Below are positions 1-64,000 of a stretch of DNA of 64,000 nucleotides, piece after piece; within the stretch, counting starts at the first letter, position 1, and the number at the start of each line of letters is the position of its first letter. The notes under the pieces are model-generated. The model had not been told where the DNA came from. It was given only the letters and a program-made list of their open reading frames with translations, and did not search any database. Location: NCBI RefSeq assembly GCF_033063295.1, contig NZ_JAWJZH010000001.1:372001-436000 (forward strand), given 5' to 3'. Made by a program: the position numbers and the translations under genes. This DNA is from Nitrosomonas sp. Is35 (GTDB lineage Bacteria; Pseudomonadota; Gammaproteobacteria; Burkholderiales; Nitrosomonadaceae).

Positions 1-138
1 GACTATGTATCACGCTTTCCGTTCTCGGTAGGTGAAGGCCGTCCGACCCCGAAAGCAGCGATTATTGCACCGGTTGTGCTGGTCCTCGCTGTTGCCGCTT
101 TCTTCTTCTTGCGTAAGCGTAAACCGAAAGCTGCTTGA
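1..138 (+). CDS. C-terminal end of an unidentified membrane-anchored protein (partial)
   Basis: The window opens inside a frame that runs without a stop to TGA at 136-138. The 45 visible residues contain one strongly hydrophobic segment (about residues 20-37, rich in V, L, A and F) followed by a basic tail (RKRKPKAA). This is the pattern of a protein held in the inner membrane by a C-terminal helix, with the bulk outside and the positive tail in the cytoplasm. The family cannot be named from this fragment. A periplasmic copper or redox protein with a C-terminal anchor is one possibility, but nothing visible proves it. A strong terminator follows 23 bases after the stop. Confidence 0.7.
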   Translation, partial: DYVSRFPFSVGEGRPTPKAAIIAPVVLVLAVAAFFFLRKRKPKAA

Positions 139-161
139 TAATATAGCAAGTCAAAAAACAC

Positions 162-199
162 AAAAAGCACAGCAGGAAATTTCCTGCTGTGCTTTTTTT
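162..199. terminator. Bidirectional Rho-independent terminator
   Basis: A perfect inverted repeat (arm AAAAAGCACAGCAGGAAA, then its complement directly after) gives a long hairpin with an A-tract on the left and a T-tract on the right. It lies between the end of the plus-strand partial gene and the end of minus-strand secF, so it can stop transcription from both sides. Confidence 0.92.
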
Positions 200-277
200 C
201 TATTCGGAAATTAGAAATGCGCGCTTTCTGATCAACGGGTACTACTAGTTGACTTATCCATATGCGATTGTAAAACC

Positions 278-1216
278 TTATACAACCGCGCCATCATTTT
301 CTAAAGGTTTTTTCTCAATCTTAACCAGATCTTCGCGTTTGACGCCTAGAAGCATGATGATTGAGCTGCCGACCATAATCGACGAATAAATCCCGAACCA
401 AATACCGATGGTTAATGCCAGCGCAAAGTAGTGAAGCACTTCACCGCCGAATAAAAGCATCGCGATGACGACCATTTGTGTGCTTCCATGGGTAATGACT
501 GTACGTGACATCGTTTGTGTAATGGCGCTATCGATGACTTCGGTAATGGATGCTTTGCGATATTTACGGAAATTCTCGCGGATTCGATCGAAAATAACGA
601 CCGACTCATTAACGGAGTAACCCAATATGGCCAATATGGCGGCGAGTACGGTGAGCGAAAATTCCCATTGGAAAAAAGCAAAGCAGCCAACGATGATAAC
701 AACGTCATGCAAGTTGGCAATAATACCCGATACGCCAAATTTCCACTCGAACCGTACTGCCAAGTAAGCAACGATACCCAGCGAAACAAATAGCAAGGCA
801 AGCGCACCGTTTTCCAGTAATTCTGCTCCAACTTGCGGACCGACGAATTCCATTCGCTTCATTTCTACCGAAGAATCCGACTGTTTCAATGCATCCATAA
901 CGGTTTCCGACAATTGCGCGCTGGAAACATTAGGTTTAATTGGTAAGCGAATTAGAACCTCACGAGAGGTGCCGAAATTTTGCACACTGGCGTCAGACAT
1001 ACCGAGATCGGTGAGTACGCTTCTGACTTTTTCGAGATCAGCGGCTTGATTGTAACTGACTTCCAGTACTGTTCCGCCTGTGAAATCTACACCGAGATTG
1101 AGTCCTTTTGTGGCAATAAAGAAAACAGATAGAGCAAATGTCACAATTGAAATGACAGCCCCGACCCGTCTCCATCGCATAAAGGGAATGTTACGATTAA
1201 ATCTAAAAAATTCCAT
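278..1216 (-). CDS. secF: Protein translocase subunit SecF
   Basis: SecF is an RND-family inner-membrane protein that works with SecD and YajC to pull exported proteins through SecYEG using the proton motive force. The 312-residue product has the family length and plan: a first membrane helix near residues 18-36, the LGVDFTGGT motif just after it, a short periplasmic domain, then five helices in the C-terminal half including the conserved GYSVNESVVIFDRIREN stretch. The ATG has a GGAAG ribosome site. It lies 27 bases after secD in the usual yajC-secD-secF order and is the last gene before the shared terminator. Nothing is unusual in it. Confidence 0.97.
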   Translation of the reverse strand: MEFFRFNRNIPFMRWRRVGAVISIVTFALSVFFIATKGLNLGVDFTGGTVLEVSYNQAADLEKVRSVLTDLGMSDASVQNFGTSREVLIRLPIKPNVSSAQLSETVMDALKQSDSSVEMKRMEFVGPQVGAELLENGALALLFVSLGIVAYLAVRFEWKFGVSGIIANLHDVVIIVGCFAFFQWEFSLTVLAAILAILGYSVNESVVIFDRIRENFRKYRKASITEVIDSAITQTMSRTVITHGSTQMVVIAMLLFGGEVLHYFALALTIGIWFGIYSSIMVGSSIIMLLGVKREDLVKIEKKPLENDGAVV

Positions 1217-1243
1217 GACTTACTTCCTTATAAATCCGATCAA

Positions 1244-3286
1244 TCAGCTTTTGGATTGCTTGGTATCAGATGATTTTCGCTTGTTTTTAGCCTTACCCGG
1301 CTTTCTTTCGCTCGATTCAGCTTGAACATCAAGATCAGCTTCTTGGATAACTTCAGCTTTAGCCTCAGGCTGTTCTGTAATTCTTTTCTGAGTATCGATC
1401 GATTCTTCGCCTGCTTTGTCACGAACTAATGCAGTTCTATGAGTGGCCTGATTTTGCTCCGGTATCCAGATTTTTCCAATCGGAACATGATCAAGTCTGC
1501 GACGGCTTCCATAGATCAGATTGACTATGCCTCTTGTCACAAAAGTGGCGGTAAATACGGAAGTCATAATGCCTAAGCAAAGTACTACCGCAAATCCTTT
1601 CACCGGACCTGAACCGAAAGCAAACAACGCAATACCGGCAATGAGGGTGGTAACATTGGAGTCCACAATTGTACCGAAGGCTCGCTCGAATCCTGCATGA
1701 ATAGCCATTTGCGGAGAACTGCCGGCGCGCAATTCATCCCTAATCCGTTCATTGATCAGCACGTTGGCATCAATCGCCATACCGACCGTCAGGGCCAGTG
1801 CGGCCATCCCCGGCAGTGTCAATGTAGCCTGCATGATGGATAATAAACCGACCAGCAGCAATAGATTCATGGCCAGTGCAATGACTGAAATCATGCCGAA
1901 CGCCGTGTAGTAGATGGCAACGAAGATAGCGACGCCCAAGAAGCCATATAAGGTCGAGTTGTAGCCGCGGGCAATATTCTCCGCGCCCAAGCTCGGTCCT
2001 ACTGTGCGCTCTTCAATGATATCCATCGGTGCTGCCAAAGCGCCAGCGCGCAGTAATAACGCAACATCGCGCGCTTCCCTGCTGGTCATGCGCCCGCTGA
2101 TCTGCACGCGCCCGCCGCCGATTTCTTCCCGAATGACCGGCGCGGTTATGACTTCCGCCTTATTTTTCTCAATCAGCAGAATGGCCATTCTTTTGCCGAC
2201 ATTATCCCGTGTCAATTGTTTGAAAATGCGCGATCCGCCATTGTCTAAATTGAGGTGTACTGCGGGCTGATTGTCTTTATCAAAGCCAGGTTGCGCATCG
2301 GTGATATGTTCACCCGTCAACAATACTTGTTTTTTAACGAGTAATGGACTTCCCCCCCGTTCTTCATACAACTCGGTACCCGCTGGTACTTTACCCCGCA
2401 ATGCGGCATCGAGATCGTGCTCATCATCTACCATGCGAACTTCCAGGGTGGCTGTCCGTCCCAGAATATCTTTTGCTTTGGCGGTATCTTGCACCCCCGG
2501 CAATTGCACAATGACACGATCCGTTCCGGCTTTCTGGATGATGGGTTCAGCAACGCCCAGCTCGTTAACGCGATTACGCAGGGTTGTGATGTTTTGCAAC
2601 ACCGCAGACTCTTGCATGCGTGCGAGCGCCTCGGGTTTAATCGTAGCGACGAGATGGTAGCGGTTATCGGCATTCTCTTCCTTGAAACCAAGGTCGGGGT
2701 AATTCGACTTTAACTCAGCTTCCGCTTTGGTGCGTGATTCAGCATCGCGAAATTTCAAAGTCAGTTTCTTGGCTTGTTTTTCCAGACCGGCATAGGAAAT
2801 TTTTTGTTCGCGTAATTTGCCGCGAATATCAGCGCTGTAACGATCCAGTGATTTTTCAAGCGCGCCTTCCATATCGACGGCCAGCATGAAATGCACGCCG
2901 CCGCGCAGATCCAGTCCCAAATACATCGGCAATGCGCCGAGATCGGTCAGCCACCGGGGAGAATTGGGCAGTAAGTTCAGCGCAGTGATATAGTCATTAC
3001 CCAAAGCCGATTCCAGCAAATCTTTTGCTTTGATTTGGGTCTCGGTATCGGCGAAACGTACTTTAATGCTTCCTTCTTCAAGGAGCACTCCATCCGTTCC
3101 AAGGTTGGCTTGTTTTAATGCGTCTTCAACGCGTTGTAACAAGGCGGTATCAGTGCTTGCGGACGTCCGTAAAGGGGAGATCTGTACTGCGGGCGATTCG
3201 CCGTAAAAATTCGGCAATGTGTACAGCAAGCCGAGTAGCAGTGAAACCGCAATAATCAAGTATTGCCAAAGTGCGTAGCGGTTCAT
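1244..3286 (-). CDS. secD: Protein translocase subunit SecD
   Basis: SecD partners SecF in the translocase accessory complex. The N-terminal helix (residues 7-25), the large periplasmic P1 region beginning near the LGLDLRGGVHF motif, and the six-helix RND-type membrane domain (with AMNLLLLVGLLS and GMAIDANVLINERIRDE) are all visible. At 680 residues the protein is about 60 longer than typical SecD. The excess is a C-terminal cytoplasmic tail after about residue 615 that is rich in Lys, Glu and Ser and ends in KSSDTKQSKS. The tail is charged, low in complexity and without recognisable fold. The start ATG has only a weak ribosome site. Confidence 0.96.
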   Translation of the reverse strand: MNRYALWQYLIIAVSLLLGLLYTLPNFYGESPAVQISPLRTSASTDTALLQRVEDALKQANLGTDGVLLEEGSIKVRFADTETQIKAKDLLESALGNDYITALNLLPNSPRWLTDLGALPMYLGLDLRGGVHFMLAVDMEGALEKSLDRYSADIRGKLREQKISYAGLEKQAKKLTLKFRDAESRTKAEAELKSNYPDLGFKEENADNRYHLVATIKPEALARMQESAVLQNITTLRNRVNELGVAEPIIQKAGTDRVIVQLPGVQDTAKAKDILGRTATLEVRMVDDEHDLDAALRGKVPAGTELYEERGGSPLLVKKQVLLTGEHITDAQPGFDKDNQPAVHLNLDNGGSRIFKQLTRDNVGKRMAILLIEKNKAEVITAPVIREEIGGGRVQISGRMTSREARDVALLLRAGALAAPMDIIEERTVGPSLGAENIARGYNSTLYGFLGVAIFVAIYYTAFGMISVIALAMNLLLLVGLLSIMQATLTLPGMAALALTVGMAIDANVLINERIRDELRAGSSPQMAIHAGFERAFGTIVDSNVTTLIAGIALFAFGSGPVKGFAVVLCLGIMTSVFTATFVTRGIVNLIYGSRRRLDHVPIGKIWIPEQNQATHRTALVRDKAGEESIDTQKRITEQPEAKAEVIQEADLDVQAESSERKPGKAKNKRKSSDTKQSKS

Positions 3287-3381
3287 GGGTGTCAGTTAAG
3301 TATTAATTAATGATAAAAGGTAAGAAAGACATGTGACGGCAAGCAATTCAATAACGATTCGTTCCGCCACGGCACGCGTGG

Positions 3382-3825
3382 TTATTTCTTTTCAACATTT
3401 GCAGCATCAGTAGCGTTGCTCTCCGTGGTTTCGGCGGCACTGTTTTCCGAAGCGGTTGTTGTTTTGGTTGTTTTGGATTTTTGAGCTTTTCCTTTCGGCT
3501 CGATACTCTTCAGTGTTCCTTTGGGCAATAGGGTTTGCACCGAAGATTTAAGCGCGGTGACTTCGATAGCCGGTGCTATTTCGATAATCACATAAGCTTC
3601 GCTGACATTCAGGACCTGACCGAGAATACCGCCGTTGGTAATGACTTCATCGCCTCTCTGCAATCCTTCCACCATCTGTTTTTGCTCTTTGGCGCGTTTA
3701 GCTTGCGGGCGGATCAGCAGAAAATAAAACAGCACCAGTATCCCAAACATCGGTAACAGGCTTAACAAGTCCGAGTTGTCTTGCGTTGACGCAGCAGCTT
3801 GTGCAAATGCATCATTAATCAGCAT
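3382..3825 (-). CDS. yajC: Preprotein translocase accessory subunit YajC
   Basis: YajC is the small single-helix partner of SecDF. Residues 20-40 form the membrane helix ending in the family signature FLLIRPQAKR, followed by the cytoplasmic domain with GDEVITNGGILG. The chosen ATG (3823-3825) follows a GGGAG ribosome site. An upstream in-frame start at 3855 would add ten residues without such a site. The 147-residue product is longer than the usual 100-115 because of a Thr/Ala/Lys-rich C-terminal tail from about residue 105. Both YajC and SecD in this operon therefore carry low-complexity cytoplasmic tails. Confidence 0.96.
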   Translation of the reverse strand: MLINDAFAQAAASTQDNSDLLSLLPMFGILVLFYFLLIRPQAKRAKEQKQMVEGLQRGDEVITNGGILGQVLNVSEAYVIIEIAPAIEVTALKSSVQTLLPKGTLKSIEPKGKAQKSKTTKTTTASENSAAETTESNATDAANVEKK

Positions 3826-3872
3826 AAAATTCTCCCTTTCTGAAAAAAGGTACATATTAGCATGATGACCGC

Positions 3873-5989
<2,117 letters not shown>

Positions 5990-6098
5990 GCCGCCTATTA
6001 TACCGGCGCAGCATGTTTTCCGCCCATGCGGCTTGCTGTACTCCGGCTTTTCAGTGATAATTGCGCCTGCTGTTTATTCAAAACAAGCAAATTGTTTG

Positions 6099-6185
6099 GC
6101 CGAGATGGCGGAATTGGTAGACGCACGGGACTCAAAATCCCGCGATGGTGACATCATGGGGGTTCGATTCCCCCTCTCGGCACCA
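6099..6185 (+). tRNA. tRNA-Leu (anticodon CAA)
   Basis: A class II tRNA with a seven-pair acceptor stem GCCGAGA/TCTCGGC, encoded 3' CCA, a GG-bearing D-loop, anticodon stem CGGGA/TCCCG enclosing loop CTCAAAA (anticodon CAA at 6133-6135), a long variable arm, and the T-arm GGGGGTTCGATTCCCCC. It reads UUG codons. It borders the accessory stretch to its right. I saw no second copy of its 3' end that would mark an integration site. Confidence 0.97.
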
Positions 6186-7062
6186 ATAGTAATTTCCAGA
6201 ATACTCTGCGTATATTTCTATCGCAGCAATCAAGCAAGACTCAAAGGCCGCATACGATCATCGTCCACGGGGATGATAAACCGCTGTGAATGGTCGAATT
6301 GAAGCTGTTCATCCGGACAAAATCTATTGGGGTGTATTTCATTAGATCTGGAAATCAGTAGGCTGAGTTCAGCGTTTCCGTTTACATCGATTTCTTAGTT
6401 AATTCTAATTCTTCTTATTTTTGTGACTTTTGCCGATAAGAATCGTCTTTATGACGCTAATCTTCAAGATCAGATTGGCTTTGTTGAAAGTGATTGTCCG
6501 TCGAAAAAAAACGATGAACCCATTCCTGGTAATGATTATTCATTCTATAGTTTTATTTCATAAAAGGTTTTTTCTGTTGTCCACAATTTCTGTGGATAAC
6601 TTTGTGGACAATCGAGTTGAATGGATGACTAACTTATAAATTTCTAAGGGTTTTTCTTGGATTGCTTAATAATTTAACATATCGATTATGTTTAAATTAT
6701 CATTTACTTGCGGGATATTTTTCAGTCTGATATCAAGATTGTCACGGGATATTTATAACTTTCTTAAACTGTGGATTATTTGGAATGTCAAGGAAAAAAT
6801 AAAAAGTAAATTGTAGAGATTGTGTAAAAAGAAAATGCTTAATGTGCCATGATTGATGTGCGTGATGAAATTCTCATCATGGTTTTTGTGTATGGAAAAT
6901 TTTTATCAGGGAAACTTTGCCGAATGTTAACTAGATGGTTAACAAATGTATTGATTGAGTCAGCGGTTAATATTGTAATGATAGGGGTACGAGGTATCTC
7001 ATGTTAGCAGTGCTGAAATCGGATCGATGCGGTGTTAAGCTGCTTTTGAGGTGGCGTCACTA
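6186..7062. other. AT-rich intergenic region downstream of tRNA-Leu
   Basis: About 880 bases with no convincing gene. The short plus-strand frames here have no ribosome site and no family resemblance. The main structure is the DnaA-box repeat at 6577-6703, described separately. The rest is AT-rich. The block 6186-6330 has more balanced composition and could be gene debris, but I cannot identify it. Confidence 0.6.
6577..6703 (+). repeat. DnaA-box intergenic element, copy A
   Basis: Contains a perfect DnaA box on the minus strand (TGTGGATAA, 6591-6599) between two near-perfect boxes in inverted orientation (TTGTCCACA at 6577-6585 and TGTGGACAA at 6603-6611). The stretch from 6591 to ATCAT at 6699-6703 aligns without gaps to copy B (8066-8178) at roughly two-thirds identity by eye, and closely to copy C. 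It shares the blocks TGTGGATAACTTTGTG, TTTCTAA and GATTATG at the same offsets. Confidence 0.75.
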
Positions 7063-7088
7063 AGAAAAAAACGGGAGCTTGCGCTCCC
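7063..7088 (-). terminator. Rho-independent terminator of the PEP-CTERM gene
   Basis: Read on the minus strand, GGGAGC-GCAA-GCTCCC forms a six-pair GC-rich hairpin followed by GTTTTTTT. It begins 25 bases after the stop of the PEP-CTERM gene, so that gene forms its own transcription unit. Confidence 0.88.
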
Positions 7089-7112
7089 ATTCCGGATCTT
7101 ATCGGGATTTGC

Positions 7113-7778
7113 TTAAACGGCTGATTCTTTTCTGCGGTGTGCTATAAATCCCATCAAACCTAAACCGGCCAGAAGCATGGCGTAGGTTCCCGGCTCTGGA
7201 ACAGGACTCAGGGAGTCGTTTGTGCTGAATGTTGTGAAATCACCAGTCCCTCCAATCCTGAATTGGGCTTGCTGGCCGCCGTCACAGCAACCTTCAAGGC
7301 CGTAGAGGTTGAGTGTGTGATAGCCGGCAGCGAGGTTCAATGTATTGATACTCAAATACTGCGATGAATCGCTGTAGCTGCCATTCCACCACATATCGTT
7401 TGTTTTGAAATCATATGCTAAACCATCGACAAAAATGGCTCCGCCGTGACCAAAATCAACACCGGCACGAATTTGCCATGCCCCCGCATTGGCTGGGGAT
7501 ACATAAAAATCAACAGTTGATTTAAAGGCTATGTCAGTTGTCGAGCCACCAGCAAACAATCCATGATTGGAAATGTTGTCGTAAATTGCAGGGGTTGCAA
7601 TTCCGTAACCAATTGTTGGGATTGCAACGGCTGAATCAACTACGGATTGATATGCTGCTGCGTCAATTTGAGGACCCGCGGTTAAGAAACCGGTTTCAAT
7701 TGTTATTGAACTGGCATTAGCACCGCCAAATAATGCAAGCGATATTGCGGTAACTGATAATGTGAAAGTTATTTTCAT
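7113..7778 (-). CDS. CCXG-type PEP-CTERM sorting-domain protein
   Basis: A secreted protein of 221 residues. It has an N-terminal signal peptide (MKITFTLSVTAISLALFGG, cleavage probably after GANA) and a C-terminal PEP-CTERM signal: VPEPG, a hydrophobic helix and the basic tail HRRKE. PEP-CTERM proteins are processed by an exosortase and usually go with exopolysaccharide production. The middle contains GLEGCCDGGQ, the double-cysteine-glycine motif of a PEP-CTERM subgroup, in a region resembling a PA14-like beta-sandwich (IFVDGLAYD). The ATG at 7776-7778 follows an AGGAG site; the upstream in-frame start at 7799 lacks one. It is monocistronic, with its own terminator. No exosortase gene lies in the window. 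Confidence 0.88.
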   Translation of the reverse strand: MKITFTLSVTAISLALFGGANASSITIETGFLTAGPQIDAAAYQSVVDSAVAIPTIGYGIATPAIYDNISNHGLFAGGSTTDIAFKSTVDFYVSPANAGAWQIRAGVDFGHGGAIFVDGLAYDFKTNDMWWNGSYSDSSQYLSINTLNLAAGYHTLNLYGLEGCCDGGQQAQFRIGGTGDFTTFSTNDSLSPVPEPGTYAMLLAGLGLMGFIAHRRKESAV

Positions 7779-8514
7779 AAGACTCCTGTTATGCAGCATT
7801 AAGTTGTTAAAGTACTTAGGATATATGGTTCGTCATCTCTAACCAGCACAGAACAAATCAAAGTTAAATTGCTCGATGAATGAATGCAATTGAACAACAT
7901 CATAGTTTCTATCCATCCTCATGAATGTTAATAGAATCTCAGCCGATCAACTATGCGAAAAATCACAGCTCATCGTTTAATAAGCCCTGCGCGATTGATT
8001 TATCGATATATATGGAAACAGCTTTAGAAAGAAGAATATTTTTTAAATTTTGGGGTTACAAATGCTGTGGATAACTTTGTGAGTAATTCATGTATTTGAA
8101 AATTTAACTCATCGATTTCTAAAGATTTCTATTGGTTTGTGTACTTGTTTTACACATTGATTATGAGCTAATTATCATCAAGTTATTACTGCTTTTTATG
8201 CTGCGTGCTCATTGGGTCAAATGAAATCCATAATTGACTCAGTTTGTGGATTGTTTAAATGATCGAATAAAAATTAAGGTGTATTGAATCGATAGAGAAT
8301 TTTTTGAGTTGTTTTGAATGGAATTTTTCTTTCAAAACGTCGATATAAAACCGATTTTTTGCTTTATTCGAGCTATCTGTGTAAGAAAATATGAGTATAA
8401 TAGTAAGAAAATACCCTAGGTGGTGTTTTTAAGATAATGATTATATTGTAATTGGTTCGAAATATCCGTGCGTTATAAATGACATAATTGATTTAAGATT
8501 ATTTTAAGTTAGCG
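7779..8514. other. AT-rich intergenic region between the PEP-CTERM gene and the polysaccharide operon
   Basis: About 735 bases of AT-rich DNA between divergent genes. It carries DnaA-box element copy B (8066-8178). A TATAAT hexamer at 8396-8401 could be the -10 of the polysaccharide operon, but no good -35 lies 16-18 bases before it. No coding frame is supported. Confidence 0.6.
8066..8178 (+). repeat. DnaA-box intergenic element, copy B
   Basis: Starts with TGTGGATAACTTTGTG, which contains a perfect DnaA box at 8066-8074 and is identical to copy A over 16 bases. It keeps TTTCTAA, TTGG and GATTATG at the same offsets and ends in ATTATCAT exactly 113 bases from the first base of the box, as in copy A. 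It lies between the PEP-CTERM gene and the polysaccharide operon. Confidence 0.75.
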
Positions 8515-9897
8515 ATGCTTATATTTTTCTCCCAAGAGAAGACTGATTTATTGGATCCGTATCAGGATCTTTTTGAAATTTGCCATTTCAGTGATTTTTC
8601 GGACTGGGAGAAAAATAAAATCATTCCTTCCGCGTTTATCATCGCGGGAAATGATAAACACTATATTGCGTCGATTCTTGGCAAGATACGCAGAGATGAC
8701 GAAGTTTTTGCGTCGCTGTGTTTTGCAGCGAATCCGGTGGCGGCATCTGATAACTTGTTGCTCGATGGTCAATTGCCGCAACCTCCGGTTTTGCTGGAAG
8801 TGGTAAATCAAGTTGAGAACTTGCTGAAGTCGCTGAAGGGCAATGAGACCTATATCTCCCACCAAGGACGGTTAATAAAATACTTGTGGTTACGCCCTGA
8901 TTTCATCCTTCAGCCGCACCATGAGTGGCAAAATCCCCGTTTTTATCGCTATCCATTGTTGGAAGCGTTGAGTCAGGACAGATCCGATTCTTTCGAGTGG
9001 CTGCGCAATCTCGCCAATAACAAAATAATTGAACCTTTGACGATGCTCGACCGGCAGCGCGAATGTGCTTATTGCCGCTCGGCGCACTTGAGTTTTATCG
9101 ATATATGCCCGAACTGCCAGTCGATCGATATCAAACTGCAAGCTTCCTTGCATTGTTTTACCTGCGGTTGTGTCGATGTGCAAGATAAATTCATGCATAG
9201 CGGTACGCTGGTTTGTCCCAAATGCCATACGCATTTGCGGCATATTGGCAGCGACTACGACCGGCCTATCGAGAATTATCGCTGTCAGTCTTGCAGCCAC
9301 TCGTTTATAGAAGGCGATGTGCAAGTCCGCTGCGCGATGTGTGAGAAAGAGATGAAACCGGGTGAGCTCATCTTGAATGAAGTGCACAGCTGGCGCTTAA
9401 GCGATAAAGGAAGAACGGTTGCGTTCCGGGGTGAAGTATTCGACTTGTCCTCGGGGTTTGATCAGCTGGATTTTATTTCCCGTGAGTTATTCCTGCACGA
9501 TCTTGATTGGCAGATGGTTACATCCCGGCGTTATCCCAATGTGCATTTCAGTTTGTTCGGAATCTACTTCGCCAATTTGCCGGATCTGGTCGAACTTTTT
9601 AACCACGCGCGCCTGCTGCAAATGCTCGAAGCCTTTGCGCAACGATTGAGAAGCTTGCTCCGGACTCCGGACCTTTCCACGCGGACTTCGGAGAATATGC
9701 TGTGGTTGCTTTTGCCGAATACGGATGAGCAAGGGCTGGGCGGTTTTCAAAAACGTATCGAAAGCAGTATGAACGTACTGCTGGAAGAAAGTGAGCATAA
9801 GCTGGATTTCCGTTTTATCGGTATTTCTTCGCGAAATATACCCGAGAAGGAAAGCGCTCCGCTCCTGCTGGCCCGTCTTGCGGGCGAGTTGCTATAG
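8515..9897 (+). CDS. Multi-zinc-ribbon protein, TackOD1-like with degenerate GGDEF-like C-terminus
   Basis: A 460-residue cytoplasmic protein with no signal peptide or membrane helix. Its centre holds six CxxC pairs: Cys184/187, 198/201, 214/217, 234/237, 257/260 and 273/276. This is enough for about three zinc sites and matches my recollection of the TackOD1 output domain. The last 130 residues follow the strand pattern of a GGDEF domain (for example LWLLLPNTDEQG), but the GGDEF motif is absent (TRTSEN in its place), so it should not make cyclic di-GMP. It might still sense a nucleotide or act as a scaffold. The next gene starts three bases after its stop, so it probably regulates or activates the membrane glycosyltransferase. 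That role is inferred. Confidence 0.7.
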   Translation: MLIFFSQEKTDLLDPYQDLFEICHFSDFSDWEKNKIIPSAFIIAGNDKHYIASILGKIRRDDEVFASLCFAANPVAASDNLLLDGQLPQPPVLLEVVNQVENLLKSLKGNETYISHQGRLIKYLWLRPDFILQPHHEWQNPRFYRYPLLEALSQDRSDSFEWLRNLANNKIIEPLTMLDRQRECAYCRSAHLSFIDICPNCQSIDIKLQASLHCFTCGCVDVQDKFMHSGTLVCPKCHTHLRHIGSDYDRPIENYRCQSCSHSFIEGDVQVRCAMCEKEMKPGELILNEVHSWRLSDKGRTVAFRGEVFDLSSGFDQLDFISRELFLHDLDWQMVTSRRYPNVHFSLFGIYFANLPDLVELFNHARLLQMLEAFAQRLRSLLRTPDLSTRTSENMLWLLLPNTDEQGLGGFQKRIESSMNVLLEESEHKLDFRFIGISSRNIPEKESAPLLLARLAGELL

Positions 9898-9900
9898 TTC

Positions 9901-11226
9901 ATGGAAAGTCTGAATCAAGCGTGGAGCTTTTTTCTTATCGCAACGTCGCGCTTCCAGGATATCGAGTACGTCTTCATGCTGATTCCATTCGTACTGTTTT
10001 TTGAATTACCGCTGTATTTTGTCAATTGGATGAGCGTTTTCCGCTATCTGTTTAAAAAATCGGTGGAAGCGCCGGTGTCATTTCCTTACTACCCGCGCGT
10101 AACTTGTGCGATTACCTGCTACGCCGAAGGAAAAGCAGTGCAGAGTACAGTGATCTCTTTATTGGAGCAGATCTATCCGGGACATATTGAAATCATTGCG
10201 ATGGTCGATGGCGTGCAAAAAAATTTGGCTACTTATCAGGCATTGAAAGAACTCGTGCCCGTGGTTGCCAGTTATCCCAAGCGTTCATTGGTCATCATTC
10301 CGAAAATTCAACGCGGTGGCAGGGTTTCATCATTGAATGCCGGACTAAGCCGAGCACAAGGTGAGGTTTTTTTCGCTTTGGACGGCGATACATCGTTTGA
10401 TAATCAAATGGTGAACTCCGCTGTATCGCACTTTCGCAATCCTGATATTGTCGCGGTGACGGGGCCGATGCGTGTGCGTAACGCCAGAAAAGCGATCATC
10501 ACCCGGCTGCAGAGTTTGGAATATATGTTGACCATGCAGATAGGGAAACTGGGGTTTGCGAAACTGAATGTCATTAATAACGTCCCGGGGGCGTTCGGCA
10601 TTTTTAGAAAGTCCTTTATCCAGAAAATTGGCGGATGGAATACCGGGACCGCCGAAGATCTTGATTTGACTCTGCGTATCAAGCAATACCATCAACGTTA
10701 TCCGCATCTGAGGATTGAGTTTGAACCCGGTGCGGTTTCGCATACCGATGCGCCGGAAAGTTTCAAGGATTTTCTGAAGCAGCGCCTGCGCTGGGATGGC
10801 GATCTTTGGTATATCTACTCGAATAAACACAAGTACGGCATTTCTGCGGCGACCATGGGGTGGAGTAATTTTATATTTCTACTCTGGTACGGCATTCTGT
10901 TTCAGATCGTCATGCCTTTTTCTATCGTGATTTATACGGTCTATATGGCGGTAAAGCTGCCGATGCTTACTTTTTTTCTAAGCATGGTGCTGGTCTATTT
11001 ATTCTATTTAAGCCTGATTACCCTGCAATACATTTTTTATCTTGCGCTCGTCTCAGACAGAAAATGGGAGGACTGCCAAGCTGCTTTGATCCTGCCAATT
11101 TATCCGCTGTTCCAGTTTGTTTCACGCGTCTGGAGCGCTTGTGCAATCTTAAACCAGATACTGAACAAAGGGCACTTGGATTCTGCGATGGCGCCTTTGT
11201 GGGTGCTTAAAAAGGGAAAACAATAA
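9901..11226 (+). CDS. Membrane family-2 glycosyltransferase (processive polysaccharide synthase, PgaC/hyaluronan-synthase-like)
   Basis: An inner-membrane GT2 enzyme of 441 residues that should polymerise a sugar from UDP-sugars while passing the chain across the membrane. Visible features are an N-terminal helix (residues about 22-40), the GT-A core with DGDT (Asp161, Asp163), the acceptor-site TAED (Glu252-Asp253), and the processivity motif QRLRW (Gln294, Arg297, Trp298). A cluster of membrane helices follows from about residue 318 to 410. This matches PgaC, HasA and NodC-type synthases. Sugar specificity cannot be read from sequence. It is the enzymatic centre of a four-gene operon and is packed between the zinc-ribbon protein and the TolC-like gene with only 2-3 base gaps. 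Confidence 0.88.
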   Translation: MESLNQAWSFFLIATSRFQDIEYVFMLIPFVLFFELPLYFVNWMSVFRYLFKKSVEAPVSFPYYPRVTCAITCYAEGKAVQSTVISLLEQIYPGHIEIIAMVDGVQKNLATYQALKELVPVVASYPKRSLVIIPKIQRGGRVSSLNAGLSRAQGEVFFALDGDTSFDNQMVNSAVSHFRNPDIVAVTGPMRVRNARKAIITRLQSLEYMLTMQIGKLGFAKLNVINNVPGAFGIFRKSFIQKIGGWNTGTAEDLDLTLRIKQYHQRYPHLRIEFEPGAVSHTDAPESFKDFLKQRLRWDGDLWYIYSNKHKYGISAATMGWSNFIFLLWYGILFQIVMPFSIVIYTVYMAVKLPMLTFFLSMVLVYLFYLSLITLQYIFYLALVSDRKWEDCQAALILPIYPLFQFVSRVWSACAILNQILNKGHLDSAMAPLWVLKKGKQ

Positions 11227-11228
11227 AA

Positions 11229-13394
11229 GTGCGCGTTTTCCCGATACTGATGTTGCTTTTGATGCTGACAGCCAATGCAGCCGCTGAGGTTAAAACGTTG
11301 ACCGAGTTTTATACGCATCTGGAGCAAGCCGCGACGGTGTTGAAAGCGAAGGCCGATTTGGAGGCGCAACGCTCAAATTTAAATGTGCAGGAAGCGCAGA
11401 AAGGCTGGGAAATATTTGGCGGAATATCGGCTGGTTATCAAAAAAGCCCTTTTGCCAGAGAACCTTTCGGGCATTTCTTCGATCCGATGGGGCGGATCGG
11501 GGTACGTTATCCCTTGCTAGGCAGTGCGGAGAGGCAGCAACGGGCGATCGATGATGCCGCGATGCAAGTTAAAATAGAAGATGTCCGCCTGGATTGGAGC
11601 AAACGGCTGGCGCGGCTCTTTATGGAAGAAAACTACGCGGCGTATTGGAGCGCAAAAAAAATGCTGGCTTTGACCGAAGCCTACTTGCGTTTGCGCGGCG
11701 ACGGTGTGATTTCCATCCTGCATAAACGGCGCGAAGCGGGTTTGTTATTCATGTCGGATTATCTCGAGTTTCTTTCCGCTTTCGATCGCGCGGAACGATC
11801 GCAAATCGAATTCGGCAATAATCGCGATCAAGCACTGATCAGACTGGGTTATTTGACGAATTCGGAAATACGGCCGTTCGAGCCCGTAAAACCAGTTTTG
11901 CATGCGATCGACAGCAATGCGCCGATCGATATCGAGCAATTGGATCTGAAAATACTGCAAGCGCGCATAGAAAATATTCAAAAGACCAAAGAGACCGAGA
12001 ATTGGCGTGGCATTGATTCGGATGTCAATGCCACCGCATTTGGCGGTCCGGCCATTCCGCATCCCTCGCCTGAATCCATGCAAATGGGCTATGGCGGCTC
12101 AGTCGGTTTTAATTTCCGCATGCCGATTGAGATTATGAGTGTGCGTAAGAATGAAGCATCGCGCTTGAACAGTCTATTGATCAGTCTGCGAGCCGACTAC
12201 ACGCATCGCGATCAGGAACTGCAACACGAATTCCGTGCTTTGCTCAGCAGTTATCAACAGCTTGCGCAGCAAATTAAATTTCAGCATACGCGACTTGAAG
12301 CGGCGCGTGAGTTGATCCGTGAAAGACATTTGCGCCTCAAGATGCTGGATGGCGATGTGATCGAGAAATATTTTCAGGCGGTGAATACATATTACCGGGT
12401 GGCGATCGAGAACGTCGAAACGGAATCGGAACAATGGAAGCTGCATATCCGGTTACGGCAATTCATTACGCTGTTGGAGGGAAAAGGCCGGGATATTCAC
12501 CCGGAAATCAACCTAAGCCACTTGACCGATCCACTGCAGCAAGCGGCATCGTTTCTTATCAGCGGAGAAAAAACCAAGGCTGCGCCAAAGCGCACCAGTT
12601 TCTCTGCTGCCGGTAATGCAGAAGTTTCGTCCGGGCGCGTTGCCGTGTATGTCTGGAACTTTGACAAATTGAGCACGCAACCCGGTTTATGGGAGAAGAA
12701 TCAAACGATCGAAATCGATCGTTTCCTGATTTCTTTGAATCAGCAGCAGATTGCAAAATTTGCCGTAAATCCCGCACCGCTTAAAAAATTTCTCACCGAA
12801 GCGCAGCGGCGAGGGAAAAAAGTTGAATTGCTGTTAGGCGATCCCGACTGGATTCTGCCGGAGCAGCGCGAGAAGCTGCTCATGATCGTCAAGAAATTGA
12901 GCAACATCAATTTCGATGGACTGCATTTGGATATCGAGCCGGATCAACTGGAATCGAACTTGCCTGGCAAGGCGCGTCTGGAGGAGTTGATCGAAACGGT
13001 GCGCCAAGTGTCGGCTGTTTCTCCGTGGCCGGTAGGCGCCAGTATTCATCCGCGCTATCTGACGAAAGCGGCATCATTTGATATTTGCGTGCCCTGTGAA
13101 CTCAAAGCGAAAGGAATCAAAGAGATTACTGTCATGTATTACGCGATGAATCTGACGAATATCGTTACTGCGCTCAAGTCGGCCATGAACCAATATCCGG
13201 ATCTGTTATTTAGTCTGGCGCAAAGTCTGGAACCAGAATTGGGTCCGGAAAATAGTTATGTGCATAAGCCGCAGTCCATTTTTATCCATGCAATGAAACA
13301 ATTGCAGGATCAACTCCGGGCCCCTAATTTTACCGGGCTAGTTATTCAATCATGGCAAGACTTGGTAAGCTATCTTCATGAAAATACGCTTTAA
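11229..13394 (+). CDS. TolC-like outer-membrane protein fused to a glycosidase-like TIM-barrel domain
   Basis: A 721-residue exported protein starting at GTG. After a signal peptide (to about residue 19, ending TANAAA) come about 420 residues of long helices with the repeated arrangement of TolC/outer-membrane efflux proteins. From about residue 475 to the end is a separate domain resembling a glycoside-hydrolase TIM barrel: VAVYVWNFD, a helix-strand series, then FDGLHLDIEPD with Asp568 and Glu570 placed like the acid pair of GH18-type folds, followed by PVGASIHPRYL and ITVMYYAMN. TolC proteins do not normally carry such a domain. The gene lies between a polysaccharide synthase and an HlyD adaptor, so a combined export and trimming role is inferred. 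Confidence 0.78.
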   Translation: MRVFPILMLLLMLTANAAAEVKTLTEFYTHLEQAATVLKAKADLEAQRSNLNVQEAQKGWEIFGGISAGYQKSPFAREPFGHFFDPMGRIGVRYPLLGSAERQQRAIDDAAMQVKIEDVRLDWSKRLARLFMEENYAAYWSAKKMLALTEAYLRLRGDGVISILHKRREAGLLFMSDYLEFLSAFDRAERSQIEFGNNRDQALIRLGYLTNSEIRPFEPVKPVLHAIDSNAPIDIEQLDLKILQARIENIQKTKETENWRGIDSDVNATAFGGPAIPHPSPESMQMGYGGSVGFNFRMPIEIMSVRKNEASRLNSLLISLRADYTHRDQELQHEFRALLSSYQQLAQQIKFQHTRLEAARELIRERHLRLKMLDGDVIEKYFQAVNTYYRVAIENVETESEQWKLHIRLRQFITLLEGKGRDIHPEINLSHLTDPLQQAASFLISGEKTKAAPKRTSFSAAGNAEVSSGRVAVYVWNFDKLSTQPGLWEKNQTIEIDRFLISLNQQQIAKFAVNPAPLKKFLTEAQRRGKKVELLLGDPDWILPEQREKLLMIVKKLSNINFDGLHLDIEPDQLESNLPGKARLEELIETVRQVSAVSPWPVGASIHPRYLTKAASFDICVPCELKAKGIKEITVMYYAMNLTNIVTALKSAMNQYPDLLFSLAQSLEPELGPENSYVHKPQSIFIHAMKQLQDQLRAPNFTGLVIQSWQDLVSYLHENTL

Positions 13395-14451
13395 TCAACC
13401 AGAAAATAAAGCTCCGGATACCGACCGGGGATTACGGGTTCAATATAGCGCCGCCAAACGAGCCGGCAGGCCGTGGCGCTGGTATTTGATCATCGCCATT
13501 TCCAGCCTCCCGGTGGTGTATTTGCTCGGGACGATTATTTGGGACACGATCAGCATTGAGGCCAATGGCCGCATCCGGGTACCTAGCTTTACCGTGCGTA
13601 CCGCTGTGGATGGCTATGTTGAGCAGCTTTTTGTCGAGCCGTTGCAGACAGTTTCCGAAGGGGCGCCGTTAGCTGCGCTGGTGAATACTGCATTGCTGGA
13701 TAGCCGTGACCGGTTGCAGGTGGAGTTGGACGGGTTGAAACAGGAAAAGCATAAGATGTTGTTGCAAGCCGATGATTCCAGAACGAGCTCGGCTCAGTTG
13801 TTGAGATTCGCGCATGAACAGAAGCATTTCGCATCCCAACGCTTAAGTCAGTATGAAACCCTGTACAAACAAGGTGCTGCAACACAAGCTGAAATTGCGC
13901 TGGCGCGAAGTCAATTAAACTCGGCGCTGGAAAATCTGGTGGCGCTGGAGAAAGCGCAACGCCAGGAACGTGACCGGATGTATAGCCAGGAACAAGGTCA
14001 GTCGCCGGAAATACGCATGCTGTCAAACCGGATCAATCAGCTGCAACTCGAATTTGATAAGACTCAGGATCAAGTCCTGCAGTTAAGCCTTTTTGCGCCA
14101 TCGGGCAACGGCATGGTGACAGAGATGTTTACGCAACCCGGAGAGTTTCTGGGCCGCGGTCAGGCCTTGCTTGAGATCATATTTCTCGAAAAAGTGCATA
14201 TCGATGCATTCATTCCGCCAAAATACCAAGACTATGCCGTCGTGGGACAAATGGTCACGGTCAAATTCCCCAACGGAGAAAAAGCCAAGGCAAAAATAAT
14301 TTCCGTGCCCGGTGTGATGCAAAAGTCTACGACAGCTGAAATTAACCCGTTGGAAACGGTTCGTTTTGCAATTCTGGCGCAATTGGAATTTGTTGGAAAC
14401 GTGAAAAACCGGTTAATCAATGGGATGCCGGTTACGATCTATTTGCATTGA
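13378..14451 (+). CDS. HlyD/EmrA-type periplasmic adaptor protein
   Basis: A 357-residue membrane-fusion protein. One N-terminal helix lies at about residues 31-52. The split lipoyl-like domain begins at NGRIRVPSFTVRTAVDGYV, and a long coiled-coil hairpin spans about residues 105-225. The second lipoyl half includes LFAPSGNGMVTEMFTQPGE, and a beta-barrel domain ends with GMPVTIYLH. Such proteins bridge an inner-membrane transporter to a TolC channel. It overlaps the TolC-like gene by 17 bases, so the two are translationally linked. No ABC or MFS pump is encoded here, so the inner-membrane partner is probably the GT2 synthase or something encoded elsewhere. Confidence 0.9.
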   Translation: MKIRFNQPENKAPDTDRGLRVQYSAAKRAGRPWRWYLIIAISSLPVVYLLGTIIWDTISIEANGRIRVPSFTVRTAVDGYVEQLFVEPLQTVSEGAPLAALVNTALLDSRDRLQVELDGLKQEKHKMLLQADDSRTSSAQLLRFAHEQKHFASQRLSQYETLYKQGAATQAEIALARSQLNSALENLVALEKAQRQERDRMYSQEQGQSPEIRMLSNRINQLQLEFDKTQDQVLQLSLFAPSGNGMVTEMFTQPGEFLGRGQALLEIIFLEKVHIDAFIPPKYQDYAVVGQMVTVKFPNGEKAKAKIISVPGVMQKSTTAEINPLETVRFAILAQLEFVGNVKNRLINGMPVTIYLH

Positions 14452-14869
14452 CAAACCAACCTGCCAAAATGCGTTGAATCCCGGAAATAGGAAGCCAGCC
14501 GGTTTCATGTTCCGCCAGGAATATACTCCGCTCCTAGAGGTATCACCTTCTTTACCCTGAGCAATTTTGATTTATCCACATTTTTTGTGGATAACATTGT
14601 GTATAAGATTTATTTTCACTCATTAACTTAATGGACACTAAAGAGAATTCTCTCTCTGCCTAATAACTTAACACTTTAATTATGTATTATGTATCATCCG
14701 GTTATGAGCATTTTCTTTTTCCATATATCAGCCGCTATGTTTTGTATGGCGTGTTAACATTGACCGCTGTGTGCTTTGGATAAGCGGATAATTGATACAA
14801 CTGGCATTCGCAAGTTTGCTTTCCTCTCTTAAGCTGTTCAATCGGGTGTTCTGAAATTTTTACAATGTT
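14452..14869. other. Intergenic region after the polysaccharide operon
   Basis: About 420 bases without a gene. It holds DnaA-box element copy C (14572-14697). No T-tailed hairpin marks a clear terminator for the upstream operon, although the 9-base inverted repeat at 14572-14594 with its T-rich loop could slow transcription. Confidence 0.6.
14572..14697 (+). repeat. DnaA-box intergenic element, copy C
   Basis: Two perfect DnaA boxes in inverted orientation (TTATCCACA 14572-14580, TGTGGATAA 14586-14594) are separated by five T residues. From 14586 the element follows copies A and B: TGTGGATAACATTGTG, then TAACTTAA blocks, AATTATG, and ATCAT 112 bases from the box start. It lies between the polysaccharide operon and the ABC-F gene. 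Confidence 0.7.
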
Positions 14870-16723
14870 ATGCTGAATATTCAGTCTTTGACTTATTTGC
14901 AAGGCGGGGTTCCGCTGCTGGAAAATTGCCATTTGCAGATTTTTGCCAATCAGCGTGTGGGGTTGGTCGGTAAAAACGGGTGCGGGAAATCCACTTTGTT
15001 TCGTTTGATCCGGGCAGTGATCAAGCCGGATAACGGCGAAGTCAGTTTGCAATCGGGCAAAACCGTTGCCTTCGTTGAACAGGAAATCGTTAACTCGGCG
15101 CAGTCTGCCATTGAATTTGTACTGGATGGCGATGTGGAATTGCACCGGCTGGACAAGATTCTGGCTCAGGCTGAGCACGATGCCGCCTGGTTTGAAGCGC
15201 AGCAGCGCTATGAAGCCATTGACGGTTATACCGCACGCGCCCGAGCGGCGCAGCTATTGAGCGGACTGGGTTTTGCCAATGCCGCGCTGGAGCAGCCGGT
15301 TGATCATTTCTCGGGCGGCTGGCGGATGCGCCTGAATCTGGCGCGCGCCTTGATGCACCGTGCCGATTTGTTGTTGCTCGATGAACCGACCAATCATCTG
15401 GACCTGGAAGCAATTCTCTGGCTGGAACAGTATCTGGCGCGCTATCCGGGCAGCTTGGTCGTCGTATCGCATGATCGTGAGTTTCTGAATGCGTGCGTCA
15501 ATCGCATCGCGCATATCAATGACCGGAAAATCGACAGTTATAGCGGTAATTATGATGATTTCGAGCGCGCGCGCGCCGAGCGTCTATTGCAACATAATCA
15601 GGCTTTGCAGCAACAACAAAGACAAATTGCGCACATGGAGGATTTTGTGCGGCGCTTCCGCGCCAAGGCCACCAAGGCCAAACAAGCGCAAAGCCGCATC
15701 AAAGCGCTGGAACGCTTGACGCGTCTGGCGCCGCTGGCTGTGGAAGATGGTCACTACGAGCTGCAAATTGAAGCGCCGGAACGGAGCCCCGATGTGTTGT
15801 TGCGCGTACAAGACATGAGCTTTGGTTACGGCGGTCATCTACTGTTTCAGCATGTCCATCTGATCTTGCAGGCGGGTGCGCGGATTGCATTGCTGGGACC
15901 GAACGGTGCGGGAAAGTCGACATTGATCAAACTGCTGACCGGAGAAATTCAACCGGTAACCGGTTCATTGGAATGGGCGCAAAATATCCGTATCGGTTAC
16001 TTTGCGCAGCACCAGCTGGAGAATCTCGACGGTAAGGCGACGCCTTTGCAGCATATGCAGAAACTGGCGCCGGCGCAAATCGAACTGGATTTGCGGAAAT
16101 TTCTGGGGCGGTTTGGGCTTGGCGGAGAGGGTGAAGACCGCCCAGTCGCCAGTTTTTCCGGAGGCGAAAAGAGCCGTCTGGCGCTGGCTTTATTGGCCTG
16201 GCAAAAACCGCATTTGCTGTTATTGGATGAACCGACCAATCATTTGGACCTGGACATGCGCGATGCACTCACGTTAGCGCTGGAAGCCTATAGCGGCGCC
16301 GTGGTGCTGGTTTCGCACGATCGCAGCCTGGTGCGTGCGGTGGCGGATGAATTGTGGCTGGTGGCGGATGGCAAAGCACAGCTGCTCGATGGCGATCTGG
16401 AGGATTACAAAAACTGGATAGAAGCGCGCCGTTCCAGTGAAGCTGCGGAATCAAAGCCAGCTTCGCAAAAAATCCAGCCTAAAGCAGCAGCGAAACCGAA
16501 CAAGAAAGCATTATTGTCCAAACAAGCAAAACTCGAAGCGGCTCTGGAGATTGCGCAAAGGGAATTGGCCGAAGCAAACCGCCGTTTAGCGGATCCGGCG
16601 ACGTATACGAACTGCCCGCGTGAGGAAATTGATCGGCTCAGCACCGTTCATGCGGCACTGGAGAAAAAAGTGGCTGAACTTGAAGAAAACTGGCTGGAAC
16701 TGGAAATGGCGATGGAAGAATGA
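14870..16723 (+). CDS. yheS: ABC-F family ATPase, YheS-like
   Basis: A soluble ABC-F protein with two ATPase domains and no membrane helices; such proteins act on the ribosome. Domain 1 has Walker A GKNGCGKST, signature FSGGWRMRLNLARAL and Walker B LLLLDEPTNHLDLEA. The linker (about residues 245-310) is rich in Gln and Arg. Domain 2 has GPNGAGKST, FSGGEKSRLALALL and a second LLLLDEPTNHLDL. The C-terminal coiled coil follows a Lys/Ala/Ser-rich spacer. The N-terminus resembles YheS more than Uup or EttA. It stands alone on the plus strand and converges on fliE. The start lacks a clear ribosome site. Confidence 0.88.
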   Translation: MLNIQSLTYLQGGVPLLENCHLQIFANQRVGLVGKNGCGKSTLFRLIRAVIKPDNGEVSLQSGKTVAFVEQEIVNSAQSAIEFVLDGDVELHRLDKILAQAEHDAAWFEAQQRYEAIDGYTARARAAQLLSGLGFANAALEQPVDHFSGGWRMRLNLARALMHRADLLLLDEPTNHLDLEAILWLEQYLARYPGSLVVVSHDREFLNACVNRIAHINDRKIDSYSGNYDDFERARAERLLQHNQALQQQQRQIAHMEDFVRRFRAKATKAKQAQSRIKALERLTRLAPLAVEDGHYELQIEAPERSPDVLLRVQDMSFGYGGHLLFQHVHLILQAGARIALLGPNGAGKSTLIKLLTGEIQPVTGSLEWAQNIRIGYFAQHQLENLDGKATPLQHMQKLAPAQIELDLRKFLGRFGLGGEGEDRPVASFSGGEKSRLALALLAWQKPHLLLLDEPTNHLDLDMRDALTLALEAYSGAVVLVSHDRSLVRAVADELWLVADGKAQLLDGDLEDYKNWIEARRSSEAAESKPASQKIQPKAAAKPNKKALLSKQAKLEAALEIAQRELAEANRRLADPATYTNCPREEIDRLSTVHAALEKKVAELEENWLELEMAMEE

Positions 16724-16764
16724 ATAAATGCGATTGAGGAAAATCAGATCAGCGGCAACCGGTC

Positions 16765-17088
16765 TTAAACCTGCATGTTCATGATTTCCTGATAAGCGGT
16801 CACCAGCTTGTTACGGACTTGAACCATGGATTGGAAGGATACGTTGGCTTTCTGTAACGAGATCATCACTTCATGCAAATCGACATTCGATTGGTCGCTG
16901 ACAAATTGTTCGCTCAGCTTATCTGCGCTCATTTGCGCATGATTGACCTGATCGACAGCCGCTTTGAGTTTCTCGCTGAAATCAACACCTGCAACTTCAT
17001 CCGCGCCCGATAGTTTTTTTACACCGGAAGCCAGCGCCGATGTCGCTTGCAGCTGCTGCAAAATGTTATCAATTCCGGCTTTGTCCAT
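16765..17088 (-). CDS. fliE: Flagellar hook-basal body complex protein FliE
   Basis: FliE connects the MS ring to the proximal rod. The 107-residue product has the family's small size, the central region [17 protein letters not shown], and the C-terminal signature [17 protein letters not shown] followed by [17 protein letters not shown]. The ATG has a GGAG ribosome site. It is transcribed away from the main fli operon, lying downstream of flrB and flrC on the same strand with a 96-base gap that may hold its own promoter. Confidence 0.96.
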
Positions 17089-17184
17089 GATTCACTCCAA
17101 CATAAAGTTTTTTAAGTATCGCGTAAAAAATCATAAAATTCAAATGATCCTAGTCAGCTCTATCGGTAGAAGCTGGGGTTTTAA

Positions 17185-18504
17185 TTAGCCCGACATCCGG
17201 TATTGCTGCAATTTATACCGTAGCGTCCGTTCGGAAATCCCCAGCTTCTTTACGGCCAGTTTGCGGGAACCATTAACGGCTGCCAAAGTTTCCAGGATAT
17301 GTTTGCGTTCGAGCGTTTTCATATCTTCAGAATCAGAAGATGATTCCTGATAAATAGCTTCCGCGGCTTGGACTGGATCCGCTTGCGGCAAATGGAGATG
17401 CTCGGTATCAATGATGTGATCCGTTGCCAGAATCATGGCGCGTTGCATGACATTTTCCAATTCCCTGACATTGCCCGGCCAGGGATAGTGCGTTAGTGTG
17501 CTGATTGCAGCTTGCGTCATGGTGCAGGGCGGCTGCGCCGAACCTGTTGCTGCTTCGATAAGCACGCGTTGCGCCAGAGGTTCGATATCCAGCGGCCGTT
17601 CCCGCAAGGGAGGTATTTCGATCGGAAACACGTTGAGGCGGTAGTACAAGTCTTCACGGAACCGCCCGCTTTTAACGGTTGCCATCATATCGCGGTTGGA
17701 AGTCGCCAGAACACGGATATCCAATTTGATTGCTTTATGCCCGCCGACGCGCTCCACTTCTCTTTCCTGCAAAACGCGCAGCAATTTGGCTTGCAGTTCC
17801 AGCGGCATTTCGGAAATTTCATCCAGCAGCAATGTGCCGCCTTGCGCTTGCTCAAACTTTCCGGGCTGAGCCTGTGCCGCGCCGGTGAAAGCGCCTTTTT
17901 CATAACCGAATAAAGTCGCTTCCAGCAGATTTTCCGGAATCGCCGCGCAATTGATCGCGACAAAGGGCTTGGCCGCGCGTAGGGAATGCTGATGGATAAA
18001 ACGCGCGATGACTTCCTTGCCGCAGCCGCTTTCACCCGTTAGCATAACAGTTGCCGGTGATTGCGCCACCCGCTTGGCCAGGGATAGTAATGCCCGTGTA
18101 CGCGGATCCTTGGCAACGACGTTGTCATCCTGTTCCGGTTCGGATAAGGCGTAGCGCTTGATATGCGCCAGTAAATTGTCCGGATCGAACGGTTTCAGCA
18201 AGTAATCGCATGCGCCTGTCTGCATCGCGGCAACGGCTTTTTCCACATCGCCATAGGCCGTCATCAGCAATACCGGTAGTTCCGGGTTAAATGCCTTGAT
18301 TTTTTTTAATAATGTAAAGCCGTCAACGGGGCGCATTTGCACATCGCTGACGACCATGCCTACCTCGGATTCTTGCAGAATAGCCATGGCAGTATTGCCG
18401 TTCGAAGCGGGCAATGCCGGATAACCGGCCAGTTTCATCGTGGTGCAGATCGCTTCCAGCAAATCCTGATCGTCTTCTACCACCAGAATGGGCAGTGCTT
18501 TCAT
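17185..18504 (-). CDS. flrC: Sigma-54-dependent flagellar response regulator (FlrC/FleR)
   Basis: A 439-residue NtrC-type activator. The receiver domain (residues 1-120) carries VVEDD, the phosphoacceptor in VVSDVQM and the Lys in LLKPFD. The AAA+ domain (about 135-365) has Walker A GESGCGKE, the sigma-54 contact loop GAFTGA and Walker B GGTLLLDEI. A Fis-type helix-turn-helix is at the C-terminus (RKLAVKKLGISERTLRYKL). In flagellate proteobacteria this protein turns on class III basal-body and hook genes once phosphorylated by FlrB/FleS. Its ATG overlaps the TGA of the kinase gene and has a GGAG site. Its place beside fliE and fliF supports the flagellar assignment. Confidence 0.92.
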   Translation of the reverse strand: MKALPILVVEDDQDLLEAICTTMKLAGYPALPASNGNTAMAILQESEVGMVVSDVQMRPVDGFTLLKKIKAFNPELPVLLMTAYGDVEKAVAAMQTGACDYLLKPFDPDNLLAHIKRYALSEPEQDDNVVAKDPRTRALLSLAKRVAQSPATVMLTGESGCGKEVIARFIHQHSLRAAKPFVAINCAAIPENLLEATLFGYEKGAFTGAAQAQPGKFEQAQGGTLLLDEISEMPLELQAKLLRVLQEREVERVGGHKAIKLDIRVLATSNRDMMATVKSGRFREDLYYRLNVFPIEIPPLRERPLDIEPLAQRVLIEAATGSAQPPCTMTQAAISTLTHYPWPGNVRELENVMQRAMILATDHIIDTEHLHLPQADPVQAAEAIYQESSSDSEDMKTLERKHILETLAAVNGSRKLAVKKLGISERTLRYKLQQYRMSG

Positions 18505-19697
18505 AATTTATCTCCTCTATTTCTTGGCAGCCGGATCATAAATTCGCTTCCCTCGCCCGGCGCTGAATGAATTTTCACCTCACCGCCCATGGATTCAATG
18601 ACACCGCGGACGATGGCTAAGCCCAGCCCCGTGCCTTCCGCGCGCGTGGTGAAGAAGGGTTCGAATAATCGTTCTTGTAATGCCGCTTCGATGCCTGGAC
18701 CATTGTCATGAACACTCAGGATGATATTTTTTCCTTCCAGGCGGCTGGTCAGAATAATTTTCCCGCCTGTAGCCGATGCTTGCATGGCGTTTTCCAGCAG
18801 ATTGATCATGGCGCCGCATAAAGCCTGCCGATCTGTTATCAAAGCTTGTGCCATGCTCTGATCCTGCACAATAAATTGCAAATCCTGCTGTGTTATTTGT
18901 GGCTCTATGACTTGATGCAACTCCGCTAGCAAATCGCTGATGACGACACGTTCGCGCCGCCTTGCTTCGCCTTTCACAAAACGCAGCATATCTTTTGTTA
19001 AATGCTCGAGATGGTGCAGGCGTTCAATGGTTTTTGTTGCGAATTTGCGCCGCTCGACGGGCGTCAAAGCATCGCTTCCCAGGTGATTGGCATAAAGCAA
19101 TGCGGTCGAAAGCGGGGTGCGTAACTGATGTGCCAGATTGGCCGCCATCTCGCCCATGGAAGTCAAGCGTTGATTACGCCGGATCTGTTCCTGTATGGCA
19201 TAGGCTTCAGTGATATCGTTCACCAGCAAAATCCGCCTGCCAGCTGCGTCGGTGGCGCTGCTCTCGATGCGAATACGCCGTGGCTGCGCGGTTTGCTGCA
19301 GTTTTACCAGCCACTCATTGACGATCGCCGTTGGCGACAAACGTTCTTGCGTTACTTGCCGCCAATCCCCGCCAACCAGGGATTCGCCAAGAATGGCGAT
19401 AGCAGCCGGATTGACTTGTTCGATGCATTCCTGAGCGTCAAGCGCGATGACGCCGCCCGGTAATGCGTTCAATAATAGGCTTAACTGCTGCGATAGATTT
19501 TCCTTAGCGATTAATTGTTTGTGCAATTCACCGTTGGCAAGCGCCAGTTCACGGGTGAGCTGCGCTACCTGGTGCTGTAAATCCTGATAGACGCCGGATA
19601 GCTGCTCCGATGCTGCATTAAAAGCCGCGAACGCCAGCTTGAGCTGCTCTTGATCGGCCGGTATCGGTTTAATTTCACTGACGTTTTCGGTTTGCAC
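18501..19697 (-). CDS. flrB: Flagellar sensor histidine kinase (FlrB/FleS)
   Basis: A soluble PAS-containing histidine kinase of 398 residues. A coiled N-terminal helix (about 20-70) leads to a PAS-like domain (about 75-170). The H-box follows (MAANLAHQLRTPLSTALLY), with the phosphorylated His about 190 residues in. The ATPase domain has N-box NLLENAMQA, G1 DNGPGI and G2 GTGLGLAIVRG. No membrane helix is present, as in FlrB/FleS. It starts at GTG and is followed directly by its partner regulator. Divergent from fliF. Confidence 0.9.
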   Translation of the reverse strand: MQTENVSEIKPIPADQEQLKLAFAAFNAASEQLSGVYQDLQHQVAQLTRELALANGELHKQLIAKENLSQQLSLLLNALPGGVIALDAQECIEQVNPAAIAILGESLVGGDWRQVTQERLSPTAIVNEWLVKLQQTAQPRRIRIESSATDAAGRRILLVNDITEAYAIQEQIRRNQRLTSMGEMAANLAHQLRTPLSTALLYANHLGSDALTPVERRKFATKTIERLHHLEHLTKDMLRFVKGEARRRERVVISDLLAELHQVIEPQITQQDLQFIVQDQSMAQALITDRQALCGAMINLLENAMQASATGGKIILTSRLEGKNIILSVHDNGPGIEAALQERLFEPFFTTRAEGTGLGLAIVRGVIESMGGEVKIHSAPGEGSEFMIRLPRNRGDKL

Positions 19698-20046
19698 GCG
19701 TTGAGATGACGGTTGTTGGGAATGGTCAGTAGCTTACCACCGCGACCTGTTCCGATCATGTTGCGAATAGGGCAAGCAAACCTATTCTATTTAAGCATTC
19801 AGATTTTATAAGTTTATAGATAATCATCGCATCAATAAAAATCCATTTTGTATGAGGATAGTTGATTGATGTTTTTTTACGGCATGGCGCTTGATCAGTT
19901 GAACAATGATGCTGTCAACGGCATGCCTGGTAATGCAAACTAAATAACAATAATTAGATTAGTTTTAGAAAAGAAATCTTCGGTTTGTCGTCGATGACAA
20001 ATCCAATATTGATGAGCGGCCCAGAATTTAAGCAGGAGAAAAACAC
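19698..20046. other. Divergent intergenic region between flrB and fliF
   Basis: About 350 bases containing the promoters of two divergent operons. I searched by eye for a sigma-54 pair (TGGCAC-N5-TTGCA) and a sigma-28 pair (TAAA-N15-GCCGATAA) and found no convincing match to either. A clear AGGAGAA ribosome site lies before the GTG start of fliF. Confidence 0.5.
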
Positions 20047-21726
20047 GTGGCAACAGTACCGAGTGAATCCAATACAACAACACCCGCCTCAGCAATGAGT
20101 CTGGGGCAGTTTAGCCAGTTATCCAATCAAAAGAAGCTTGGATTGATTCTCTCGGCGGCGGCTGTTGTCGCTTTGCTGGCGGGTGCCTTGATGTGGAGTC
20201 AGACACCGGAGTATCGCGTGCTCTACAACAATGTGCCGGATCAGGATGGCGCTTCCATTATCGGCGCTTTGCAACAAATGAACGTGCCGTACAAGTTTTC
20301 CGAAAGCGGCGGCGCCATCATGGTGCCCGAGAAGCAAGTGCATGAAGTGCGGTTGCGCTTGGCGGGACAGGGATTACCGAAAGGCGGTCTGGCAGGATTT
20401 GAGTTAATGGAAAATCAAAAATTCGGCGCCAGTCAATTCCTTGAGCAAGTTAACTACCAGCGCGCGCTAGAGGGTGAATTGGCGCGTTCGGTTCAGTCCA
20501 TCGCCGCGGTGCAAAGCGCCCGCGTGCATTTGGCAATCGCCAAGCCTTCCGTGTTTTCACGGGAAAAGCAGCAACCGAGTGTTTCGGTATTACTCAATTT
20601 ACATCCGGGCAGGGTGCTGAGTGTTGAGCAAGTCAGCGCGATTGTGCATTTGATGTCCAGCAGTGTGCCCAATTTGCCGGTAAAAAATGTCACGGTCGTG
20701 GATCAGCACGGCAATCTGCTCAGCACACAGAACGATAAGCAAGATTCCAGGTTTGACGCGAAGCAATTGGAGTATATCCAGGAGCTTGAGGAAAATTATA
20801 TCCGCCGCATCGAAGCTATTTTGACGCCGATTACCGGTGCCGCCAATGTGCGTGCCCAAGTGACTGCCGATGTGGATTTCTCCCGCGTTGAACGCGCCGA
20901 AGAAATTTACCGGCCGAATAATACCGAATCCGAAGCAGCTGCGATTCGCAGTCAGCAAACGCTTGAAGCGACTTCGACGGGTTCGAAATTGGATGGTGGT
21001 ATTCCAGGGGCATTATCCAATCGTCCGCCTGAACCTGCATCTGCGCCCATTGAAGCGGGCGGGGAGAACAAGGAAGGCGGCGATAAACCGGCAGTGCCGA
21101 CTGACAAGAAGAAAGAATCAACGACGAATTACGAAGTCGATAAAACCGTGCAGCATGTACAGCAATCGACCGGCAATATCAAACGCTTATCCGCGGCTGT
21201 CGTGGTGAATTACCGCAAGAAAGTGGATGAAAACGGTGAGGTCACGAACGAACCGTTAACAGCCGATGAGATCAAGGAAATCAACAATCTCGTGCGCGAA
21301 GCCATGGGTTATAACGAGAAACGCGGGGATTCACTCACGGTAACCAACAATTTATTTACGCACACGGGCGAAATGGTGCTGGATGTTCCACTCTGGAAAG
21401 ATCCCGATGTGATCATGCTGGCCAAGGATATCGGCAAGCAATTATTGATCGCGGCTGTGGTTTTATTTTTCTTGCTGAAGATACTCAAGCCGTTTCTGAA
21501 AAGCTTGACGCCCCCAGCTCCACTCCCGCCGCCAGCGGAGCAAGGGCAATTAACCGATGGCAGCGCAGTAGCAGGTCAATTGCCGGGGCAAGTCGATGAA
21601 GCGGCCATTCAAGCGATTCAGAAATCGATCTTCGATGAAAATCTCAAGCGCGCCAAGCAATTGGCTTTGGATGAACCTGCTATTGTTGCCAATGTGGTGA
21701 AAGATTGGATGGGTAAAAATGGATGA
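20047..21726 (+). CDS. fliF: Flagellar MS-ring protein FliF
   Basis: FliF forms the MS ring in the inner membrane, the base on which the export gate and rotor assemble. The 559-residue protein has a first membrane helix at about 31-49, the secretin-like ring domains beginning YRVLYNNVPDQDGA, the conserved QVNYQRALEGELARSV, a Pro/Glu/Lys-rich loop near 320-360, a second helix (about 468-487), and the C-terminal segment that binds FliG. Translation starts at GTG after AGGAG. It overlaps fliG by 8 bases and leads the operon fliF-G-H-I-J-K. Confidence 0.97.
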   Translation: MATVPSESNTTTPASAMSLGQFSQLSNQKKLGLILSAAAVVALLAGALMWSQTPEYRVLYNNVPDQDGASIIGALQQMNVPYKFSESGGAIMVPEKQVHEVRLRLAGQGLPKGGLAGFELMENQKFGASQFLEQVNYQRALEGELARSVQSIAAVQSARVHLAIAKPSVFSREKQQPSVSVLLNLHPGRVLSVEQVSAIVHLMSSSVPNLPVKNVTVVDQHGNLLSTQNDKQDSRFDAKQLEYIQELEENYIRRIEAILTPITGAANVRAQVTADVDFSRVERAEEIYRPNNTESEAAAIRSQQTLEATSTGSKLDGGIPGALSNRPPEPASAPIEAGGENKEGGDKPAVPTDKKKESTTNYEVDKTVQHVQQSTGNIKRLSAAVVVNYRKKVDENGEVTNEPLTADEIKEINNLVREAMGYNEKRGDSLTVTNNLFTHTGEMVLDVPLWKDPDVIMLAKDIGKQLLIAAVVLFFLLKILKPFLKSLTPPAPLPPPAEQGQLTDGSAVAGQLPGQVDEAAIQAIQKSIFDENLKRAKQLALDEPAIVANVVKDWMGKNG

Positions 21727-22714
21727 TGATGGAATCAAGAAGAGTGCAATTTTGCTGATGACCTTGGGCGAACAAGAGGCGGCATCCGTGATTAAGCTGC
21801 TGGGACCCAAAGAAGTGCAAAAGCTGGGTGAAACCATGTCCACACTGCAAAACATAACACGTTCGGAGATCGAAGGTATCGTAACGGAATTTTGCAATGA
21901 GGCCGAGGGCAGAACCACGCTGGGTCAAGGCTCGGCCGATTATATCCGGAAAGTTCTGACCAGCGCGCTGGGCGATGAAAAAGCGGCCAATCTTATCGAT
22001 CGCATTTTGCAAGGTGGCGATACCAGCGGGATTGAAGGATTAAAGTGGATGGATGCACCGTCGGTGGCAGAGCTGATCAAGAATGAGCATCCGCAGATTA
22101 TCGCCACCATCCTGGTTCATCTGGAACGGGATCAGGCAAGTGAGATTTTGAGTTTGTTCAGCGAACGGCTGCGCAACGATACGTTGTTACGCATTGCGAC
22201 ACTCGACAGTATTCAGCCCGATGCGCTGCGCGAACTCAATGACGTGCTAACAAAATTGTTATCGGGCAGCAATAACATCCGTAAAGCGGCGATGGGCGGA
22301 GTGCGGGCCGCCGCGGAAATTCTCAATTTTGTGCCGACCGCGCAGGAAGCCAGTGTCATTGAGAATGTCAAACAATATGACGAAGAATTGGCGCAAAAAA
22401 TCATGGATGAAATGTTTGTATTCGATAATCTGATCGAAATTGATGACCATGGCATTCAATTGCTGCTGCGCGAAGTTCAGTCGGAATCCTTGATTGTTGC
22501 CTTGAAAGGCGCGCAAGAAGAATTGCGTAAGAAAGTTTTCAAGAATATGTCGCAGCGTGCCGCTGAAGCCCTGCGCGAAGATCTTGAGAGCAAAGGTCCG
22601 GTCCGCGTGTCCGAAGTCGAAGCCGAACAAAAAGAAATCCTCAAAATTGTGCGTCAATTGGCTGACGATGGGCAGATTGTATTGGGCGGAAAAGGTGACG
22701 ATGGTTTCATTTAG
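21719..22714 (+). CDS. fliG: Flagellar motor switch protein FliG
   Basis: FliG couples torque from MotAB to the MS ring. The 331 residues cover the N-terminal domain (KSAILLMTLGEQEAASVIK), the middle domain with the EHPQIIATILVHL motif (EHPQ), and the C-terminal torque helix with the charged residues typical of the family (MSQRAAEALREDLESKGPVRVSEVE, ending in a short tail). The start overlaps fliF. The end is followed by a 75-base gap before fliH. Confidence 0.97.
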   Translation: MDDDGIKKSAILLMTLGEQEAASVIKLLGPKEVQKLGETMSTLQNITRSEIEGIVTEFCNEAEGRTTLGQGSADYIRKVLTSALGDEKAANLIDRILQGGDTSGIEGLKWMDAPSVAELIKNEHPQIIATILVHLERDQASEILSLFSERLRNDTLLRIATLDSIQPDALRELNDVLTKLLSGSNNIRKAAMGGVRAAAEILNFVPTAQEASVIENVKQYDEELAQKIMDEMFVFDNLIEIDDHGIQLLLREVQSESLIVALKGAQEELRKKVFKNMSQRAAEALREDLESKGPVRVSEVEAEQKEILKIVRQLADDGQIVLGGKGDDGFI

Positions 22715-22789
22715 CGGATCGTTTTTTCGTTCGATCCATTGGACCAATGCGCAACAGCCCATGTTTATTACTGAATCGCAGGTATATCG

Positions 22790-23494
22790 ATGATTGCAAG
22801 TAACTTTGTTCCCAAGGAAAAGCTCAGTGCTTATCAACGCTGGGAAATGGATTCCTTTGAAGCGGCGGATATGCCGCAAGAAACCCGGGAGATTGACGCT
22901 GAACCGGGCTTGCAGCCGGATGATGAGCCACAAGTTGCGCTGCTTGCCGAAGAAGTTGCGGCGGTTTTTCAGAATGCCAAAGATGAGGGGTATGCGGCGG
23001 GTTTGCAAGAAGGCCATGCGGCCGGGTATGCGGAAGGCAGAAGCATAGCGGAAGCTGAAGTTAAAACGGAAGTGGCGCATATTCAAGCGCTACTGCACAA
23101 GCTGGATCAGGATCTTCATGACATGGATCAGCATGTGGCGAATGACCTTCTGGAACTGGCCCTTGCGCTGGCAAAAAAAATAGTAACGGAGGCATTGAAA
23201 TTACAGCCCGAGCTGATCATACCGATCGTGCAGGAAGCCATCCGTAACTTGCCCAGCACCATGCAGAATCCACGCCTTTTCTTACACCCGGAGGACGCCA
23301 AATTGGTGCTTGCGCATTTGAGCGGCCAACTGGAGCAGGATCATTGGAGCATCCGCGAAGACGAACAATTACCCCGGGGCGGTTGCCGCATTGAAGCCAG
23401 CGGCAGTGAAGTCAACGGAAGTCTGGAAGTACGCTGGCAACGAGTATTGTCAGCAATCGGGCAGCAAGACGCCTGGCTCGATAGGAAGAATTAA
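22790..23494 (+). CDS. fliH: Flagellar assembly protein FliH
   Basis: FliH is the stator-like regulator of the export ATPase FliI. The 234-residue protein begins with a disordered acidic segment. It then has the glycine-spaced helix found in FliH ([19 protein letters not shown], residues about 65-83), a coiled coil, and a C-terminal domain related to the ATP-synthase delta/b subunits ([15 protein letters not shown]). It lies directly before fliI, with one base between stop and start. Confidence 0.93.
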
Positions 23495-23495
23495 T

Positions 23496-24902
23496 ATGTC
23501 GCGCCATGAGCAATGGGGTGGTTTTTTAAAGAACTGCACACAACTGGTTCATCCCTCCAGCCCATTCCTATTAAGCGGAACCATTACGCGCGTTTCCGGA
23601 CTGGTCATGGAAGCGGTCGGGTTGAAACTGGCCGTCGGTAGCAGTTGCACTATTTTCCTCTCGAATGGCCATAGCGTTTCAGCTGAGGTTGTGGGATTTT
23701 CCGGAGAACGTTTGTTTCTCATGCCATCCAGTGATGTGTATGGTTTGTCACCCGGCGCGAAAGTGGTGCCTGCCGAACTGATGGGTGAATTGCCTCGCCT
23801 CGGTAGTTTCCAGCATCCGCGCCGGCGCGCGGCGGATCGCGCCAAACATGTGTCCGTCGGCCCTGAGCTGTTGGGACGTGTGCTGAACGGTGTCGGTGAA
23901 CCGCTGGATCGTCTCGGCCCTACCCATGCGGAACACAGCGTGCCGCTCTACAGCCGTCCCTATAATCCGTTGGAGCGCGTGCCGGTGACTGAGCCGTTGG
24001 ATGTCGGCGTGCGAGCGATTAACACACTGCTGACGGTCGGGCGCGGGCAGCGGATGGGATTGTTTGCCGGTAGTGGCGTGGGTAAGAGCGTATTGCTGGG
24101 CATGATGGCGCGTTACACCACAGCCGATGTCATTGTGGTTGGTCTCATTGGTGAGCGGGGACGCGAGGTTAAGGAATTTATCGAGAATATTCTCGGAGAA
24201 GAAGGGCTTGCACGTTCCGTGGTGGTTGCCGCGCCTGCCGATACTTCGCCGTTGCTTCGCCTGCAAGGTGCAGCCTATGCAACGGCTATTGCCGAGTATT
24301 TTCGCGATAGCGGTAAGCATGTGTTGCTCATTATGGATTCATTGACTCGTTATGCCATGGCGCAGCGGGAAATTTCTCTGGCGATTGGTGAACCTCCGGC
24401 GACTAAAGGTTATCCGCCATCGGTATTTGCCAAATTACCGCAATTGGTTGAGCGGGCCGGTAACGGCAATCAGAATAGCGGTTCGATCACGGCCTTTTAT
24501 ACTGTGTTGGCAGAAGGAGACGATCAGAACGATCCGATCGCCGATAGCGCTCGCGCCATTCTGGATGGTCATATCGTGCTTACGCGGCGGCTGGCTGAAG
24601 CGGGACATTACCCGGCCATCGATATCGAAGCTTCGATCAGCCGGGTTATGACCAGCGTGGTGCCGCAAAAACAGACGGATATGGCGCGGCAATTTAAGAG
24701 TCTTTATTCGCGTTATCAGCGTAGCCATGACCTGATCAGCGTTGGCGCTTATGTCGCGGGCACGGACCCGGAATTGGACCGTGCTATCCGGCTTTACCCG
24801 TCAATGGAAAAGTTTTTACTGCAAAATATGCTTCAGCACGACAACTTTGCCGATAGTCTTGAAAAACTATCCAAATTGTTCGAGAGCGAAGGAATCCGCT
24901 AA
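23496..24902 (+). CDS. fliI: Flagellum-specific ATPase FliI
   Basis: FliI is the F1-beta-like ATPase of flagellar type III export. The chosen ATG at 23496 follows an AGGAAG site one base after the fliH stop. A longer frame from 23391 would overlap fliH heavily. The 468 residues show the N-terminal barrel, [14 protein letters not shown], Walker A GSGVGKS, Walker [14 protein letters not shown], the family motif [15 protein letters not shown], and the C-terminal domain that binds FliH and FliJ. Confidence 0.97.
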
Positions 24903-24912
24903 CCAAGGATAA

Positions 24913-25377
24913 ATGATCATGCCAACAACGTCGTCGCTGAAACTGCTGCTGGAATTGGCTCAACAACAAACGGATGCTTCCGCCAGGCACTTGGGGAAGT
25001 TAAATTTTCAACAGCAGGAAGCGGAAAAGAAATTGAATTTACTTTTGCAATACCGCCACAGTTATCAATCGCATTTTCAGAATTTCACAAAAACGGGGAT
25101 TGATCATATTGAATGGCTTAATTTTATTGCATTCATGGATAAGCTGGATGCTGCCATCACGGAACAACGTCAAGCGGTTTTACATGCGCAGAATAAAAGA
25201 AGCGTGGGCAACGATGAGTTTTTATCCTGCCAGCGTAAATTAAAATCCTTCGATACCTTATCTCAGCGTCAACAAAGAGCTGAGAATCAAAAGCAAATAA
25301 AACAAGAACAAAAGATGCTGGATGAATTCGCTCTGAATTCATTTCATCGTAATGCCTCTTCTGTCAAGGAAAGTTGA
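24913..25377 (+). CDS. fliJ: Flagellar export chaperone/stalk protein FliJ
   Basis: FliJ is a small coiled-coil protein that sits in the FliI hexamer like the gamma subunit of F1. The 154 residues are almost wholly helical and charged, with the typical opening TSSLKLLLELAQQQTDASARH and many Gln, Lys and Glu residues. Two nearby ATG codons (24913 and 24919) are possible starts; the first is closer to AGGA. It lies 10 bases after fliI. Assignment rests on position and coiled-coil form, as the family is poorly conserved. Confidence 0.88.
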   Translation: MIMPTTSSLKLLLELAQQQTDASARHLGKLNFQQQEAEKKLNLLLQYRHSYQSHFQNFTKTGIDHIEWLNFIAFMDKLDAAITEQRQAVLHAQNKRSVGNDEFLSCQRKLKSFDTLSQRQQRAENQKQIKQEQKMLDEFALNSFHRNASSVKES

Positions 25378-25456
25378 TTACAACCATAGCAATAGCTGGA
25401 TTGGTATAGATATTGCTTATTCATAGCATAAATTAATCGTACGAGACCATAAACCT

Positions 25457-26629
25457 ATGTTAAACATATCGGTTGCACCTCAAATCAAATCGTCGGGTGA
25501 AAGCACAGCAGCGCTGATAAGTGCCGGTTCATCAGGGGCTAACACTAACGATGCGGTGACGGAAGACTTCGGTAAAGTCCTTGATCGTCAAGTATCGGAA
25601 GCAACAGAAAAGCAGGATAAGCATAAGCAGAATGACGCAACGAATGCTGCTCAAGAGCGTTCGGATAACACAATTCCTGAAAAAGATAAGGATACGGATT
25701 CCGCTGCGGATGTTCCCGCGGATGGCACTAACAGTTTTATTCAAAGCTTGTTGACTGATGCGACTACGGCATACAAAACGACGCCGTCATTACAGGCTAT
25801 GGGAACCGTAGTCAATCCGGATGCAATGATGGCGGCATCCACGTTGCAGCAGGGCGTAACCTCATTACCGGTCAATACAGCATTGCCTCAAGAAGGTGAA
25901 CAAATTGCCCATGCCGTGACTCCGGCTGTAAATCAATTGCTGCAGCAAGGACAAAGCCAGGCAAATTCAGTCGCGGGCAACTCGGCTTCGTTACCCAATA
26001 ATTATTGGCAATATTTGGGAACGGCAGATTCTGCCGCTTACGGCAAATTCTTGCCCCCTTCAGAAATGAAGGAAGATATTCAACTCGACAGTGCAACACC
26101 GATATTTAAGACCCAGGAAGAACCGATTACAACACAATCATTCGGCTTAAATAGCATCACAGCTGCAACTTCCCAGACTGCGGTTTCAATGGATGTCAAA
26201 GTCGATGCACCCGTAGGTCAGCACAGATGGGGCGGTGAATTTGCGCAAAAAGTTGTCTGGTTGACAACGCAACAGCACCAGGTTGCTGAAATTCGCCTGA
26301 ACCCGGCTCATCTCGGACCGGTTGAAGTGATGTTGAGTATTACGCAAGATCAAGCGACGGCGCAATTCATATCGCCTCACTCAGCGGTGCGTGACGCTAT
26401 TCAGGAAGCTTTGCCGAGACTGCGGGAGATGATGGCGGAGAGTGGGATTCAATTGGGTAATGTAATGGTTGGCGCTGATTCATTTCAACAGGAAAGTAAA
26501 CAGCAACAAGCGCAGTATGCTGCAAAAGACACGGGCAGTATGAGTGGTGTGAGACAGGAAGTTACCGGCCAAATTCAAACGGCTGCCGTGCCAATCAGAC
26601 ATCAAGGTCTCGTCAATACTTATGCGTGA
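25457..26629 (+). CDS. fliK: Flagellar hook-length control protein FliK
   Basis: FliK acts as a ruler and switches export from hook to filament proteins. The 390 residues comprise a long low-complexity N-terminal part rich in Thr, Ala, Gln and Asp, and a C-terminal domain (about 250-350). The latter carries the family signature WGGEFAQKVVWL and AEIRLNPAHLGPVEVMLS, which recognises FlhB. It ends the fliF-K gene group. A large inverted repeat follows at 26680-26718. Confidence 0.93.
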   Translation: MLNISVAPQIKSSGESTAALISAGSSGANTNDAVTEDFGKVLDRQVSEATEKQDKHKQNDATNAAQERSDNTIPEKDKDTDSAADVPADGTNSFIQSLLTDATTAYKTTPSLQAMGTVVNPDAMMAASTLQQGVTSLPVNTALPQEGEQIAHAVTPAVNQLLQQGQSQANSVAGNSASLPNNYWQYLGTADSAAYGKFLPPSEMKEDIQLDSATPIFKTQEEPITTQSFGLNSITAATSQTAVSMDVKVDAPVGQHRWGGEFAQKVVWLTTQQHQVAEIRLNPAHLGPVEVMLSITQDQATAQFISPHSAVRDAIQEALPRLREMMAESGIQLGNVMVGADSFQQESKQQQAQYAAKDTGSMSGVRQEVTGQIQTAAVPIRHQGLVNTYA

Positions 26630-26955
26630 AGATCAATCCAGTCAGTTTTTTGTTACAAAGTATTAATTCCATATGTATCACCGGTCACGCTGATCAGTCT
26701 TGTATCAGTGTGACCGGTCTGGTTTCGATCAATTCATCTGGATTCCCGTGTCTGTGCGATTCAAACACGAACTGATCGTTTGCTTTAAACTCATCAATAT
26801 TTCTTTGTTTTCAAGCCAAAAATCAGCGCATATGCGTTGAATTCCCCGCCAGCTTCCCTAGCTGAAAATAGCGACATTATTTCAGTGTTATTTGTGACAT
26901 CGGTTTATGGTCATCTCGCCCATAATGGATTTCATTCAATGAGGAGTTGCGAAAA
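26630..26955. other. Intergenic region between fliK and fliL
   Basis: About 325 bases with no gene. It holds the stem-loop at 26680-26718. GCCCATAA near 26930 resembles the -10 of sigma-28 promoters, but no TAAA lies at the required distance, so no promoter is claimed. A GAGGAG ribosome site for fliL lies at 26941-26946. Confidence 0.55.
26680..26718. terminator. Large stem-loop after fliK (possible terminator or RNA-stability element)
   Basis: Arms ACCGGTCACGCTGAT (26680-26694) and ATCAGTGTGACCGGT (26704-26718) pair over 15 positions with one G-U, around a 9-base loop. There is no T-tract after it, so it is not a textbook intrinsic terminator. It could protect the 3' end of the fliF-K message or separate it from fliL-R. 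Confidence 0.5.
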
Positions 26956-27441
26956 ATGGCAAAAACGATGGAAGCACCAGCTGCAGAAGGTAAAAAGAGC
27001 AAGAAGGGACTGATTATTATCATCTTGATAGCAATCATTGCGATCGGTGCAGGCGCCGGTGGCGCATGGTACTTCATGAAGATGTCAGGCGGTGAAGAAG
27101 CCGAACCGGAAAAACCAAAAACTAAGCCGACTAAATTCATGGAACTGGATATTTTCACGGTTAATTTGCAACCGGAAGATAACAGTCAATATCTCCAGGT
27201 CGGATTAACAGTCAAGGTTCGTGAAACCGAAGTCGTGCAAGAGATTACCAAACAAATGCCGGATATCCGCAACCGGATTCTGATGTTGCTGTCCAGCAAA
27301 AAAGCGACCGATATTGCAGGTATTCAAGGGAAACAATTGTTAAGCCAGCAGATCGTTGAAGAAATCAAGCAATCGCTGGGTTCGGAAGATCTGCAAGAAG
27401 ATGTACGGGAAGTGTTATTCACATCATTCGTAATTCAGTAA
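26956..27441 (+). CDS. fliL: Flagellar basal-body protein FliL
   Basis: FliL is a single-helix inner-membrane protein that surrounds or supports the stators. The start ATG at 26956 follows GAGGAG with nine bases between. A TTG three codons upstream would sit directly on that ribosome site. The 161 residues have a Lys-rich N-terminus, a membrane helix (about 20-40: LIIIILIAIIAIGAGAGGAW), an acidic/Pro linker, and the stomatin-like periplasmic domain ending in VREVLFTSFVIQ. It heads fliL-M-N-O-P-Q-R. Confidence 0.95.
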   Translation: MAKTMEAPAAEGKKSKKGLIIIILIAIIAIGAGAGGAWYFMKMSGGEEAEPEKPKTKPTKFMELDIFTVNLQPEDNSQYLQVGLTVKVRETEVVQEITKQMPDIRNRILMLLSSKKATDIAGIQGKQLLSQQIVEEIKQSLGSEDLQEDVREVLFTSFVIQ

Positions 27442-27448
27442 TCATTCC

Positions 27449-28426
27449 ATGGCTGAAGATTTTCTTTCACAAGACGAGGTCGATGCACTTCTCAAAGGCG
27501 CCACGGGCGAGAGCGATGAAGTGCAGGAGGAAGAGGATCGTGGCGGGGTCCGGCCTTATAACCTCGCAACGCAGGAACGCATTGTTCGTGGCCGGATGCC
27601 GACCTACGAAATTATCAATGAACGTTTTGCGCGCTTCTTCCGCATCGGCTTGTTCAATTTCATGCGCCGCACAGTGGACATTGCAGTGGGTCCGGTCAAG
27701 GTGATCAAGTTTAGCGAATTCGTGCGTAACTTGGTGGTGCCGACCAATCTCAACATGGTACATATGAAACCATTACGCGGTACGGCGTTGTTTGTTTTTG
27801 ATCCCAACCTGATTTTCCTGATTGTGGATAACTTGTTTGGCGGCGACGGCAGATATCACACGCGCGTGGAAGGAAGAGACTTTACCCAGACAGAGCAACG
27901 CATTATTCATCGTTTGCTCGAAGTGGTATTTGAAGATTATGAAAAATCGTGGAAATCAGTGTATCCGGTGAAATTTGAATACATCCGATCGGAAGTGAAC
28001 CCTCAGTTTGCCACGATTGCCACACCGAACGAAGTCGTGGTGACCGTTACTTTCGATATCGATATGGGTAACCAAGGCGGTGAATTCCATGTCTGCATTC
28101 CTTATTCGATGATTGAACCCATCCGCGATACTTTGTATAGCGCGCTGCAAGGCGATCACCTAGAAGTTGACAAACGTTGGATCAAATTATTGTCACAACA
28201 AGTACAAGGGGCGGAAGTGGAATTGGTTGCTAATCTCGGGCAGACGAAAGTGACTTTTGAGCAGATTCTCAGCATGCAAACCGGGGATATCATCCCGTTG
28301 GAGATTCCTAAGTCCATTACCGCGCACATCGACGGGGTGCCGGTTATGGATTGCCGCTATGGCACCATGAATGGGCGTTATGCGCTGAGAGTCAACAATA
28401 TGATTGCGCCGTCCGAGTCTGAATAA
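27449..28426 (+). CDS. fliM: Flagellar motor switch protein FliM
   Basis: FliM binds phospho-CheY and sets rotation direction. The N-terminal CheY-binding peptide (FLSQDEVDALLKG) is intact. The middle CheC-like domain includes LIFLIVDNLFGGDGR, and the C-terminal SpoA domain (LGQTKVTFEQILSMQTGDII) is the part that packs with FliN. The length of 325 is normal. It lies seven bases after fliL. Confidence 0.97.
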   Translation: MAEDFLSQDEVDALLKGATGESDEVQEEEDRGGVRPYNLATQERIVRGRMPTYEIINERFARFFRIGLFNFMRRTVDIAVGPVKVIKFSEFVRNLVVPTNLNMVHMKPLRGTALFVFDPNLIFLIVDNLFGGDGRYHTRVEGRDFTQTEQRIIHRLLEVVFEDYEKSWKSVYPVKFEYIRSEVNPQFATIATPNEVVVTVTFDIDMGNQGGEFHVCIPYSMIEPIRDTLYSALQGDHLEVDKRWIKLLSQQVQGAEVELVANLGQTKVTFEQILSMQTGDIIPLEIPKSITAHIDGVPVMDCRYGTMNGRYALRVNNMIAPSESE

Positions 28427-28445
28427 TTTATTGGAGAGTAGTGAA

Positions 28446-28973
28446 ATGTCTGAGACTACAGCAAACGATCAAACCGAGACCGACGACTGGGCTGCTGCAA
28501 TGGCGGAACAGGCGGCGTCCTCGCACAATGATTCCGCAGGACAGGAAACGGAAGTAGACGATTGGGCTGCTGCGATGGCGGAACAAGCAGCATCCGATCA
28601 AGGCTCACCGGCCGCCGCGGAGAAACATGGTACTCCCATCATGGGCGCGCAATCGGCATCCGCATCGGTTTTTCAGGAATTCTCAAAAGACGGTGTAGCG
28701 AATAATACTCGTCATGATATCGACTTGATTCTCGATATTCCCGTGCAGATGACGGTTGAACTCGGCCGCACCAAGATTGCCATTAAGAATTTGCTGCAAC
28801 TGGCTCAGGGTTCGGTGGTGGAGTTGGACGGCATGGCCGGCGAACCGATGGATGTATTGGTCAACGGGTGCCTGATCGCACAAGGTGAAGTCGTGGTCGT
28901 GAATGATAAGTTCGGTATCCGCCTGACCGACATCATCACGCCTAGTGAACGTATTCGCAAACTTAACCGCTAG
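28446..28973 (+). CDS. fliN: Flagellar motor switch protein FliN, with duplicated N-terminal motif
   Basis: FliN forms the lower rim of the C ring. The ATG at 28446 follows GGAGAG. The SpoA domain (about residues 95-170) includes LDIPVQMTVELGRTKIAIKN and ends ERIRKLNR. The N-terminal extension is unusual: DDWAAAMAEQAAS occurs twice, at residues 13-25 and 38-50. This is a 25-residue (75-base) direct duplication that has since drifted at synonymous sites. Beta- and gammaproteobacterial FliN proteins, as I recall them, usually carry this motif once. The length is 175 against the 137 of Escherichia coli FliN. Confidence 0.96.
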   Translation: MSETTANDQTETDDWAAAMAEQAASSHNDSAGQETEVDDWAAAMAEQAASDQGSPAAAEKHGTPIMGAQSASASVFQEFSKDGVANNTRHDIDLILDIPVQMTVELGRTKIAIKNLLQLAQGSVVELDGMAGEPMDVLVNGCLIAQGEVVVVNDKFGIRLTDIITPSERIRKLNR

Positions 28974-28982
28974 AGTGCAGCC

Positions 28983-29420
28983 ATGCTAATTCGCTATGGA
29001 ATGTTCTTGCTACTGACACTGTCATTTTCCGCCCTTGCGGAAACCGGCAAACCCAGTTATGTGCCGCCTGCTCCGGTGATATCCACGGAAAGCACGGTGC
29101 AAATGATCGGTGCGTTATTGCTGGTATTGGCCGTAATCGTGGGAGGCACGTGGCTGCTCAAGCGCTTCTCATTGATACCCACAGCGGCATCGGGCGTTGT
29201 CAAGGTTGTCGCAGCTGCCGGAGTGGGTCAGAGAGAGCGGGTTGTTGTGGTCGAAATCGATCAAACCTGGCTGGTGCTCGGTGTGGCGCCAGGCCGTGTC
29301 AATAAGCTCCACACGATGACCAAGCCGGCATCCGATGCGCCCGGCACGAAGCCGGATCATCCTCCGGTGGAAACATTCGCCACGCAGCTTAATCAGAGTA
29401 TGGAAAAAGAAAATGCATAA
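28983..29420 (+). CDS. fliO: Flagellar biosynthesis protein FliO
   Basis: FliO is a small membrane protein that helps assemble the FliP ring of the export gate. The 145-residue product has a signal-like hydrophobic start (to about residue 20), a membrane helix at about 43-60 ([21 protein letters not shown]), and a short cytoplasmic domain with [20 protein letters not shown]. It sits nine bases after fliN and immediately before fliP. Confidence 0.93.
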
Positions 29421-29502
29421 CCGGTGTGTATCCGTCATTCGTTCCTTATTTCAATGGCATGGATTCAGAGCAGTTTTTGAGCGCGGCTGGCGTAACTTGA
29501 AC

Positions 29503-30249
29503 ATGCGTAACGCATTACGGGCCGTGTTGTTTTTGGCCGGTTTGATCGCTGTGCCTGCTTTCGCGCAGAAATCTGGTTTTCCGGCATTCACCAGCTCACC
29601 GAACGCGGACGGAAGCGCTACTTATTCGCTCAGCCTGCAAACGCTGATCCTGCTGACTTCGCTGACGTTTTTACCCGCGGTGATATTAATGATGTCGAGT
29701 TTCACCCGTATCATCATCGTATTATCGCTGCTCAGGTTGGCCCTGGGCACGCAATCTTCCCCTCCTAACCAGGTGCTGCTTGGTTTGGCGTTGTTTCTGA
29801 CCTTTTTTATCATGTCGCCGGTTATAGACCGGGTATACAACGAAGCGTATTTGCCGTTTTCGCAAGACAAAATCAATATCATGGAGGCGGCCGATAAAGC
29901 CAGCGTGCCGCTGAAGGAATTCATGCTGCATCAAACCAGGGAAACGGATTTGGCGCTGTTTGTGCAGATCTCCGGCAGTGAAGAAATTGAAAGCCGCGAC
30001 AAGGTGCCGCTGAAAATACTGGTGCCCGCATACATCACCAGCGAGTTGAAAACCGCATTTCAGATCGGTTTCGTTATCTTCATTCCCTTCCTGATCATCG
30101 ATCTGGTGGTGTCAAGCGTGTTGATGGCGATGGGTATGATGATGTTGTCGCCGATGATTATTTCACTGCCGTTCAAATTAATGCTTTTTGTGCTGGTCGA
30201 CGGCTGGCATTTAATTATCGGTTCGCTGACACAAAGCTTCTATACCTGA
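29503..30249 (+). CDS. fliP: Flagellar export gate protein FliP
   Basis: FliP forms the core ring of the flagellar type III export gate. From ATG 29503 the product is 248 residues, matching the family, and opens with a cleavable signal ([21 protein letters not shown]), as FliP proteins do. Four membrane helices follow, with [22 protein letters not shown] and the C-terminal MVLSP-like stretch ([19 protein letters not shown]). An in-frame ATG at 29413, overlapping the fliO stop, would add 30 residues of basic sequence. I prefer the later start on length and signal-peptide grounds, though its ribosome site is weak. Confidence 0.93.
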
Positions 30250-30262
30250 AAGGAAATTCATC

Positions 30263-30535
30263 ATGACTCCAGAAAGTGCAATGACAATCGGGCGGCAAGC
30301 ACTGGAAATTACCTTTATGATTTCTGCGCCACTGTTGCTTGCAGCGCTGGCAACCGGTTTGCTGGTGAGTATCTTCCAAGCGGCGACGCAGATCAATGAA
30401 ATGACTTTGTCATTCATCCCTAAATTGCTGGTTATGTTTTTGGTCATCGTATTGGCCGGACCTTGGATGATTACCCTCATGACGGATTATATGCAGCGTC
30501 TTTTTACCAGCATTCCCTGGCTGGCGGTCGGTTGA
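30263..30535 (+). CDS. fliQ: Flagellar export gate protein FliQ
   Basis: A 90-residue protein of two membrane helices, packed around the FliP-FliR core. Family features are the opening MTPESAMTIGRQALEI, the helix LLLAALATGLLVSIFQAATQINEMTLSFIPK and the ending near PWLAVG. The ATG follows AAAGGAAA. It lies 13 bases after fliP. Confidence 0.96.
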   Translation: MTPESAMTIGRQALEITFMISAPLLLAALATGLLVSIFQAATQINEMTLSFIPKLLVMFLVIVLAGPWMITLMTDYMQRLFTSIPWLAVG

Positions 30536-30609
30536 TCTTGAAAAAATCTCCGGTACTGTGTTTGCCAGGAAGCAGTCGTGCCGATCTCATTCATGAGTGA
30601 TCGATTGCC

Positions 30610-31407
30610 ATGATCAGTATTACCACTGCGGAATTAAACACGTTGCTGGCGGCATTCCTTTGGCCGCTCAGCAGAATCCTGGCATTGGTCGCAACCGCCC
30701 CGCTTTTGGGCAACCCCAGTGTTCCGGTGCGGGTCAAATTGGGGCTGGCAGTGATGATTACTGTGCTGGTTATGCCGCTGGTGGAAAAGTCATTGCCGCA
30801 GATTGATCCCGCTTCAGGCGTCGGTTTTGCCATTTTATTGCAGCAAATATTGATCGGCATTGCCATGGGTTTGGTCATGCGGATTGTTTTTGTTGCGGTC
30901 GAAATGGCGGGCGAATTGATCGGTTTGCAGATGGGGCTTGGTTTTGCAGTTTTCTTTGATCCGCAGAATTCCGGCCAGATCGATATCGTCGGCCGCTTTC
31001 TGGGTGTGATTGCCAGTTTGGCGTTTCTTGCCATCGATGGACACCTGATAATGATCGCGTTGATTTCGCAGAGCTTCAGCACCCTGCCCATTGGGTTGGA
31101 GGGAATGACGAACGCGACATTTACGACGCTTGCTAACTGGGGCAGTGAGATTTTTAAATCCGGCCTGCAATTATCGCTTCCCGTTCTCACTGCATTGTTG
31201 ATCACTAACTTGGCTTTGGGTGTGCTGACGCGTGTGGCACCGCAGTTGAATATTTTTGCGGTGGGTTTTCCCCTGACACTGTCCATCGGTTTGCTTGTGA
31301 TGGCGCTGAGCATGCCTTTTTATGCGCCGATTCTGGAACATTTGGTGCAGGACGGTTTGAATCTGATGATGGGGATTCTAAATGTCAATAAAATCAATAT
31401 GCCATAG
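30610..31407 (+). CDS. fliR: Flagellar export gate protein FliR
   Basis: FliR completes the PQR export gate and contacts FlhB. The 265 residues form several membrane helices with family motifs such as FLWPLSRILALVATAPLLG, GLQMGLGFAVFFDPQNSGQ and the C-terminal LNIFAVGFPLTLSIGLLVM. It is the last flagellar gene in the window. flhB, flhA and fliA are not present. No clear terminator follows; the next gene begins about 210 bases later. Confidence 0.96.
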   Translation: MISITTAELNTLLAAFLWPLSRILALVATAPLLGNPSVPVRVKLGLAVMITVLVMPLVEKSLPQIDPASGVGFAILLQQILIGIAMGLVMRIVFVAVEMAGELIGLQMGLGFAVFFDPQNSGQIDIVGRFLGVIASLAFLAIDGHLIMIALISQSFSTLPIGLEGMTNATFTTLANWGSEIFKSGLQLSLPVLTALLITNLALGVLTRVAPQLNIFAVGFPLTLSIGLLVMALSMPFYAPILEHLVQDGLNLMMGILNVNKINMP

Positions 31408-31618
31408 CTGTTTATCCAATTTTCACAACAGCAATTATCTGTAGATCTTTAAGTAAGCTGGCTTTTTGCATCTCGCCGTATAAACAGACAATTTTCCCCT
31501 TCTTTTTCAATGCAAGCAATTTATTCAAAGCTGCTAAAGTGAGTATCTATATAACAAGAAAAGCTGCTGATTATTAATATGAGCGTGTTCCAATAATTGC
31601 TGGTTCGGTTAATCATTT

Positions 31619-33532
31619 ATGACATTTAAGTCGCGTTTATTCAATTCGTTGCGCAAGCTATCGACATCACCGGAATCTCAACCGGGTGACGAGATTGCCG
31701 CGTCTGATGATGAGTCGCAGCCCGATCACGTGGCTGATTCCAATCAGCAATTTGCATCGGCCGATGAGATAAAGCAGCTGCTTGATTCCGCCTACCGTAA
31801 CCGGTTGAGCGCGGAGGATCAGGCCATCAAGGAGGCTCATAAGCGGATTGAAGCGGAAAATATTGCAAAAGTGGCTGCGGAGGCGCGGGCGAGAGCCGAA
31901 GCTAATGCCAGAATTGCAGCTGAAACCAGAATTCAAGCTGAAGCGATTGCTACCGATCAAGCCCGGGCCAGGGCCAAGCTGGAAACCCTGGCTATCAGAG
32001 AAGCCAATGCACGCCGTGAATTGGAGCTGAAAGGTAAGCTGCTGGCGGAAGAAAAAATCAAAGCCGAAAAAGCGTTGAGTGCTTTACTGGAAGCCAAAAT
32101 CAGAGCGGAAGCTTCGATTGTGGAGAAAATGCAGCGGCGCGTTGAGGAAGAAGCAGCCGCTTTGGATCAAGCGCATGCCGCGGCATTAAAGGAAAGCGAA
32201 GCTGCGGAAGCTGCGCTGAATCGAAGTAAAGCGGCGGAGGAAGCGCGGCTTGCTGCGCAGGCCGCGATTGAAGCGGAAACCGGTGCGGCGGCGCTGGAAC
32301 AAGCAAGAATTCAGGAAGCGCAAAAAGTAGCGGCATTGGCTAAAGCACGCGAGGAGCTTGAGAAGCAGGCCATGGAAGATGTGCAGACCCGCTTGCAACT
32401 GGAAACGCAAGCGCTGGAGCAAGCCGATCGCCGTTTCCATGAAGAAAGAAAAGCGAAAGAGAGAGAAGAAGATAGGTTAAGAGCGGAAACTGCCGCAGTA
32501 CAAGCCGCACTGGAGAAAGCCGAAGCCGAGGCGATTGCAGCCGAGCAAGCCGGAAAAAGAGCTGAATTGGACGCGCAAGCCACTATAGCGGCACGTGATA
32601 GGGCCGATGCGGATAAAGTGGCTGCTGAAATGGCTGAATCGATCCTGGCAAAAGAGCAGGCCGCCGCCGATGCTGTGAAAGCCCGCTTGGCTGCCGAATC
32701 CGAGTTACTGGAACAAGCCAATCAGCGGATGCAAATTGAAGCCGATGCGCTCGCAGCAGCGGAAACGGCTTTGCGTGCTGAGAAAGAAGCTAAAGCAATG
32801 GCCAACGAGAGAAAGAAAGCGGAGGCCGCCGCAGCGAAAGAATATCAAAAACGAATCAAGGTGGATGAAGAGGCAATGAAAGAAGCTGAGGCTCGTGCTG
32901 AGGCGGAGAAAGCCGCAAGGAATGCAGCAAAAAGCAGGCTGTCAGCCGAATTGCGATTGAAATCCGCTGCGGAGGCAAAGGCGCAGATGGATATGCTTGC
33001 GACTGAGGAAGCGAGCAGTAAAGCGGATTTGGAGCAACGTTTGCAGGAAGATGCGGAGATACGCACGAAGACGATAACCGATGCAAAACGGGCAGTGGCT
33101 GAGCGCCTTGAGATTGAGCAAAAAATTACAGGATTGGCAATTACCAGAGCGCAAGCGAAGATCATTGCAACGAATAAAGCCAGAGCGCAGCTCGAAGCCG
33201 AAAAGAATGCAACAAGAATCGCTTTGGAAAAAGCCAGAAAAGAATCCGCTGCGTTAGTTGCTATGCAAGAACGTGTTGCACTGGAATCAAAAGCCCTGGA
33301 AGCGGCGACGGCAAGAGAAGCCGTTGAAGTCATGGCGAAAGAAGCGCTATTTGTGCGTTCCCAGGCGGATAAGGAAGCAACTGCGGCTGCAACTGCGCGG
33401 ATTCGAGCTGAGATTGCTGCTGCGGAACATTCCCGTAACCGGATTGCTTCTGCTCTGAAGAAGCAGCAATCAGATGATTTGTTACCCAAAACAGCAGTAA
33501 ATGGTTCATCTTCCTATCGATCAAAGCGCTAA
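31619..33532 (+). CDS. Very long Ala/Glu-rich coiled-coil protein of unknown function
   Basis: A 637-residue protein with no signal peptide, membrane helix or enzyme motif. After an acidic N-terminal 45 residues (rich in Ser, Asp and Gln), almost all of it is one continuous helix of Ala, Glu, Lys, Arg and Gln in irregular 7/11-residue repeats. Units such as AEARARAEANARIAAE and KAAEEARLAAQAAIEAE recur, with few Gly or Pro to break it. As a rod it would be tens of nanometres long. Possible roles are a cytoskeletal filament, a polar scaffold or a spacer. Its place just after fliR suggests, but does not prove, a link to the flagellated pole. The ATG has no obvious ribosome site. Confidence 0.8.
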   Translation: MTFKSRLFNSLRKLSTSPESQPGDEIAASDDESQPDHVADSNQQFASADEIKQLLDSAYRNRLSAEDQAIKEAHKRIEAENIAKVAAEARARAEANARIAAETRIQAEAIATDQARARAKLETLAIREANARRELELKGKLLAEEKIKAEKALSALLEAKIRAEASIVEKMQRRVEEEAAALDQAHAAALKESEAAEAALNRSKAAEEARLAAQAAIEAETGAAALEQARIQEAQKVAALAKAREELEKQAMEDVQTRLQLETQALEQADRRFHEERKAKEREEDRLRAETAAVQAALEKAEAEAIAAEQAGKRAELDAQATIAARDRADADKVAAEMAESILAKEQAAADAVKARLAAESELLEQANQRMQIEADALAAAETALRAEKEAKAMANERKKAEAAAAKEYQKRIKVDEEAMKEAEARAEAEKAARNAAKSRLSAELRLKSAAEAKAQMDMLATEEASSKADLEQRLQEDAEIRTKTITDAKRAVAERLEIEQKITGLAITRAQAKIIATNKARAQLEAEKNATRIALEKARKESAALVAMQERVALESKALEAATAREAVEVMAKEALFVRSQADKEATAAATARIRAEIAAAEHSRNRIASALKKQQSDDLLPKTAVNGSSSYRSKR

Positions 33533-33948
33533 AAGAAGTTTGTTTTAGCGTGTCAGTAAATTGAGGTATTTTACTCAATCCAAGCTTCACTGAAGTTCTG
33601 TACCACGGTCATTCTCTTCTGTAAAAACATCTGCAAAAGGTGTTATCCGTTATAATCCGGAAACTATTTGATGTGCTGAAAATTGGTGATTAAACCGGTT
33701 GTTGTTTTGGTGCAACACCAGCTTAATATTGCCTTGACAGGGAAAAGCACCTTATATAAGCTGCGGATTGGTCAAATATGACACACTTATATTCATTAAG
33801 CAATGTCAGCGGTAAGCGTTTGAATGAAAATTTTCCAGCCAACAAAATGTGCATTATTTAAGATTAATAATAAGAGTTGGCACGCTCAACCAGAATTTCT
33901 TGCTAGTCAAAGCGAGATGACAAGTACTATTACTTCGAGGGGAAGATC
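33533..33948. other. Intergenic region before the sphingolipid-type operon
   Basis: About 415 bases with no gene. TTGACA at 33734-33739 with TATAAG at 33755-33760 (15-base spacer, slightly short) is a candidate sigma-70 promoter for the operon that follows, about 190 bases before its start. A strong GAGGGGA ribosome site at 33937-33943 supports the TTG start at 33949. Confidence 0.4.
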
Positions 33949-35772
33949 TTGAGTTCGACAATAACCAAGTTGAACGCTCCGTTAACGCAAGCGTTTGATT
34001 TTCAACCTTCAAGCGAATTACAGTTAATGCCGACGCCGACGCTCAATACGCTAACACAGCAATTGGCTGGTTTTAATACTTTAACGAGTGCATTAGAGTA
34101 TGCAGCGGAAGGGGTAACGGGGTATAACTTTTATGATGCGAGAGGCAACTTACGTTCGGTTTTGCCTTACAGCGCACTTCGGCATAACGCCCATACATTG
34201 GCTCGGCGTTTGTCGGGTTTTCATTTGCCGCGTGGCAGTCGAGTGGCAATCGTTGCTGATACTTCGCCTGAGTTTGTCGAGTTGTTTTTCGCATGCCGTT
34301 ATGCCGGTTTAGTTCCTTTTGCGATGCCGATTCCAGTCAATCTTGGCAGCCATGCAATTTACGTTCAGCAGCTGAGAGGTATGCTTGAAAGTAGTCAGGC
34401 GAGTATCGCATTGGCGAATATTGATTATTTTGGTTTTCTGGAAGAAGCCGTTGCAGGAGTGACTCATATACAGTGGGCGGGTACTCCGGGAAAACTAAGT
34501 GAGTTGCCGGCATTGGATGTCGAGTTACAATCCAATCATCCTGATGAAACTGCTTACTTGCAATTTACTTCAGGTAGTACGCGTACACCTAGAGGTGTAA
34601 TTATCACCGAGCGGGCCTTGATGTGTAACTTGCAAGGTATAGTACGCAATGGTTTGGAAATAAAACCTGATGATCGATCTGCATCGTGGTTGCCTTTTTA
34701 TCATGATATGGGATTGGTTGGTTTGGTTCTGGCGCCTATGGTTACACAAATTTCTGTCGACTATTTGGCGACACGGGATTTTGCTATTAGGCCATTGCAA
34801 TGGTTACGCTTAATCAGCCGTAACCGTTGTACCGTAGCTTTTAGTCAACCATTTGGACTTAAGCTTTGTACTCTCCGGGTAAGGGAATCGGATCTCAAAG
34901 AATTGGATCTGAGTTCTTGGCGAGCCGCTGGTATTGGAGCAGAAATGATTCGTCCTGAAACTTTGAGAAACTTTGCGGAAAAGTTTGCATCAGCAGGTTT
35001 TGATGGGAATGCTTTTTTACCTTGCTATGGTCTTGCAGAATCAACCCTCGCGGTTACTTTTTCAAAGATTGGTGAAGGGTGCAAAAGCATACAAGTTGAT
35101 AGTAAAACACTGATTGATAAAAGAATGGCTGTGAGATTGCAAGCTGATGGGCGTAAGCAAAATGAGTTTGTGAATTGTGGGCAGCCGCTGCCTGGGCATA
35201 TCGTGAAGATAGTCGATGAAGATGGCCAGCAATTATCAGAAATGATGGTTGGTAGTGTTCTAGTGCATGGTGATAGTGTGATGACCGGCTATTACAATAA
35301 TCCGGAAGAAACTAATAAAGCACTGAAGTCTGGTAACTGGCTGGATACTGGTGATATTGGGTTTCTGTTTGAAGGTGATTTGTACATTACTGGACGTCGT
35401 ACCGATGTCATCATCGTGAATGGTCGGAATATTCGCGCGCAAGATATAGAAGAGCTAGCGGAACAGCAACCGGAAGTTAGGTCACGTGAAGCCTCTGCAT
35501 TTGGGGTAAATGATGAAGATGGCACAACAACTATTGTGCTTGTTATTGAATGCAGACTCACCTCTGTAGCAGAACGTCAGTCATTGACAACTAGACTGCA
35601 ACAGCTTGTTTATATGGCATTTGGAGTTAATTGTGTTGTGGAATTGGTTCCGCCGCATACCTTGCCACGCACTTCTTCTGGAAAACTGTCACGTTTCGCA
35701 GCAAGACAAGGCTACATACAGAGGACAAACTTAACGGGTCAATTGTCTTTTGTAGAATCGGGTGATAGATAA
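33949..35772 (+). CDS. Fatty acyl-AMP ligase / acyl-ACP synthetase (FAAL-like)
   Basis: A 607-residue ANL-superfamily adenylating enzyme that should activate a fatty acid as acyl-AMP and load it on an acyl carrier protein. Motifs seen are the P-loop YLQFTSGSTRTPRG, the motif CYGLAESTLAVTFSK, WLDTGDIGFLFEGDLYITGR, and the late motif DVIIVNGRNIRAQDIEE. The overall form matches FAAL/FadD32-type ligases rather than acyl-CoA synthetases. Translation begins at TTG, preceded by GAGGGGA. It is the first gene of a four-gene operon with an ACP, and overlaps the next gene by 11 bases. In Caulobacter an acyl-ACP synthetase of this kind belongs to the ceramide pathway, which is the basis for the role proposed here. 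Confidence 0.85.
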   Translation: MSSTITKLNAPLTQAFDFQPSSELQLMPTPTLNTLTQQLAGFNTLTSALEYAAEGVTGYNFYDARGNLRSVLPYSALRHNAHTLARRLSGFHLPRGSRVAIVADTSPEFVELFFACRYAGLVPFAMPIPVNLGSHAIYVQQLRGMLESSQASIALANIDYFGFLEEAVAGVTHIQWAGTPGKLSELPALDVELQSNHPDETAYLQFTSGSTRTPRGVIITERALMCNLQGIVRNGLEIKPDDRSASWLPFYHDMGLVGLVLAPMVTQISVDYLATRDFAIRPLQWLRLISRNRCTVAFSQPFGLKLCTLRVRESDLKELDLSSWRAAGIGAEMIRPETLRNFAEKFASAGFDGNAFLPCYGLAESTLAVTFSKIGEGCKSIQVDSKTLIDKRMAVRLQADGRKQNEFVNCGQPLPGHIVKIVDEDGQQLSEMMVGSVLVHGDSVMTGYYNNPEETNKALKSGNWLDTGDIGFLFEGDLYITGRRTDVIIVNGRNIRAQDIEELAEQQPEVRSREASAFGVNDEDGTTTIVLVIECRLTSVAERQSLTTRLQQLVYMAFGVNCVVELVPPHTLPRTSSGKLSRFAARQGYIQRTNLTGQLSFVESGDR

Positions 35773-36691
35773 CGCGCGTACCAAAATAGTAGCCGTAACC
35801 GGTGCTACTGGCTTTATTGGTGGTGTATTAGTAAAAAAACTGATTCAGAGCGGATGGAGTATTCGTGCGCTCACCCGGAAAAATCAATCTTCAAGTCATG
35901 AGTCCATTCAATGGATTCAAGGCGACTTAGATAATTTGACAGCGCTGCATCATTTAGTCGATGATGCAGCGTTTGTTATTCACTGCGCTGCAACTGTAAG
36001 GGGCGGTTCTTTTCGTGAATTTTCACATATCAATATCACGGGCACCCAGAATCTCTTACGTGTTATTGCTCATAATAAACAATCCCCTCGGTTCTTACTA
36101 ATCTCATCTCTAGCAGCACGCCAACCAGAACTATCCTGGTATGCGCAAAGTAAGCACTTGTCGGAGCAAGCACTCGTTACGAATTCAGAGTCATTGCGGT
36201 GGGCAATATTCCGGCCAACGGCTGTTTATGGTCCCGGCGATAAAGAGTTAAAGCCCCTATTTCAAGCAATGCATCGTGGGATATTTCCGGTTGTAGGAAA
36301 ACTCAGCAACAGAGTCGGGTTAATTCATGTATATGATTTGGTTTTCGCTGTGGAAGCTTGGCTAGCCTCTGAGAATAACCACAATGGAATTTTTGAGCTG
36401 GACGATGGTACACCGGGAGGCTACAGCTATGAGGGTTTGGCTGAAATAGCGCAACGAGTATGGAAGCGTCCGGTGCATTGTATTACGATACCCAATATGC
36501 TTATTCGAAGCATCGCTTCAGCGAACCTTTGGCTTGCTCGATTGCTTCGGTATTCCCCCATGCTGACCCCAGGAAAAGTGAATGAGCTACAACATCCTGA
36601 TTGGGTATGTGATAATGCGCCGTTAATCCATGCACTTCCCGCGTGGCGGCCGAGTATTCGTTTACAAGATGTATTATCTGAAGTAATCTAA
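35762..36691 (+). CDS. NAD(P)-dependent epimerase/reductase (candidate ceramide/3-ketosphinganine reductase, CerR-like)
   Basis: An extended short-chain dehydrogenase of 309 residues. The Rossmann motif VTGATGFIGG is near the start and the catalytic Tyr-Lys pair appears as WYAQSKHLSEQA. FRPTAVYGPGDKELKPLF and the substrate-domain end are also typical of NAD-dependent epimerase proteins. It begins at GTG inside the end of the ligase gene. In bacterial sphingolipid clusters a gene of this family (CerR) reduces the 3-keto group of the sphingoid intermediate. The same neighbours here (ligase, ACP, serine palmitoyltransferase) make that the likeliest role, though sugar-nucleotide or sterol-like substrates cannot be excluded from sequence alone. 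Confidence 0.8.
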   Translation: MIDNARTKIVAVTGATGFIGGVLVKKLIQSGWSIRALTRKNQSSSHESIQWIQGDLDNLTALHHLVDDAAFVIHCAATVRGGSFREFSHINITGTQNLLRVIAHNKQSPRFLLISSLAARQPELSWYAQSKHLSEQALVTNSESLRWAIFRPTAVYGPGDKELKPLFQAMHRGIFPVVGKLSNRVGLIHVYDLVFAVEAWLASENNHNGIFELDDGTPGGYSYEGLAEIAQRVWKRPVHCITIPNMLIRSIASANLWLARLLRYSPMLTPGKVNELQHPDWVCDNAPLIHALPAWRPSIRLQDVLSEVI

Positions 36692-36722
36692 CTTCAAAAT
36701 TTAACCACGCTGAATTTAATCT

Positions 36723-36977
36723 ATGACTGAAAGTAATTACGATGAGATCATGCAAGTGCTCTGTGATCGCCTAAGTAGTTTAACCAATTCCAATGTGCAA
36801 ATTACTCCCGAGACAAATCTGATAAGCCAATTATCCATTGACTCAATTAAACTTCTTAATCTGATCATGGAAATTGAAGATACTTTTGATGTTTCAATTC
36901 CGATCAACGCGCTAACAGATGTGCAAACTGTCCGTGAATTGGTCGACCTGGTCTATAAAATTAAATCAGCGTCATAA
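36723..36977 (+). CDS. Acyl carrier protein (dedicated)
   Basis: An 84-residue acidic four-helix ACP. The phosphopantetheine serine is Ser41 in LSIDSIKLLNL, where the usual DSL is DSI, and the recognition helix continues LIMEIEDTFDVSIP. It lies between the reductase and the aminoacyl-condensing enzyme; its stop and the next start share one base (TAATG). It is not the housekeeping ACP, since no fatty-acid synthesis genes are nearby. It probably receives the fatty acid from the upstream ligase and presents it to the downstream transferase. Confidence 0.92.
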   Translation: MTESNYDEIMQVLCDRLSSLTNSNVQITPETNLISQLSIDSIKLLNLIMEIEDTFDVSIPINALTDVQTVRELVDLVYKIKSAS

Positions 36978-38161
36978 TGAATCTACTCGAGAAAATTGAT
37001 GCAGCGGCCGCTGCGAGAATAGCGCTTCTGCCTAATGGTGTGGGAGCTTTTGGCATTCCGATCGAAGAAGTGTATTCTGCAACAGAAGCCAGAATCGGAG
37101 ATCGTCGTGTACTCCTGTTAGGTACAAATAACTATCTGGGTTTGACTTTTGCTCCGGAGTGTATCCAGGCCGCGCATGATGCCATTGATAAGGAAGGCAC
37201 CGGCACCACCGGGTCGCGAATGGCGAATGGCAGCTATTTCGGCCATCGTGCTTTAGAAAGGGAGTTCGCCGATTTTTATCAATGCAGCTCCAGCATCGTT
37301 TTTACAACAGGCTATCAAGCGAATTTGGGTACGATTTCGGGTTTGGTCGGACCGGGGGATACGGTATTAATCGATGGCGATTCCCATGCGAGTATCTATG
37401 ATGGCTGTATTCTCAGCGGAGCCGATATCATTCGCTTCAAGCACAATGATACGGTTGACATGGAGAAACGCCTGCGTCGACTGGGTAATCGCATTGAAAC
37501 TACGCTGATTATTGCTGAGGGAATTTATAGCATGCTGGGCGATCAGGCGCCTTTGGCAGAAATCGTCAGATTAAAGAATCAGTATGGTTGCCTATTGCTG
37601 CTTGATGAAGCGCACTCACTGGGTGTTTTGGGTGAAACAGGCCAAGGTCTGGTAGAAAAAACAGGATTATTGCAAGAAGTTGATTTTATTACCGGAACCT
37701 TCAGTAAAAGTTTGTGCAGTATCGGCGGATTTTGTGTGAGCAACCATCCGCAGCTCGAGCAATTGCGCTATATCAGCCACCCCTATATCTTTACCGCATC
37801 TCCATCCCCTGCAACGATTGCTTCAACCCGCGCGGCATTAGAATTATTGCGTAACGGAAGTCATCTGCGGAAACAATTGTGGAATAACTGCACGCAGCTT
37901 TATTCAGCGCTCAAGGAAGCCGGTTATGAGCTTGGCCCGGATCCTGGTCCGGTGATCGCAGCGGTTGTGGACACGCCGCAACAAGCCCTGTTGCTGTGGC
38001 AAAGACTGCTTGAGCATAATATTTATGTGAATTTGATTTTGCCGCCCGCAGCGCCGGAAGGTAAATCGCTGGTACGATGCAGCGTGAACGCGGCGCATAC
38101 TCGCGATCAGATTCAGTATGTGGGCGATACGTTTACAAAATTATTTAAAGAAATAAACTGA
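36977..38161 (+). CDS. spt: Serine palmitoyltransferase-like alpha-oxoamine synthase
   Basis: A PLP enzyme of 394 residues that joins an acyl thioester to an amino acid with loss of CO2. Visible motifs are GTNNYLGL, GTTGSRMANGSYFGHRALE, the PLP-stacking segment DGDSHASIYDGC, DEAHSLGVLG (Asp210-His213) and the Schiff-base lysine in GTFSKSLCSIGG (Lys244). The family includes KAPA synthase, glycine C-acetyltransferase, ALA synthase and serine palmitoyltransferase. There are no biotin or haem genes nearby, and the gene is coupled to a private ACP, an acyl-AMP ligase and a CerR-like reductase. Serine palmitoyltransferase is therefore the best call, forming 3-ketosphinganine. The exact amino acid is not proven. 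Confidence 0.82.
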   Translation: MNLLEKIDAAAAARIALLPNGVGAFGIPIEEVYSATEARIGDRRVLLLGTNNYLGLTFAPECIQAAHDAIDKEGTGTTGSRMANGSYFGHRALEREFADFYQCSSSIVFTTGYQANLGTISGLVGPGDTVLIDGDSHASIYDGCILSGADIIRFKHNDTVDMEKRLRRLGNRIETTLIIAEGIYSMLGDQAPLAEIVRLKNQYGCLLLLDEAHSLGVLGETGQGLVEKTGLLQEVDFITGTFSKSLCSIGGFCVSNHPQLEQLRYISHPYIFTASPSPATIASTRAALELLRNGSHLRKQLWNNCTQLYSALKEAGYELGPDPGPVIAAVVDTPQQALLLWQRLLEHNIYVNLILPPAAPEGKSLVRCSVNAAHTRDQIQYVGDTFTKLFKEIN

Positions 38162-38257
38162 CATTTCTAAGTTCCGCGATGCTATGTTGTAACAACTGAT
38201 TAACTTAGCAAAGAAACAAGAATTCTTGCTGAATACTGAGTTTGCCGATACGTAACG

Positions 38258-38276
38258 AGACCTGTACGGTCTTTTT
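38258..38276 (+). terminator. Weak Rho-independent terminator after the sphingolipid-type operon
   Basis: AGACC-tgtac-GGTCT followed by four more T residues forms a short five-pair hairpin about 100 bases after the spt stop and just before the ribosome site of the next gene. The stem is short, so termination may be partial. Confidence 0.4.
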
Positions 38277-38290
38277 CTGGAGGTGCCGCC

Positions 38291-38947
38291 ATGAAAATGT
38301 TGCAAGGATTGGTATTCGCATTTTTTTCTTGCTTTATCCATAGCAATGCATACGCAATCAGCATCGTGTACCAAGGATTTGAATGTCTGAATGCCGTCAA
38401 TACGGAAGATCCGGCGCCAAATAACGGCACGCCCGTCCAGAGCAGATTTGAAGTCATTGAGGATTCTGGGGACGGAATATACCGTTTAAAGCTGACTGGC
38501 GGCATTCCTCGCTTCGTCAGTAACGACCGCACGGTATGCATTGATAAAGCGACGGCTATCGGGTATTCCGGCATTCCTGAAATCGATGTCTTGCCTCAAC
38601 CTTTAGATTCAATCGATGCGACTGGTTATTTTGATGGCGAAGAACTGATGATTGTCACCAGTTCACTCTATACCGACTTAAGCGCTAGAAGAAATCCATT
38701 TTCATCATTCACGACCAGTTTTATTTTTCCTTTTACAAATACGCTGATCTTTAAATTTAATTCTGCAGCGTCCTCATTTAGATTGAAGAAAGTCGTGCGT
38801 AACCGGGGATTTGTGCACACCAGTGGTTCCACGAACTCGATAACGCCATTTTTTGAAACAGTGCTGCCATCGTTTAACAAGGAAGCGCAGGATAAGCCAG
38901 TCATATTAACTCCGCTCTCTACGATAGAATATAAATTGGAGAAATGA
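38291..38947 (+). CDS. Secreted protein of unknown function
   Basis: A 218-residue protein with a clear signal peptide (MKMLQGLVFAFFSCFIHSNAYA) and a GGAGG ribosome site. The mature part is beta-rich, with two cysteines that could pair (in GFECLNA and RTVCIDK) and a basic C-terminal segment. It ends in TIEYKLEK. I recognise no family. It follows the sphingolipid-type operon and may be independent of it. A periplasmic or outer-surface location is inferred from the signal only. Confidence 0.8.
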   Translation: MKMLQGLVFAFFSCFIHSNAYAISIVYQGFECLNAVNTEDPAPNNGTPVQSRFEVIEDSGDGIYRLKLTGGIPRFVSNDRTVCIDKATAIGYSGIPEIDVLPQPLDSIDATGYFDGEELMIVTSSLYTDLSARRNPFSSFTTSFIFPFTNTLIFKFNSAASSFRLKKVVRNRGFVHTSGSTNSITPFFETVLPSFNKEAQDKPVILTPLSTIEYKLEK

Positions 38948-39363
38948 TTCGGTTGGCGCAAAATAATATCCAGTTGTGCTGATAACGATCTGCCAGTGTA
39001 TTTTTACATTGTCAACTTCTGTTCTCCCTGCCTTGATGATCTAGCAATGAATGGCTTTTTAGCAAGCTTCCGGCAAGCATCAGTAGTGCTAAATATTGGA
39101 GTGATAACCGTCTCCAGTCCATCATAAAAAATTAAGCTCATCAGCAATTAGTTTATTCGGATTGCGTTATGAGCCGAAAAGTGTGATAGTTCACATCGCA
39201 ACATGATAAGTTAGTCCGCGTAACAATAAATAAAAAACATGTTGTGGTAACTTTAAGGACTAATTAAATAAGGCGCTGAAGTTAAACAAGTTTGTCATTG
39301 AAGTATGTTTTAATGCAAATTTAATGACGTTTCACATATACATTTTCACTATGGAGGGTAGCA
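38948..39363. other. Intergenic region before the lipoprotein gene
   Basis: About 415 bases, AT-rich, with no supported gene. TTGTGGTAACTTTAAGGAC near 39242 is a faint match to the head of the DnaA-box elements with one base missing. It is too degraded to call. A strong GGAGGG ribosome site ends the region. Confidence 0.5.
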
Positions 39364-39879
39364 ATGAAATCTAGTAAGATCAGTAAGTTAGTGGCTTATA
39401 CTATTCTTTTGTTATCATTGGGATTATTGTTTGGCTGTAAGCCAATTTTTGAAAAGAAACCAATTCCTAAAGATAACAAAGATGCGGCGGCAGCACCGGC
39501 TGCTCCGGCAGCAGCGCCAGCACCTGCTCCAGCAGCACCGGCCGCAGCACCTGCTCCAGCTGCAGCTGAGCCCGCAGCTAAAATTGAAGAAGTGCAAAGT
39601 ATACAGAGCATAGAATCAGCAGCCTCGACTCAGGAAGCTCAGCCAAGTGCCGCAGCCGCACCATCAGTGGATGATGGTGATGATGTGGTGAAAGTGACTC
39701 CGGCAATTATGCGGAAAATACAGCAAGCACTGGCAAGTGCAGGGTTTAATCCTGGTCCGGCAGATGGTGTCAGTGGCGCTAAAACAGTGGCAGCTATCGA
39801 AAGCTTCCAGAAACAAAATAACATTCCAACCGGTAAAATCACCAAAAGAACGTTACGCGCATTGGGTGTTGATTTCTAA
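39364..39879 (+). CDS. Lipoprotein with C-terminal peptidoglycan-binding domain
   Basis: A 171-residue lipoprotein. The signal ends in the lipobox LLFGC, giving a lipidated Cys26. A flexible Ala/Pro-rich linker (about residues 40-72, built of AAPAAAPAPAP-like repeats) leads to a peptidoglycan-binding type 1 domain (about 115-170: IMRKIQQALASAGFNPGPADG, KTVAAIESFQKQ and TLRALGVDF). It would tether membrane to cell wall. Asp is not at the +2 position (CKP), so outer-membrane sorting is likely. The Ala/Pro coding tract is repetitive and may vary in length. It is monocistronic, with its own terminator. Confidence 0.88.
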   Translation: MKSSKISKLVAYTILLLSLGLLFGCKPIFEKKPIPKDNKDAAAAPAAPAAAPAPAPAAPAAAPAPAAAEPAAKIEEVQSIQSIESAASTQEAQPSAAAAPSVDDGDDVVKVTPAIMRKIQQALASAGFNPGPADGVSGAKTVAAIESFQKQNNIPTGKITKRTLRALGVDF

Positions 39880-39904
39880 GCGGCAAATTACAGCATGAGA
39901 TTTT

Positions 39905-39940
39905 ATACACCAGGGATCTATGATCCTTGGTGTATTTTTA
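39905..39940 (+). terminator. Rho-independent terminator after the lipoprotein gene
   Basis: Arms TACACCAGGGATC (39906-39918) and GATCCTTGGTGTA (39922-39934) form a 13-pair stem with one G-U and a tiny loop, followed by TTTTTA. It lies 26 bases after the stop. Confidence 0.9.
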
Positions 39941-40328
39941 TCAGCTGAGTAATTTTCAATAATCAGGAAATTTATTTAGCGTTGTAATATTATTGACGCT
40001 AGTTCTTAGTTTTCCGGTTGATTTAAAAATATTTGCTATACGAACAACCATGTTCTATAGTTAAATTTCAAATCCGGTTTCAGAGATTATTCAGGTAATT
40101 ATAGATCTAAAGATGCTGAGCAATATCCATAGTCATTGGTTGTGATATCTACTTTAGTTTTAAATTCCTTAGCATAAGTTGAGTTTCGCTGTATGGCGCA
40201 AACTGTTTGCATGTATGTCAGCATTTTTCAGATAAAATTTGCGTTATATACACGATTGGTTTTGTTAAATTTTGTTTAGTAGCATTAGTCATTAATTTGC
40301 TTTTGAAGTACTTTTGGAGGTTTTGCTC
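39941..40328. other. AT-rich intergenic region upstream of hpnH
   Basis: About 390 bases of AT-rich sequence with no gene. It must contain the promoter of the hopanoid genes, but I cannot pick a convincing -35/-10 pair. A GGAGG site at 40316-40320 serves the hpnH ATG. Confidence 0.5.
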
Positions 40329-41447
40329 ATGGGAGTTCCTTTACGTCAACAGATTGCGGTTGGCACTTATCTAATTAAACAGAAGTTAAAAGGGGTTAAA
40401 AAATATCCTCTGGTGCTGATGCTGGAGCCTCTATTCCGCTGTAATCTGGCATGCGCCGGGTGCGGAAAGATTGCGCATCCGGAAGATGTTCTCGATCAAC
40501 GTCTTTCGTATGAAGAGTGCATGGAGGCAGTCGATGAATGTGGCGCGCCCATGGTGTCAATCCCGGGCGGTGAACCGTTGCTTCATAAAGAAATGCCACA
40601 GATTGTTGCGGGCATTATTAAACGAAAGAAATATGTTTATCTATGTACGAATGCGCTGTTGTTAAAGAAACGGATCGATGACTATACACCGTCACCTTAT
40701 CTGACTTTCTCCATCCATTTGGATGGTATGAAGGAGCGGCATGATGCCTCAGTTTGCCAGGATGGCGTTTTTGATCGTGCGGTTGAGGCGATCAAGCTGG
40801 CATTGGAGAGAGGCTTTAGAGTGACAGTTAACTGCACGTTGTTCCAAGGCGAAACACCAGAGGATGTCGCTGAGTTTCTCGATTATGCCATGGAGCTGGG
40901 TGTTGAAGCCGCCACAATCGCACCGGGCTTTAGCTATGAGAAAGCCCCGCAGCAGGATGTGTTCATAAAAAGCCAGGACACCAAAGTATTATTCCGCGGC
41001 ATTTTTGAATTGGGTAAAAAATTAAAGCGCAAATGGCGATTGAATCATTCCGCGCTGTATCTGGATTATCTGGCCGGAAATCAGGATTATGAGTGCACGC
41101 CGTGGGGAAATCCGACACGTAATGTATTCGGTTGGCAAAAACCGTGCTATTTGCTGTCAGATGAAGGTTATGCAAAAACTTTTAAAGAGCTTCTCGATGA
41201 TACGCCGTGGGAAAAATACGGTACGGCAAATAATCCAAAATGCGCACAATGCATGGCTCACTGCGGATATGAAGCGACTGCGGTGGAAGATACTCTGCAA
41301 CGGCCATGGAAAGCGATGGTGGCAGCGATGAGAGGACCCAAGACGAGCGGTCCTATGGTCGCTGAACCTACACCAAAGTGGGCAACTGAAGAAAGCAAAG
41401 CATCCAAGAAGCTTTCAGACATAGCGGTCACACTGATAGACAAATAA
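40329..41447 (+). CDS. hpnH: Adenosyl-hopene transferase HpnH (radical SAM)
   Basis: HpnH adds the 5'-deoxyadenosyl group of SAM to diploptene, the first step toward side-chain-extended bacteriohopanepolyols. The radical-SAM cluster cysteines are Cys38, Cys42 and Cys45 in FRCNLACAGCGK. SIPGGEPLLHKEM and LTFSIHLDGM are further family motifs, and a C-terminal cysteine cluster (NPKCAQCMAHCGYEA) is present. The ATG at 40329 has GGAGG upstream. The 372-residue length fits. It starts the hpnH-hpnB-hpnM group. The squalene-hopene cyclase gene is not in this window. Confidence 0.96.
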   Translation: MGVPLRQQIAVGTYLIKQKLKGVKKYPLVLMLEPLFRCNLACAGCGKIAHPEDVLDQRLSYEECMEAVDECGAPMVSIPGGEPLLHKEMPQIVAGIIKRKKYVYLCTNALLLKKRIDDYTPSPYLTFSIHLDGMKERHDASVCQDGVFDRAVEAIKLALERGFRVTVNCTLFQGETPEDVAEFLDYAMELGVEAATIAPGFSYEKAPQQDVFIKSQDTKVLFRGIFELGKKLKRKWRLNHSALYLDYLAGNQDYECTPWGNPTRNVFGWQKPCYLLSDEGYAKTFKELLDDTPWEKYGTANNPKCAQCMAHCGYEATAVEDTLQRPWKAMVAAMRGPKTSGPMVAEPTPKWATEESKASKKLSDIAVTLIDK

Positions 41448-41497
41448 CAGATGCAAGTACTGAGTTTGGTTTTTATTTTTAGAATCTATCTAGAATA

Positions 41498-42625
41498 ATG
41501 GTGGACTTAGTACTATACGCATCTGTTTTCGGTGCTATATGCTGGGTGGCCCTGGCATTGCTTCCGTGGCGCCCCTGGAGCACGCGCGAGAAGATAGAAG
41601 CGCCAGCGTTATTCCAATCCGGTGAAGATCTGGGTGATATCACCGTACTGATTCCGGCGCGCAACGAAGGCCCTTATATCGGGCATACACTCAATGGTGT
41701 CAGAGCACAGGGTATCAATGTGCGCATCATTGTGATCGATGATCAATCCAGCGACGATACCGCTGAACAAGCAAGGCGCAGTGGTGCGCGGGTATTGTCC
41801 GGTACCGCGCCGCCTGCGGGGTGGAGCGGTAAATTATGGGCGCTGGAGCAAGGGTTGCGGGAAGTTAAAACCCCTTACACCCTGCTATTGGATGCGGATA
41901 TCGAACTGGCTCAAGGAATTGCCGGTGAGTTACTGCGCAAAGCGCGCGCTGAGAATCTGGCTTTGGTATCGTTGATGGCTGAGCCGCCGATGATGAACTT
42001 CATCGAACGCTTACTGATGCCAGCCTTTATATTTTTCTTTAAACTGCTGTATCCTTTCGGTTTGGCGAATAAACCGCAATCCCGCATTGCAGCGGCAGCG
42101 GGTGGATGTATTCTGGTGGAAACACAAGCATTGCGTTCTATTGGGGCGTTTGCCAATCTGCACAATGCGCTGATCGATGATTGCACTTTAGCTGCTCATA
42201 TCAAACGGGCTGGTTTGCATACTTATATCGGACTCAGTCATGCGGCACGGAGTCATCGGGGTTATCATGCATTGCAGCCGATTTGGGAAATGGTCGCTCG
42301 TACTGCTTTCACGCAATTAAAATACTCGCTGAATTTGCTCATCGTCTGCACCGTGTTAATGACTTCAATGTTTTGGGCTGCGCCGTTTGCATTTTTGCTG
42401 TCATCTGTAGAAGCCTATACGGTGAGCGCATTGGCATGGATGGCTATGCTTTTTACCTATGCGCCAACTTTAACTTATTATCATCGTTCTCCGCTCTGGG
42501 GGCTGGCATTGCCCGCAATCGGCACATTGTATCTTGCCATGACCTGGACATCGGCATTGCGCTACTGGCGCGGGGAGCGTGCTCGCTGGAAAGATCGTCA
42601 TTATGAAAGTAAAACAAACTATTAA
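41498..42625 (+). CDS. hpnB: Hopanoid-associated glycosyltransferase HpnB
   Basis: A membrane GT2 enzyme of 375 residues. It has an N-terminal helix (residues 5-22), then a GT-A core with ITVLIPARNEGPYIG, VIDDQSSDDTAE, LLLDADIELAQG and ALIDDCTLAAHIKRAG. The C-terminal block of three or four helices spans about residues 275-350. This plan and the opening of the protein match HpnB. Its exact acceptor is not established. It is 50 bases after hpnH and overlaps hpnM, so it belongs to the hopanoid set. Confidence 0.92.
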   Translation: MVDLVLYASVFGAICWVALALLPWRPWSTREKIEAPALFQSGEDLGDITVLIPARNEGPYIGHTLNGVRAQGINVRIIVIDDQSSDDTAEQARRSGARVLSGTAPPAGWSGKLWALEQGLREVKTPYTLLLDADIELAQGIAGELLRKARAENLALVSLMAEPPMMNFIERLLMPAFIFFFKLLYPFGLANKPQSRIAAAAGGCILVETQALRSIGAFANLHNALIDDCTLAAHIKRAGLHTYIGLSHAARSHRGYHALQPIWEMVARTAFTQLKYSLNLLIVCTVLMTSMFWAAPFAFLLSSVEAYTVSALAWMAMLFTYAPTLTYYHRSPLWGLALPAIGTLYLAMTWTSALRYWRGERARWKDRHYESKTNY

Positions 42626-43241
42626 GTTGTTGCTGGCAGGATGCCTGATGCTGGCATTGCTATTATCTATCGCTCCGGTATTGAGCGCATCCGGCGCTGG
42701 TTCGGACAACCCGGAACAAGTTATAGGTCAATTGCAATCTTCGCTGCTCCAAGTCATGCGTGAAGGTGAGAAACTGGGGTATGAAGGGCGTTATAAATTT
42801 CTCGAACCGGTCATTGATCAGTCGCATGACATCGATCTGATCATCAAGACCATACTCGGTGCAACTTACTGGTCGCAGTTGGACAAAACGCAGCAAGACT
42901 TGATTGGTAGCACTTTCCGCCAATTGAGTATTGCCACTTACGCCAGCCGGTTTACCCAATATGAGGGAGAGCAGTTTAAGATCATCGAACAACGCACCTT
43001 ACCGCGTGATCAAACCCTGGTGCGCAGCCAACTGACAAAATCCGACGGTGGTACGGTAAATTTTGACTATGTGTTACATCAGATGGAAGGACACTGGCGG
43101 ATTGCCAATATCCTGTTTGACGGCGTAAGCGATCTTGCCATAAAACGCGGAGAATATCGTGCCGTTTTGCAACGGGATGGTTTTGCTGCATTGATAGAAC
43201 TGCTGAAGGAAAAAATAACTTTAGCTCAGCAGCAGAACTAA
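42603..43241 (+). CDS. hpnM: Hopanoid-associated MlaC-type periplasmic lipid-binding protein HpnM
   Basis: A 212-residue exported protein of the MlaC/Ttg2D family, thought to carry hopanoids across the periplasm. Visible are the signal peptide (LLLAGCLMLALLLSIAPVLSA) and the family pattern KFLEPVIDQSHDIDLIIKTILG, YASRFTQYEGEQFKI and GHWRIANILFDGVSDLAIKRGEY. The ATG at 42603 lies inside the last codons of hpnB (23-base overlap). A GTG eight codons upstream would also be in frame. The partner RND exporter HpnN is not present here. Confidence 0.92.
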   Translation: MKVKQTIKLLLAGCLMLALLLSIAPVLSASGAGSDNPEQVIGQLQSSLLQVMREGEKLGYEGRYKFLEPVIDQSHDIDLIIKTILGATYWSQLDKTQQDLIGSTFRQLSIATYASRFTQYEGEQFKIIEQRTLPRDQTLVRSQLTKSDGGTVNFDYVLHQMEGHWRIANILFDGVSDLAIKRGEYRAVLQRDGFAALIELLKEKITLAQQQN

Positions 43242-43248
43242 CTAACAA

Positions 43249-44556
43249 TCAGACCGTCTCGGTTTCACTGACGGGCTCAGGTTTACTATCCGTTTCTGCT
43301 ATTTCTGCACGAACTAAAGCGGCTGCAAAAAAGCCATCGGTTTGATGCAACCGAGGGGATAATTGTAAGAATTCCCCGGTGTTGAGCGGTATTTTCTGTT
43401 GCGATAGCAATTCTGCACAATTCAATAAAGTAAATTGCGGATGTTTGGCAAGAAAATCACCGATAACGGCTTGGTTTTCTTCCGGCAGGAAACTGCATGT
43501 CGCATAGACTAACCGCCCGCCGGGTTTAAGCAAACCGGCAGCGGCGGACAGAATAGCCGCTTGTTTTGCCTTCAATTCTTCAATGCTCTGCGCAGATTGG
43601 CGCCACTTTAGATCCGGGTTGCGCCGTAAGGTGCCGAGACCGCTGCATGGCGCGTCGACCAATACGCGATCTATTTTTCCCGACAATCTTTTGATCTTGC
43701 TGTCATTCTCATCCGCAATGCGCTGCGTATGCAAGTTCGACAAACCGGAGCGCTTGAAGCGGGGTTTCAGATTACTCAATCTTTTTTCCGAAACGTCAAA
43801 CGCATAAAGACGTCCTTTTGAATTCATCAAAGCGCCCAATAGCAGCGACTTCCCGCCAGCACCCGCGCAGAAATCGACAACCATCTCGCCGCGCTTTGGC
43901 GCCAGTAAGTAGCCGAGTAACTGGCTGCCTTCATCCTGTACTTCTATTTTTCCCGATAAGAAAAGCGCGTGGCGATTGATCGCAGGCTTCCCGGTGAGAC
44001 GAATGCCGCAGGGGGAATAAGGCGTTGCCTGCGCTTCGATGCCTTCCTGCGCCAATGTTTCAAGCACTTCAGCGCGTTTGGCGAGAATAGTATTCACCCG
44101 CAGATCCAGCGGTGCCGGTTGTTGCAAGGAAAGCCCCAAATCAAGAATATCGCTATCCGGCATGCCGTGTTGCAATTTTTCCACCACCCACGCAGGAAAT
44201 TCCGCCTGGATTGGCAACGGTAGCGTATCCGGTTTGCTGCCTTTGATTTCCGCCAGCCATTTGCTTTCCGTTTCGCTGATCAACGGTGACAATTCACGCA
44301 AGTTCATGCCTTGAAATTTAGCCAGATAAGCGAGCACCAAAGCGCGTGGTGTTATGCCGTTTGCCAGGCTTTCAAGAAAAAAGCGGTGGCGTAAAATGCC
44401 AAAAACGGTTTCCGCGATGAATGCCCGGTCTTGTCCGCCAAGCATGGGGTTTTCCCGGAAAAAGCGGCGCATGATGGCATCGGCAGGATATTCCAGCGGC
44501 AGTACGGTACGCATGGCGACGATGGCCGCGTCCAATTGGGGAGGTGTTAAATGCAT
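43249..44556 (-). CDS. rsmB: RsmB-like 16S rRNA (cytosine-C5) methyltransferase
   Basis: A RsmB/NOP-family SAM-dependent RNA methyltransferase of 435 residues. The N-terminal NusB-like helical part is followed by the Rossmann core: VVDFCAGAGGKSLLLG for SAM binding, VDAPCSGLGTLRRNPDLKWR with the release cysteine, and YATCSFLPEENQAV with the catalytic cysteine. The usual fmt neighbour of rsmB is missing and the N-terminus is less typical, so it may be a second RsmB-like enzyme with a different cytosine target. It converges on hpnM with a 7-base gap. Confidence 0.85.
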   Translation of the reverse strand: MHLTPPQLDAAIVAMRTVLPLEYPADAIMRRFFRENPMLGGQDRAFIAETVFGILRHRFFLESLANGITPRALVLAYLAKFQGMNLRELSPLISETESKWLAEIKGSKPDTLPLPIQAEFPAWVVEKLQHGMPDSDILDLGLSLQQPAPLDLRVNTILAKRAEVLETLAQEGIEAQATPYSPCGIRLTGKPAINRHALFLSGKIEVQDEGSQLLGYLLAPKRGEMVVDFCAGAGGKSLLLGALMNSKGRLYAFDVSEKRLSNLKPRFKRSGLSNLHTQRIADENDSKIKRLSGKIDRVLVDAPCSGLGTLRRNPDLKWRQSAQSIEELKAKQAAILSAAAGLLKPGGRLVYATCSFLPEENQAVIGDFLAKHPQFTLLNCAELLSQQKIPLNTGEFLQLSPRLHQTDGFFAAALVRAEIAETDSKPEPVSETETV

Positions 44557-44594
44557 TGATTTCCAGTGTGTGAGCTATCAGCGAAGCAAATGAA

Positions 44595-45311
44595 TTAATG
44601 ATCCGGTTTATAGCTGATATTAACTTCGGTCACTATTTTGTCGATTTCCCGGCCATTATCCTCAACCGAGACAATACGTACGGGTAGCATGTGATTGTTC
44701 AGCGCGAGCCATATTTTCCTTTTAAGCTTGGAGTGCTTTTCTTCCTGCCGGGTTAATACTATTGTTTCCATTTTCCCGATCGGTGTGTTGAGGGTTTCTT
44801 TCGCGATGGTATAGCGTGTTAACCGCAGGTTATGGCCATTGGTAACGTACCGGTCAACATGGTGTTTCGGCAGCTCGGTAAACACAAAGTTGTACGATAA
44901 GCTGAGACGATCCAGCGTACCATCCGGCAACTTTTCCCTGGCATGATGACCTTGGTGATTCAGTGTGATGATATGGTTATGCCAGTCAAATTCTGCGACG
45001 CTGGGTTGTTTTTTACCGCGTTTTTCATAAGCGCGCATGGGCCGTAAACCATGTTTGGTGATGATGCCTTCGCTATGGCGCATGATGCTATTCGGTTCGA
45101 TGAGTTTGTACATACCGGTGGCTTGCGCTTCGCTGTTGATCGAATAATGCGCCTTGCCGTCGACGTGCTTGATTTCCATCACTTCATCGATTTCCCCTTC
45201 GCCGATATCCGTCGTCACCGCATATTTAATTTCGATGCGTGACGGCATATCCGTCGCCATGACCGGGAAACTGAGCAGTCCCAGCAGAAAAAGCAATGCT
45301 GCACATTTCAT
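44595..45311 (-). CDS. DUF3108 domain protein, exported
   Basis: A 238-residue periplasmic protein with a signal peptide (MKCAALLFLLGLLSFPVMA) and the beta-rich DUF3108 fold. Visible pieces are PSRIEIKYAVTTDIGEGEIDEV, SEGIITKHGLRP and the ending IVTEVNISYKPDH. Function is unknown; these proteins are thought to be envelope beta-barrels or lipid-binding troughs. Its ATG overlaps the TGA of purN (ATGA), which is a frequent arrangement in betaproteobacteria. Confidence 0.88.
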   Translation of the reverse strand: MKCAALLFLLGLLSFPVMATDMPSRIEIKYAVTTDIGEGEIDEVMEIKHVDGKAHYSINSEAQATGMYKLIEPNSIMRHSEGIITKHGLRPMRAYEKRGKKQPSVAEFDWHNHIITLNHQGHHAREKLPDGTLDRLSLSYNFVFTELPKHHVDRYVTNGHNLRLTRYTIAKETLNTPIGKMETIVLTRQEEKHSKLKRKIWLALNNHMLPVRIVSVEDNGREIDKIVTEVNISYKPDH

Positions 45312-45946
45312 TCCGGCAATCCTGGTGAGAAAAGTGCAACCTCACTAACGTTGGCGTCAGTCACTTCAGCTCGATTTCCATTCAGGCGGATCCGGTCTTC
45401 CATAAACCAGCGGACAGCCTGCGGATAAATGCGGTGCTCTTGCTGTAAAACCCGGGCAGCCAGGGTTTCTTCGCTATCTCCCGGTAATACCGGGACAGCC
45501 GCTTGAATCACAATCGGACCGTGATCAAGCTGCAATGTGACAAAATGTACCGTGCAGCCATGAATCCTGATGCCTTCTTGCAGCGCCCGCGCATGTGTGC
45601 CCAATCCTGGAAAAGCAGGGAGTAAGGAAGGGTGAATATTCATTAACCGGCCTTGGTAACGTTGTACAAAGCGATCGCTAAGTATACGCATGAAGCCGGC
45701 CAGTGCAATCAGTTTTGGCTGACAGGTGTCAATTTTTTCCGCCAATGCCGCATCGAATGTCTGGCGGTCCGGAAAATCGCGGTGATCCAGAATCAAAGTT
45801 TCAACACCCAGTTGCCGCGCAATTTCCAGCCCGCTCGCATGGGGATTATTACTGATCACCGTAATGCGATCCACCTGCAATTTCGCCTCCAGCAACGCCT
45901 GCATATTACTGCCGCGGCCGGAAATCAGAATAACCAGTGATTTCAT
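45308..45946 (-). CDS. purN: Phosphoribosylglycinamide formyltransferase PurN
   Basis: PurN transfers formyl from 10-formyl-THF to GAR in purine synthesis. From the ATG at 45944-45946 the protein is 212 residues and begins KSLVILISGRGSNMQALLEA. An upstream start at 46051 would overlap purM and add 35 unrelated residues. Catalytic features are NIHPSLLPAFPGLGTHARAL (Asn, His) and HFVTLQLDHGPIVIQ with the essential Asp. It follows purM by 25 bases. Confidence 0.96.
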   Translation of the reverse strand: MKSLVILISGRGSNMQALLEAKLQVDRITVISNNPHASGLEIARQLGVETLILDHRDFPDRQTFDAALAEKIDTCQPKLIALAGFMRILSDRFVQRYQGRLMNIHPSLLPAFPGLGTHARALQEGIRIHGCTVHFVTLQLDHGPIVIQAAVPVLPGDSEETLAARVLQQEHRIYPQAVRWFMEDRIRLNGNRAEVTDANVSEVALFSPGLPE

Positions 45947-45971
45947 AGGATGCTGTTGCCGGAATAAGGGT

Positions 45972-47030
45972 TTACACGAGTACGGTGGCTGGCTGATTAG
46001 CCGTACGCGGCTTGATTCCCCCAATCCGCCATGCGGTTTCTCCCGCCGCATGTAAACTGCTCAGCGCGGTCTCGGCATGCTCGGGTGCGACAACGATCAC
46101 CATGCCGATACCGCAATTGAATACGCGCGCCATTTCGTGATCGGCGACATTGCCTTGTTGTTGCAACCAACGGAACAATGGCGGTATTTCCCAGGCATCG
46201 CGCTGTAAAACCGCCATAAGCTGATCGGGTAAAATACGCGGCACATTTTCCACCAAGCCGCCGCCGGTGATATGCGCCAGCCCCTTGACCGGCAGTTGAT
46301 TGATTAGCGCCAGCAACGGTTTGACGTAAATGCGTGTTGGCGCCATGATGACATCGGCGAGGGGCTGGCCGTGAAAATCTCCGGACAAGTCGGCGTGACT
46401 ATGTTCGATGATCTTGCGGATCAGCGAATAACCGTTGGAATGCGCGCCGCTGGAGGCAACACCCAACACGATATCGCCCGCTTGTATCGCCGCACCGCTG
46501 ATAATCCGCTCTTTTTCCACCGCACCCACGGCGAATCCGGCCAAATCGTATTCATCGTGCGGGTACATGCCCGGCATTTCCGCCGTCTCGCCGCCGATTA
46601 ACGCGCAACCGGCCAGTTCGCAACCGCGGGCGATACCGCTGATCACTGCCGTCGCCGTTTCCACCTGCAATTTTCCGCAGGCGAAATAATCCAGGAAAAA
46701 CAGCGGCTCTGCGCCTTGCACCAGAATATCGTTGACACTCATCGCCACCAGATCAATACCGATGGTGTCGTGGCGGTTAAGCTGGAATGCCAGCTTCAGC
46801 TTGGTGCCCACGCCATCGGTACCGGAAACCAGCACCGGGTTTTGGTATTTCTTGGAAATCTCAAATAATGCGCCAAAACCGCCAATGCCGGTGAGTACCT
46901 CGGGCCGCAGGGTGCGCTTGGCCAACGGCTTGATATTTTCAACCAGCCGGTCGCCCGCGTCGATGTCGACCCCGGCATCCCGATAGGATAATGGCGTTGT
47001 GTTCGGATGATCAGATTTGGATGAAGTCAA
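45972..47030 (-). CDS. purM: Phosphoribosylformylglycinamidine cyclo-ligase PurM
   Basis: PurM closes the imidazole ring of AIR. Motifs are [59 protein letters not shown] and the C-terminal [15 protein letters not shown]. No ATG precedes the conserved region. I chose TTG at 47028-47030, which has GGGAA upstream and gives 352 residues, in line with the family. A TTG at 47069 would add 13 residues. The order purM-purN-DUF3108 is as in many betaproteobacteria. Confidence 0.95.
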
Positions 47031-47286
47031 CTTGGATTCCCATGCGGTTAAAATGAATGCTACCGGCAAAACTGGATTTTACCGCAAATGAGCGATGCGC
47101 ATGGTGCGCGCAGATAAAAATCTCCGTCCGGCGATGGTGTTCCTGGGGATTGTTTGGATTGACTCTATATTTTGCTATTGCACCGGTTTGACTTATACTC
47201 AAGAAGCAGTTGAAGTAAAAGAAGTTCTGTCAGTAAACAGTATGGCAAGGGTAGATTGATCAGCGTACTTTAATTGGAGGTGGAAT

Positions 47287-48141
47287 ATGAAAACAATTCA
47301 CGGTCGTGGACTGGGCTGGCATAGAGACCTGCCCGATATGCGGGATCACACGCAATCGACATCGGCGGTTGCAAAAGTTCTGGCAAAATCATCAGCATTG
47401 AAAAAAGCCGCGAAGACTTTACCGGCTTCGGTCGATCTGCGCAAATACTGTTCGCCGATCGAAGACCAGGGGCAGCTCGGTTCCTGTACAGCCCATGCGG
47501 GTGTCGGCATGGTGGAATACTTTGAACGCCGCGCTTTTGGAAAACACGTCGACGCATCGCGGCTGTTTTTATACAAAGTCACCCGGCAACTGCTGGGGTT
47601 CACCGGCGACGATGGCGCATATCTGAGAGACACCATGAAAGCGCTGGTGCTGTTCGGTGTTCCGCCGGAGAAATATTGGCCTTACGACGTCGCCAAGTTC
47701 AACGATGATCCTTCTAATTTCTGCTTTTCATACGCGCAGAGCTATCAAGCGATCAACTATTACCGGCTTGATCCACCCAATACACCCACAGCCACCGTGT
47801 TGAAAAACGTAAAAACCAGTCTCGCCGGGCAACTTCCCGCCATGTTCGGTTTCTCGGTTTACAGTTCCATGCCGCGATCCGGCGATGGCAAAGGGGAAAT
47901 TCCTTATCCCACCGGCGGCGATACCTTGGATGGCGGGCACGCGGTACTTGCAGTCGGGTATGACGACCAGAAAAAAATCGGCTCCACGAAGGGCGCATTG
48001 TTGATTCGTAATTCCTGGGGGACGGACTGGGGTGATGGCGGCTATGGCTGGCTGCCGTATGCGTACATCGAAGATGGCCTCGCCGATGATTTCTGGTCGC
48101 TGGTCAAAGCGGAATTTGTCGATAGCGATTTGTTTAAGTAA
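47287..48141 (+). CDS. Papain-like C1A cysteine protease (xylellain-like)
   Basis: A 284-residue C1A peptidase. The oxyanion Gln61 and nucleophile Cys67 lie in DQGQLGSCTAH, the catalytic His218 in DGGHAVLAVGYD, and Asn242 in IRNSWGTDWGDGGYGWLPY. The start (GLGWHRDLPDMRDH) resembles the short propeptide of bacterial xylellain-type proteases. No signal peptide is present, so it is probably cytoplasmic or exported by another route. It has a GGAGG ribosome site and stands alone between purM and the small-protein gene. Its target is unknown. Confidence 0.9.
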   Translation: MKTIHGRGLGWHRDLPDMRDHTQSTSAVAKVLAKSSALKKAAKTLPASVDLRKYCSPIEDQGQLGSCTAHAGVGMVEYFERRAFGKHVDASRLFLYKVTRQLLGFTGDDGAYLRDTMKALVLFGVPPEKYWPYDVAKFNDDPSNFCFSYAQSYQAINYYRLDPPNTPTATVLKNVKTSLAGQLPAMFGFSVYSSMPRSGDGKGEIPYPTGGDTLDGGHAVLAVGYDDQKKIGSTKGALLIRNSWGTDWGDGGYGWLPYAYIEDGLADDFWSLVKAEFVDSDLFK

Positions 48142-48340
48142 TCGTTTTAAGAATCTCAGAGTAAGAGACTCCTAATCAATGATTTATTCTCTATTTTAGG
48201 GAATCGAAAACAAGCAGTTTCAGCATTCAAGATCGGTTTCGTGAATTTTTTGTAATTTTTTTGTGAATAATTTGTGAACTTTTGTGATTTCTGATAATCT
48301 CATCATATGTTTTTAACTAACTATCAATGAGGAGAGAATC

Positions 48341-48418
48341 TTGGAACGATTAGGAAATGCTTATTTTGCAGTTATATTTATTCTGTTTGTGCTGGTTACA
48401 TTGGAATCGTTTTCGTAA
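48341..48418 (+). CDS. Candidate 25-residue single-helix membrane peptide
   Basis: A TTG codon at 48341 follows GAGGAGAG with a five-base gap and opens a 25-codon frame ending TAA at 48416-48418. The peptide begins with a short polar part (MERLGNAYF), has a hydrophobic core (AVIFILFVLVTL, residues 10-21) and ends ESFS, the form of small bacterial membrane proteins. A strong Rho-independent terminator lies 22 bases after the stop, so the region looks like a complete small gene. No homologue is known to me. An alternative is that it is a non-coding RNA. Confidence 0.55.
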   Translation: MERLGNAYFAVIFILFVLVTLESFS

Positions 48419-48440
48419 GCAGTAATCGTTAATTTGAAAT

Positions 48441-48474
48441 AGAGCATTTGCATCAAGAAATGCTCTATTTTTTT
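48441..48474 (+). terminator. Rho-independent terminator of the small membrane peptide gene
   Basis: Arms AGAGCATTT (48441-48449) and AAATGCTCT (48458-48466) form a perfect nine-pair stem with an 8-base loop, followed by an A and a run of seven T. Confidence 0.92.
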
Positions 48475-48923
48475 ATGCTGTGCCGCTCAGCTGCGGTAAA
48501 GTTCAAATCCGGTATCAAATCGTACCGTGTTCTCAATGTAAGAAATCTACAGACATGCCACCCAATCATTCTTAAATTTGGGAATGCTTGGCTTAAGAAA
48601 CTATTCATTAGCACTTCAAGTAGGATACTGATATATCCTTGTCATTTGGGCCTATTGCGGCTTTTCGGAAGAATGAAATTTCCTTCAAATAGGTTGTTTC
48701 CCGAAGGATTACATCGCTTACATCCAAATCCATCGGCTATGTCTTGGGATTTTCCCTACATTCAAATCACTCCATGTTTTTAACAGCAAAAATATGTGCA
48801 AGAATGGTATGATCTGCGCTAATTTTTGTTGTCGTAATACGGTTTTGCAGTAGTTTTTCTGGGTGGAGTCAATTAATCATTTTTCCAGCGTTGCTGGCTG
48901 GTTTTCCAACACCGGGGTAGTTC
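48475..48923. other. Intergenic region before the HpnO-like gene
   Basis: About 450 bases. A plus-strand frame from 48448 to 48783 begins inside the terminator loop and has no family features, so I do not call it a gene. Nothing else is recognised apart from a weak GGGG-containing ribosome site for the next gene. Confidence 0.5.
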
Positions 48924-50318
48924 ATGTCTTTCAGTATCGCTGATTTGTTATCGCAACATCGCACCGACAAATTTGATTTGCACGATCATTACCTGAATGC
49001 GCAAATGGTCAGGGTACTGAAGACAATCGGCTATGACCGTAATTATGAGCGCGCGATCGGGCAGTATTTGTACGACGAGCAAGGGAACGAATATCTCGAT
49101 TTGTTGAGCGGTTTCGGGGTGTATGCGTTCGGCCGCAACCATCCGGTCATCGTCAATGCATTAAAAGAAGTGTTGTCGCTCGAAATGCCCGATTTGGTGC
49201 AGATGGATGTGTCGATTCTGAGCGGCCTGCTGGCCAAGGAGATCTTGACCACGACACCGGATAATCTGGAACGCGCGTTCTTTTGCAATTCCGGCACCGA
49301 GGCGGTCGAAGCGGCGATCAAGTTCGCACGTTACTTTACCAAACGCAATCGCATTATTTGCTGCGATCATGCTTATCATGGCCTGACGATGGGCGCGTTA
49401 TCACTGAACGGTGAACAGATTTTCAAGGATGGCTTCGGGCCGTTGCTGCAAGATTGCGGCTCGGTGCCATTCAACGATCTGGCCGCATTGGAACAGGCGC
49501 TCAGCAGCCGCAACGTGGCGGCGTTCGTGGTCGAGCCGATCCAAGGCAAAGGCGTGAATATCCCGGACGATAATTACCTGCCCGAAGTCGAACGCATGTG
49601 CAAGAAATATGGCACCTTGTTTGTCGCGGATGAAATTCAGACCGGACTGGGGCGTACTGGTAAATTCTGGGCAGTTGAGCATTGGGGCGTGAAGCCCGAC
49701 ATGATTTGCATGGCCAAGGCACTGTCCGGCGGGTTTGTTCCGGTTGGCGCGGTGGCAATGACGCAACCGATTATGGACAGCGTGTTTAACCGCATGGACC
49801 GCGCGGTGGTGCATGGCTCCACGTTCTCCAAGAACAATATGGCGATGGCGGCGGGGCTGGCCAGTCTAGAAGTGATCAAAAGCGAAAAACTGGTCGAGAA
49901 CAGCGCCAAGGTCGGTGCGGATTTGATCGCACGGTTGAATGCCTTAACCGGTCAGTTTGAATTCCTGAAGGGAGCGCGCGGCAAAGGATCGATGATCGCG
50001 GTGGAATTCAAATCGCCCGACAGTTTCTCGTTAAAAGCCGCCTGGATGATGCTGGAAGCGGCCAACAAAGGGTTGTTCTGCCAGATGATCACGATCCCGT
50101 TGTTCAAAGAACACCGAATCCTGACGCAGGTGGCGGGGCATGGCATGAATGTGGTCAAACTGTTACCGCCGCTGATCCTGACACAAAAAGATTGCGACCG
50201 CATTATCAGTGCATTTTCCAAGACGATCGCCGATACGCATCAAGTGCCGGGTTCCATTTGGGAGCTTGGCAAGAACCTGGCCAGCCATGCGTTAAAAGCG
50301 AAGGCCGGTCAAAGCTAG
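48924..50318 (+). CDS. hpnO: Class III aminotransferase, HpnO-like (aminobacteriohopanetriol formation)
   Basis: A 464-residue PLP aminotransferase of the acetylornithine/ornithine class. Motifs are FCNSGTEAVEAAIKFAR, CDHAYHGLTMGALS, FVADEIQTGLGRTGKFWA and the PLP lysine in MAKALSGGFVPVGAV. The opening (LNAQMVRVLKTIGYDRNYERA, then YLDLLSGFGVYAFGRNHP) resembles HpnO, which puts the amino group on bacteriohopane side chains. It lies about 5.7 kb from hpnM, outside the main hopanoid group, so the call rests on sequence pattern and the presence of hopanoid genes nearby. A plain ornithine or GABA aminotransferase is less likely. Confidence 0.65.
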   Translation: MSFSIADLLSQHRTDKFDLHDHYLNAQMVRVLKTIGYDRNYERAIGQYLYDEQGNEYLDLLSGFGVYAFGRNHPVIVNALKEVLSLEMPDLVQMDVSILSGLLAKEILTTTPDNLERAFFCNSGTEAVEAAIKFARYFTKRNRIICCDHAYHGLTMGALSLNGEQIFKDGFGPLLQDCGSVPFNDLAALEQALSSRNVAAFVVEPIQGKGVNIPDDNYLPEVERMCKKYGTLFVADEIQTGLGRTGKFWAVEHWGVKPDMICMAKALSGGFVPVGAVAMTQPIMDSVFNRMDRAVVHGSTFSKNNMAMAAGLASLEVIKSEKLVENSAKVGADLIARLNALTGQFEFLKGARGKGSMIAVEFKSPDSFSLKAAWMMLEAANKGLFCQMITIPLFKEHRILTQVAGHGMNVVKLLPPLILTQKDCDRIISAFSKTIADTHQVPGSIWELGKNLASHALKAKAGQS

Positions 50319-50325
50319 AATCCGC

Positions 50326-51390
50326 ATGAATACCGAACACTCCAACGAACTGCATTATTTCTGGTGGCTGGCGCTGGCTTGTGTGTCGGGCGGGGTGCTG
50401 TACCTGCTCAGTCCGATTCTGACACCCTTCTTGCTGGCCGCAGTCATTGCTTATATCTGTAATCCGATGGTGACACGCATGGCGGGCAGAAATATCTCGC
50501 GTACCGCAGGCACGATATTGGTGATGTTCTTATTACTCGGCATGTTCGCGGCGCTGATTTTGATCATGGTGCCGCTGTTTGAAGAAGAAGCCCGGCGGAT
50601 GCTGGACAAAATGCCGGTTTATCTCGAAGTGCTGCGGACCAAGGTGATTCCGTGGCTGGAAGCCCGGTTTAACATCAGCCTGCAACCGGACATGAATGTG
50701 CTGAAGCAAGCGATATCGGAACACTGGCAGAGCGCGGGTGGAGTGGCGGCAAAAGTGCTGCCTTCGTTGACCAGCGGCGGCATGGCGATTGTCGAGTTTC
50801 TGGTCAATATGCTGCTGGTGCCGGTGGTGTTGTTTTATCTGCTGCGCGATTGGGACATGTTGATCAAGCTGATCGATGAAATGATCCCGCGCTACTGGCA
50901 CAAGCAGATTTCCCTATTGGCCCGGGAAACTGACCAGATTCTCGCGGAATTCCTGCGCGGGCAATTGTCCGTCATCGTACTGATGAGCATTTGTTACATT
51001 ACCGGCCTCTGGCTGGCGGGATTGGAATTTGCATTACCGATCGGCTTGGTTGCGGGCATTCTGGTTTTCGTCCCGTATCTCGGCATGATCGTCGGCCTGA
51101 CGCTCGCAACACTGGCCGCTGTGATGCAGTTTCAAGATTGGAGCGGATTGATACCGGTATGGATCGTGTTTGGTATTGGTCAATTGCTGGAGGGCATGCT
51201 GTTTACCCCTTGGCTGGTGGGTGACCGCATCGGCTTACATCCGGTCATGGTGATTTTTGCCTTGATGGCGTTCGGTCAATTATTCGGTTTTTTCGGCATC
51301 CTGCTGGCGCTGCCGGTGAGCGCCGTATTGCTGGTATGGCTGCGGCACCTGCATCAGCATTATCTGATCAGTAATTTCTATAATTCATAA
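50326..51390 (+). CDS. perM: AI-2E/PerM family permease
   Basis: A polytopic inner-membrane protein of 354 residues with about eight helices and a soluble segment (about 85-155). Family motifs are the early LLSPILTPFLLAAVIAYICNP, LRGQLSVIVLMSICYITGLW and the late segment FVPYLGMIVGL followed by GQLLEGMLFTPWLVGDRIGLHP. Substrate is not established for most members. The next genes are hda and a phosphatase; perM-hda neighbours are common in proteobacteria. Confidence 0.9.
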   Translation: MNTEHSNELHYFWWLALACVSGGVLYLLSPILTPFLLAAVIAYICNPMVTRMAGRNISRTAGTILVMFLLLGMFAALILIMVPLFEEEARRMLDKMPVYLEVLRTKVIPWLEARFNISLQPDMNVLKQAISEHWQSAGGVAAKVLPSLTSGGMAIVEFLVNMLLVPVVLFYLLRDWDMLIKLIDEMIPRYWHKQISLLARETDQILAEFLRGQLSVIVLMSICYITGLWLAGLEFALPIGLVAGILVFVPYLGMIVGLTLATLAAVMQFQDWSGLIPVWIVFGIGQLLEGMLFTPWLVGDRIGLHPVMVIFALMAFGQLFGFFGILLALPVSAVLLVWLRHLHQHYLISNFYNS

Positions 51391-51426
51391 CCCTGCCGGT
51401 TTAGAGTCTGGCGGCATCCCTGAGTC

Positions 51427-52110
51427 ATGATGATGCAACAATTGCTGCTCGATATTTTGCCGCCGCCGTCCCCCGCGCTGGAAAATTTTCAACCGGGAAA
51501 AAATGCCGAATTGCTGCACATGCTGACCGGCATTTTGTCCGGCCGGGAACAGGAACGTTTTGTTTATGTGTGGGGTAAGCCGGGGTGCGGCAAAAGTCAT
51601 GTGCTGCAAGCGATTGTTGCTGCGTATACACAAAGAAACCTAAAAGCGGTATATTGCAGCGCCAAAAAGCAGAGTGAATTTCCGGTTGAAGGTGATGTAG
51701 ATTGCATCGCCATCGACGATATCGATGACCTGAATGCAGCGGCTCAGATCGGATTGTTCAATCTGTATAACCAGTTGCGCGACGAAGGCCATGCCTTATT
51801 GCTGCTGAGCGGCACAGTTGCGCCGATGTATCTGAATTTGCGCCAGGATCTGGTGACGCGTTTGGGCTGGGGGTTGGTTTTTCAGGTGCATGAACTGACC
51901 GAAGCGGAGAAAATCCAAGCCATGAAAACGCATGCTGCGGATCGCGGCTTTGAGATTTCGCAGGAAATTTGTCTTTATTTGTTGCGGCACGGGCGGCGCG
52001 ATTTACCGTCGCTGATGATGACGCTGGATGCTTTGGACCGCTATTCGCTGGTGCATCAGCGTCCTATTACCATTCCTTTGTTACGAGAATTATTACAGGT
52101 GGCTTCATGA
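51427..52110 (+). CDS. hda: DnaA regulatory inactivator Hda
   Basis: Hda binds the beta clamp and makes DnaA hydrolyse its ATP after replication starts. The 227-residue AAA+ protein has the N-terminal clamp-binding peptide (QQLLLDI), Walker A GKPGCGKS (Lys56), Walker B CIAIDDIDDL and sensor II region LLRHGRRDLPSLMMTLDALDR. It lacks the DNA-binding domain of DnaA. Three ATG codons in a row open the frame, and the exact start is uncertain by two residues. Its stop overlaps the next start (ATGA). Confidence 0.93.
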   Translation: MMMQQLLLDILPPPSPALENFQPGKNAELLHMLTGILSGREQERFVYVWGKPGCGKSHVLQAIVAAYTQRNLKAVYCSAKKQSEFPVEGDVDCIAIDDIDDLNAAAQIGLFNLYNQLRDEGHALLLLSGTVAPMYLNLRQDLVTRLGWGLVFQVHELTEAEKIQAMKTHAADRGFEISQEICLYLLRHGRRDLPSLMMTLDALDRYSLVHQRPITIPLLRELLQVAS

Positions 52111-52769
52111 ATTTAGCATTATTTGATTTGGATAACACGCTGATTGCAGGCGACAGTGATTTTCAGTGGGCGCAGTTTTTGATAGAAAAGAACGCGCTGG
52201 ATCGTGAGTTGCACGAAGCGAAAAATATCGAATTTTACGAGCAATACAAAGCCGGGACGCTGGATATTCACGAATTTCTCGATTTTCAGCTTAAGCCGCT
52301 GGCGCGTCATCCGCGAGCGCAACTGGAAGCCTGGCGTAAGGAATTCATGACCCAAAGGATTACCCCGATAATCGCGCCCGGCACGCGGAAATTGATCGAA
52401 CAGCATATGCTGGATAACGATTTGTGCATCATTATCACCGCCACCAACAGTTTCGTCACCGCGCCAATTGCCCAGGCGCTCGGTATCGAGTACTTGATTG
52501 CAACCGAGCCGGAAGAAAAGAACGGTGAATTTACCGGCCGGGTTTCCGGCACACCGTCATTCCGCGAAGGAAAAGTCGAACGGCTGGAGAAATGGCTGGA
52601 TGCGCACAATCTGACGTGGCTGTCGTTCCTGCGCAGCTGGTTTTACAGCGATTCGCTGAACGACCTGCCGTTGCTCAGCAAAGTCACGCACCCGGTCGCG
52701 GTTGATCCCGATCCGACACTGAAAAGCCACGCCGAGAGAAACAACTGGCCGATTATCAGTTTGCGTTAG
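52107..52769 (+). CDS. HAD-IB family phosphatase (SerB-like)
   Basis: A 220-residue HAD hydrolase. The nucleophile motif is DLDNTL (Asp7 nucleophile, Asp9 acid), a Thr/Ser motif II follows in IIITATNSF, and motif IV appears as SFLRSWFYSDSLNDLPLL with acidic residues for Mg2+. The family includes phosphoserine and histidinol-phosphate phosphatases. Substrate is undecided. The ATG at 52107 overlaps the hda stop; longer upstream frames run inside hda and are not used. The pair hda-HAD is frequent in betaproteobacteria. Confidence 0.9.
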   Translation: MNLALFDLDNTLIAGDSDFQWAQFLIEKNALDRELHEAKNIEFYEQYKAGTLDIHEFLDFQLKPLARHPRAQLEAWRKEFMTQRITPIIAPGTRKLIEQHMLDNDLCIIITATNSFVTAPIAQALGIEYLIATEPEEKNGEFTGRVSGTPSFREGKVERLEKWLDAHNLTWLSFLRSWFYSDSLNDLPLLSKVTHPVAVDPDPTLKSHAERNNWPIISLR

Positions 52770-52818
52770 TGTTAATCCGTGTGAATCGCCCATTGCTCTG
52801 CTGAGTTTTCGTTACGAT

Positions 52819-55800
52819 TCAATCAAATTGCATGGAATAAAACAGATCGACCGCACTATCCTCACCGGCTTGCGTGACGATGGTAATTCTCGGTGTCAGA
52901 CTGTAATTCAGCTTAGCGATACCAACCGTGGTTGCTGTTAGGCCCCGCTCATAAGTCAAATAAGCGCGCGATGAAATGCGCTTGCCAATCACGCCGATCT
53001 GCCCGGTCAATGAACTGCCGATGCTTGCTTGCTTGAAAGTGATCTCGTCCACACCGAGCGCTTGGGTGATTCGATCGGTAATACCGCTGCCGGATTGACC
53101 GCCGAGTATCGATCCGGCGGCTGACAGCAGTACCGAGGTATCGAGGCCGCTGGCGTCGGGTTTTCTACCCAGTACGATCCAGGACAGTTTTTCGAGATCG
53201 GGTACCTCCGGTGTCGATACCAATCTTACCCGCGGGTGGCGTACCGATCCGTCGATTTCGACACCGGCCTCGACTGCCAGCCCCTCCCGCACCGCTAGTA
53301 CGCTCAGATTGGGATCATCGAGCGGCCCCTGGAAACTGACGATGCCGCGTTTGACCGTCAAATTCTGCCCGTATGCTTTGAATGCAGTGTCCTGCGCAGC
53401 GATCACACCGGTGAGCTTGAGTTGCTGATTGTTGTCGTTGCGGACTTGCAGCTGGCCAGCCAGGCGGCCTTCCAGACCCGCGGCGCGGATATGGAATTTT
53501 TCCCCCAGATTAAAGTTCATCGCAAGATCCAGCGCCAGTTTCTGCGCACGTTGCGGTGCTGAGGTATTGACCAGAACGACATCGTCCGGCAAAGACGGGC
53601 GATCTTCCGGCGGCTGCATGATCAAACCGGCGTCGGCCCGTAAATCGCCGGCAACGCTGAGGCGGTTTTGCTGTAAACGGACGGTGCCGCTGCCGGAAGA
53701 GACAATCCAGTAATCGGTTTTATGCGCCAGCGGCAGTTTCTCGATGGAGAAATCGAGGTGGCTTGGGCCGCCGGTTAATCCGGCCTTGCCGCTGACAGTC
53801 AGGGAGCCCGCCGTATCTTGCAGCGCCAGATTGCCGAACAAGCGATTATCCGGTGGCGGCCCATGAGGACTGGCGAAGTGCAGCCGGTCGATGTGCAGAT
53901 CCGCTTGCTGAAAATGCGCAGTCAGGGTGCCTTGCTGCAGGCGAATGCCCTGTTCCAGTAAGGCCAGGCGTAAATTTGCGCCGGACACCGTGCCGCTGAT
54001 ATCGGGTTGCTGCAGCGTACCCCGGACTCCAGCTTGAATGTGCAATTCGCCATCGGCGTGGAGATTGTCACCGAACGCATTGAGCCACTTCAAGCTGGCG
54101 ATGCTGGCTTGGATATTCCCCTGCAACGGCGATTCCTTGACCATGGGCCACAGTGCTTTCGTGGGTTGCAGCGGCATCGCCGCTTCCGCTCGAACGCTGC
54201 CCAGTGTTTCGCTATTCAGCGTGAATTGTCCGGATAGTTTTCCCTGCCGTGCGGTTGCTTGCAGCAGTAATTGTTGCAATCCCAATGGCTGCGGTATGTC
54301 TCCGGGCAAATACCAGTCGCCGCGTTCGCGCTGGATGTGCAATTCGCCGCTCAGCTGCGTGGCGTTATCGAGATACCAGCGGCCGCCCAATTGTAACGGA
54401 GCTTCTTTTGCGCGCACCGGTGCGCCGGGCAGCAGCCCAATGCCGGTGAAATCACCGCTGGTTTTCAAACTGTCCGGAGTCCAGTGCAATTGCTCGATGC
54501 GGACCGATCCGCCGGAAAGCGAAAACCCGGCATCATGTAACAAAAACGATGTTGTGCTGGCCGCGAGTGTGGCCGGTGCCAGCAGGCGAAACGGCATGTC
54601 ACCGGTAGCAGACAATCCGGTCAGTTGGCCTTGCCAGCGCGGCGGCTGCCCCGGTTTTGCCTTGCTCAAACCGCCGTTTGCCGCCAATCGTACCCCGCTA
54701 TCCCGGTTGATAGCGGCATTGACTATGAGGTGGTGGTGCCCGGTTTTACCGTCGAGGGTGCCGATCAACTGCCTGATCGTTGCTTGCTCATGCGCGCGAT
54801 AGGTATCGGCTGCCACGTTCAGCGCAATGGTGTCATCTTGCTGCCACCGCGCGCTGGCGGATAGGCCCGAGAATTGTTGTTTACCGGGTAATTCGAGATG
54901 TTTGCTGGTCAATTTCCAGTCGAGATCCGGTGTTTTTAGAGTGCCGCGGAAACTAAGCTGCGTCTGCAAATCGCCCGACACGCCCAAACCCAGCTGTGCC
55001 AATGCGGGGGCATTGACCGTCAATTGAACGTCGTGCCGTTCACCGTCCAGGCGGCCCTGCGCAAGCAGCCGGTTTGAGCCCGCCAGCAATTCAGCCTTGC
55101 CGCTGAAGCGCCCCGCGCCGGTGAATGCGATCTCTCCCGAGCCGCTGACCGGTGATTTCGCCAGGCGGCTTTTTTGCATAGCGTATTTCAAAGTACCGGT
55201 AACCGCCGGTAATCGTTGGCCGGATAACTGCAAGGTGGCGTTCAGGCTGGAGTCGACCGCTTGAATAAAATCCGCGCTGTTGAAATCAATCAACTCGCCC
55301 GACAATTCAAACGACTGATCCCCCGTCAACTGCAATTTGCCTTGACCGGCCAATCGCGACCGGTTGCGTTGCACAATGAACTGCTCGAGCACGAGTTGTT
55401 CCGGTGTGCGGGCAATGTTGGCAGTCAAACGCAACGACCGGTCGCGCAGATCGATGCGGGCAGATTGCTTTTCCGTACCGCCGCTGAGCTCGATCTTGCC
55501 GGAAACTGCGGCGGTTTGCAGGCGGCTGTCGAGCTGTTGCGGATCGAGCCGCTCGACCGCTAAGTCCGCGGTGAGGATGTGCTTGCTCCAGTCCCAAGCC
55601 AATGCTCCGCGTACAACCCCATCCTTTCCGGATTGCGCATGCACATCCGGTAGCGTCAGCGATTGCGGGGAAAATTGCACGCGAGTATCAATGGCGGACA
55701 GCGGAATACCGTTTTGATCGAACGGCGCGGGCGCATGATTTTCGATGTTGATGTGACCGGCCAATTGTCCGGCCTTGTTTTGCATCAACTGTGACGACAG

Positions 55801-56658
55801 AGACAGTTTTGCTTGCGGCGCATTGGCCAGAAAATCGGCCGGATTCCACTGTTCCAGCATAGCGTCTAACTGCGTTAGCGGATTCGCGGCAAACGGCTGC
55901 ACTTGTGCTTGCAGTGTCATATTGGCGGCAGGCGGCTTGCTGGCGGATTGAATCGTGAGCTGTTCCAGATTCCCGGTAACGGTTGTGTCGATGCCGCCCC
56001 ATGAACCGTCAGCGGTGATGCCGATACGGGCGGATAAGGCATACGGCGCGTTGCCCGCGAGCTCCGCCTGCGATTCGACAGTCGCCCAAGGTGTTGTGAA
56101 ATTCAGCTGCGTGAGCCGGTGATGCTTGCCGTCGCTGTCCAATGCCAGTACTAAATTGGATATGACCGGCGCAGCATTCTCCTGGGTTGCCGCATTCAGA
56201 TGAATTGAACCGGCAGTCAATTCCGCAATCGATAATCCGAACGGTAGCAGCAAACTGTCCGGCGGTTGCGGAGCTGCGGGCGTGGTCTCAGTCGTATGCT
56301 GATTGATCCAAATCGACTCCAACGCCAGCCGGTTGACACTGATCCGCCGCTGCAACAATTGCCCGGGATTCCAGTGCATGTGGAGATTTCTTAGCGTCAG
56401 TGCCAGTTCATAGTTGCTGAAATGAATATGTTCAATGTGCAGGTCTTGCAGTGTGCCATAAACACCGGTCAACTGAACCGTGCCGCCGCTCCAACGGTTA
56501 ACAGCGGCGGCTGTCGATTGCAATCCGGATGAGCTATACAACAACCAATAACCGGCAATTACCGTTAACACCAGCCAAAGCAACAAACTGCCAACCAACG
56601 TGCGATAACGCCGGGCGGTTTTCGAGGAAGACGGGTTTACGGTGTGTTGCTCGGACAT
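52819..56658 (-). CDS. tamB: Translocation and assembly module subunit TamB
   Basis: TamB is a giant periplasm-spanning AsmA-like protein that works with TamA in lipid or protein delivery to the outer membrane. The 1279-residue product has one N-terminal inner-membrane helix (about 22-42), over 900 residues of repeating beta-strand sequence that would form a hydrophobic groove, and the C-terminal DUF490 domain (about 1000-1279). The latter includes VKRGIVSFQGPLDDPNLSVL and the ending RITIVTQAGEDSAVDLFYSMQFD. Its start lies 17 bases after the tamA stop with AGGA in front. The length is normal for the family. Confidence 0.95.
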   Translation of the reverse strand: MSEQHTVNPSSSKTARRYRTLVGSLLLWLVLTVIAGYWLLYSSSGLQSTAAAVNRWSGGTVQLTGVYGTLQDLHIEHIHFSNYELALTLRNLHMHWNPGQLLQRRISVNRLALESIWINQHTTETTPAAPQPPDSLLLPFGLSIAELTAGSIHLNAATQENAAPVISNLVLALDSDGKHHRLTQLNFTTPWATVESQAELAGNAPYALSARIGITADGSWGGIDTTVTGNLEQLTIQSASKPPAANMTLQAQVQPFAANPLTQLDAMLEQWNPADFLANAPQAKLSLSSQLMQNKAGQLAGHINIENHAPAPFDQNGIPLSAIDTRVQFSPQSLTLPDVHAQSGKDGVVRGALAWDWSKHILTADLAVERLDPQQLDSRLQTAAVSGKIELSGGTEKQSARIDLRDRSLRLTANIARTPEQLVLEQFIVQRNRSRLAGQGKLQLTGDQSFELSGELIDFNSADFIQAVDSSLNATLQLSGQRLPAVTGTLKYAMQKSRLAKSPVSGSGEIAFTGAGRFSGKAELLAGSNRLLAQGRLDGERHDVQLTVNAPALAQLGLGVSGDLQTQLSFRGTLKTPDLDWKLTSKHLELPGKQQFSGLSASARWQQDDTIALNVAADTYRAHEQATIRQLIGTLDGKTGHHHLIVNAAINRDSGVRLAANGGLSKAKPGQPPRWQGQLTGLSATGDMPFRLLAPATLAASTTSFLLHDAGFSLSGGSVRIEQLHWTPDSLKTSGDFTGIGLLPGAPVRAKEAPLQLGGRWYLDNATQLSGELHIQRERGDWYLPGDIPQPLGLQQLLLQATARQGKLSGQFTLNSETLGSVRAEAAMPLQPTKALWPMVKESPLQGNIQASIASLKWLNAFGDNLHADGELHIQAGVRGTLQQPDISGTVSGANLRLALLEQGIRLQQGTLTAHFQQADLHIDRLHFASPHGPPPDNRLFGNLALQDTAGSLTVSGKAGLTGGPSHLDFSIEKLPLAHKTDYWIVSSGSGTVRLQQNRLSVAGDLRADAGLIMQPPEDRPSLPDDVVLVNTSAPQRAQKLALDLAMNFNLGEKFHIRAAGLEGRLAGQLQVRNDNNQQLKLTGVIAAQDTAFKAYGQNLTVKRGIVSFQGPLDDPNLSVLAVREGLAVEAGVEIDGSVRHPRVRLVSTPEVPDLEKLSWIVLGRKPDASGLDTSVLLSAAGSILGGQSGSGITDRITQALGVDEITFKQASIGSSLTGQIGVIGKRISSRAYLTYERGLTATTVGIAKLNYSLTPRITIVTQAGEDSAVDLFYSMQFD

Positions 56659-56675
56659 AAACGATCCTCAGCCGG

Positions 56676-58433
56676 TCAGAAAGCGACGGCCATTGAGAAA
56701 TGCACGCGTAGCGAACCGGTTTCGTGACCCCGCGCCAGATCGAGCGCGAGCGGTCCCGCTGGGCTGCGCCAGCGGACACCGGCGCCGTAGGCGAGAAACA
56801 TCTGCATGTCTTGCCAGCGGTCGGCCGCGCTGCCAATGTCGGCAAACGCCGCCGCGCCCCATTGTTGGGTCAGCCAATGGGTATACTCGGCGGTCCCGGT
56901 CGCCATCACCCGGCCGCCGACGATGGCATTGCCTTCGTGGACACCGATGCCTTTGAAATCGTAACCGCGCAGCGATTGAATACCACCGGCGCGAAACAAG
57001 TATTCCTGCGGAATGCCGAAACGTGACGATGCCAGGGTATAACCGGCTTCCGCGCGCAGGAAGAAAACGTCGCGCGATCCCACCGGCCACCAGCTCTGAT
57101 GCCGGGCATAAGTGCGGATAAAATCCTGATCCGACAGCAATTGCTGACTGCCGCCGCCGATGCGCACTTCGGTGCTGTGGCCGCGCCGGATATTGACCGG
57201 ATCGTCGACAATCTGCCGCCGCCAGCGCCAATCCAGCACCAGCGCTTCGTTGATCTGATTGATCGCACCGTCGGGTTTTTTATGTTCACGCTGCCAATTC
57301 AAGCCGAATTGCATGAACATGGTTGGTGTCTGGTAATTGCGTGAAATACCGACTTTCTGGCCGACGGTTTGCAGGCCTTGAATATCGGTCATCTGCAGGC
57401 TGGCGCCGAGCGAATAATTGATCTGGTTTTGATCGGGCAGGGTGTCGATTCCCGCGAGAAACGTTTGCCGTTTTTGCTCGAGACGCAGCAAACTGGTGAG
57501 ATTCCAGGCACGGTCCAGTAAATTATGATGATGGTAATTGACTTCACCGCGTGCGCCATTGTTGGAACTGTAACCCACACCGAAAGCAAAGCGTTGTGCC
57601 TGCGCTTCCGTCAGCATGACTTTAACCGGTACCGACCGGTGTTGGGCGATATCGGGCGCGATACTGACTGAAACCGTGCTGAATTGCGGTTTTTTCTGCA
57701 ATGCGAGTTGATACTGATGCAGCAAATCGCGTTGATAAATATCGCCTGGCTTGAAAGGCGCAAGCCGCGTGATCAGTGATGCATCGTAACGTTCCAGGCC
57801 GGAAACTTGAGTTTCTCCAAGATAGAAAACCGGCCCGGAATCGATAGTGACGGTAAGGTCAGCGCGCGCTGCGCCCGGATCGACGCTGGCCTGGCTGCCC
57901 GTGATGACGGCGGCGGCGAATGCTTGTTGGGTGATGCTATCAATCAAAGCGGATTTTGCCTGTTCCCAATCGGCGGAGCGGAAGGGCAATCCGGTCTTTA
58001 ACGGCCACACAGCGCGAAGCTGCTCGATGCGCTTGTGGTGATCTTCATCGCCATTGGCGATATCGCCCGCAAATTCAAGGTTAACCGAACCTACGCGGGT
58101 CAATTCGCCAGGATCGATTTTGATCTCGATTGATTGTTCTGGCGCCGGTTTTGTCACGGAGATCATGGCATTGAAGTAACCTTCAGTCGCCATGATTTCT
58201 TTGATTTCTTTTTGTAAGCGATGCACAAAAATGTTTTCATCAAACTCGCTGGCGAATGACTCTGTAGGTAATTGAATATATTTATCGAGTAATTCTTGTA
58301 CCGGCTGCGGCGCCGATAAGGAGACGATAGCCGACTTACCGGGCAAATCGGAAGTTTCTTGCGCAACCGCGTGGAAACTCGATAAGACCAATAGCACAAT
58401 CATATAAAAGCGGATATTACAGAATCGAGTCAA
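56676..58433 (-). CDS. tamA: Translocation and assembly module subunit TamA (Omp85 family)
   Basis: TamA is a BamA-like outer-membrane barrel with three POTRA domains. The signal peptide ends near HAVAQ. POTRA repeats cover about residues 25-265 (for example FYLGETQVSGLERYDASLITR), and a 16-strand barrel follows, with SLRGYDFKGIG as the conserved (V/I)RGY motif and a final strand ending VHFSMAVAF. The 585-residue length fits. The frame opens at TTG (58433). An ATG ten codons later would leave a very short signal, so TTG is preferred though neither has a good ribosome site. tamA-tamB is a normal operon. Confidence 0.93.
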   Translation of the reverse strand: MTRFCNIRFYMIVLLVLSSFHAVAQETSDLPGKSAIVSLSAPQPVQELLDKYIQLPTESFASEFDENIFVHRLQKEIKEIMATEGYFNAMISVTKPAPEQSIEIKIDPGELTRVGSVNLEFAGDIANGDEDHHKRIEQLRAVWPLKTGLPFRSADWEQAKSALIDSITQQAFAAAVITGSQASVDPGAARADLTVTIDSGPVFYLGETQVSGLERYDASLITRLAPFKPGDIYQRDLLHQYQLALQKKPQFSTVSVSIAPDIAQHRSVPVKVMLTEAQAQRFAFGVGYSSNNGARGEVNYHHHNLLDRAWNLTSLLRLEQKRQTFLAGIDTLPDQNQINYSLGASLQMTDIQGLQTVGQKVGISRNYQTPTMFMQFGLNWQREHKKPDGAINQINEALVLDWRWRRQIVDDPVNIRRGHSTEVRIGGGSQQLLSDQDFIRTYARHQSWWPVGSRDVFFLRAEAGYTLASSRFGIPQEYLFRAGGIQSLRGYDFKGIGVHEGNAIVGGRVMATGTAEYTHWLTQQWGAAAFADIGSAADRWQDMQMFLAYGAGVRWRSPAGPLALDLARGHETGSLRVHFSMAVAF

Positions 58434-58982
58434 CTGATAATTGGATTAAAAAATCTTGAATACTGAGAAATGAACTGCCGCCATGGTTCGAAAGGCTTAT
58501 TCTATAAGTATTGGCACGGCTAAAGGGAAAGGGTTCCCTCAGGCAGGAAAATAATGAACTTACTTTTACGGGGCTTTTATTAGCATGAATGCACGGGCGG
58601 TATAGGAAAACCGCTTTGTCCGGTTGTTAAGAGTCTTTTGATGGCCATATGTTTTTTCGTATGGAAACAAATGATTTCTCAAGAATCATTTGCAGTAAGC
58701 GAGAGTATCTACCGTGCTTGCTTACCTGATCGCAGCCGATGCGAAAATTTCAGGTGAGCCGCTAAGTGCTTAGTTTTGCAAACGGACCAAAGGTGCGCGA
58801 TGGGACTAAACAACTAACCACCGCATTCTGCGCAATGGATGCGCAAACATTCCCGATAGGGAATATTTTCTCGAGTAAGATAAGTTGAAGCATAATTTTT
58901 CCCGTTCAGGAAAATTAACTTGCTCAGATGTGCGCTTTGTTTCATAATTTCCCGAACGGGAAAAATAGGCAATGCGAAATTC
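58434..58982. other. Divergent intergenic region between tamA and hipB
   Basis: About 550 bases without a gene. Contents: nested inverted repeats at about 58645-58692 (CCATA/TATGG, then CAAATGATT at 58668-58676 with AATCATTTG at 58684-58692) and three hip operators at 58850-58963. TTGGCACG near 58512 lacks the -12 half of a sigma-54 promoter. Confidence 0.6.
58850..58963 (+). promoter_or_regulatory. Three evenly spaced operator palindromes upstream of hipB
   Basis: Palindromes TTCCCGATAGGGAA (58850-58863), TTTCCCGTTCAGGAAA (58898-58913) and TTTCCCGAACGGGAAA (58948-58963) share the core TTCCcG-N3/4-GGAA. Their centres are 49 and 50 bases apart, close to a whole number of helix turns. HipB of Escherichia coli binds several TATCC-N8-GGATA operators before its own gene, so these are probably HipB sites for autorepression. 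The last ends 19 bases before the hipB ATG. Confidence 0.8.
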
Positions 58983-59240
58983 ATGATCCGCATCCACAGC
59001 ACTCAATCGCTCGGACTCGCTCTGCGTGCAGCACGCAAGCAGCTTGGCCTGACGCAATCTCAACTGGCTTTGGCAGCCGGTGTCGGGCTGCGTTTTATGG
59101 TTGATCTCGAAGCGGGAAAGCCCACGTTGAGACTTGAGCAGGTTCTGCGGGTTATCGACGCCTTAGGCGGTGAGATCGTTCTTGCGGGCCTGCCGGAACA
59201 ACAATCCGCGGTGATGAAGATAGACAGCGATGGCACATGA
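58983..59240 (+). CDS. hipB: HipB-like Xre-family antitoxin and repressor
   Basis: An 85-residue DNA-binding protein with a helix-turn-helix (GLALRAARKQLGLTQSQLALAAGVGLRFMVDLEAGKPT in pieces across residues 10-47) and the HipB-type tail VLRVIDALGGEIVL. HipB dimers repress the hip promoter and hold the HipA kinase inactive. The ATG at 58983 is preferred; a TTG at 58920 would place the start inside the operator region. It overlaps hipA by 11 bases. The operator array upstream looks intact although its partner toxin is broken. Confidence 0.88.
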   Translation: MIRIHSTQSLGLALRAARKQLGLTQSQLALAAGVGLRFMVDLEAGKPTLRLEQVLRVIDALGGEIVLAGLPEQQSAVMKIDSDGT

Positions 59241-60407
59241 ACTGGAGGTCTGGCTGTTCACCGATCACGTCGGCACCTTGTCGCTGCAGGAGGGGCGGCT
59301 CAGTTTCCGCTACCGCGAAAACTGGCTCAATCGTCCGGGAGCTGTCGCGTTGTCTTGCTCTCTCCCCTTGCAATTGGATGCATTCGATGACATCCACACG
59401 CGCCCATTCTTTGCCGGTCTGCTCCCCGAAGGTCATCTGCGCCGCTTGATCGCACAGCAGTTCCAGGTATCGGGTCAGAACGACTTTGCCTTGCTCGATC
59501 ACATCGGTGGAGAGTGTGCCGGAGCCATTACGTTTCTGCCGCCTGGAACACCTCCTGCACCGCCCGGGGATGACTGCGTTCAGTGGCTGAACGATGATGA
59601 ACTGATCGCCATCCTTGATGAATTGCCCCGCTGCCCGATGATGGCAGGCAAGGATGACTTGCGGCTATCATTGGCCGGTGTGCAGGACAAGCTGCCGGTT
59701 GTTTTTGACGGACAGCGCATTGGTCTGACACAAGGAGGGCAACCCAGTACCCATATCCTGAAGCCGCTCAAGCGCAGATCCGCGCCGACGCCAGCCGCCG
59801 CTTTCTGCTGGTGGCGCGTTATGACCGGCAAACCGATACGCAAAGCCGAGTAGCACGCCTGCATCAGGAGGATTTCTGTCAAGCACTGGGCGTGGTGCCC
59901 GAGATGAAATACCAAAACGAAGGAGGCCCCGATCTTGCCGCGTGCTTCAGCCTGTTGCGCCATGCTACCCGGCCTAGCGCACCGCAGGTGCTGCGTCTGC
60001 TCGATTACGTGGTGTTCAACGCCTTGATCGGCAATCATGACGCACATGCCAAGAATTTCTCCTTACTCTACACCGGCGAGTTTCCGGTACTGGCGCCGCT
60101 GTACGACACTCTGTCGACGGCGATATACGAGAATCTCACGCCCAAGATGGCGATGAAAATCGGCAGCAAATACAAATTCAGTGAGGTGCAGGCCCATCAT
60201 TGGGACCAGTTCGCCGAAAGCGCCGGATTGGGCCGGGCCCAAACCCGTAAGCGCATTCTGGAACTGGCGCAGATCCTACCGAAAACTGCCCGCCAGCTTC
60301 AATCGCAAAAAGAACTTGGATTCGCTGAAAACCCCTTGGTTGAGCAGATTATCGCACTGATAGAGCAGCGAGCCGCGCTGACGATACATCGGCTCACCGA
60401 GCCGTAA
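59230..60407 (+). pseudogene. hipA: Broken HipA serine/threonine kinase toxin gene
   Basis: HipA phosphorylates glutamyl-tRNA synthetase in known cases and causes dormancy. Here the gene is in two frames. Frame one (59230-59853) holds the N-subdomain 1, HTRPFFAGLLPEGHLRR, the P-loop-like LAGVQDKLPVV and THILKP, then runs into unrelated residues. Frame two resumes near 59775 with RRFLLVARYDRQ and runs to 60407, with RLHQEDFCQALG, the catalytic loop GNHDAHAKNFS and the metal site PLYDTLST. In intact HipA about 25-30 residues (the VENE region) separate ILKP from the RFLLVARYDR segment. They are missing, so the lesion is an internal deletion of non-triplet length near 59765-59775, not just a one-base shift. 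Kinase activity is very unlikely. Confidence 0.88.
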
Positions 60408-60478
60408 GGAAATGCACAGACTCGATGGACGTAGATTTGATTCTTATTGGGGGATTGAACCGTCTCGGAATGGTATAA

Positions 60479-60628
60479 ATGTGTCCTCTGGGATTGACTG
60501 AAATTGGGGAAGGAACGAAAAATACCAAAGAATGGAGTGGCTACCATTCTTCAAGGTTAAACCAGCAGTATCGGGTTATTTATCAAATCAACAACAATGA
60601 AGTTTATGTTCTCGTTGAACAAATTTAA
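60479..60628 (+). pseudogene. C-terminal remnant of a RelE-family toxin
   Basis: A 49-codon frame from ATG 60479 to TAA 60626-60628 encodes LTEIGEGTKNTKEWSGYHSS, RLNQQYRVIYQI and EVYVLVEQI. This is the last half of a RelE/HigB-type mRNA interferase, with the conserved RL-QYRVIY strand. The N-terminal half normally found in an 85-95 residue toxin is absent: no matching sequence lies between the hipA stop and this point in any plus frame. The usual HDYRR-like ending is also missing. It directly precedes an Xre antitoxin, the normal partner of this toxin type. It is probably inactive. Confidence 0.7.
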
Positions 60629-60651
60629 CCGCACGATTACCGGAGAAAATA

Positions 60652-60903
60652 ATGGACGAATATCAATTGGCCAAAAAAACATGCGACGTGACAGTCGGCG
60701 AGTCGGTAAAAATTATCCGCGAACTCCAAGGATTAAATCAGAATGAATTGGCTGACCTTACCGGCATTCCGCAATCAACCCTCTCCGCCATCGAACATGA
60801 CAAAATCAACTTGGGAATTGAACGCACCAAAATATTGGCAAAAGCCCTCAAGTGCCACCCAGCAGTGCTGGTTTTTCCCGGCTGGGATTATTCTGCTGCA
60901 TAA
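60652..60903 (+). CDS. Xre-family antitoxin (HigA-like)
   Basis: An 83-residue helix-turn-helix protein: VGESVKIIRELQGLNQNELA, DLTGIPQSTLSAIEHDKINL and ERTKILAKALKCHPAVLVFPG. It has a GGAGAAA ribosome site and begins 23 bases after the truncated RelE toxin, the usual toxin-first order of higBA-type loci. With the toxin broken, it may persist as an orphan repressor, or as an immunity factor against other RelE toxins in the cell. Confidence 0.85.
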   Translation: MDEYQLAKKTCDVTVGESVKIIRELQGLNQNELADLTGIPQSTLSAIEHDKINLGIERTKILAKALKCHPAVLVFPGWDYSAA

Positions 60904-60963
60904 CACTCTTGTGCAGTTTGATGTTGGGCTTTCTTCGGCAACCCACAACCTACCGTGCTTGAT

Positions 60964-61263
60964 TTATTCTGCAATTCGATTGAGCCAGTAACCGGGTTTT
61001 CTGCTTTGATGCATCACGGCAACCACATAGATTTTTTCTTTTGATTGCCTGTAAATTACCGCAAATGGGAAGCGGGTAAGGATATAACGCCGGAATCCAT
61101 TTCCGAACTGAGGCCATACACCGGGAAGCTCGGCGATGGCAGCATAAGCGCTTTCAAGCTCATTGATGAAATCACCGCCTAACCCTTTTGCCTGCGATTC
61201 ATACCAGACGACCGATTCACGTATATCGCGCGCAACTTCAGGATGAAAGTAAACGTTTGTCAC
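60964..61263 (-). CDS. parE: RelE/ParE-family toxin
   Basis: A 99-residue toxin with the ParE pattern: VYFHPEVARDIRESVVWYE, GLGGDFINELESAYAAIAELP, then the strand-rich end RRYILTRFPFAVIYRQ and IYVVAVMHQSRKPGYW. It is complete in length and in conserved Arg/Tyr positions. It starts at GTG, overlapping the stop of the antitoxin gene by four bases (GTGA), so translation is coupled. ParE members poison gyrase and RelE members cut mRNA; which applies here is not decided. Confidence 0.9.
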   Translation of the reverse strand: MTNVYFHPEVARDIRESVVWYESQAKGLGGDFINELESAYAAIAELPGVWPQFGNGFRRYILTRFPFAVIYRQSKEKIYVVAVMHQSRKPGYWLNRIAE

Positions 61264-61487
61264 AACTCGCGTTTCAATTTCAACTTGATTTCTTCCCAGC
61301 TAACCGGTTCCACCGCACCGGATTCAAGTTGCGCGAACCGGCGTTCTGCGATTTGAATCCAAGCCTCATCGACATGCTCCTCGTTGGCATCATCCAAACT
61401 TGAAATCAGGCAATGCGCGAGCGTCGCTTTTTCTTGGGACGACAATGTCTTGATATTTTCCAGAATCCATTTCATCTTATCGGGCAT
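61260..61487 (-). CDS. Addiction-module antitoxin component
   Basis: A 75-residue acidic helical protein: ILENIKTLSSQEKATLAHCL near the start and DEAWIQIAERRFAQLESG, VEPVSWEEIKLKLKREL at the end. This is the pattern of the putative addiction-module component family that pairs with ParE-type toxins. It precedes the toxin, has a GGAG ribosome site, and overlaps it. This is the only toxin-antitoxin pair of the cluster that looks intact on both sides. Confidence 0.88.
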   Translation of the reverse strand: MPDKMKWILENIKTLSSQEKATLAHCLISSLDDANEEHVDEAWIQIAERRFAQLESGAVEPVSWEEIKLKLKREL

Positions 61488-61629
61488 AATAAACTCTCCG
61501 AAACCTTCATTAATAGGCAGTTAATCATTGAAAGACGAATTGGATTCCAGTATTAATGTTTGAGAAATTTATCCTGGATGGCGCAAGCTTTATCCAGGCT
61601 ACTTGCTGAATTGCCAAACGAGCACATTG

Positions 61630-62085
61630 TTATATGTTTTTTGCTGTAGATTTAAGTGCTGCAATGAAATCTCTAAGTTTTGATTCCTGAATTTGCGCTT
61701 TTAGCACATATTTGTCGTCACTTTTTGCTGAAAATATAAGAAACCATTTGTTTTTTATTTTGAGCCTTTCTACGTGTGCGTGTGCCACAGAATTCCTAAG
61801 ATGTTTGAATAGGCTTCTGGCTCTACTGTTGTTGCCTATTTGGAATATTGCTAATTGTCTCGCCTCAGAGCCAAAGGATAAATTTTCATTTATCTCTTTA
61901 TCAGATTCTGATTTAGTATTTAATGGTTTTATCTCAAATTTGTTGTCACGTTTATAAGCAGTAAATTCCTTACTCCGTATATCAAAACCGCCTTTCTCGG
62001 GTATATCCCGATAGACCGTTTCCCATGGTACTAATAAATTCAAATATAAATTTGCTGCCGTATTTCTATCGAGTATGAAAATCAT
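61630..62085 (-). CDS. HEPN-like protein (possible RNase), resembling the pEK499_p136 family
   Basis: A 151-residue protein with no signal or membrane helix. In its helical C-terminal half, SRARSLFKHLRNSVAHAHVE contains Arg97-N-S-V-A-His102, the R-x4-H motif that is catalytic in many HEPN ribonucleases. The N-terminal part is polar and not recognised. The ATG at 62085 is used; a GTG seven codons upstream (62106) is possible, and neither has a clear ribosome site. The composition is more AT-rich than its neighbours, suggesting transfer. It lies alone beside a toxin-antitoxin cluster, so a defence or toxin role is plausible but unproven. Confidence 0.65.
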   Translation of the reverse strand: MIFILDRNTAANLYLNLLVPWETVYRDIPEKGGFDIRSKEFTAYKRDNKFEIKPLNTKSESDKEINENLSFGSEARQLAIFQIGNNSRARSLFKHLRNSVAHAHVERLKIKNKWFLIFSAKSDDKYVLKAQIQESKLRDFIAALKSTAKNI

Positions 62086-62186
62086 TTTACGTATAACGGC
62101 ACTCACTAAAGTGGTGCGTGTGTCTGGTCATCACTCATCCATAAAAGGTGCATTTCATGGCCATCGGCGAATTATTCAGCCTTTCC

Positions 62187-63695
62187 CTAATCCTCCCGCC
62201 GCAACTGCGGAAACAAAATCACGTCGCGGATACTCGGGCTATCGGTCAGCAGCATGACCAGCCGGTCGATGCCGATGCCTTCACCGGCGGTCGGTGGTAA
62301 GCCGTATTCCAAAGCGCGGATGTAATCCGCATCGTAGTGCATGGCTTCGTTATCCCCGGCGTCCTTGGCTTTGGCTTGTTCCAGAAAGCGCGCTGCTTGG
62401 TCTTCCGGGTCGTTCAATTCCGAGAATCCGTTGGCGATTTCGCGTCCGGCGATGTACAGCTCAAAACGGTCGGTGATTGCGGTGTTGTTGTCGTTGCGCC
62501 GCGCCAAAGGGGATACTTCCGCTGGATAATCGACGATAAATGTCGGCTCAAACAGCAAATGCTCGGTGGTTTCGTCGAACAATGAAAGTTGCAAGCCGCC
62601 GATGCCGTCGTTCGGGTTGTGATGAATGCCGAGTGCTTGCAGTTTGTTGATCAGAAAATCGCGGTCATTCAGTTGCGCGTCGGTGTATTCCGGGTGGAAT
62701 TTCCGGATGGCTGCGGTGATGGTGAGCCGGGCAAACGGTTTCGCCAAATCCATGGTTTTGCCCTGATACGTGACTTCGGTCGTACCCAGCACTTTGTGCG
62801 CAATTTCCGCCAGCATTTTCTCGGTGAAGTCCATCAGATAGGTAAAGTCTTGATACGCTTCATAGAACTCCACCATGGTGAATTCCGGGTTATGCCGGGT
62901 GGAAATGCCTTCGTTGCGGAAGTTGCGGTTGATTTCAAATACTTTTTCCATGCCGCCGACCACCAGCCGCTTTAGGTAAAGTTCCGGTGCGATGCGCAAG
63001 TACAGCGCCATATCGAGCGCGTTGTGATGCGTGGAAAACGGCCGTGCCGTGGCGCCGCCGGGAATCGGATGCATCATCGGCGTTTCGACTTCCAGGTAGC
63101 CGCGCGCCACGAAAAATTCGCGCATGGCCTGAATAATTTTCGAGCGCGCCGTGAACACCTTGCGCGCATCTTCATTGGTGATCAAATCCAGATAGCGCTG
63201 ACGGTATTTTTGTTCCTGATCGGCCAAGCCGTGAAATTTTTCCGGCAGCGGACGCAGCGATTTGGTCAGCAACTGCAAATCCGTGACACGGATCGACAGT
63301 TCATTGGTTTTGGTTTTGAACAACGTGCCCTGTGCGCCAAAAATGTCACCCAAGTCATGGTGCTTGAACGCCGAATGCACGTCTGCGCCGGTGAGATCGT
63401 CCGAAATGTACAGTTGAATCCGGCCGCTCATATCCTGGATGGTGGCGAAACTGGCCTTGCCCATGACGCGCTTCAACATCATCCGCCCCGCCACTTTGAC
63501 CGCAACCGGCGATTCTTCCAGTTGCTCCTTAGTTAAATCATCGTATTGCCGGTGCAGATCCGCCGATAGATGTTCGCGCCGGAAAGTGTTCGGGAAAGCA
63601 TTGCCCGCCTGCCGCAATTCGGCCAATTTGGCGCGGCGCTCGGCAATAATTTGGTTTTCATCCTGAGGAACGGCTGATTGATTTTCCTGGGTCAT
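62187..63695 (-). CDS. lysS: Lysine--tRNA ligase (class II LysRS)
   Basis: A 502-residue class II synthetase. The N-terminal OB-fold anticodon domain (about 55-145) is followed by the catalytic core: motif 1 ending [15 protein letters not shown], motif 2 [23 protein letters not shown], and motif 3 [26 protein letters not shown] near the end. The ATG at 63693-63695 gives the family length; upstream in-frame starts add 56 residues of unrelated sequence. It is the last gene of the window on the minus strand. prfB, often next to lysS, is not visible. Confidence 0.97.
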
Positions 63696-64000
63696 GTTCT
63701 GGTTTGCGAAAGTAAGTAATCGATTAAATGGATGGATTTGTCTTTGGTCGCATATTATACGCTGCCAGCAGGGGATTCGTGCCAGAGTGTGCGGCTGCAA
63801 CCCGGTTGCGGCTTTTATACCCGATTTGGCAAAATCGCTAGTTTTCTGGCACGATGATTTCAAGATATCTTACATCAGCGGGACAGTTTATTTCCTGGGC
63901 AACCAAAAATGACTATCGATTGAATGATAAATGACATCTATTTATTAAAAATTAATTCAGTTACATTGATCATCGGTCAAAAAAGTTTGAGATCTTCCAA
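63696..64000. other. Region upstream of lysS
   Basis: About 305 bases holding the lysS promoter region. No gene is supported. On the minus strand a short open stretch at the window edge (64000 to a TGA at 63977-63979) could be the last codons of another gene, but seven codons are too few to judge. Confidence 0.4.

Follow-up and report, generated by a model that had tools for sequence, protein, structure and literature searches.

A compact four-gene cluster in Nitrosomonas

The DNA analysed here (the window) is a stretch of 64,000 nucleotides from the 3,305,793-base genome of Nitrosomonas sp. Is35 (G000). Between positions 8515 and 14451 it carries four open reading frames on the forward strand which, according to the ORF list, are separated by gaps of 3 nt and 2 nt and then by a 17-nt overlap, packing as tight as a preliminary description of this DNA had claimed. 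In order, they encode a TackOD1 protein with a degenerate GGDEF domain, a processive GT2 synthase, a TolC-family protein with a GH18-like TIM barrel and an HlyD adaptor. The zinc-ribbon/TackOD1, GT2, TolC-like and HlyD assignments of that description are all borne out by Pfam matches; the GH18-like part is assigned by predicted structure.

The ORF list holds no fifth gene and no homologue of MxdD (see below) in the cluster, and the ORFs and their Pfam matches give no outer-membrane gene in it besides the TolC-GH18 one. The upstream neighbour, on the opposite strand, encodes a PEP-CTERM protein, and the downstream neighbour (14870-16723) an ABC-F protein, a member of a translation-factor family and not a transporter. 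An AT-rich intergenic stretch 5' of the operon (7800-8514, no strand assigned), noted on reading the sequence, is a likely place for the promoter and for control; a promoter consensus scan upstream of the operon gave 8 matches against a mean of 12.5 for shuffles, and thus fell below them.

The TackOD1 protein has a degenerate GGDEF domain

The first gene (8515-9897, forward strand) encodes a 460-residue homologue of Shewanella oneidensis MxdA, predicted to be a c-di-GMP receptor and activator. The preliminary description correctly recognised its TackOD1 zinc-ribbon domain (residues 113-295, about positions 8851-9399; PF18551, 3.8e-68) but overlooked a degenerate GGDEF-like domain at residues 322-433 (about 9478-9813; PF00990, 3.2e-5). 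In an alignment of TackOD1 proteins, the sequence RTPD (residues 383-386, positions 9661-9672) falls at the position of the c-di-GMP-binding RxxD I-site, and the position of the GGDEF motif itself reads SENML. The same pattern is seen in diverse TackOD1 proteins, where the arginine of RxxD is found in 26/27 and the aspartate in 27/27, with a canonical GG[DE]EF in 0/27. Control GGDEF domains from the same genome have the canonical motif in 19/20 and the arginine and the aspartate in 18/20 each, these being the 20 best-scoring of 32 matches, a choice that favours canonical motifs. Since the GGDEF motif is lost in all 27 proteins and RxxD is kept, the enzyme motif is, as judged from sequence, gone from TackOD1 proteins and the ligand site retained; the arginine by itself is no proof of binding.

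The PelD_GGDEF model (PF16963) matches gene 1 weakly, at 3.7e-4, under its cut-off. The structure that AlphaFold2 predicted for the TackOD1 protein had a pLDDT of only 44.0, and no conclusion is drawn from it. In 2018 the function of TackOD1 was termed obscure, and the domain was described as present in some bacteria (PMC5847659, in the passage on this domain); a full-text search of a limited collection returned no later TackOD1 literature for 2019-2026.

A processive synthase under the cut-offs for cellulose and PNAG synthases

Gene 2 (9901-11226, forward strand) encodes a 441-residue membrane GT2 synthase, which is identified as a homologue of MxdB by its matches to Pfam GT2 families, by identity and by its place in the tree described below. 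It carries the processive-synthase motifs DGD, AED and QRLRW. The nearest curated family is PgaC/IcaA, with a score far under the cut-off (140.9 versus 422.3 bits). Identity as a cellulose synthase was rejected because the CelA model gives only 18.3 bits against a cut-off of 699.1. No Pfam match to PilZ is found in the cluster. A plain PNAG operon was likewise rejected, the synthase being far under the cut-off and PgaA and PgaB being missing.

A TolC-family protein with a GH18-like domain

Gene 3 (11229-13394, forward strand, GTG start) encodes a 721-residue TolC-family outer-membrane protein, with a Pfam match to OEP (PF02321, 6e-19) over about residues 37-412; a further 14 OEP stretches are present in the genome. 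Its C-terminal domain (residues 461-721, positions 12609-13391) is predicted to be a TIM barrel with a mean pLDDT of 86.4, and GH18 chitinases are among the best structural matches of the predicted barrel, in line with the hydrolase domain that had been proposed for this gene. No Pfam family matches the domain even at E 10, and we therefore refer to it as GH18-like. The GH18 signature is DxxDxDxE, and at these positions the window domain reads D, H, D, E. The putative catalytic residues D568-x-E570 and M636-x-Y638 are invariant (all four) in 14/14 copies of the domain, the match to the GH18 catalytic site being made by motif and residue order, not by residue-level superposition on hevamine. 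By its predicted fold, its D-x-E pair and its active-site tyrosine, the domain is GH18-like and a putative hydrolase.

The HlyD adaptor is encoded without a pump

The fourth gene (13378-14451, forward strand) encodes a 357-residue HlyD-type periplasmic adaptor, a homologue of MxdC, with a match to HlyD_D23 at 2.1e-14 and one N-terminal hydrophobic stretch. It scores on the EmrA, RND and type I HlyD models, in each case under the cut-off.

The preliminary description found no ABC or MFS pump here, and this holds for the window cluster, the next gene being the ABC-F gene. It also held that such a pump, if regularly present in homologous clusters, would count against its reading, and no such pattern was seen in the loci covered below. 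A scan for ABC ATPase motifs, which took in 21 loci (L036-L047 and L057-L065, with L080-L091 and L112-L116 outside it), found three ORFs, every one of them outside the clusters. MFS_1, among the 25 of 100 families listed, occurs in 2 of the 72 flanking ORFs (of 138) that were scanned with Pfam. By membrane-helix count these two are probably the ORFs at 3386 in L037 and at 3575 in L041, which lie outside the clusters with opposite-strand genes in between. The ORF lists of the loci show the cluster genes to be consecutive, with no foreign gene interposed. Type I secretion was rejected, as no ABC gene was found in the window cluster or in the clusters of the scanned loci.

Relationship to the mxd operon of Shewanella

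The mxd locus was found through the published primer Pmxd-fw-300 (PMC3691769), which has a match in just one of 152 genomes (family of G216). On its 3' side are genes for a 462-residue TackOD1 protein (PF18551, 4.7e-71), a GT2, an HlyD protein and a protein of 122 residues. MxdA is 37% identical to gene 1 over 300 residues, MxdB 45% identical to gene 2 over 416 residues and MxdC 27% identical to gene 4 over 316 residues. S. oneidensis MR-1 mxdABCD thus shares with the window cluster, in the same order, the TackOD1 protein with its degenerate GGDEF domain, the GT2 and the HlyD protein; it differs in lacking the TolC-GH18 gene and in having MxdD (122 residues, no Pfam match).

MxdB has been described as a membrane GT2 and MxdC as resembling an efflux pump; strains deleted for mxdA or mxdB lose aggregation and most of their biofilm, and mxdB mutants form no three-dimensional biofilm (PMC3691769). 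c-di-GMP is reported to be bound by MxdA (PMC7666153, PMC11395469). The passages of these three papers that deal with mxd name no outer-membrane exit for the Mxd product.

Because MxdA, MxdB and MxdC match genes 1, 2 and 4 in order, we conclude from sequence comparison that these genes form an exopolysaccharide operon of Mxd type into which a TolC-GH18 gene is inserted. We use the label 'Mxd-type' and not 'mxdABCD' since MxdD, which is small and not known as a defining component, has no counterpart here. As three of its genes match the poorly understood mxd operon, the cluster suggests how the mxd product exits the cell.

Conservation of the cluster and its gene orders

All four genes are present in the same order and on the same strand in 20/20 loci with a near relative of the synthase, of which 17 are titled Nitrosomonas and three 'Proteobacteria bacterium'; one locus, L021, has interrupted reading frames for GT2 and TolC. 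The four-gene arrangement is therefore not due to chance. Alignments A1 and A2 comprise 18 sequences, from the window and 17 of the 20 loci, without the near-identical L004 and L005 and the broken L021. Across the genus, TackOD1 is over its curated cut-off in 36/85 Nitrosomonas genomes, indicating that the operon is accessory.

Farther out, TackOD1 was over the cut-off in 11/299 genomes of a phylum survey (12 places) and 10/300 genomes of an order survey (10 places). With the window counted once, the two surveys together give 21 places, and the neighbourhoods of all 20 others were examined; these surveys and the genome searches start from proteobacterial genomes. Rows below the cut-off were excluded (1/12 genomes in the phylum survey, 2/12 in the order survey and 9/45 in the genus). 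The locus (L047) of one of them, from G088, has no GT2 or HlyD homologue, and the start of the ORF resembles that of RadA.

A GT2 gene adjoins TackOD1 in 21/21 places, and HlyD is in the cluster in 21/21, with L042 cut by a contig end, weak scores in L062 and L064 and the assignment in L063 made by Pfam. A channel gene is present in 14/21, absent in six (L037, L039, L041, L045, L046 and L061) and undecidable in L042 owing to the contig end. The genes are thus conserved together, as the preliminary description expected: all four in the near loci and, farther out, the core of TackOD1, GT2 and HlyD, with the TolC gene missing from 6/21.

Three gene orders can be distinguished: TackOD1-GT2-[TolC]-HlyD (order A), TolC-like-HlyD-TackOD1-GT2 (order B, preceded by a small TPR protein in L043 and L044) and hydrolase-HlyD-TackOD1-GT2-TolC (order C, L062-L064). 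The channel gene is a clear TolC in 11 of the 14 clusters: OEP is matched in 10/10 relatives scanned, which are the channel proteins of orders A and C, and the L058 protein scores 1318 bits to the window protein. In L040, L043 and L044 the channel is a divergent TolC-like protein, assigned by profile comparison only. Eight N-terminal halves from the set of B-order proteins (L040, L043, L044 and L083-L088) gave an OEP match in Pfam in 0/8, and a comparison with solved structures gave only two chance-level matches (E 0.033 and 0.06); a profile comparison, however, pairs the B-order halves from one end to the other with the TolC halves of orders A and C, over 324 columns, with a probability of 94.1% and an E value of 1.3e-7.

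The GH18-like domain is found in 14/14 clusters with a TolC or TolC-like gene (fused in 11, a separate gene in three) and, by HMM search, in 0/6 clusters without TolC. Because the HMM was trained on the window copy plus nine of the fused domains it later recovered, its independent tests are limited to the L058 copy, the three unfused copies and the six clusters in which no copy was found. A search seeded with the domain gave nine strong new matches (E <= 5.4e-19), in 9/9 of which HlyD adjoins; TackOD1, GT2 and a TolC-like stretch are in view for 8/9, the other (L080) ending at a contig edge. In L089, the neighbours of a copy of the domain are a GT2 and an outer-membrane barrel of YaiO type.

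Plasmids of Plesiomonas, Photobacterium, Alisedimentitalea and Palleronia carry the TackOD1-GT2-HlyD triad. The TackOD1 protein of the Alisedimentitalea plasmid has no GGDEF domain, and an Aeromonas plasmid record stops inside the GT2 gene.

A tree of the GT2 proteins with 32 rows (L042, L058, L080, L088 and L112 excluded) places MxdB inside branch A, in a group (98/96) with the synthases of six other clusters that lack TolC. The eight B rows, with the divergent channel and the hydrolase, form one clade, the three C rows another and the TolC-less L045, L046 and L116, of alphaproteobacterial type, a fourth; L089 is on a very long branch. Since channel and hydrolase accompany three deep synthase branches, we infer that both were probably lost in the Mxd branch.

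A proposed export route and its alternatives

We read the cluster as an Mxd-type, c-di-GMP-controlled, synthase-dependent exopolysaccharide operon with its own outer-membrane exit, leading from synthase to HlyD to TolC, and put the probability of this reading at about 0.64. A synthase that feeds an HlyD-TolC tunnel accounts best for the data, which comprise gene content, homology, conservation, the predicted fold and the invariant residues, alongside published c-di-GMP binding by MxdA and the published biofilm role of mxd. We infer the passage of the chain, direct docking, the identity of the polymer and the role of the hydrolase as follows. The MxdB-like GT2 would polymerise an activated sugar, probably of GlcNAc type, and push the growing product through the inner membrane. 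There the HlyD protein, which resembles MxdC, would dock on the synthase at the usual adaptor-pump site and link it to a TolC-family trimer, the chain leaving in one step with no ATPase or antiporter. The C-terminus of TolC faces the periplasm, and the GH18-like domains at the C-termini of the trimer could there trim the chain, set it free or remove polymer that has gone astray, a role that may be likened to those of BcsZ, PgaB and PelA in their own systems. The degenerate GGDEF domain of the TackOD1 protein would bind c-di-GMP, and the protein would then activate the synthase. Where the TolC-GH18 gene is missing from a related cluster, as in S. oneidensis mxd, a TolC encoded elsewhere may serve; OEP proteins are encoded elsewhere in the three searched genomes with a TolC-less cluster (G216, G290 and G228).

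A wider claim, towards which we lean only slightly, is that these clusters represent a separate exit class for synthase-dependent polysaccharides, a tunnel gated by c-di-GMP and working without a pump. A processive GT2 would stand where the pump of an HlyD-TolC assembly normally does, and a chitinase-like domain on each TolC subunit would process the chain at the exit; the archaeal-named TackOD1 domain would be a general switch of the synthase family, and mxd would borrow a housekeeping TolC.

The six clusters of 21 that have no TolC gene would also fit a different arrangement, in which the synthase is of Mxd type but HlyD and TolC-GH18 form a periplasmic scaffold or processing station and the polymer uses another porin. 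The HlyD-like domains of alginate Alg44 are such scaffolds, and the L089 copy of the GH18-like domain beside a YaiO-type barrel points the same way. We nevertheless consider this arrangement unlikely, since the window cluster has no further outer-membrane gene, the hydrolase and a TolC, clear or divergent, are found jointly in 14/14 clusters with either, and TolC proteins are open trans-periplasmic ducts. It is very improbable that HlyD and TolC are a type I or drug-efflux exporter which merely shares the synthase operon and has its pump encoded elsewhere: the sub-threshold scores of gene 4 on exporter models and the further OEP stretches in the genome would allow it, but wherever TackOD1 and the synthase were surveyed (21 places, and the plasmid loci L113-L116) HlyD is with them, no pump gene is in the cluster, and the set stays together even though its gene orders vary among synthase branches. 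That the GT2 product is a glycolipid or protein-linked glycan and not a long secreted polymer, with the hydrolase recycling it, is less credible still, given the processive motifs of the synthase and the failure of three-dimensional biofilm in mxdB mutants (PMC3691769), and even though the synthase scores far under the thresholds curated for the polysaccharide-synthase families matched.

With all parts in one operon and a hydrolase fused to the channel, the proposed handover from synthase to HlyD and TolC becomes directly testable. The cluster also proposes an exit route for the Mxd product and gives TackOD1 a consistent partner, the GT2 synthase. In wastewater treatment, the matrix of Nitrosomonas is important to nitrifying flocs and biofilms.

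Comparison with known systems

The preliminary description saw in the cluster what would be a distinct design for polysaccharide secretion. That the design is previously undescribed is not supported, on two counts: synthase-HlyD-TolC export was proposed in 2018 (Maeda) for cyanobacterial cellulose, as XcsA-XcsB(HlyD)-TolC with the endoglucanase XcsC (PMC7582838, PMC12430437, in the passages on this system), and the TackOD1-GT2-HlyD core is already that of Shewanella mxdABC. Its further point, that the export path stands in place of a TPR protein, holds for the window cluster, which has no TPR gene, but not for L043 and L044, which begin with a small TPR protein. As presented in a 2025 review, the cyanobacterial model is without experimental validation and the genes behind it are not gathered in a single operon; the review asks whether operon-organised clusters operate likewise (PMC12430437); elsewhere the XcsA-XcsB-TolC system is termed unique to cyanobacteria (PMC8205485). 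A full-text literature search of a limited collection returned no description of a proteobacterial system combining these parts. What is new here is the single operon with all parts, the built-in hydrolase and the Mxd link; the export idea itself is older.

The cluster shares the HlyD and TolC families with type I secretion, but has a polysaccharide synthase in place of the ABC transporter. Unlike the PNAG systems Pga, Ica and Hms, it has no PgaA porin and no PgaB, and its putative hydrolase bears the GH18 D-x-E pair. PelD has a GAF domain and membrane segments, and PelF is a GT4. With the Pel system and its receptor PelD, the cluster has in common a degenerate GGDEF domain with RxxD; it differs in that TackOD1 replaces the GAF domain and membrane segments of PelD, and in having a GT2 where Pel has the GT4 PelF. 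With XcsA-XcsB-TolC it shares a processive GT2, an HlyD adaptor, a TolC channel, a glycoside hydrolase, c-di-GMP control (here predicted) and the lack of a pump. The Xcs synthase is of cellulose-synthase type with PilZ, the Xcs hydrolase is a separate endoglucanase and the genes are scattered in T. vulcanus, whereas in the window cluster the HlyD and TolC-type genes are present and linked to the synthase.

Genes flanking the operon

Upstream of the four-gene operon, on the opposite strand, lies the gene for a CCXG-family PEP-CTERM surface protein (window positions 7113–7799), which suggests that the Nitrosomonas sp. Is35 genome encodes an exosortase system. Downstream, and again on the opposite strand, is an AtoS/AtoC-like two-component pair with a sigma-54-dependent regulator (window positions 17185–19697). 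The mxd locus of Shewanella oneidensis (L118) additionally encodes MxdD (positions 7461–7829), a protein of 122 aa with a single hydrophobic N-terminal stretch. No family was matched in a Pfam scan of S. oneidensis MxdD, and no counterpart of it was found in the window.

Variant and incomplete clusters

Two of the clusters with the gene order TolC-like–HlyD–TackOD1–GT2 (L043 and L044) start with a gene for a small TPR protein, located directly before the channel gene (L043 13945–14553; L044 14667–15365). The divergent channel ORF of L044 (11860–14670) is N-terminally extended. When the N-terminal halves of eight divergent channel proteins from clusters of this order were scanned with Pfam, one matched an AMIN domain (1e-6); since the L044 protein provides the sole half with such an N-terminal extension, the match is probably to this protein.

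A copy of the GH18-like domain is encoded by a 378-aa ORF in locus L089 of genome G800 (4517–10405), where genes for a YaiO-type outer-membrane barrel, a protein with HEAT repeats and a GT2 lie next to it; this set is possibly a barrel-based counterpart of the TolC version. In one Nitrosomonas ureae MAG (L021 7615–11120) both the GT2 gene and the TolC gene are broken into two frames, reflecting either decay or an assembly error.

TackOD1 on plasmids and in archaea

TackOD1 (PF18551) takes its name from archaea, mainly Thaumarchaeota, where it is located in type IV pilus loci (PMC5847659); here it is present in ammonia-oxidising bacteria. A mobilizable 29-kb plasmid of Aeromonas caviae carries a TackOD1 gene and the beginning of a GT2 gene (L112 5656–8025), and the remainder of this cluster may lie across the record start. 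On a Palleronia plasmid, a TackOD1 protein annotated as a response regulator (L116 4125–5822) is followed by GT2 and an HlyD-like gene. This Palleronia protein resembles the REC-TackOD1 form known from archaea (PMC5847659).
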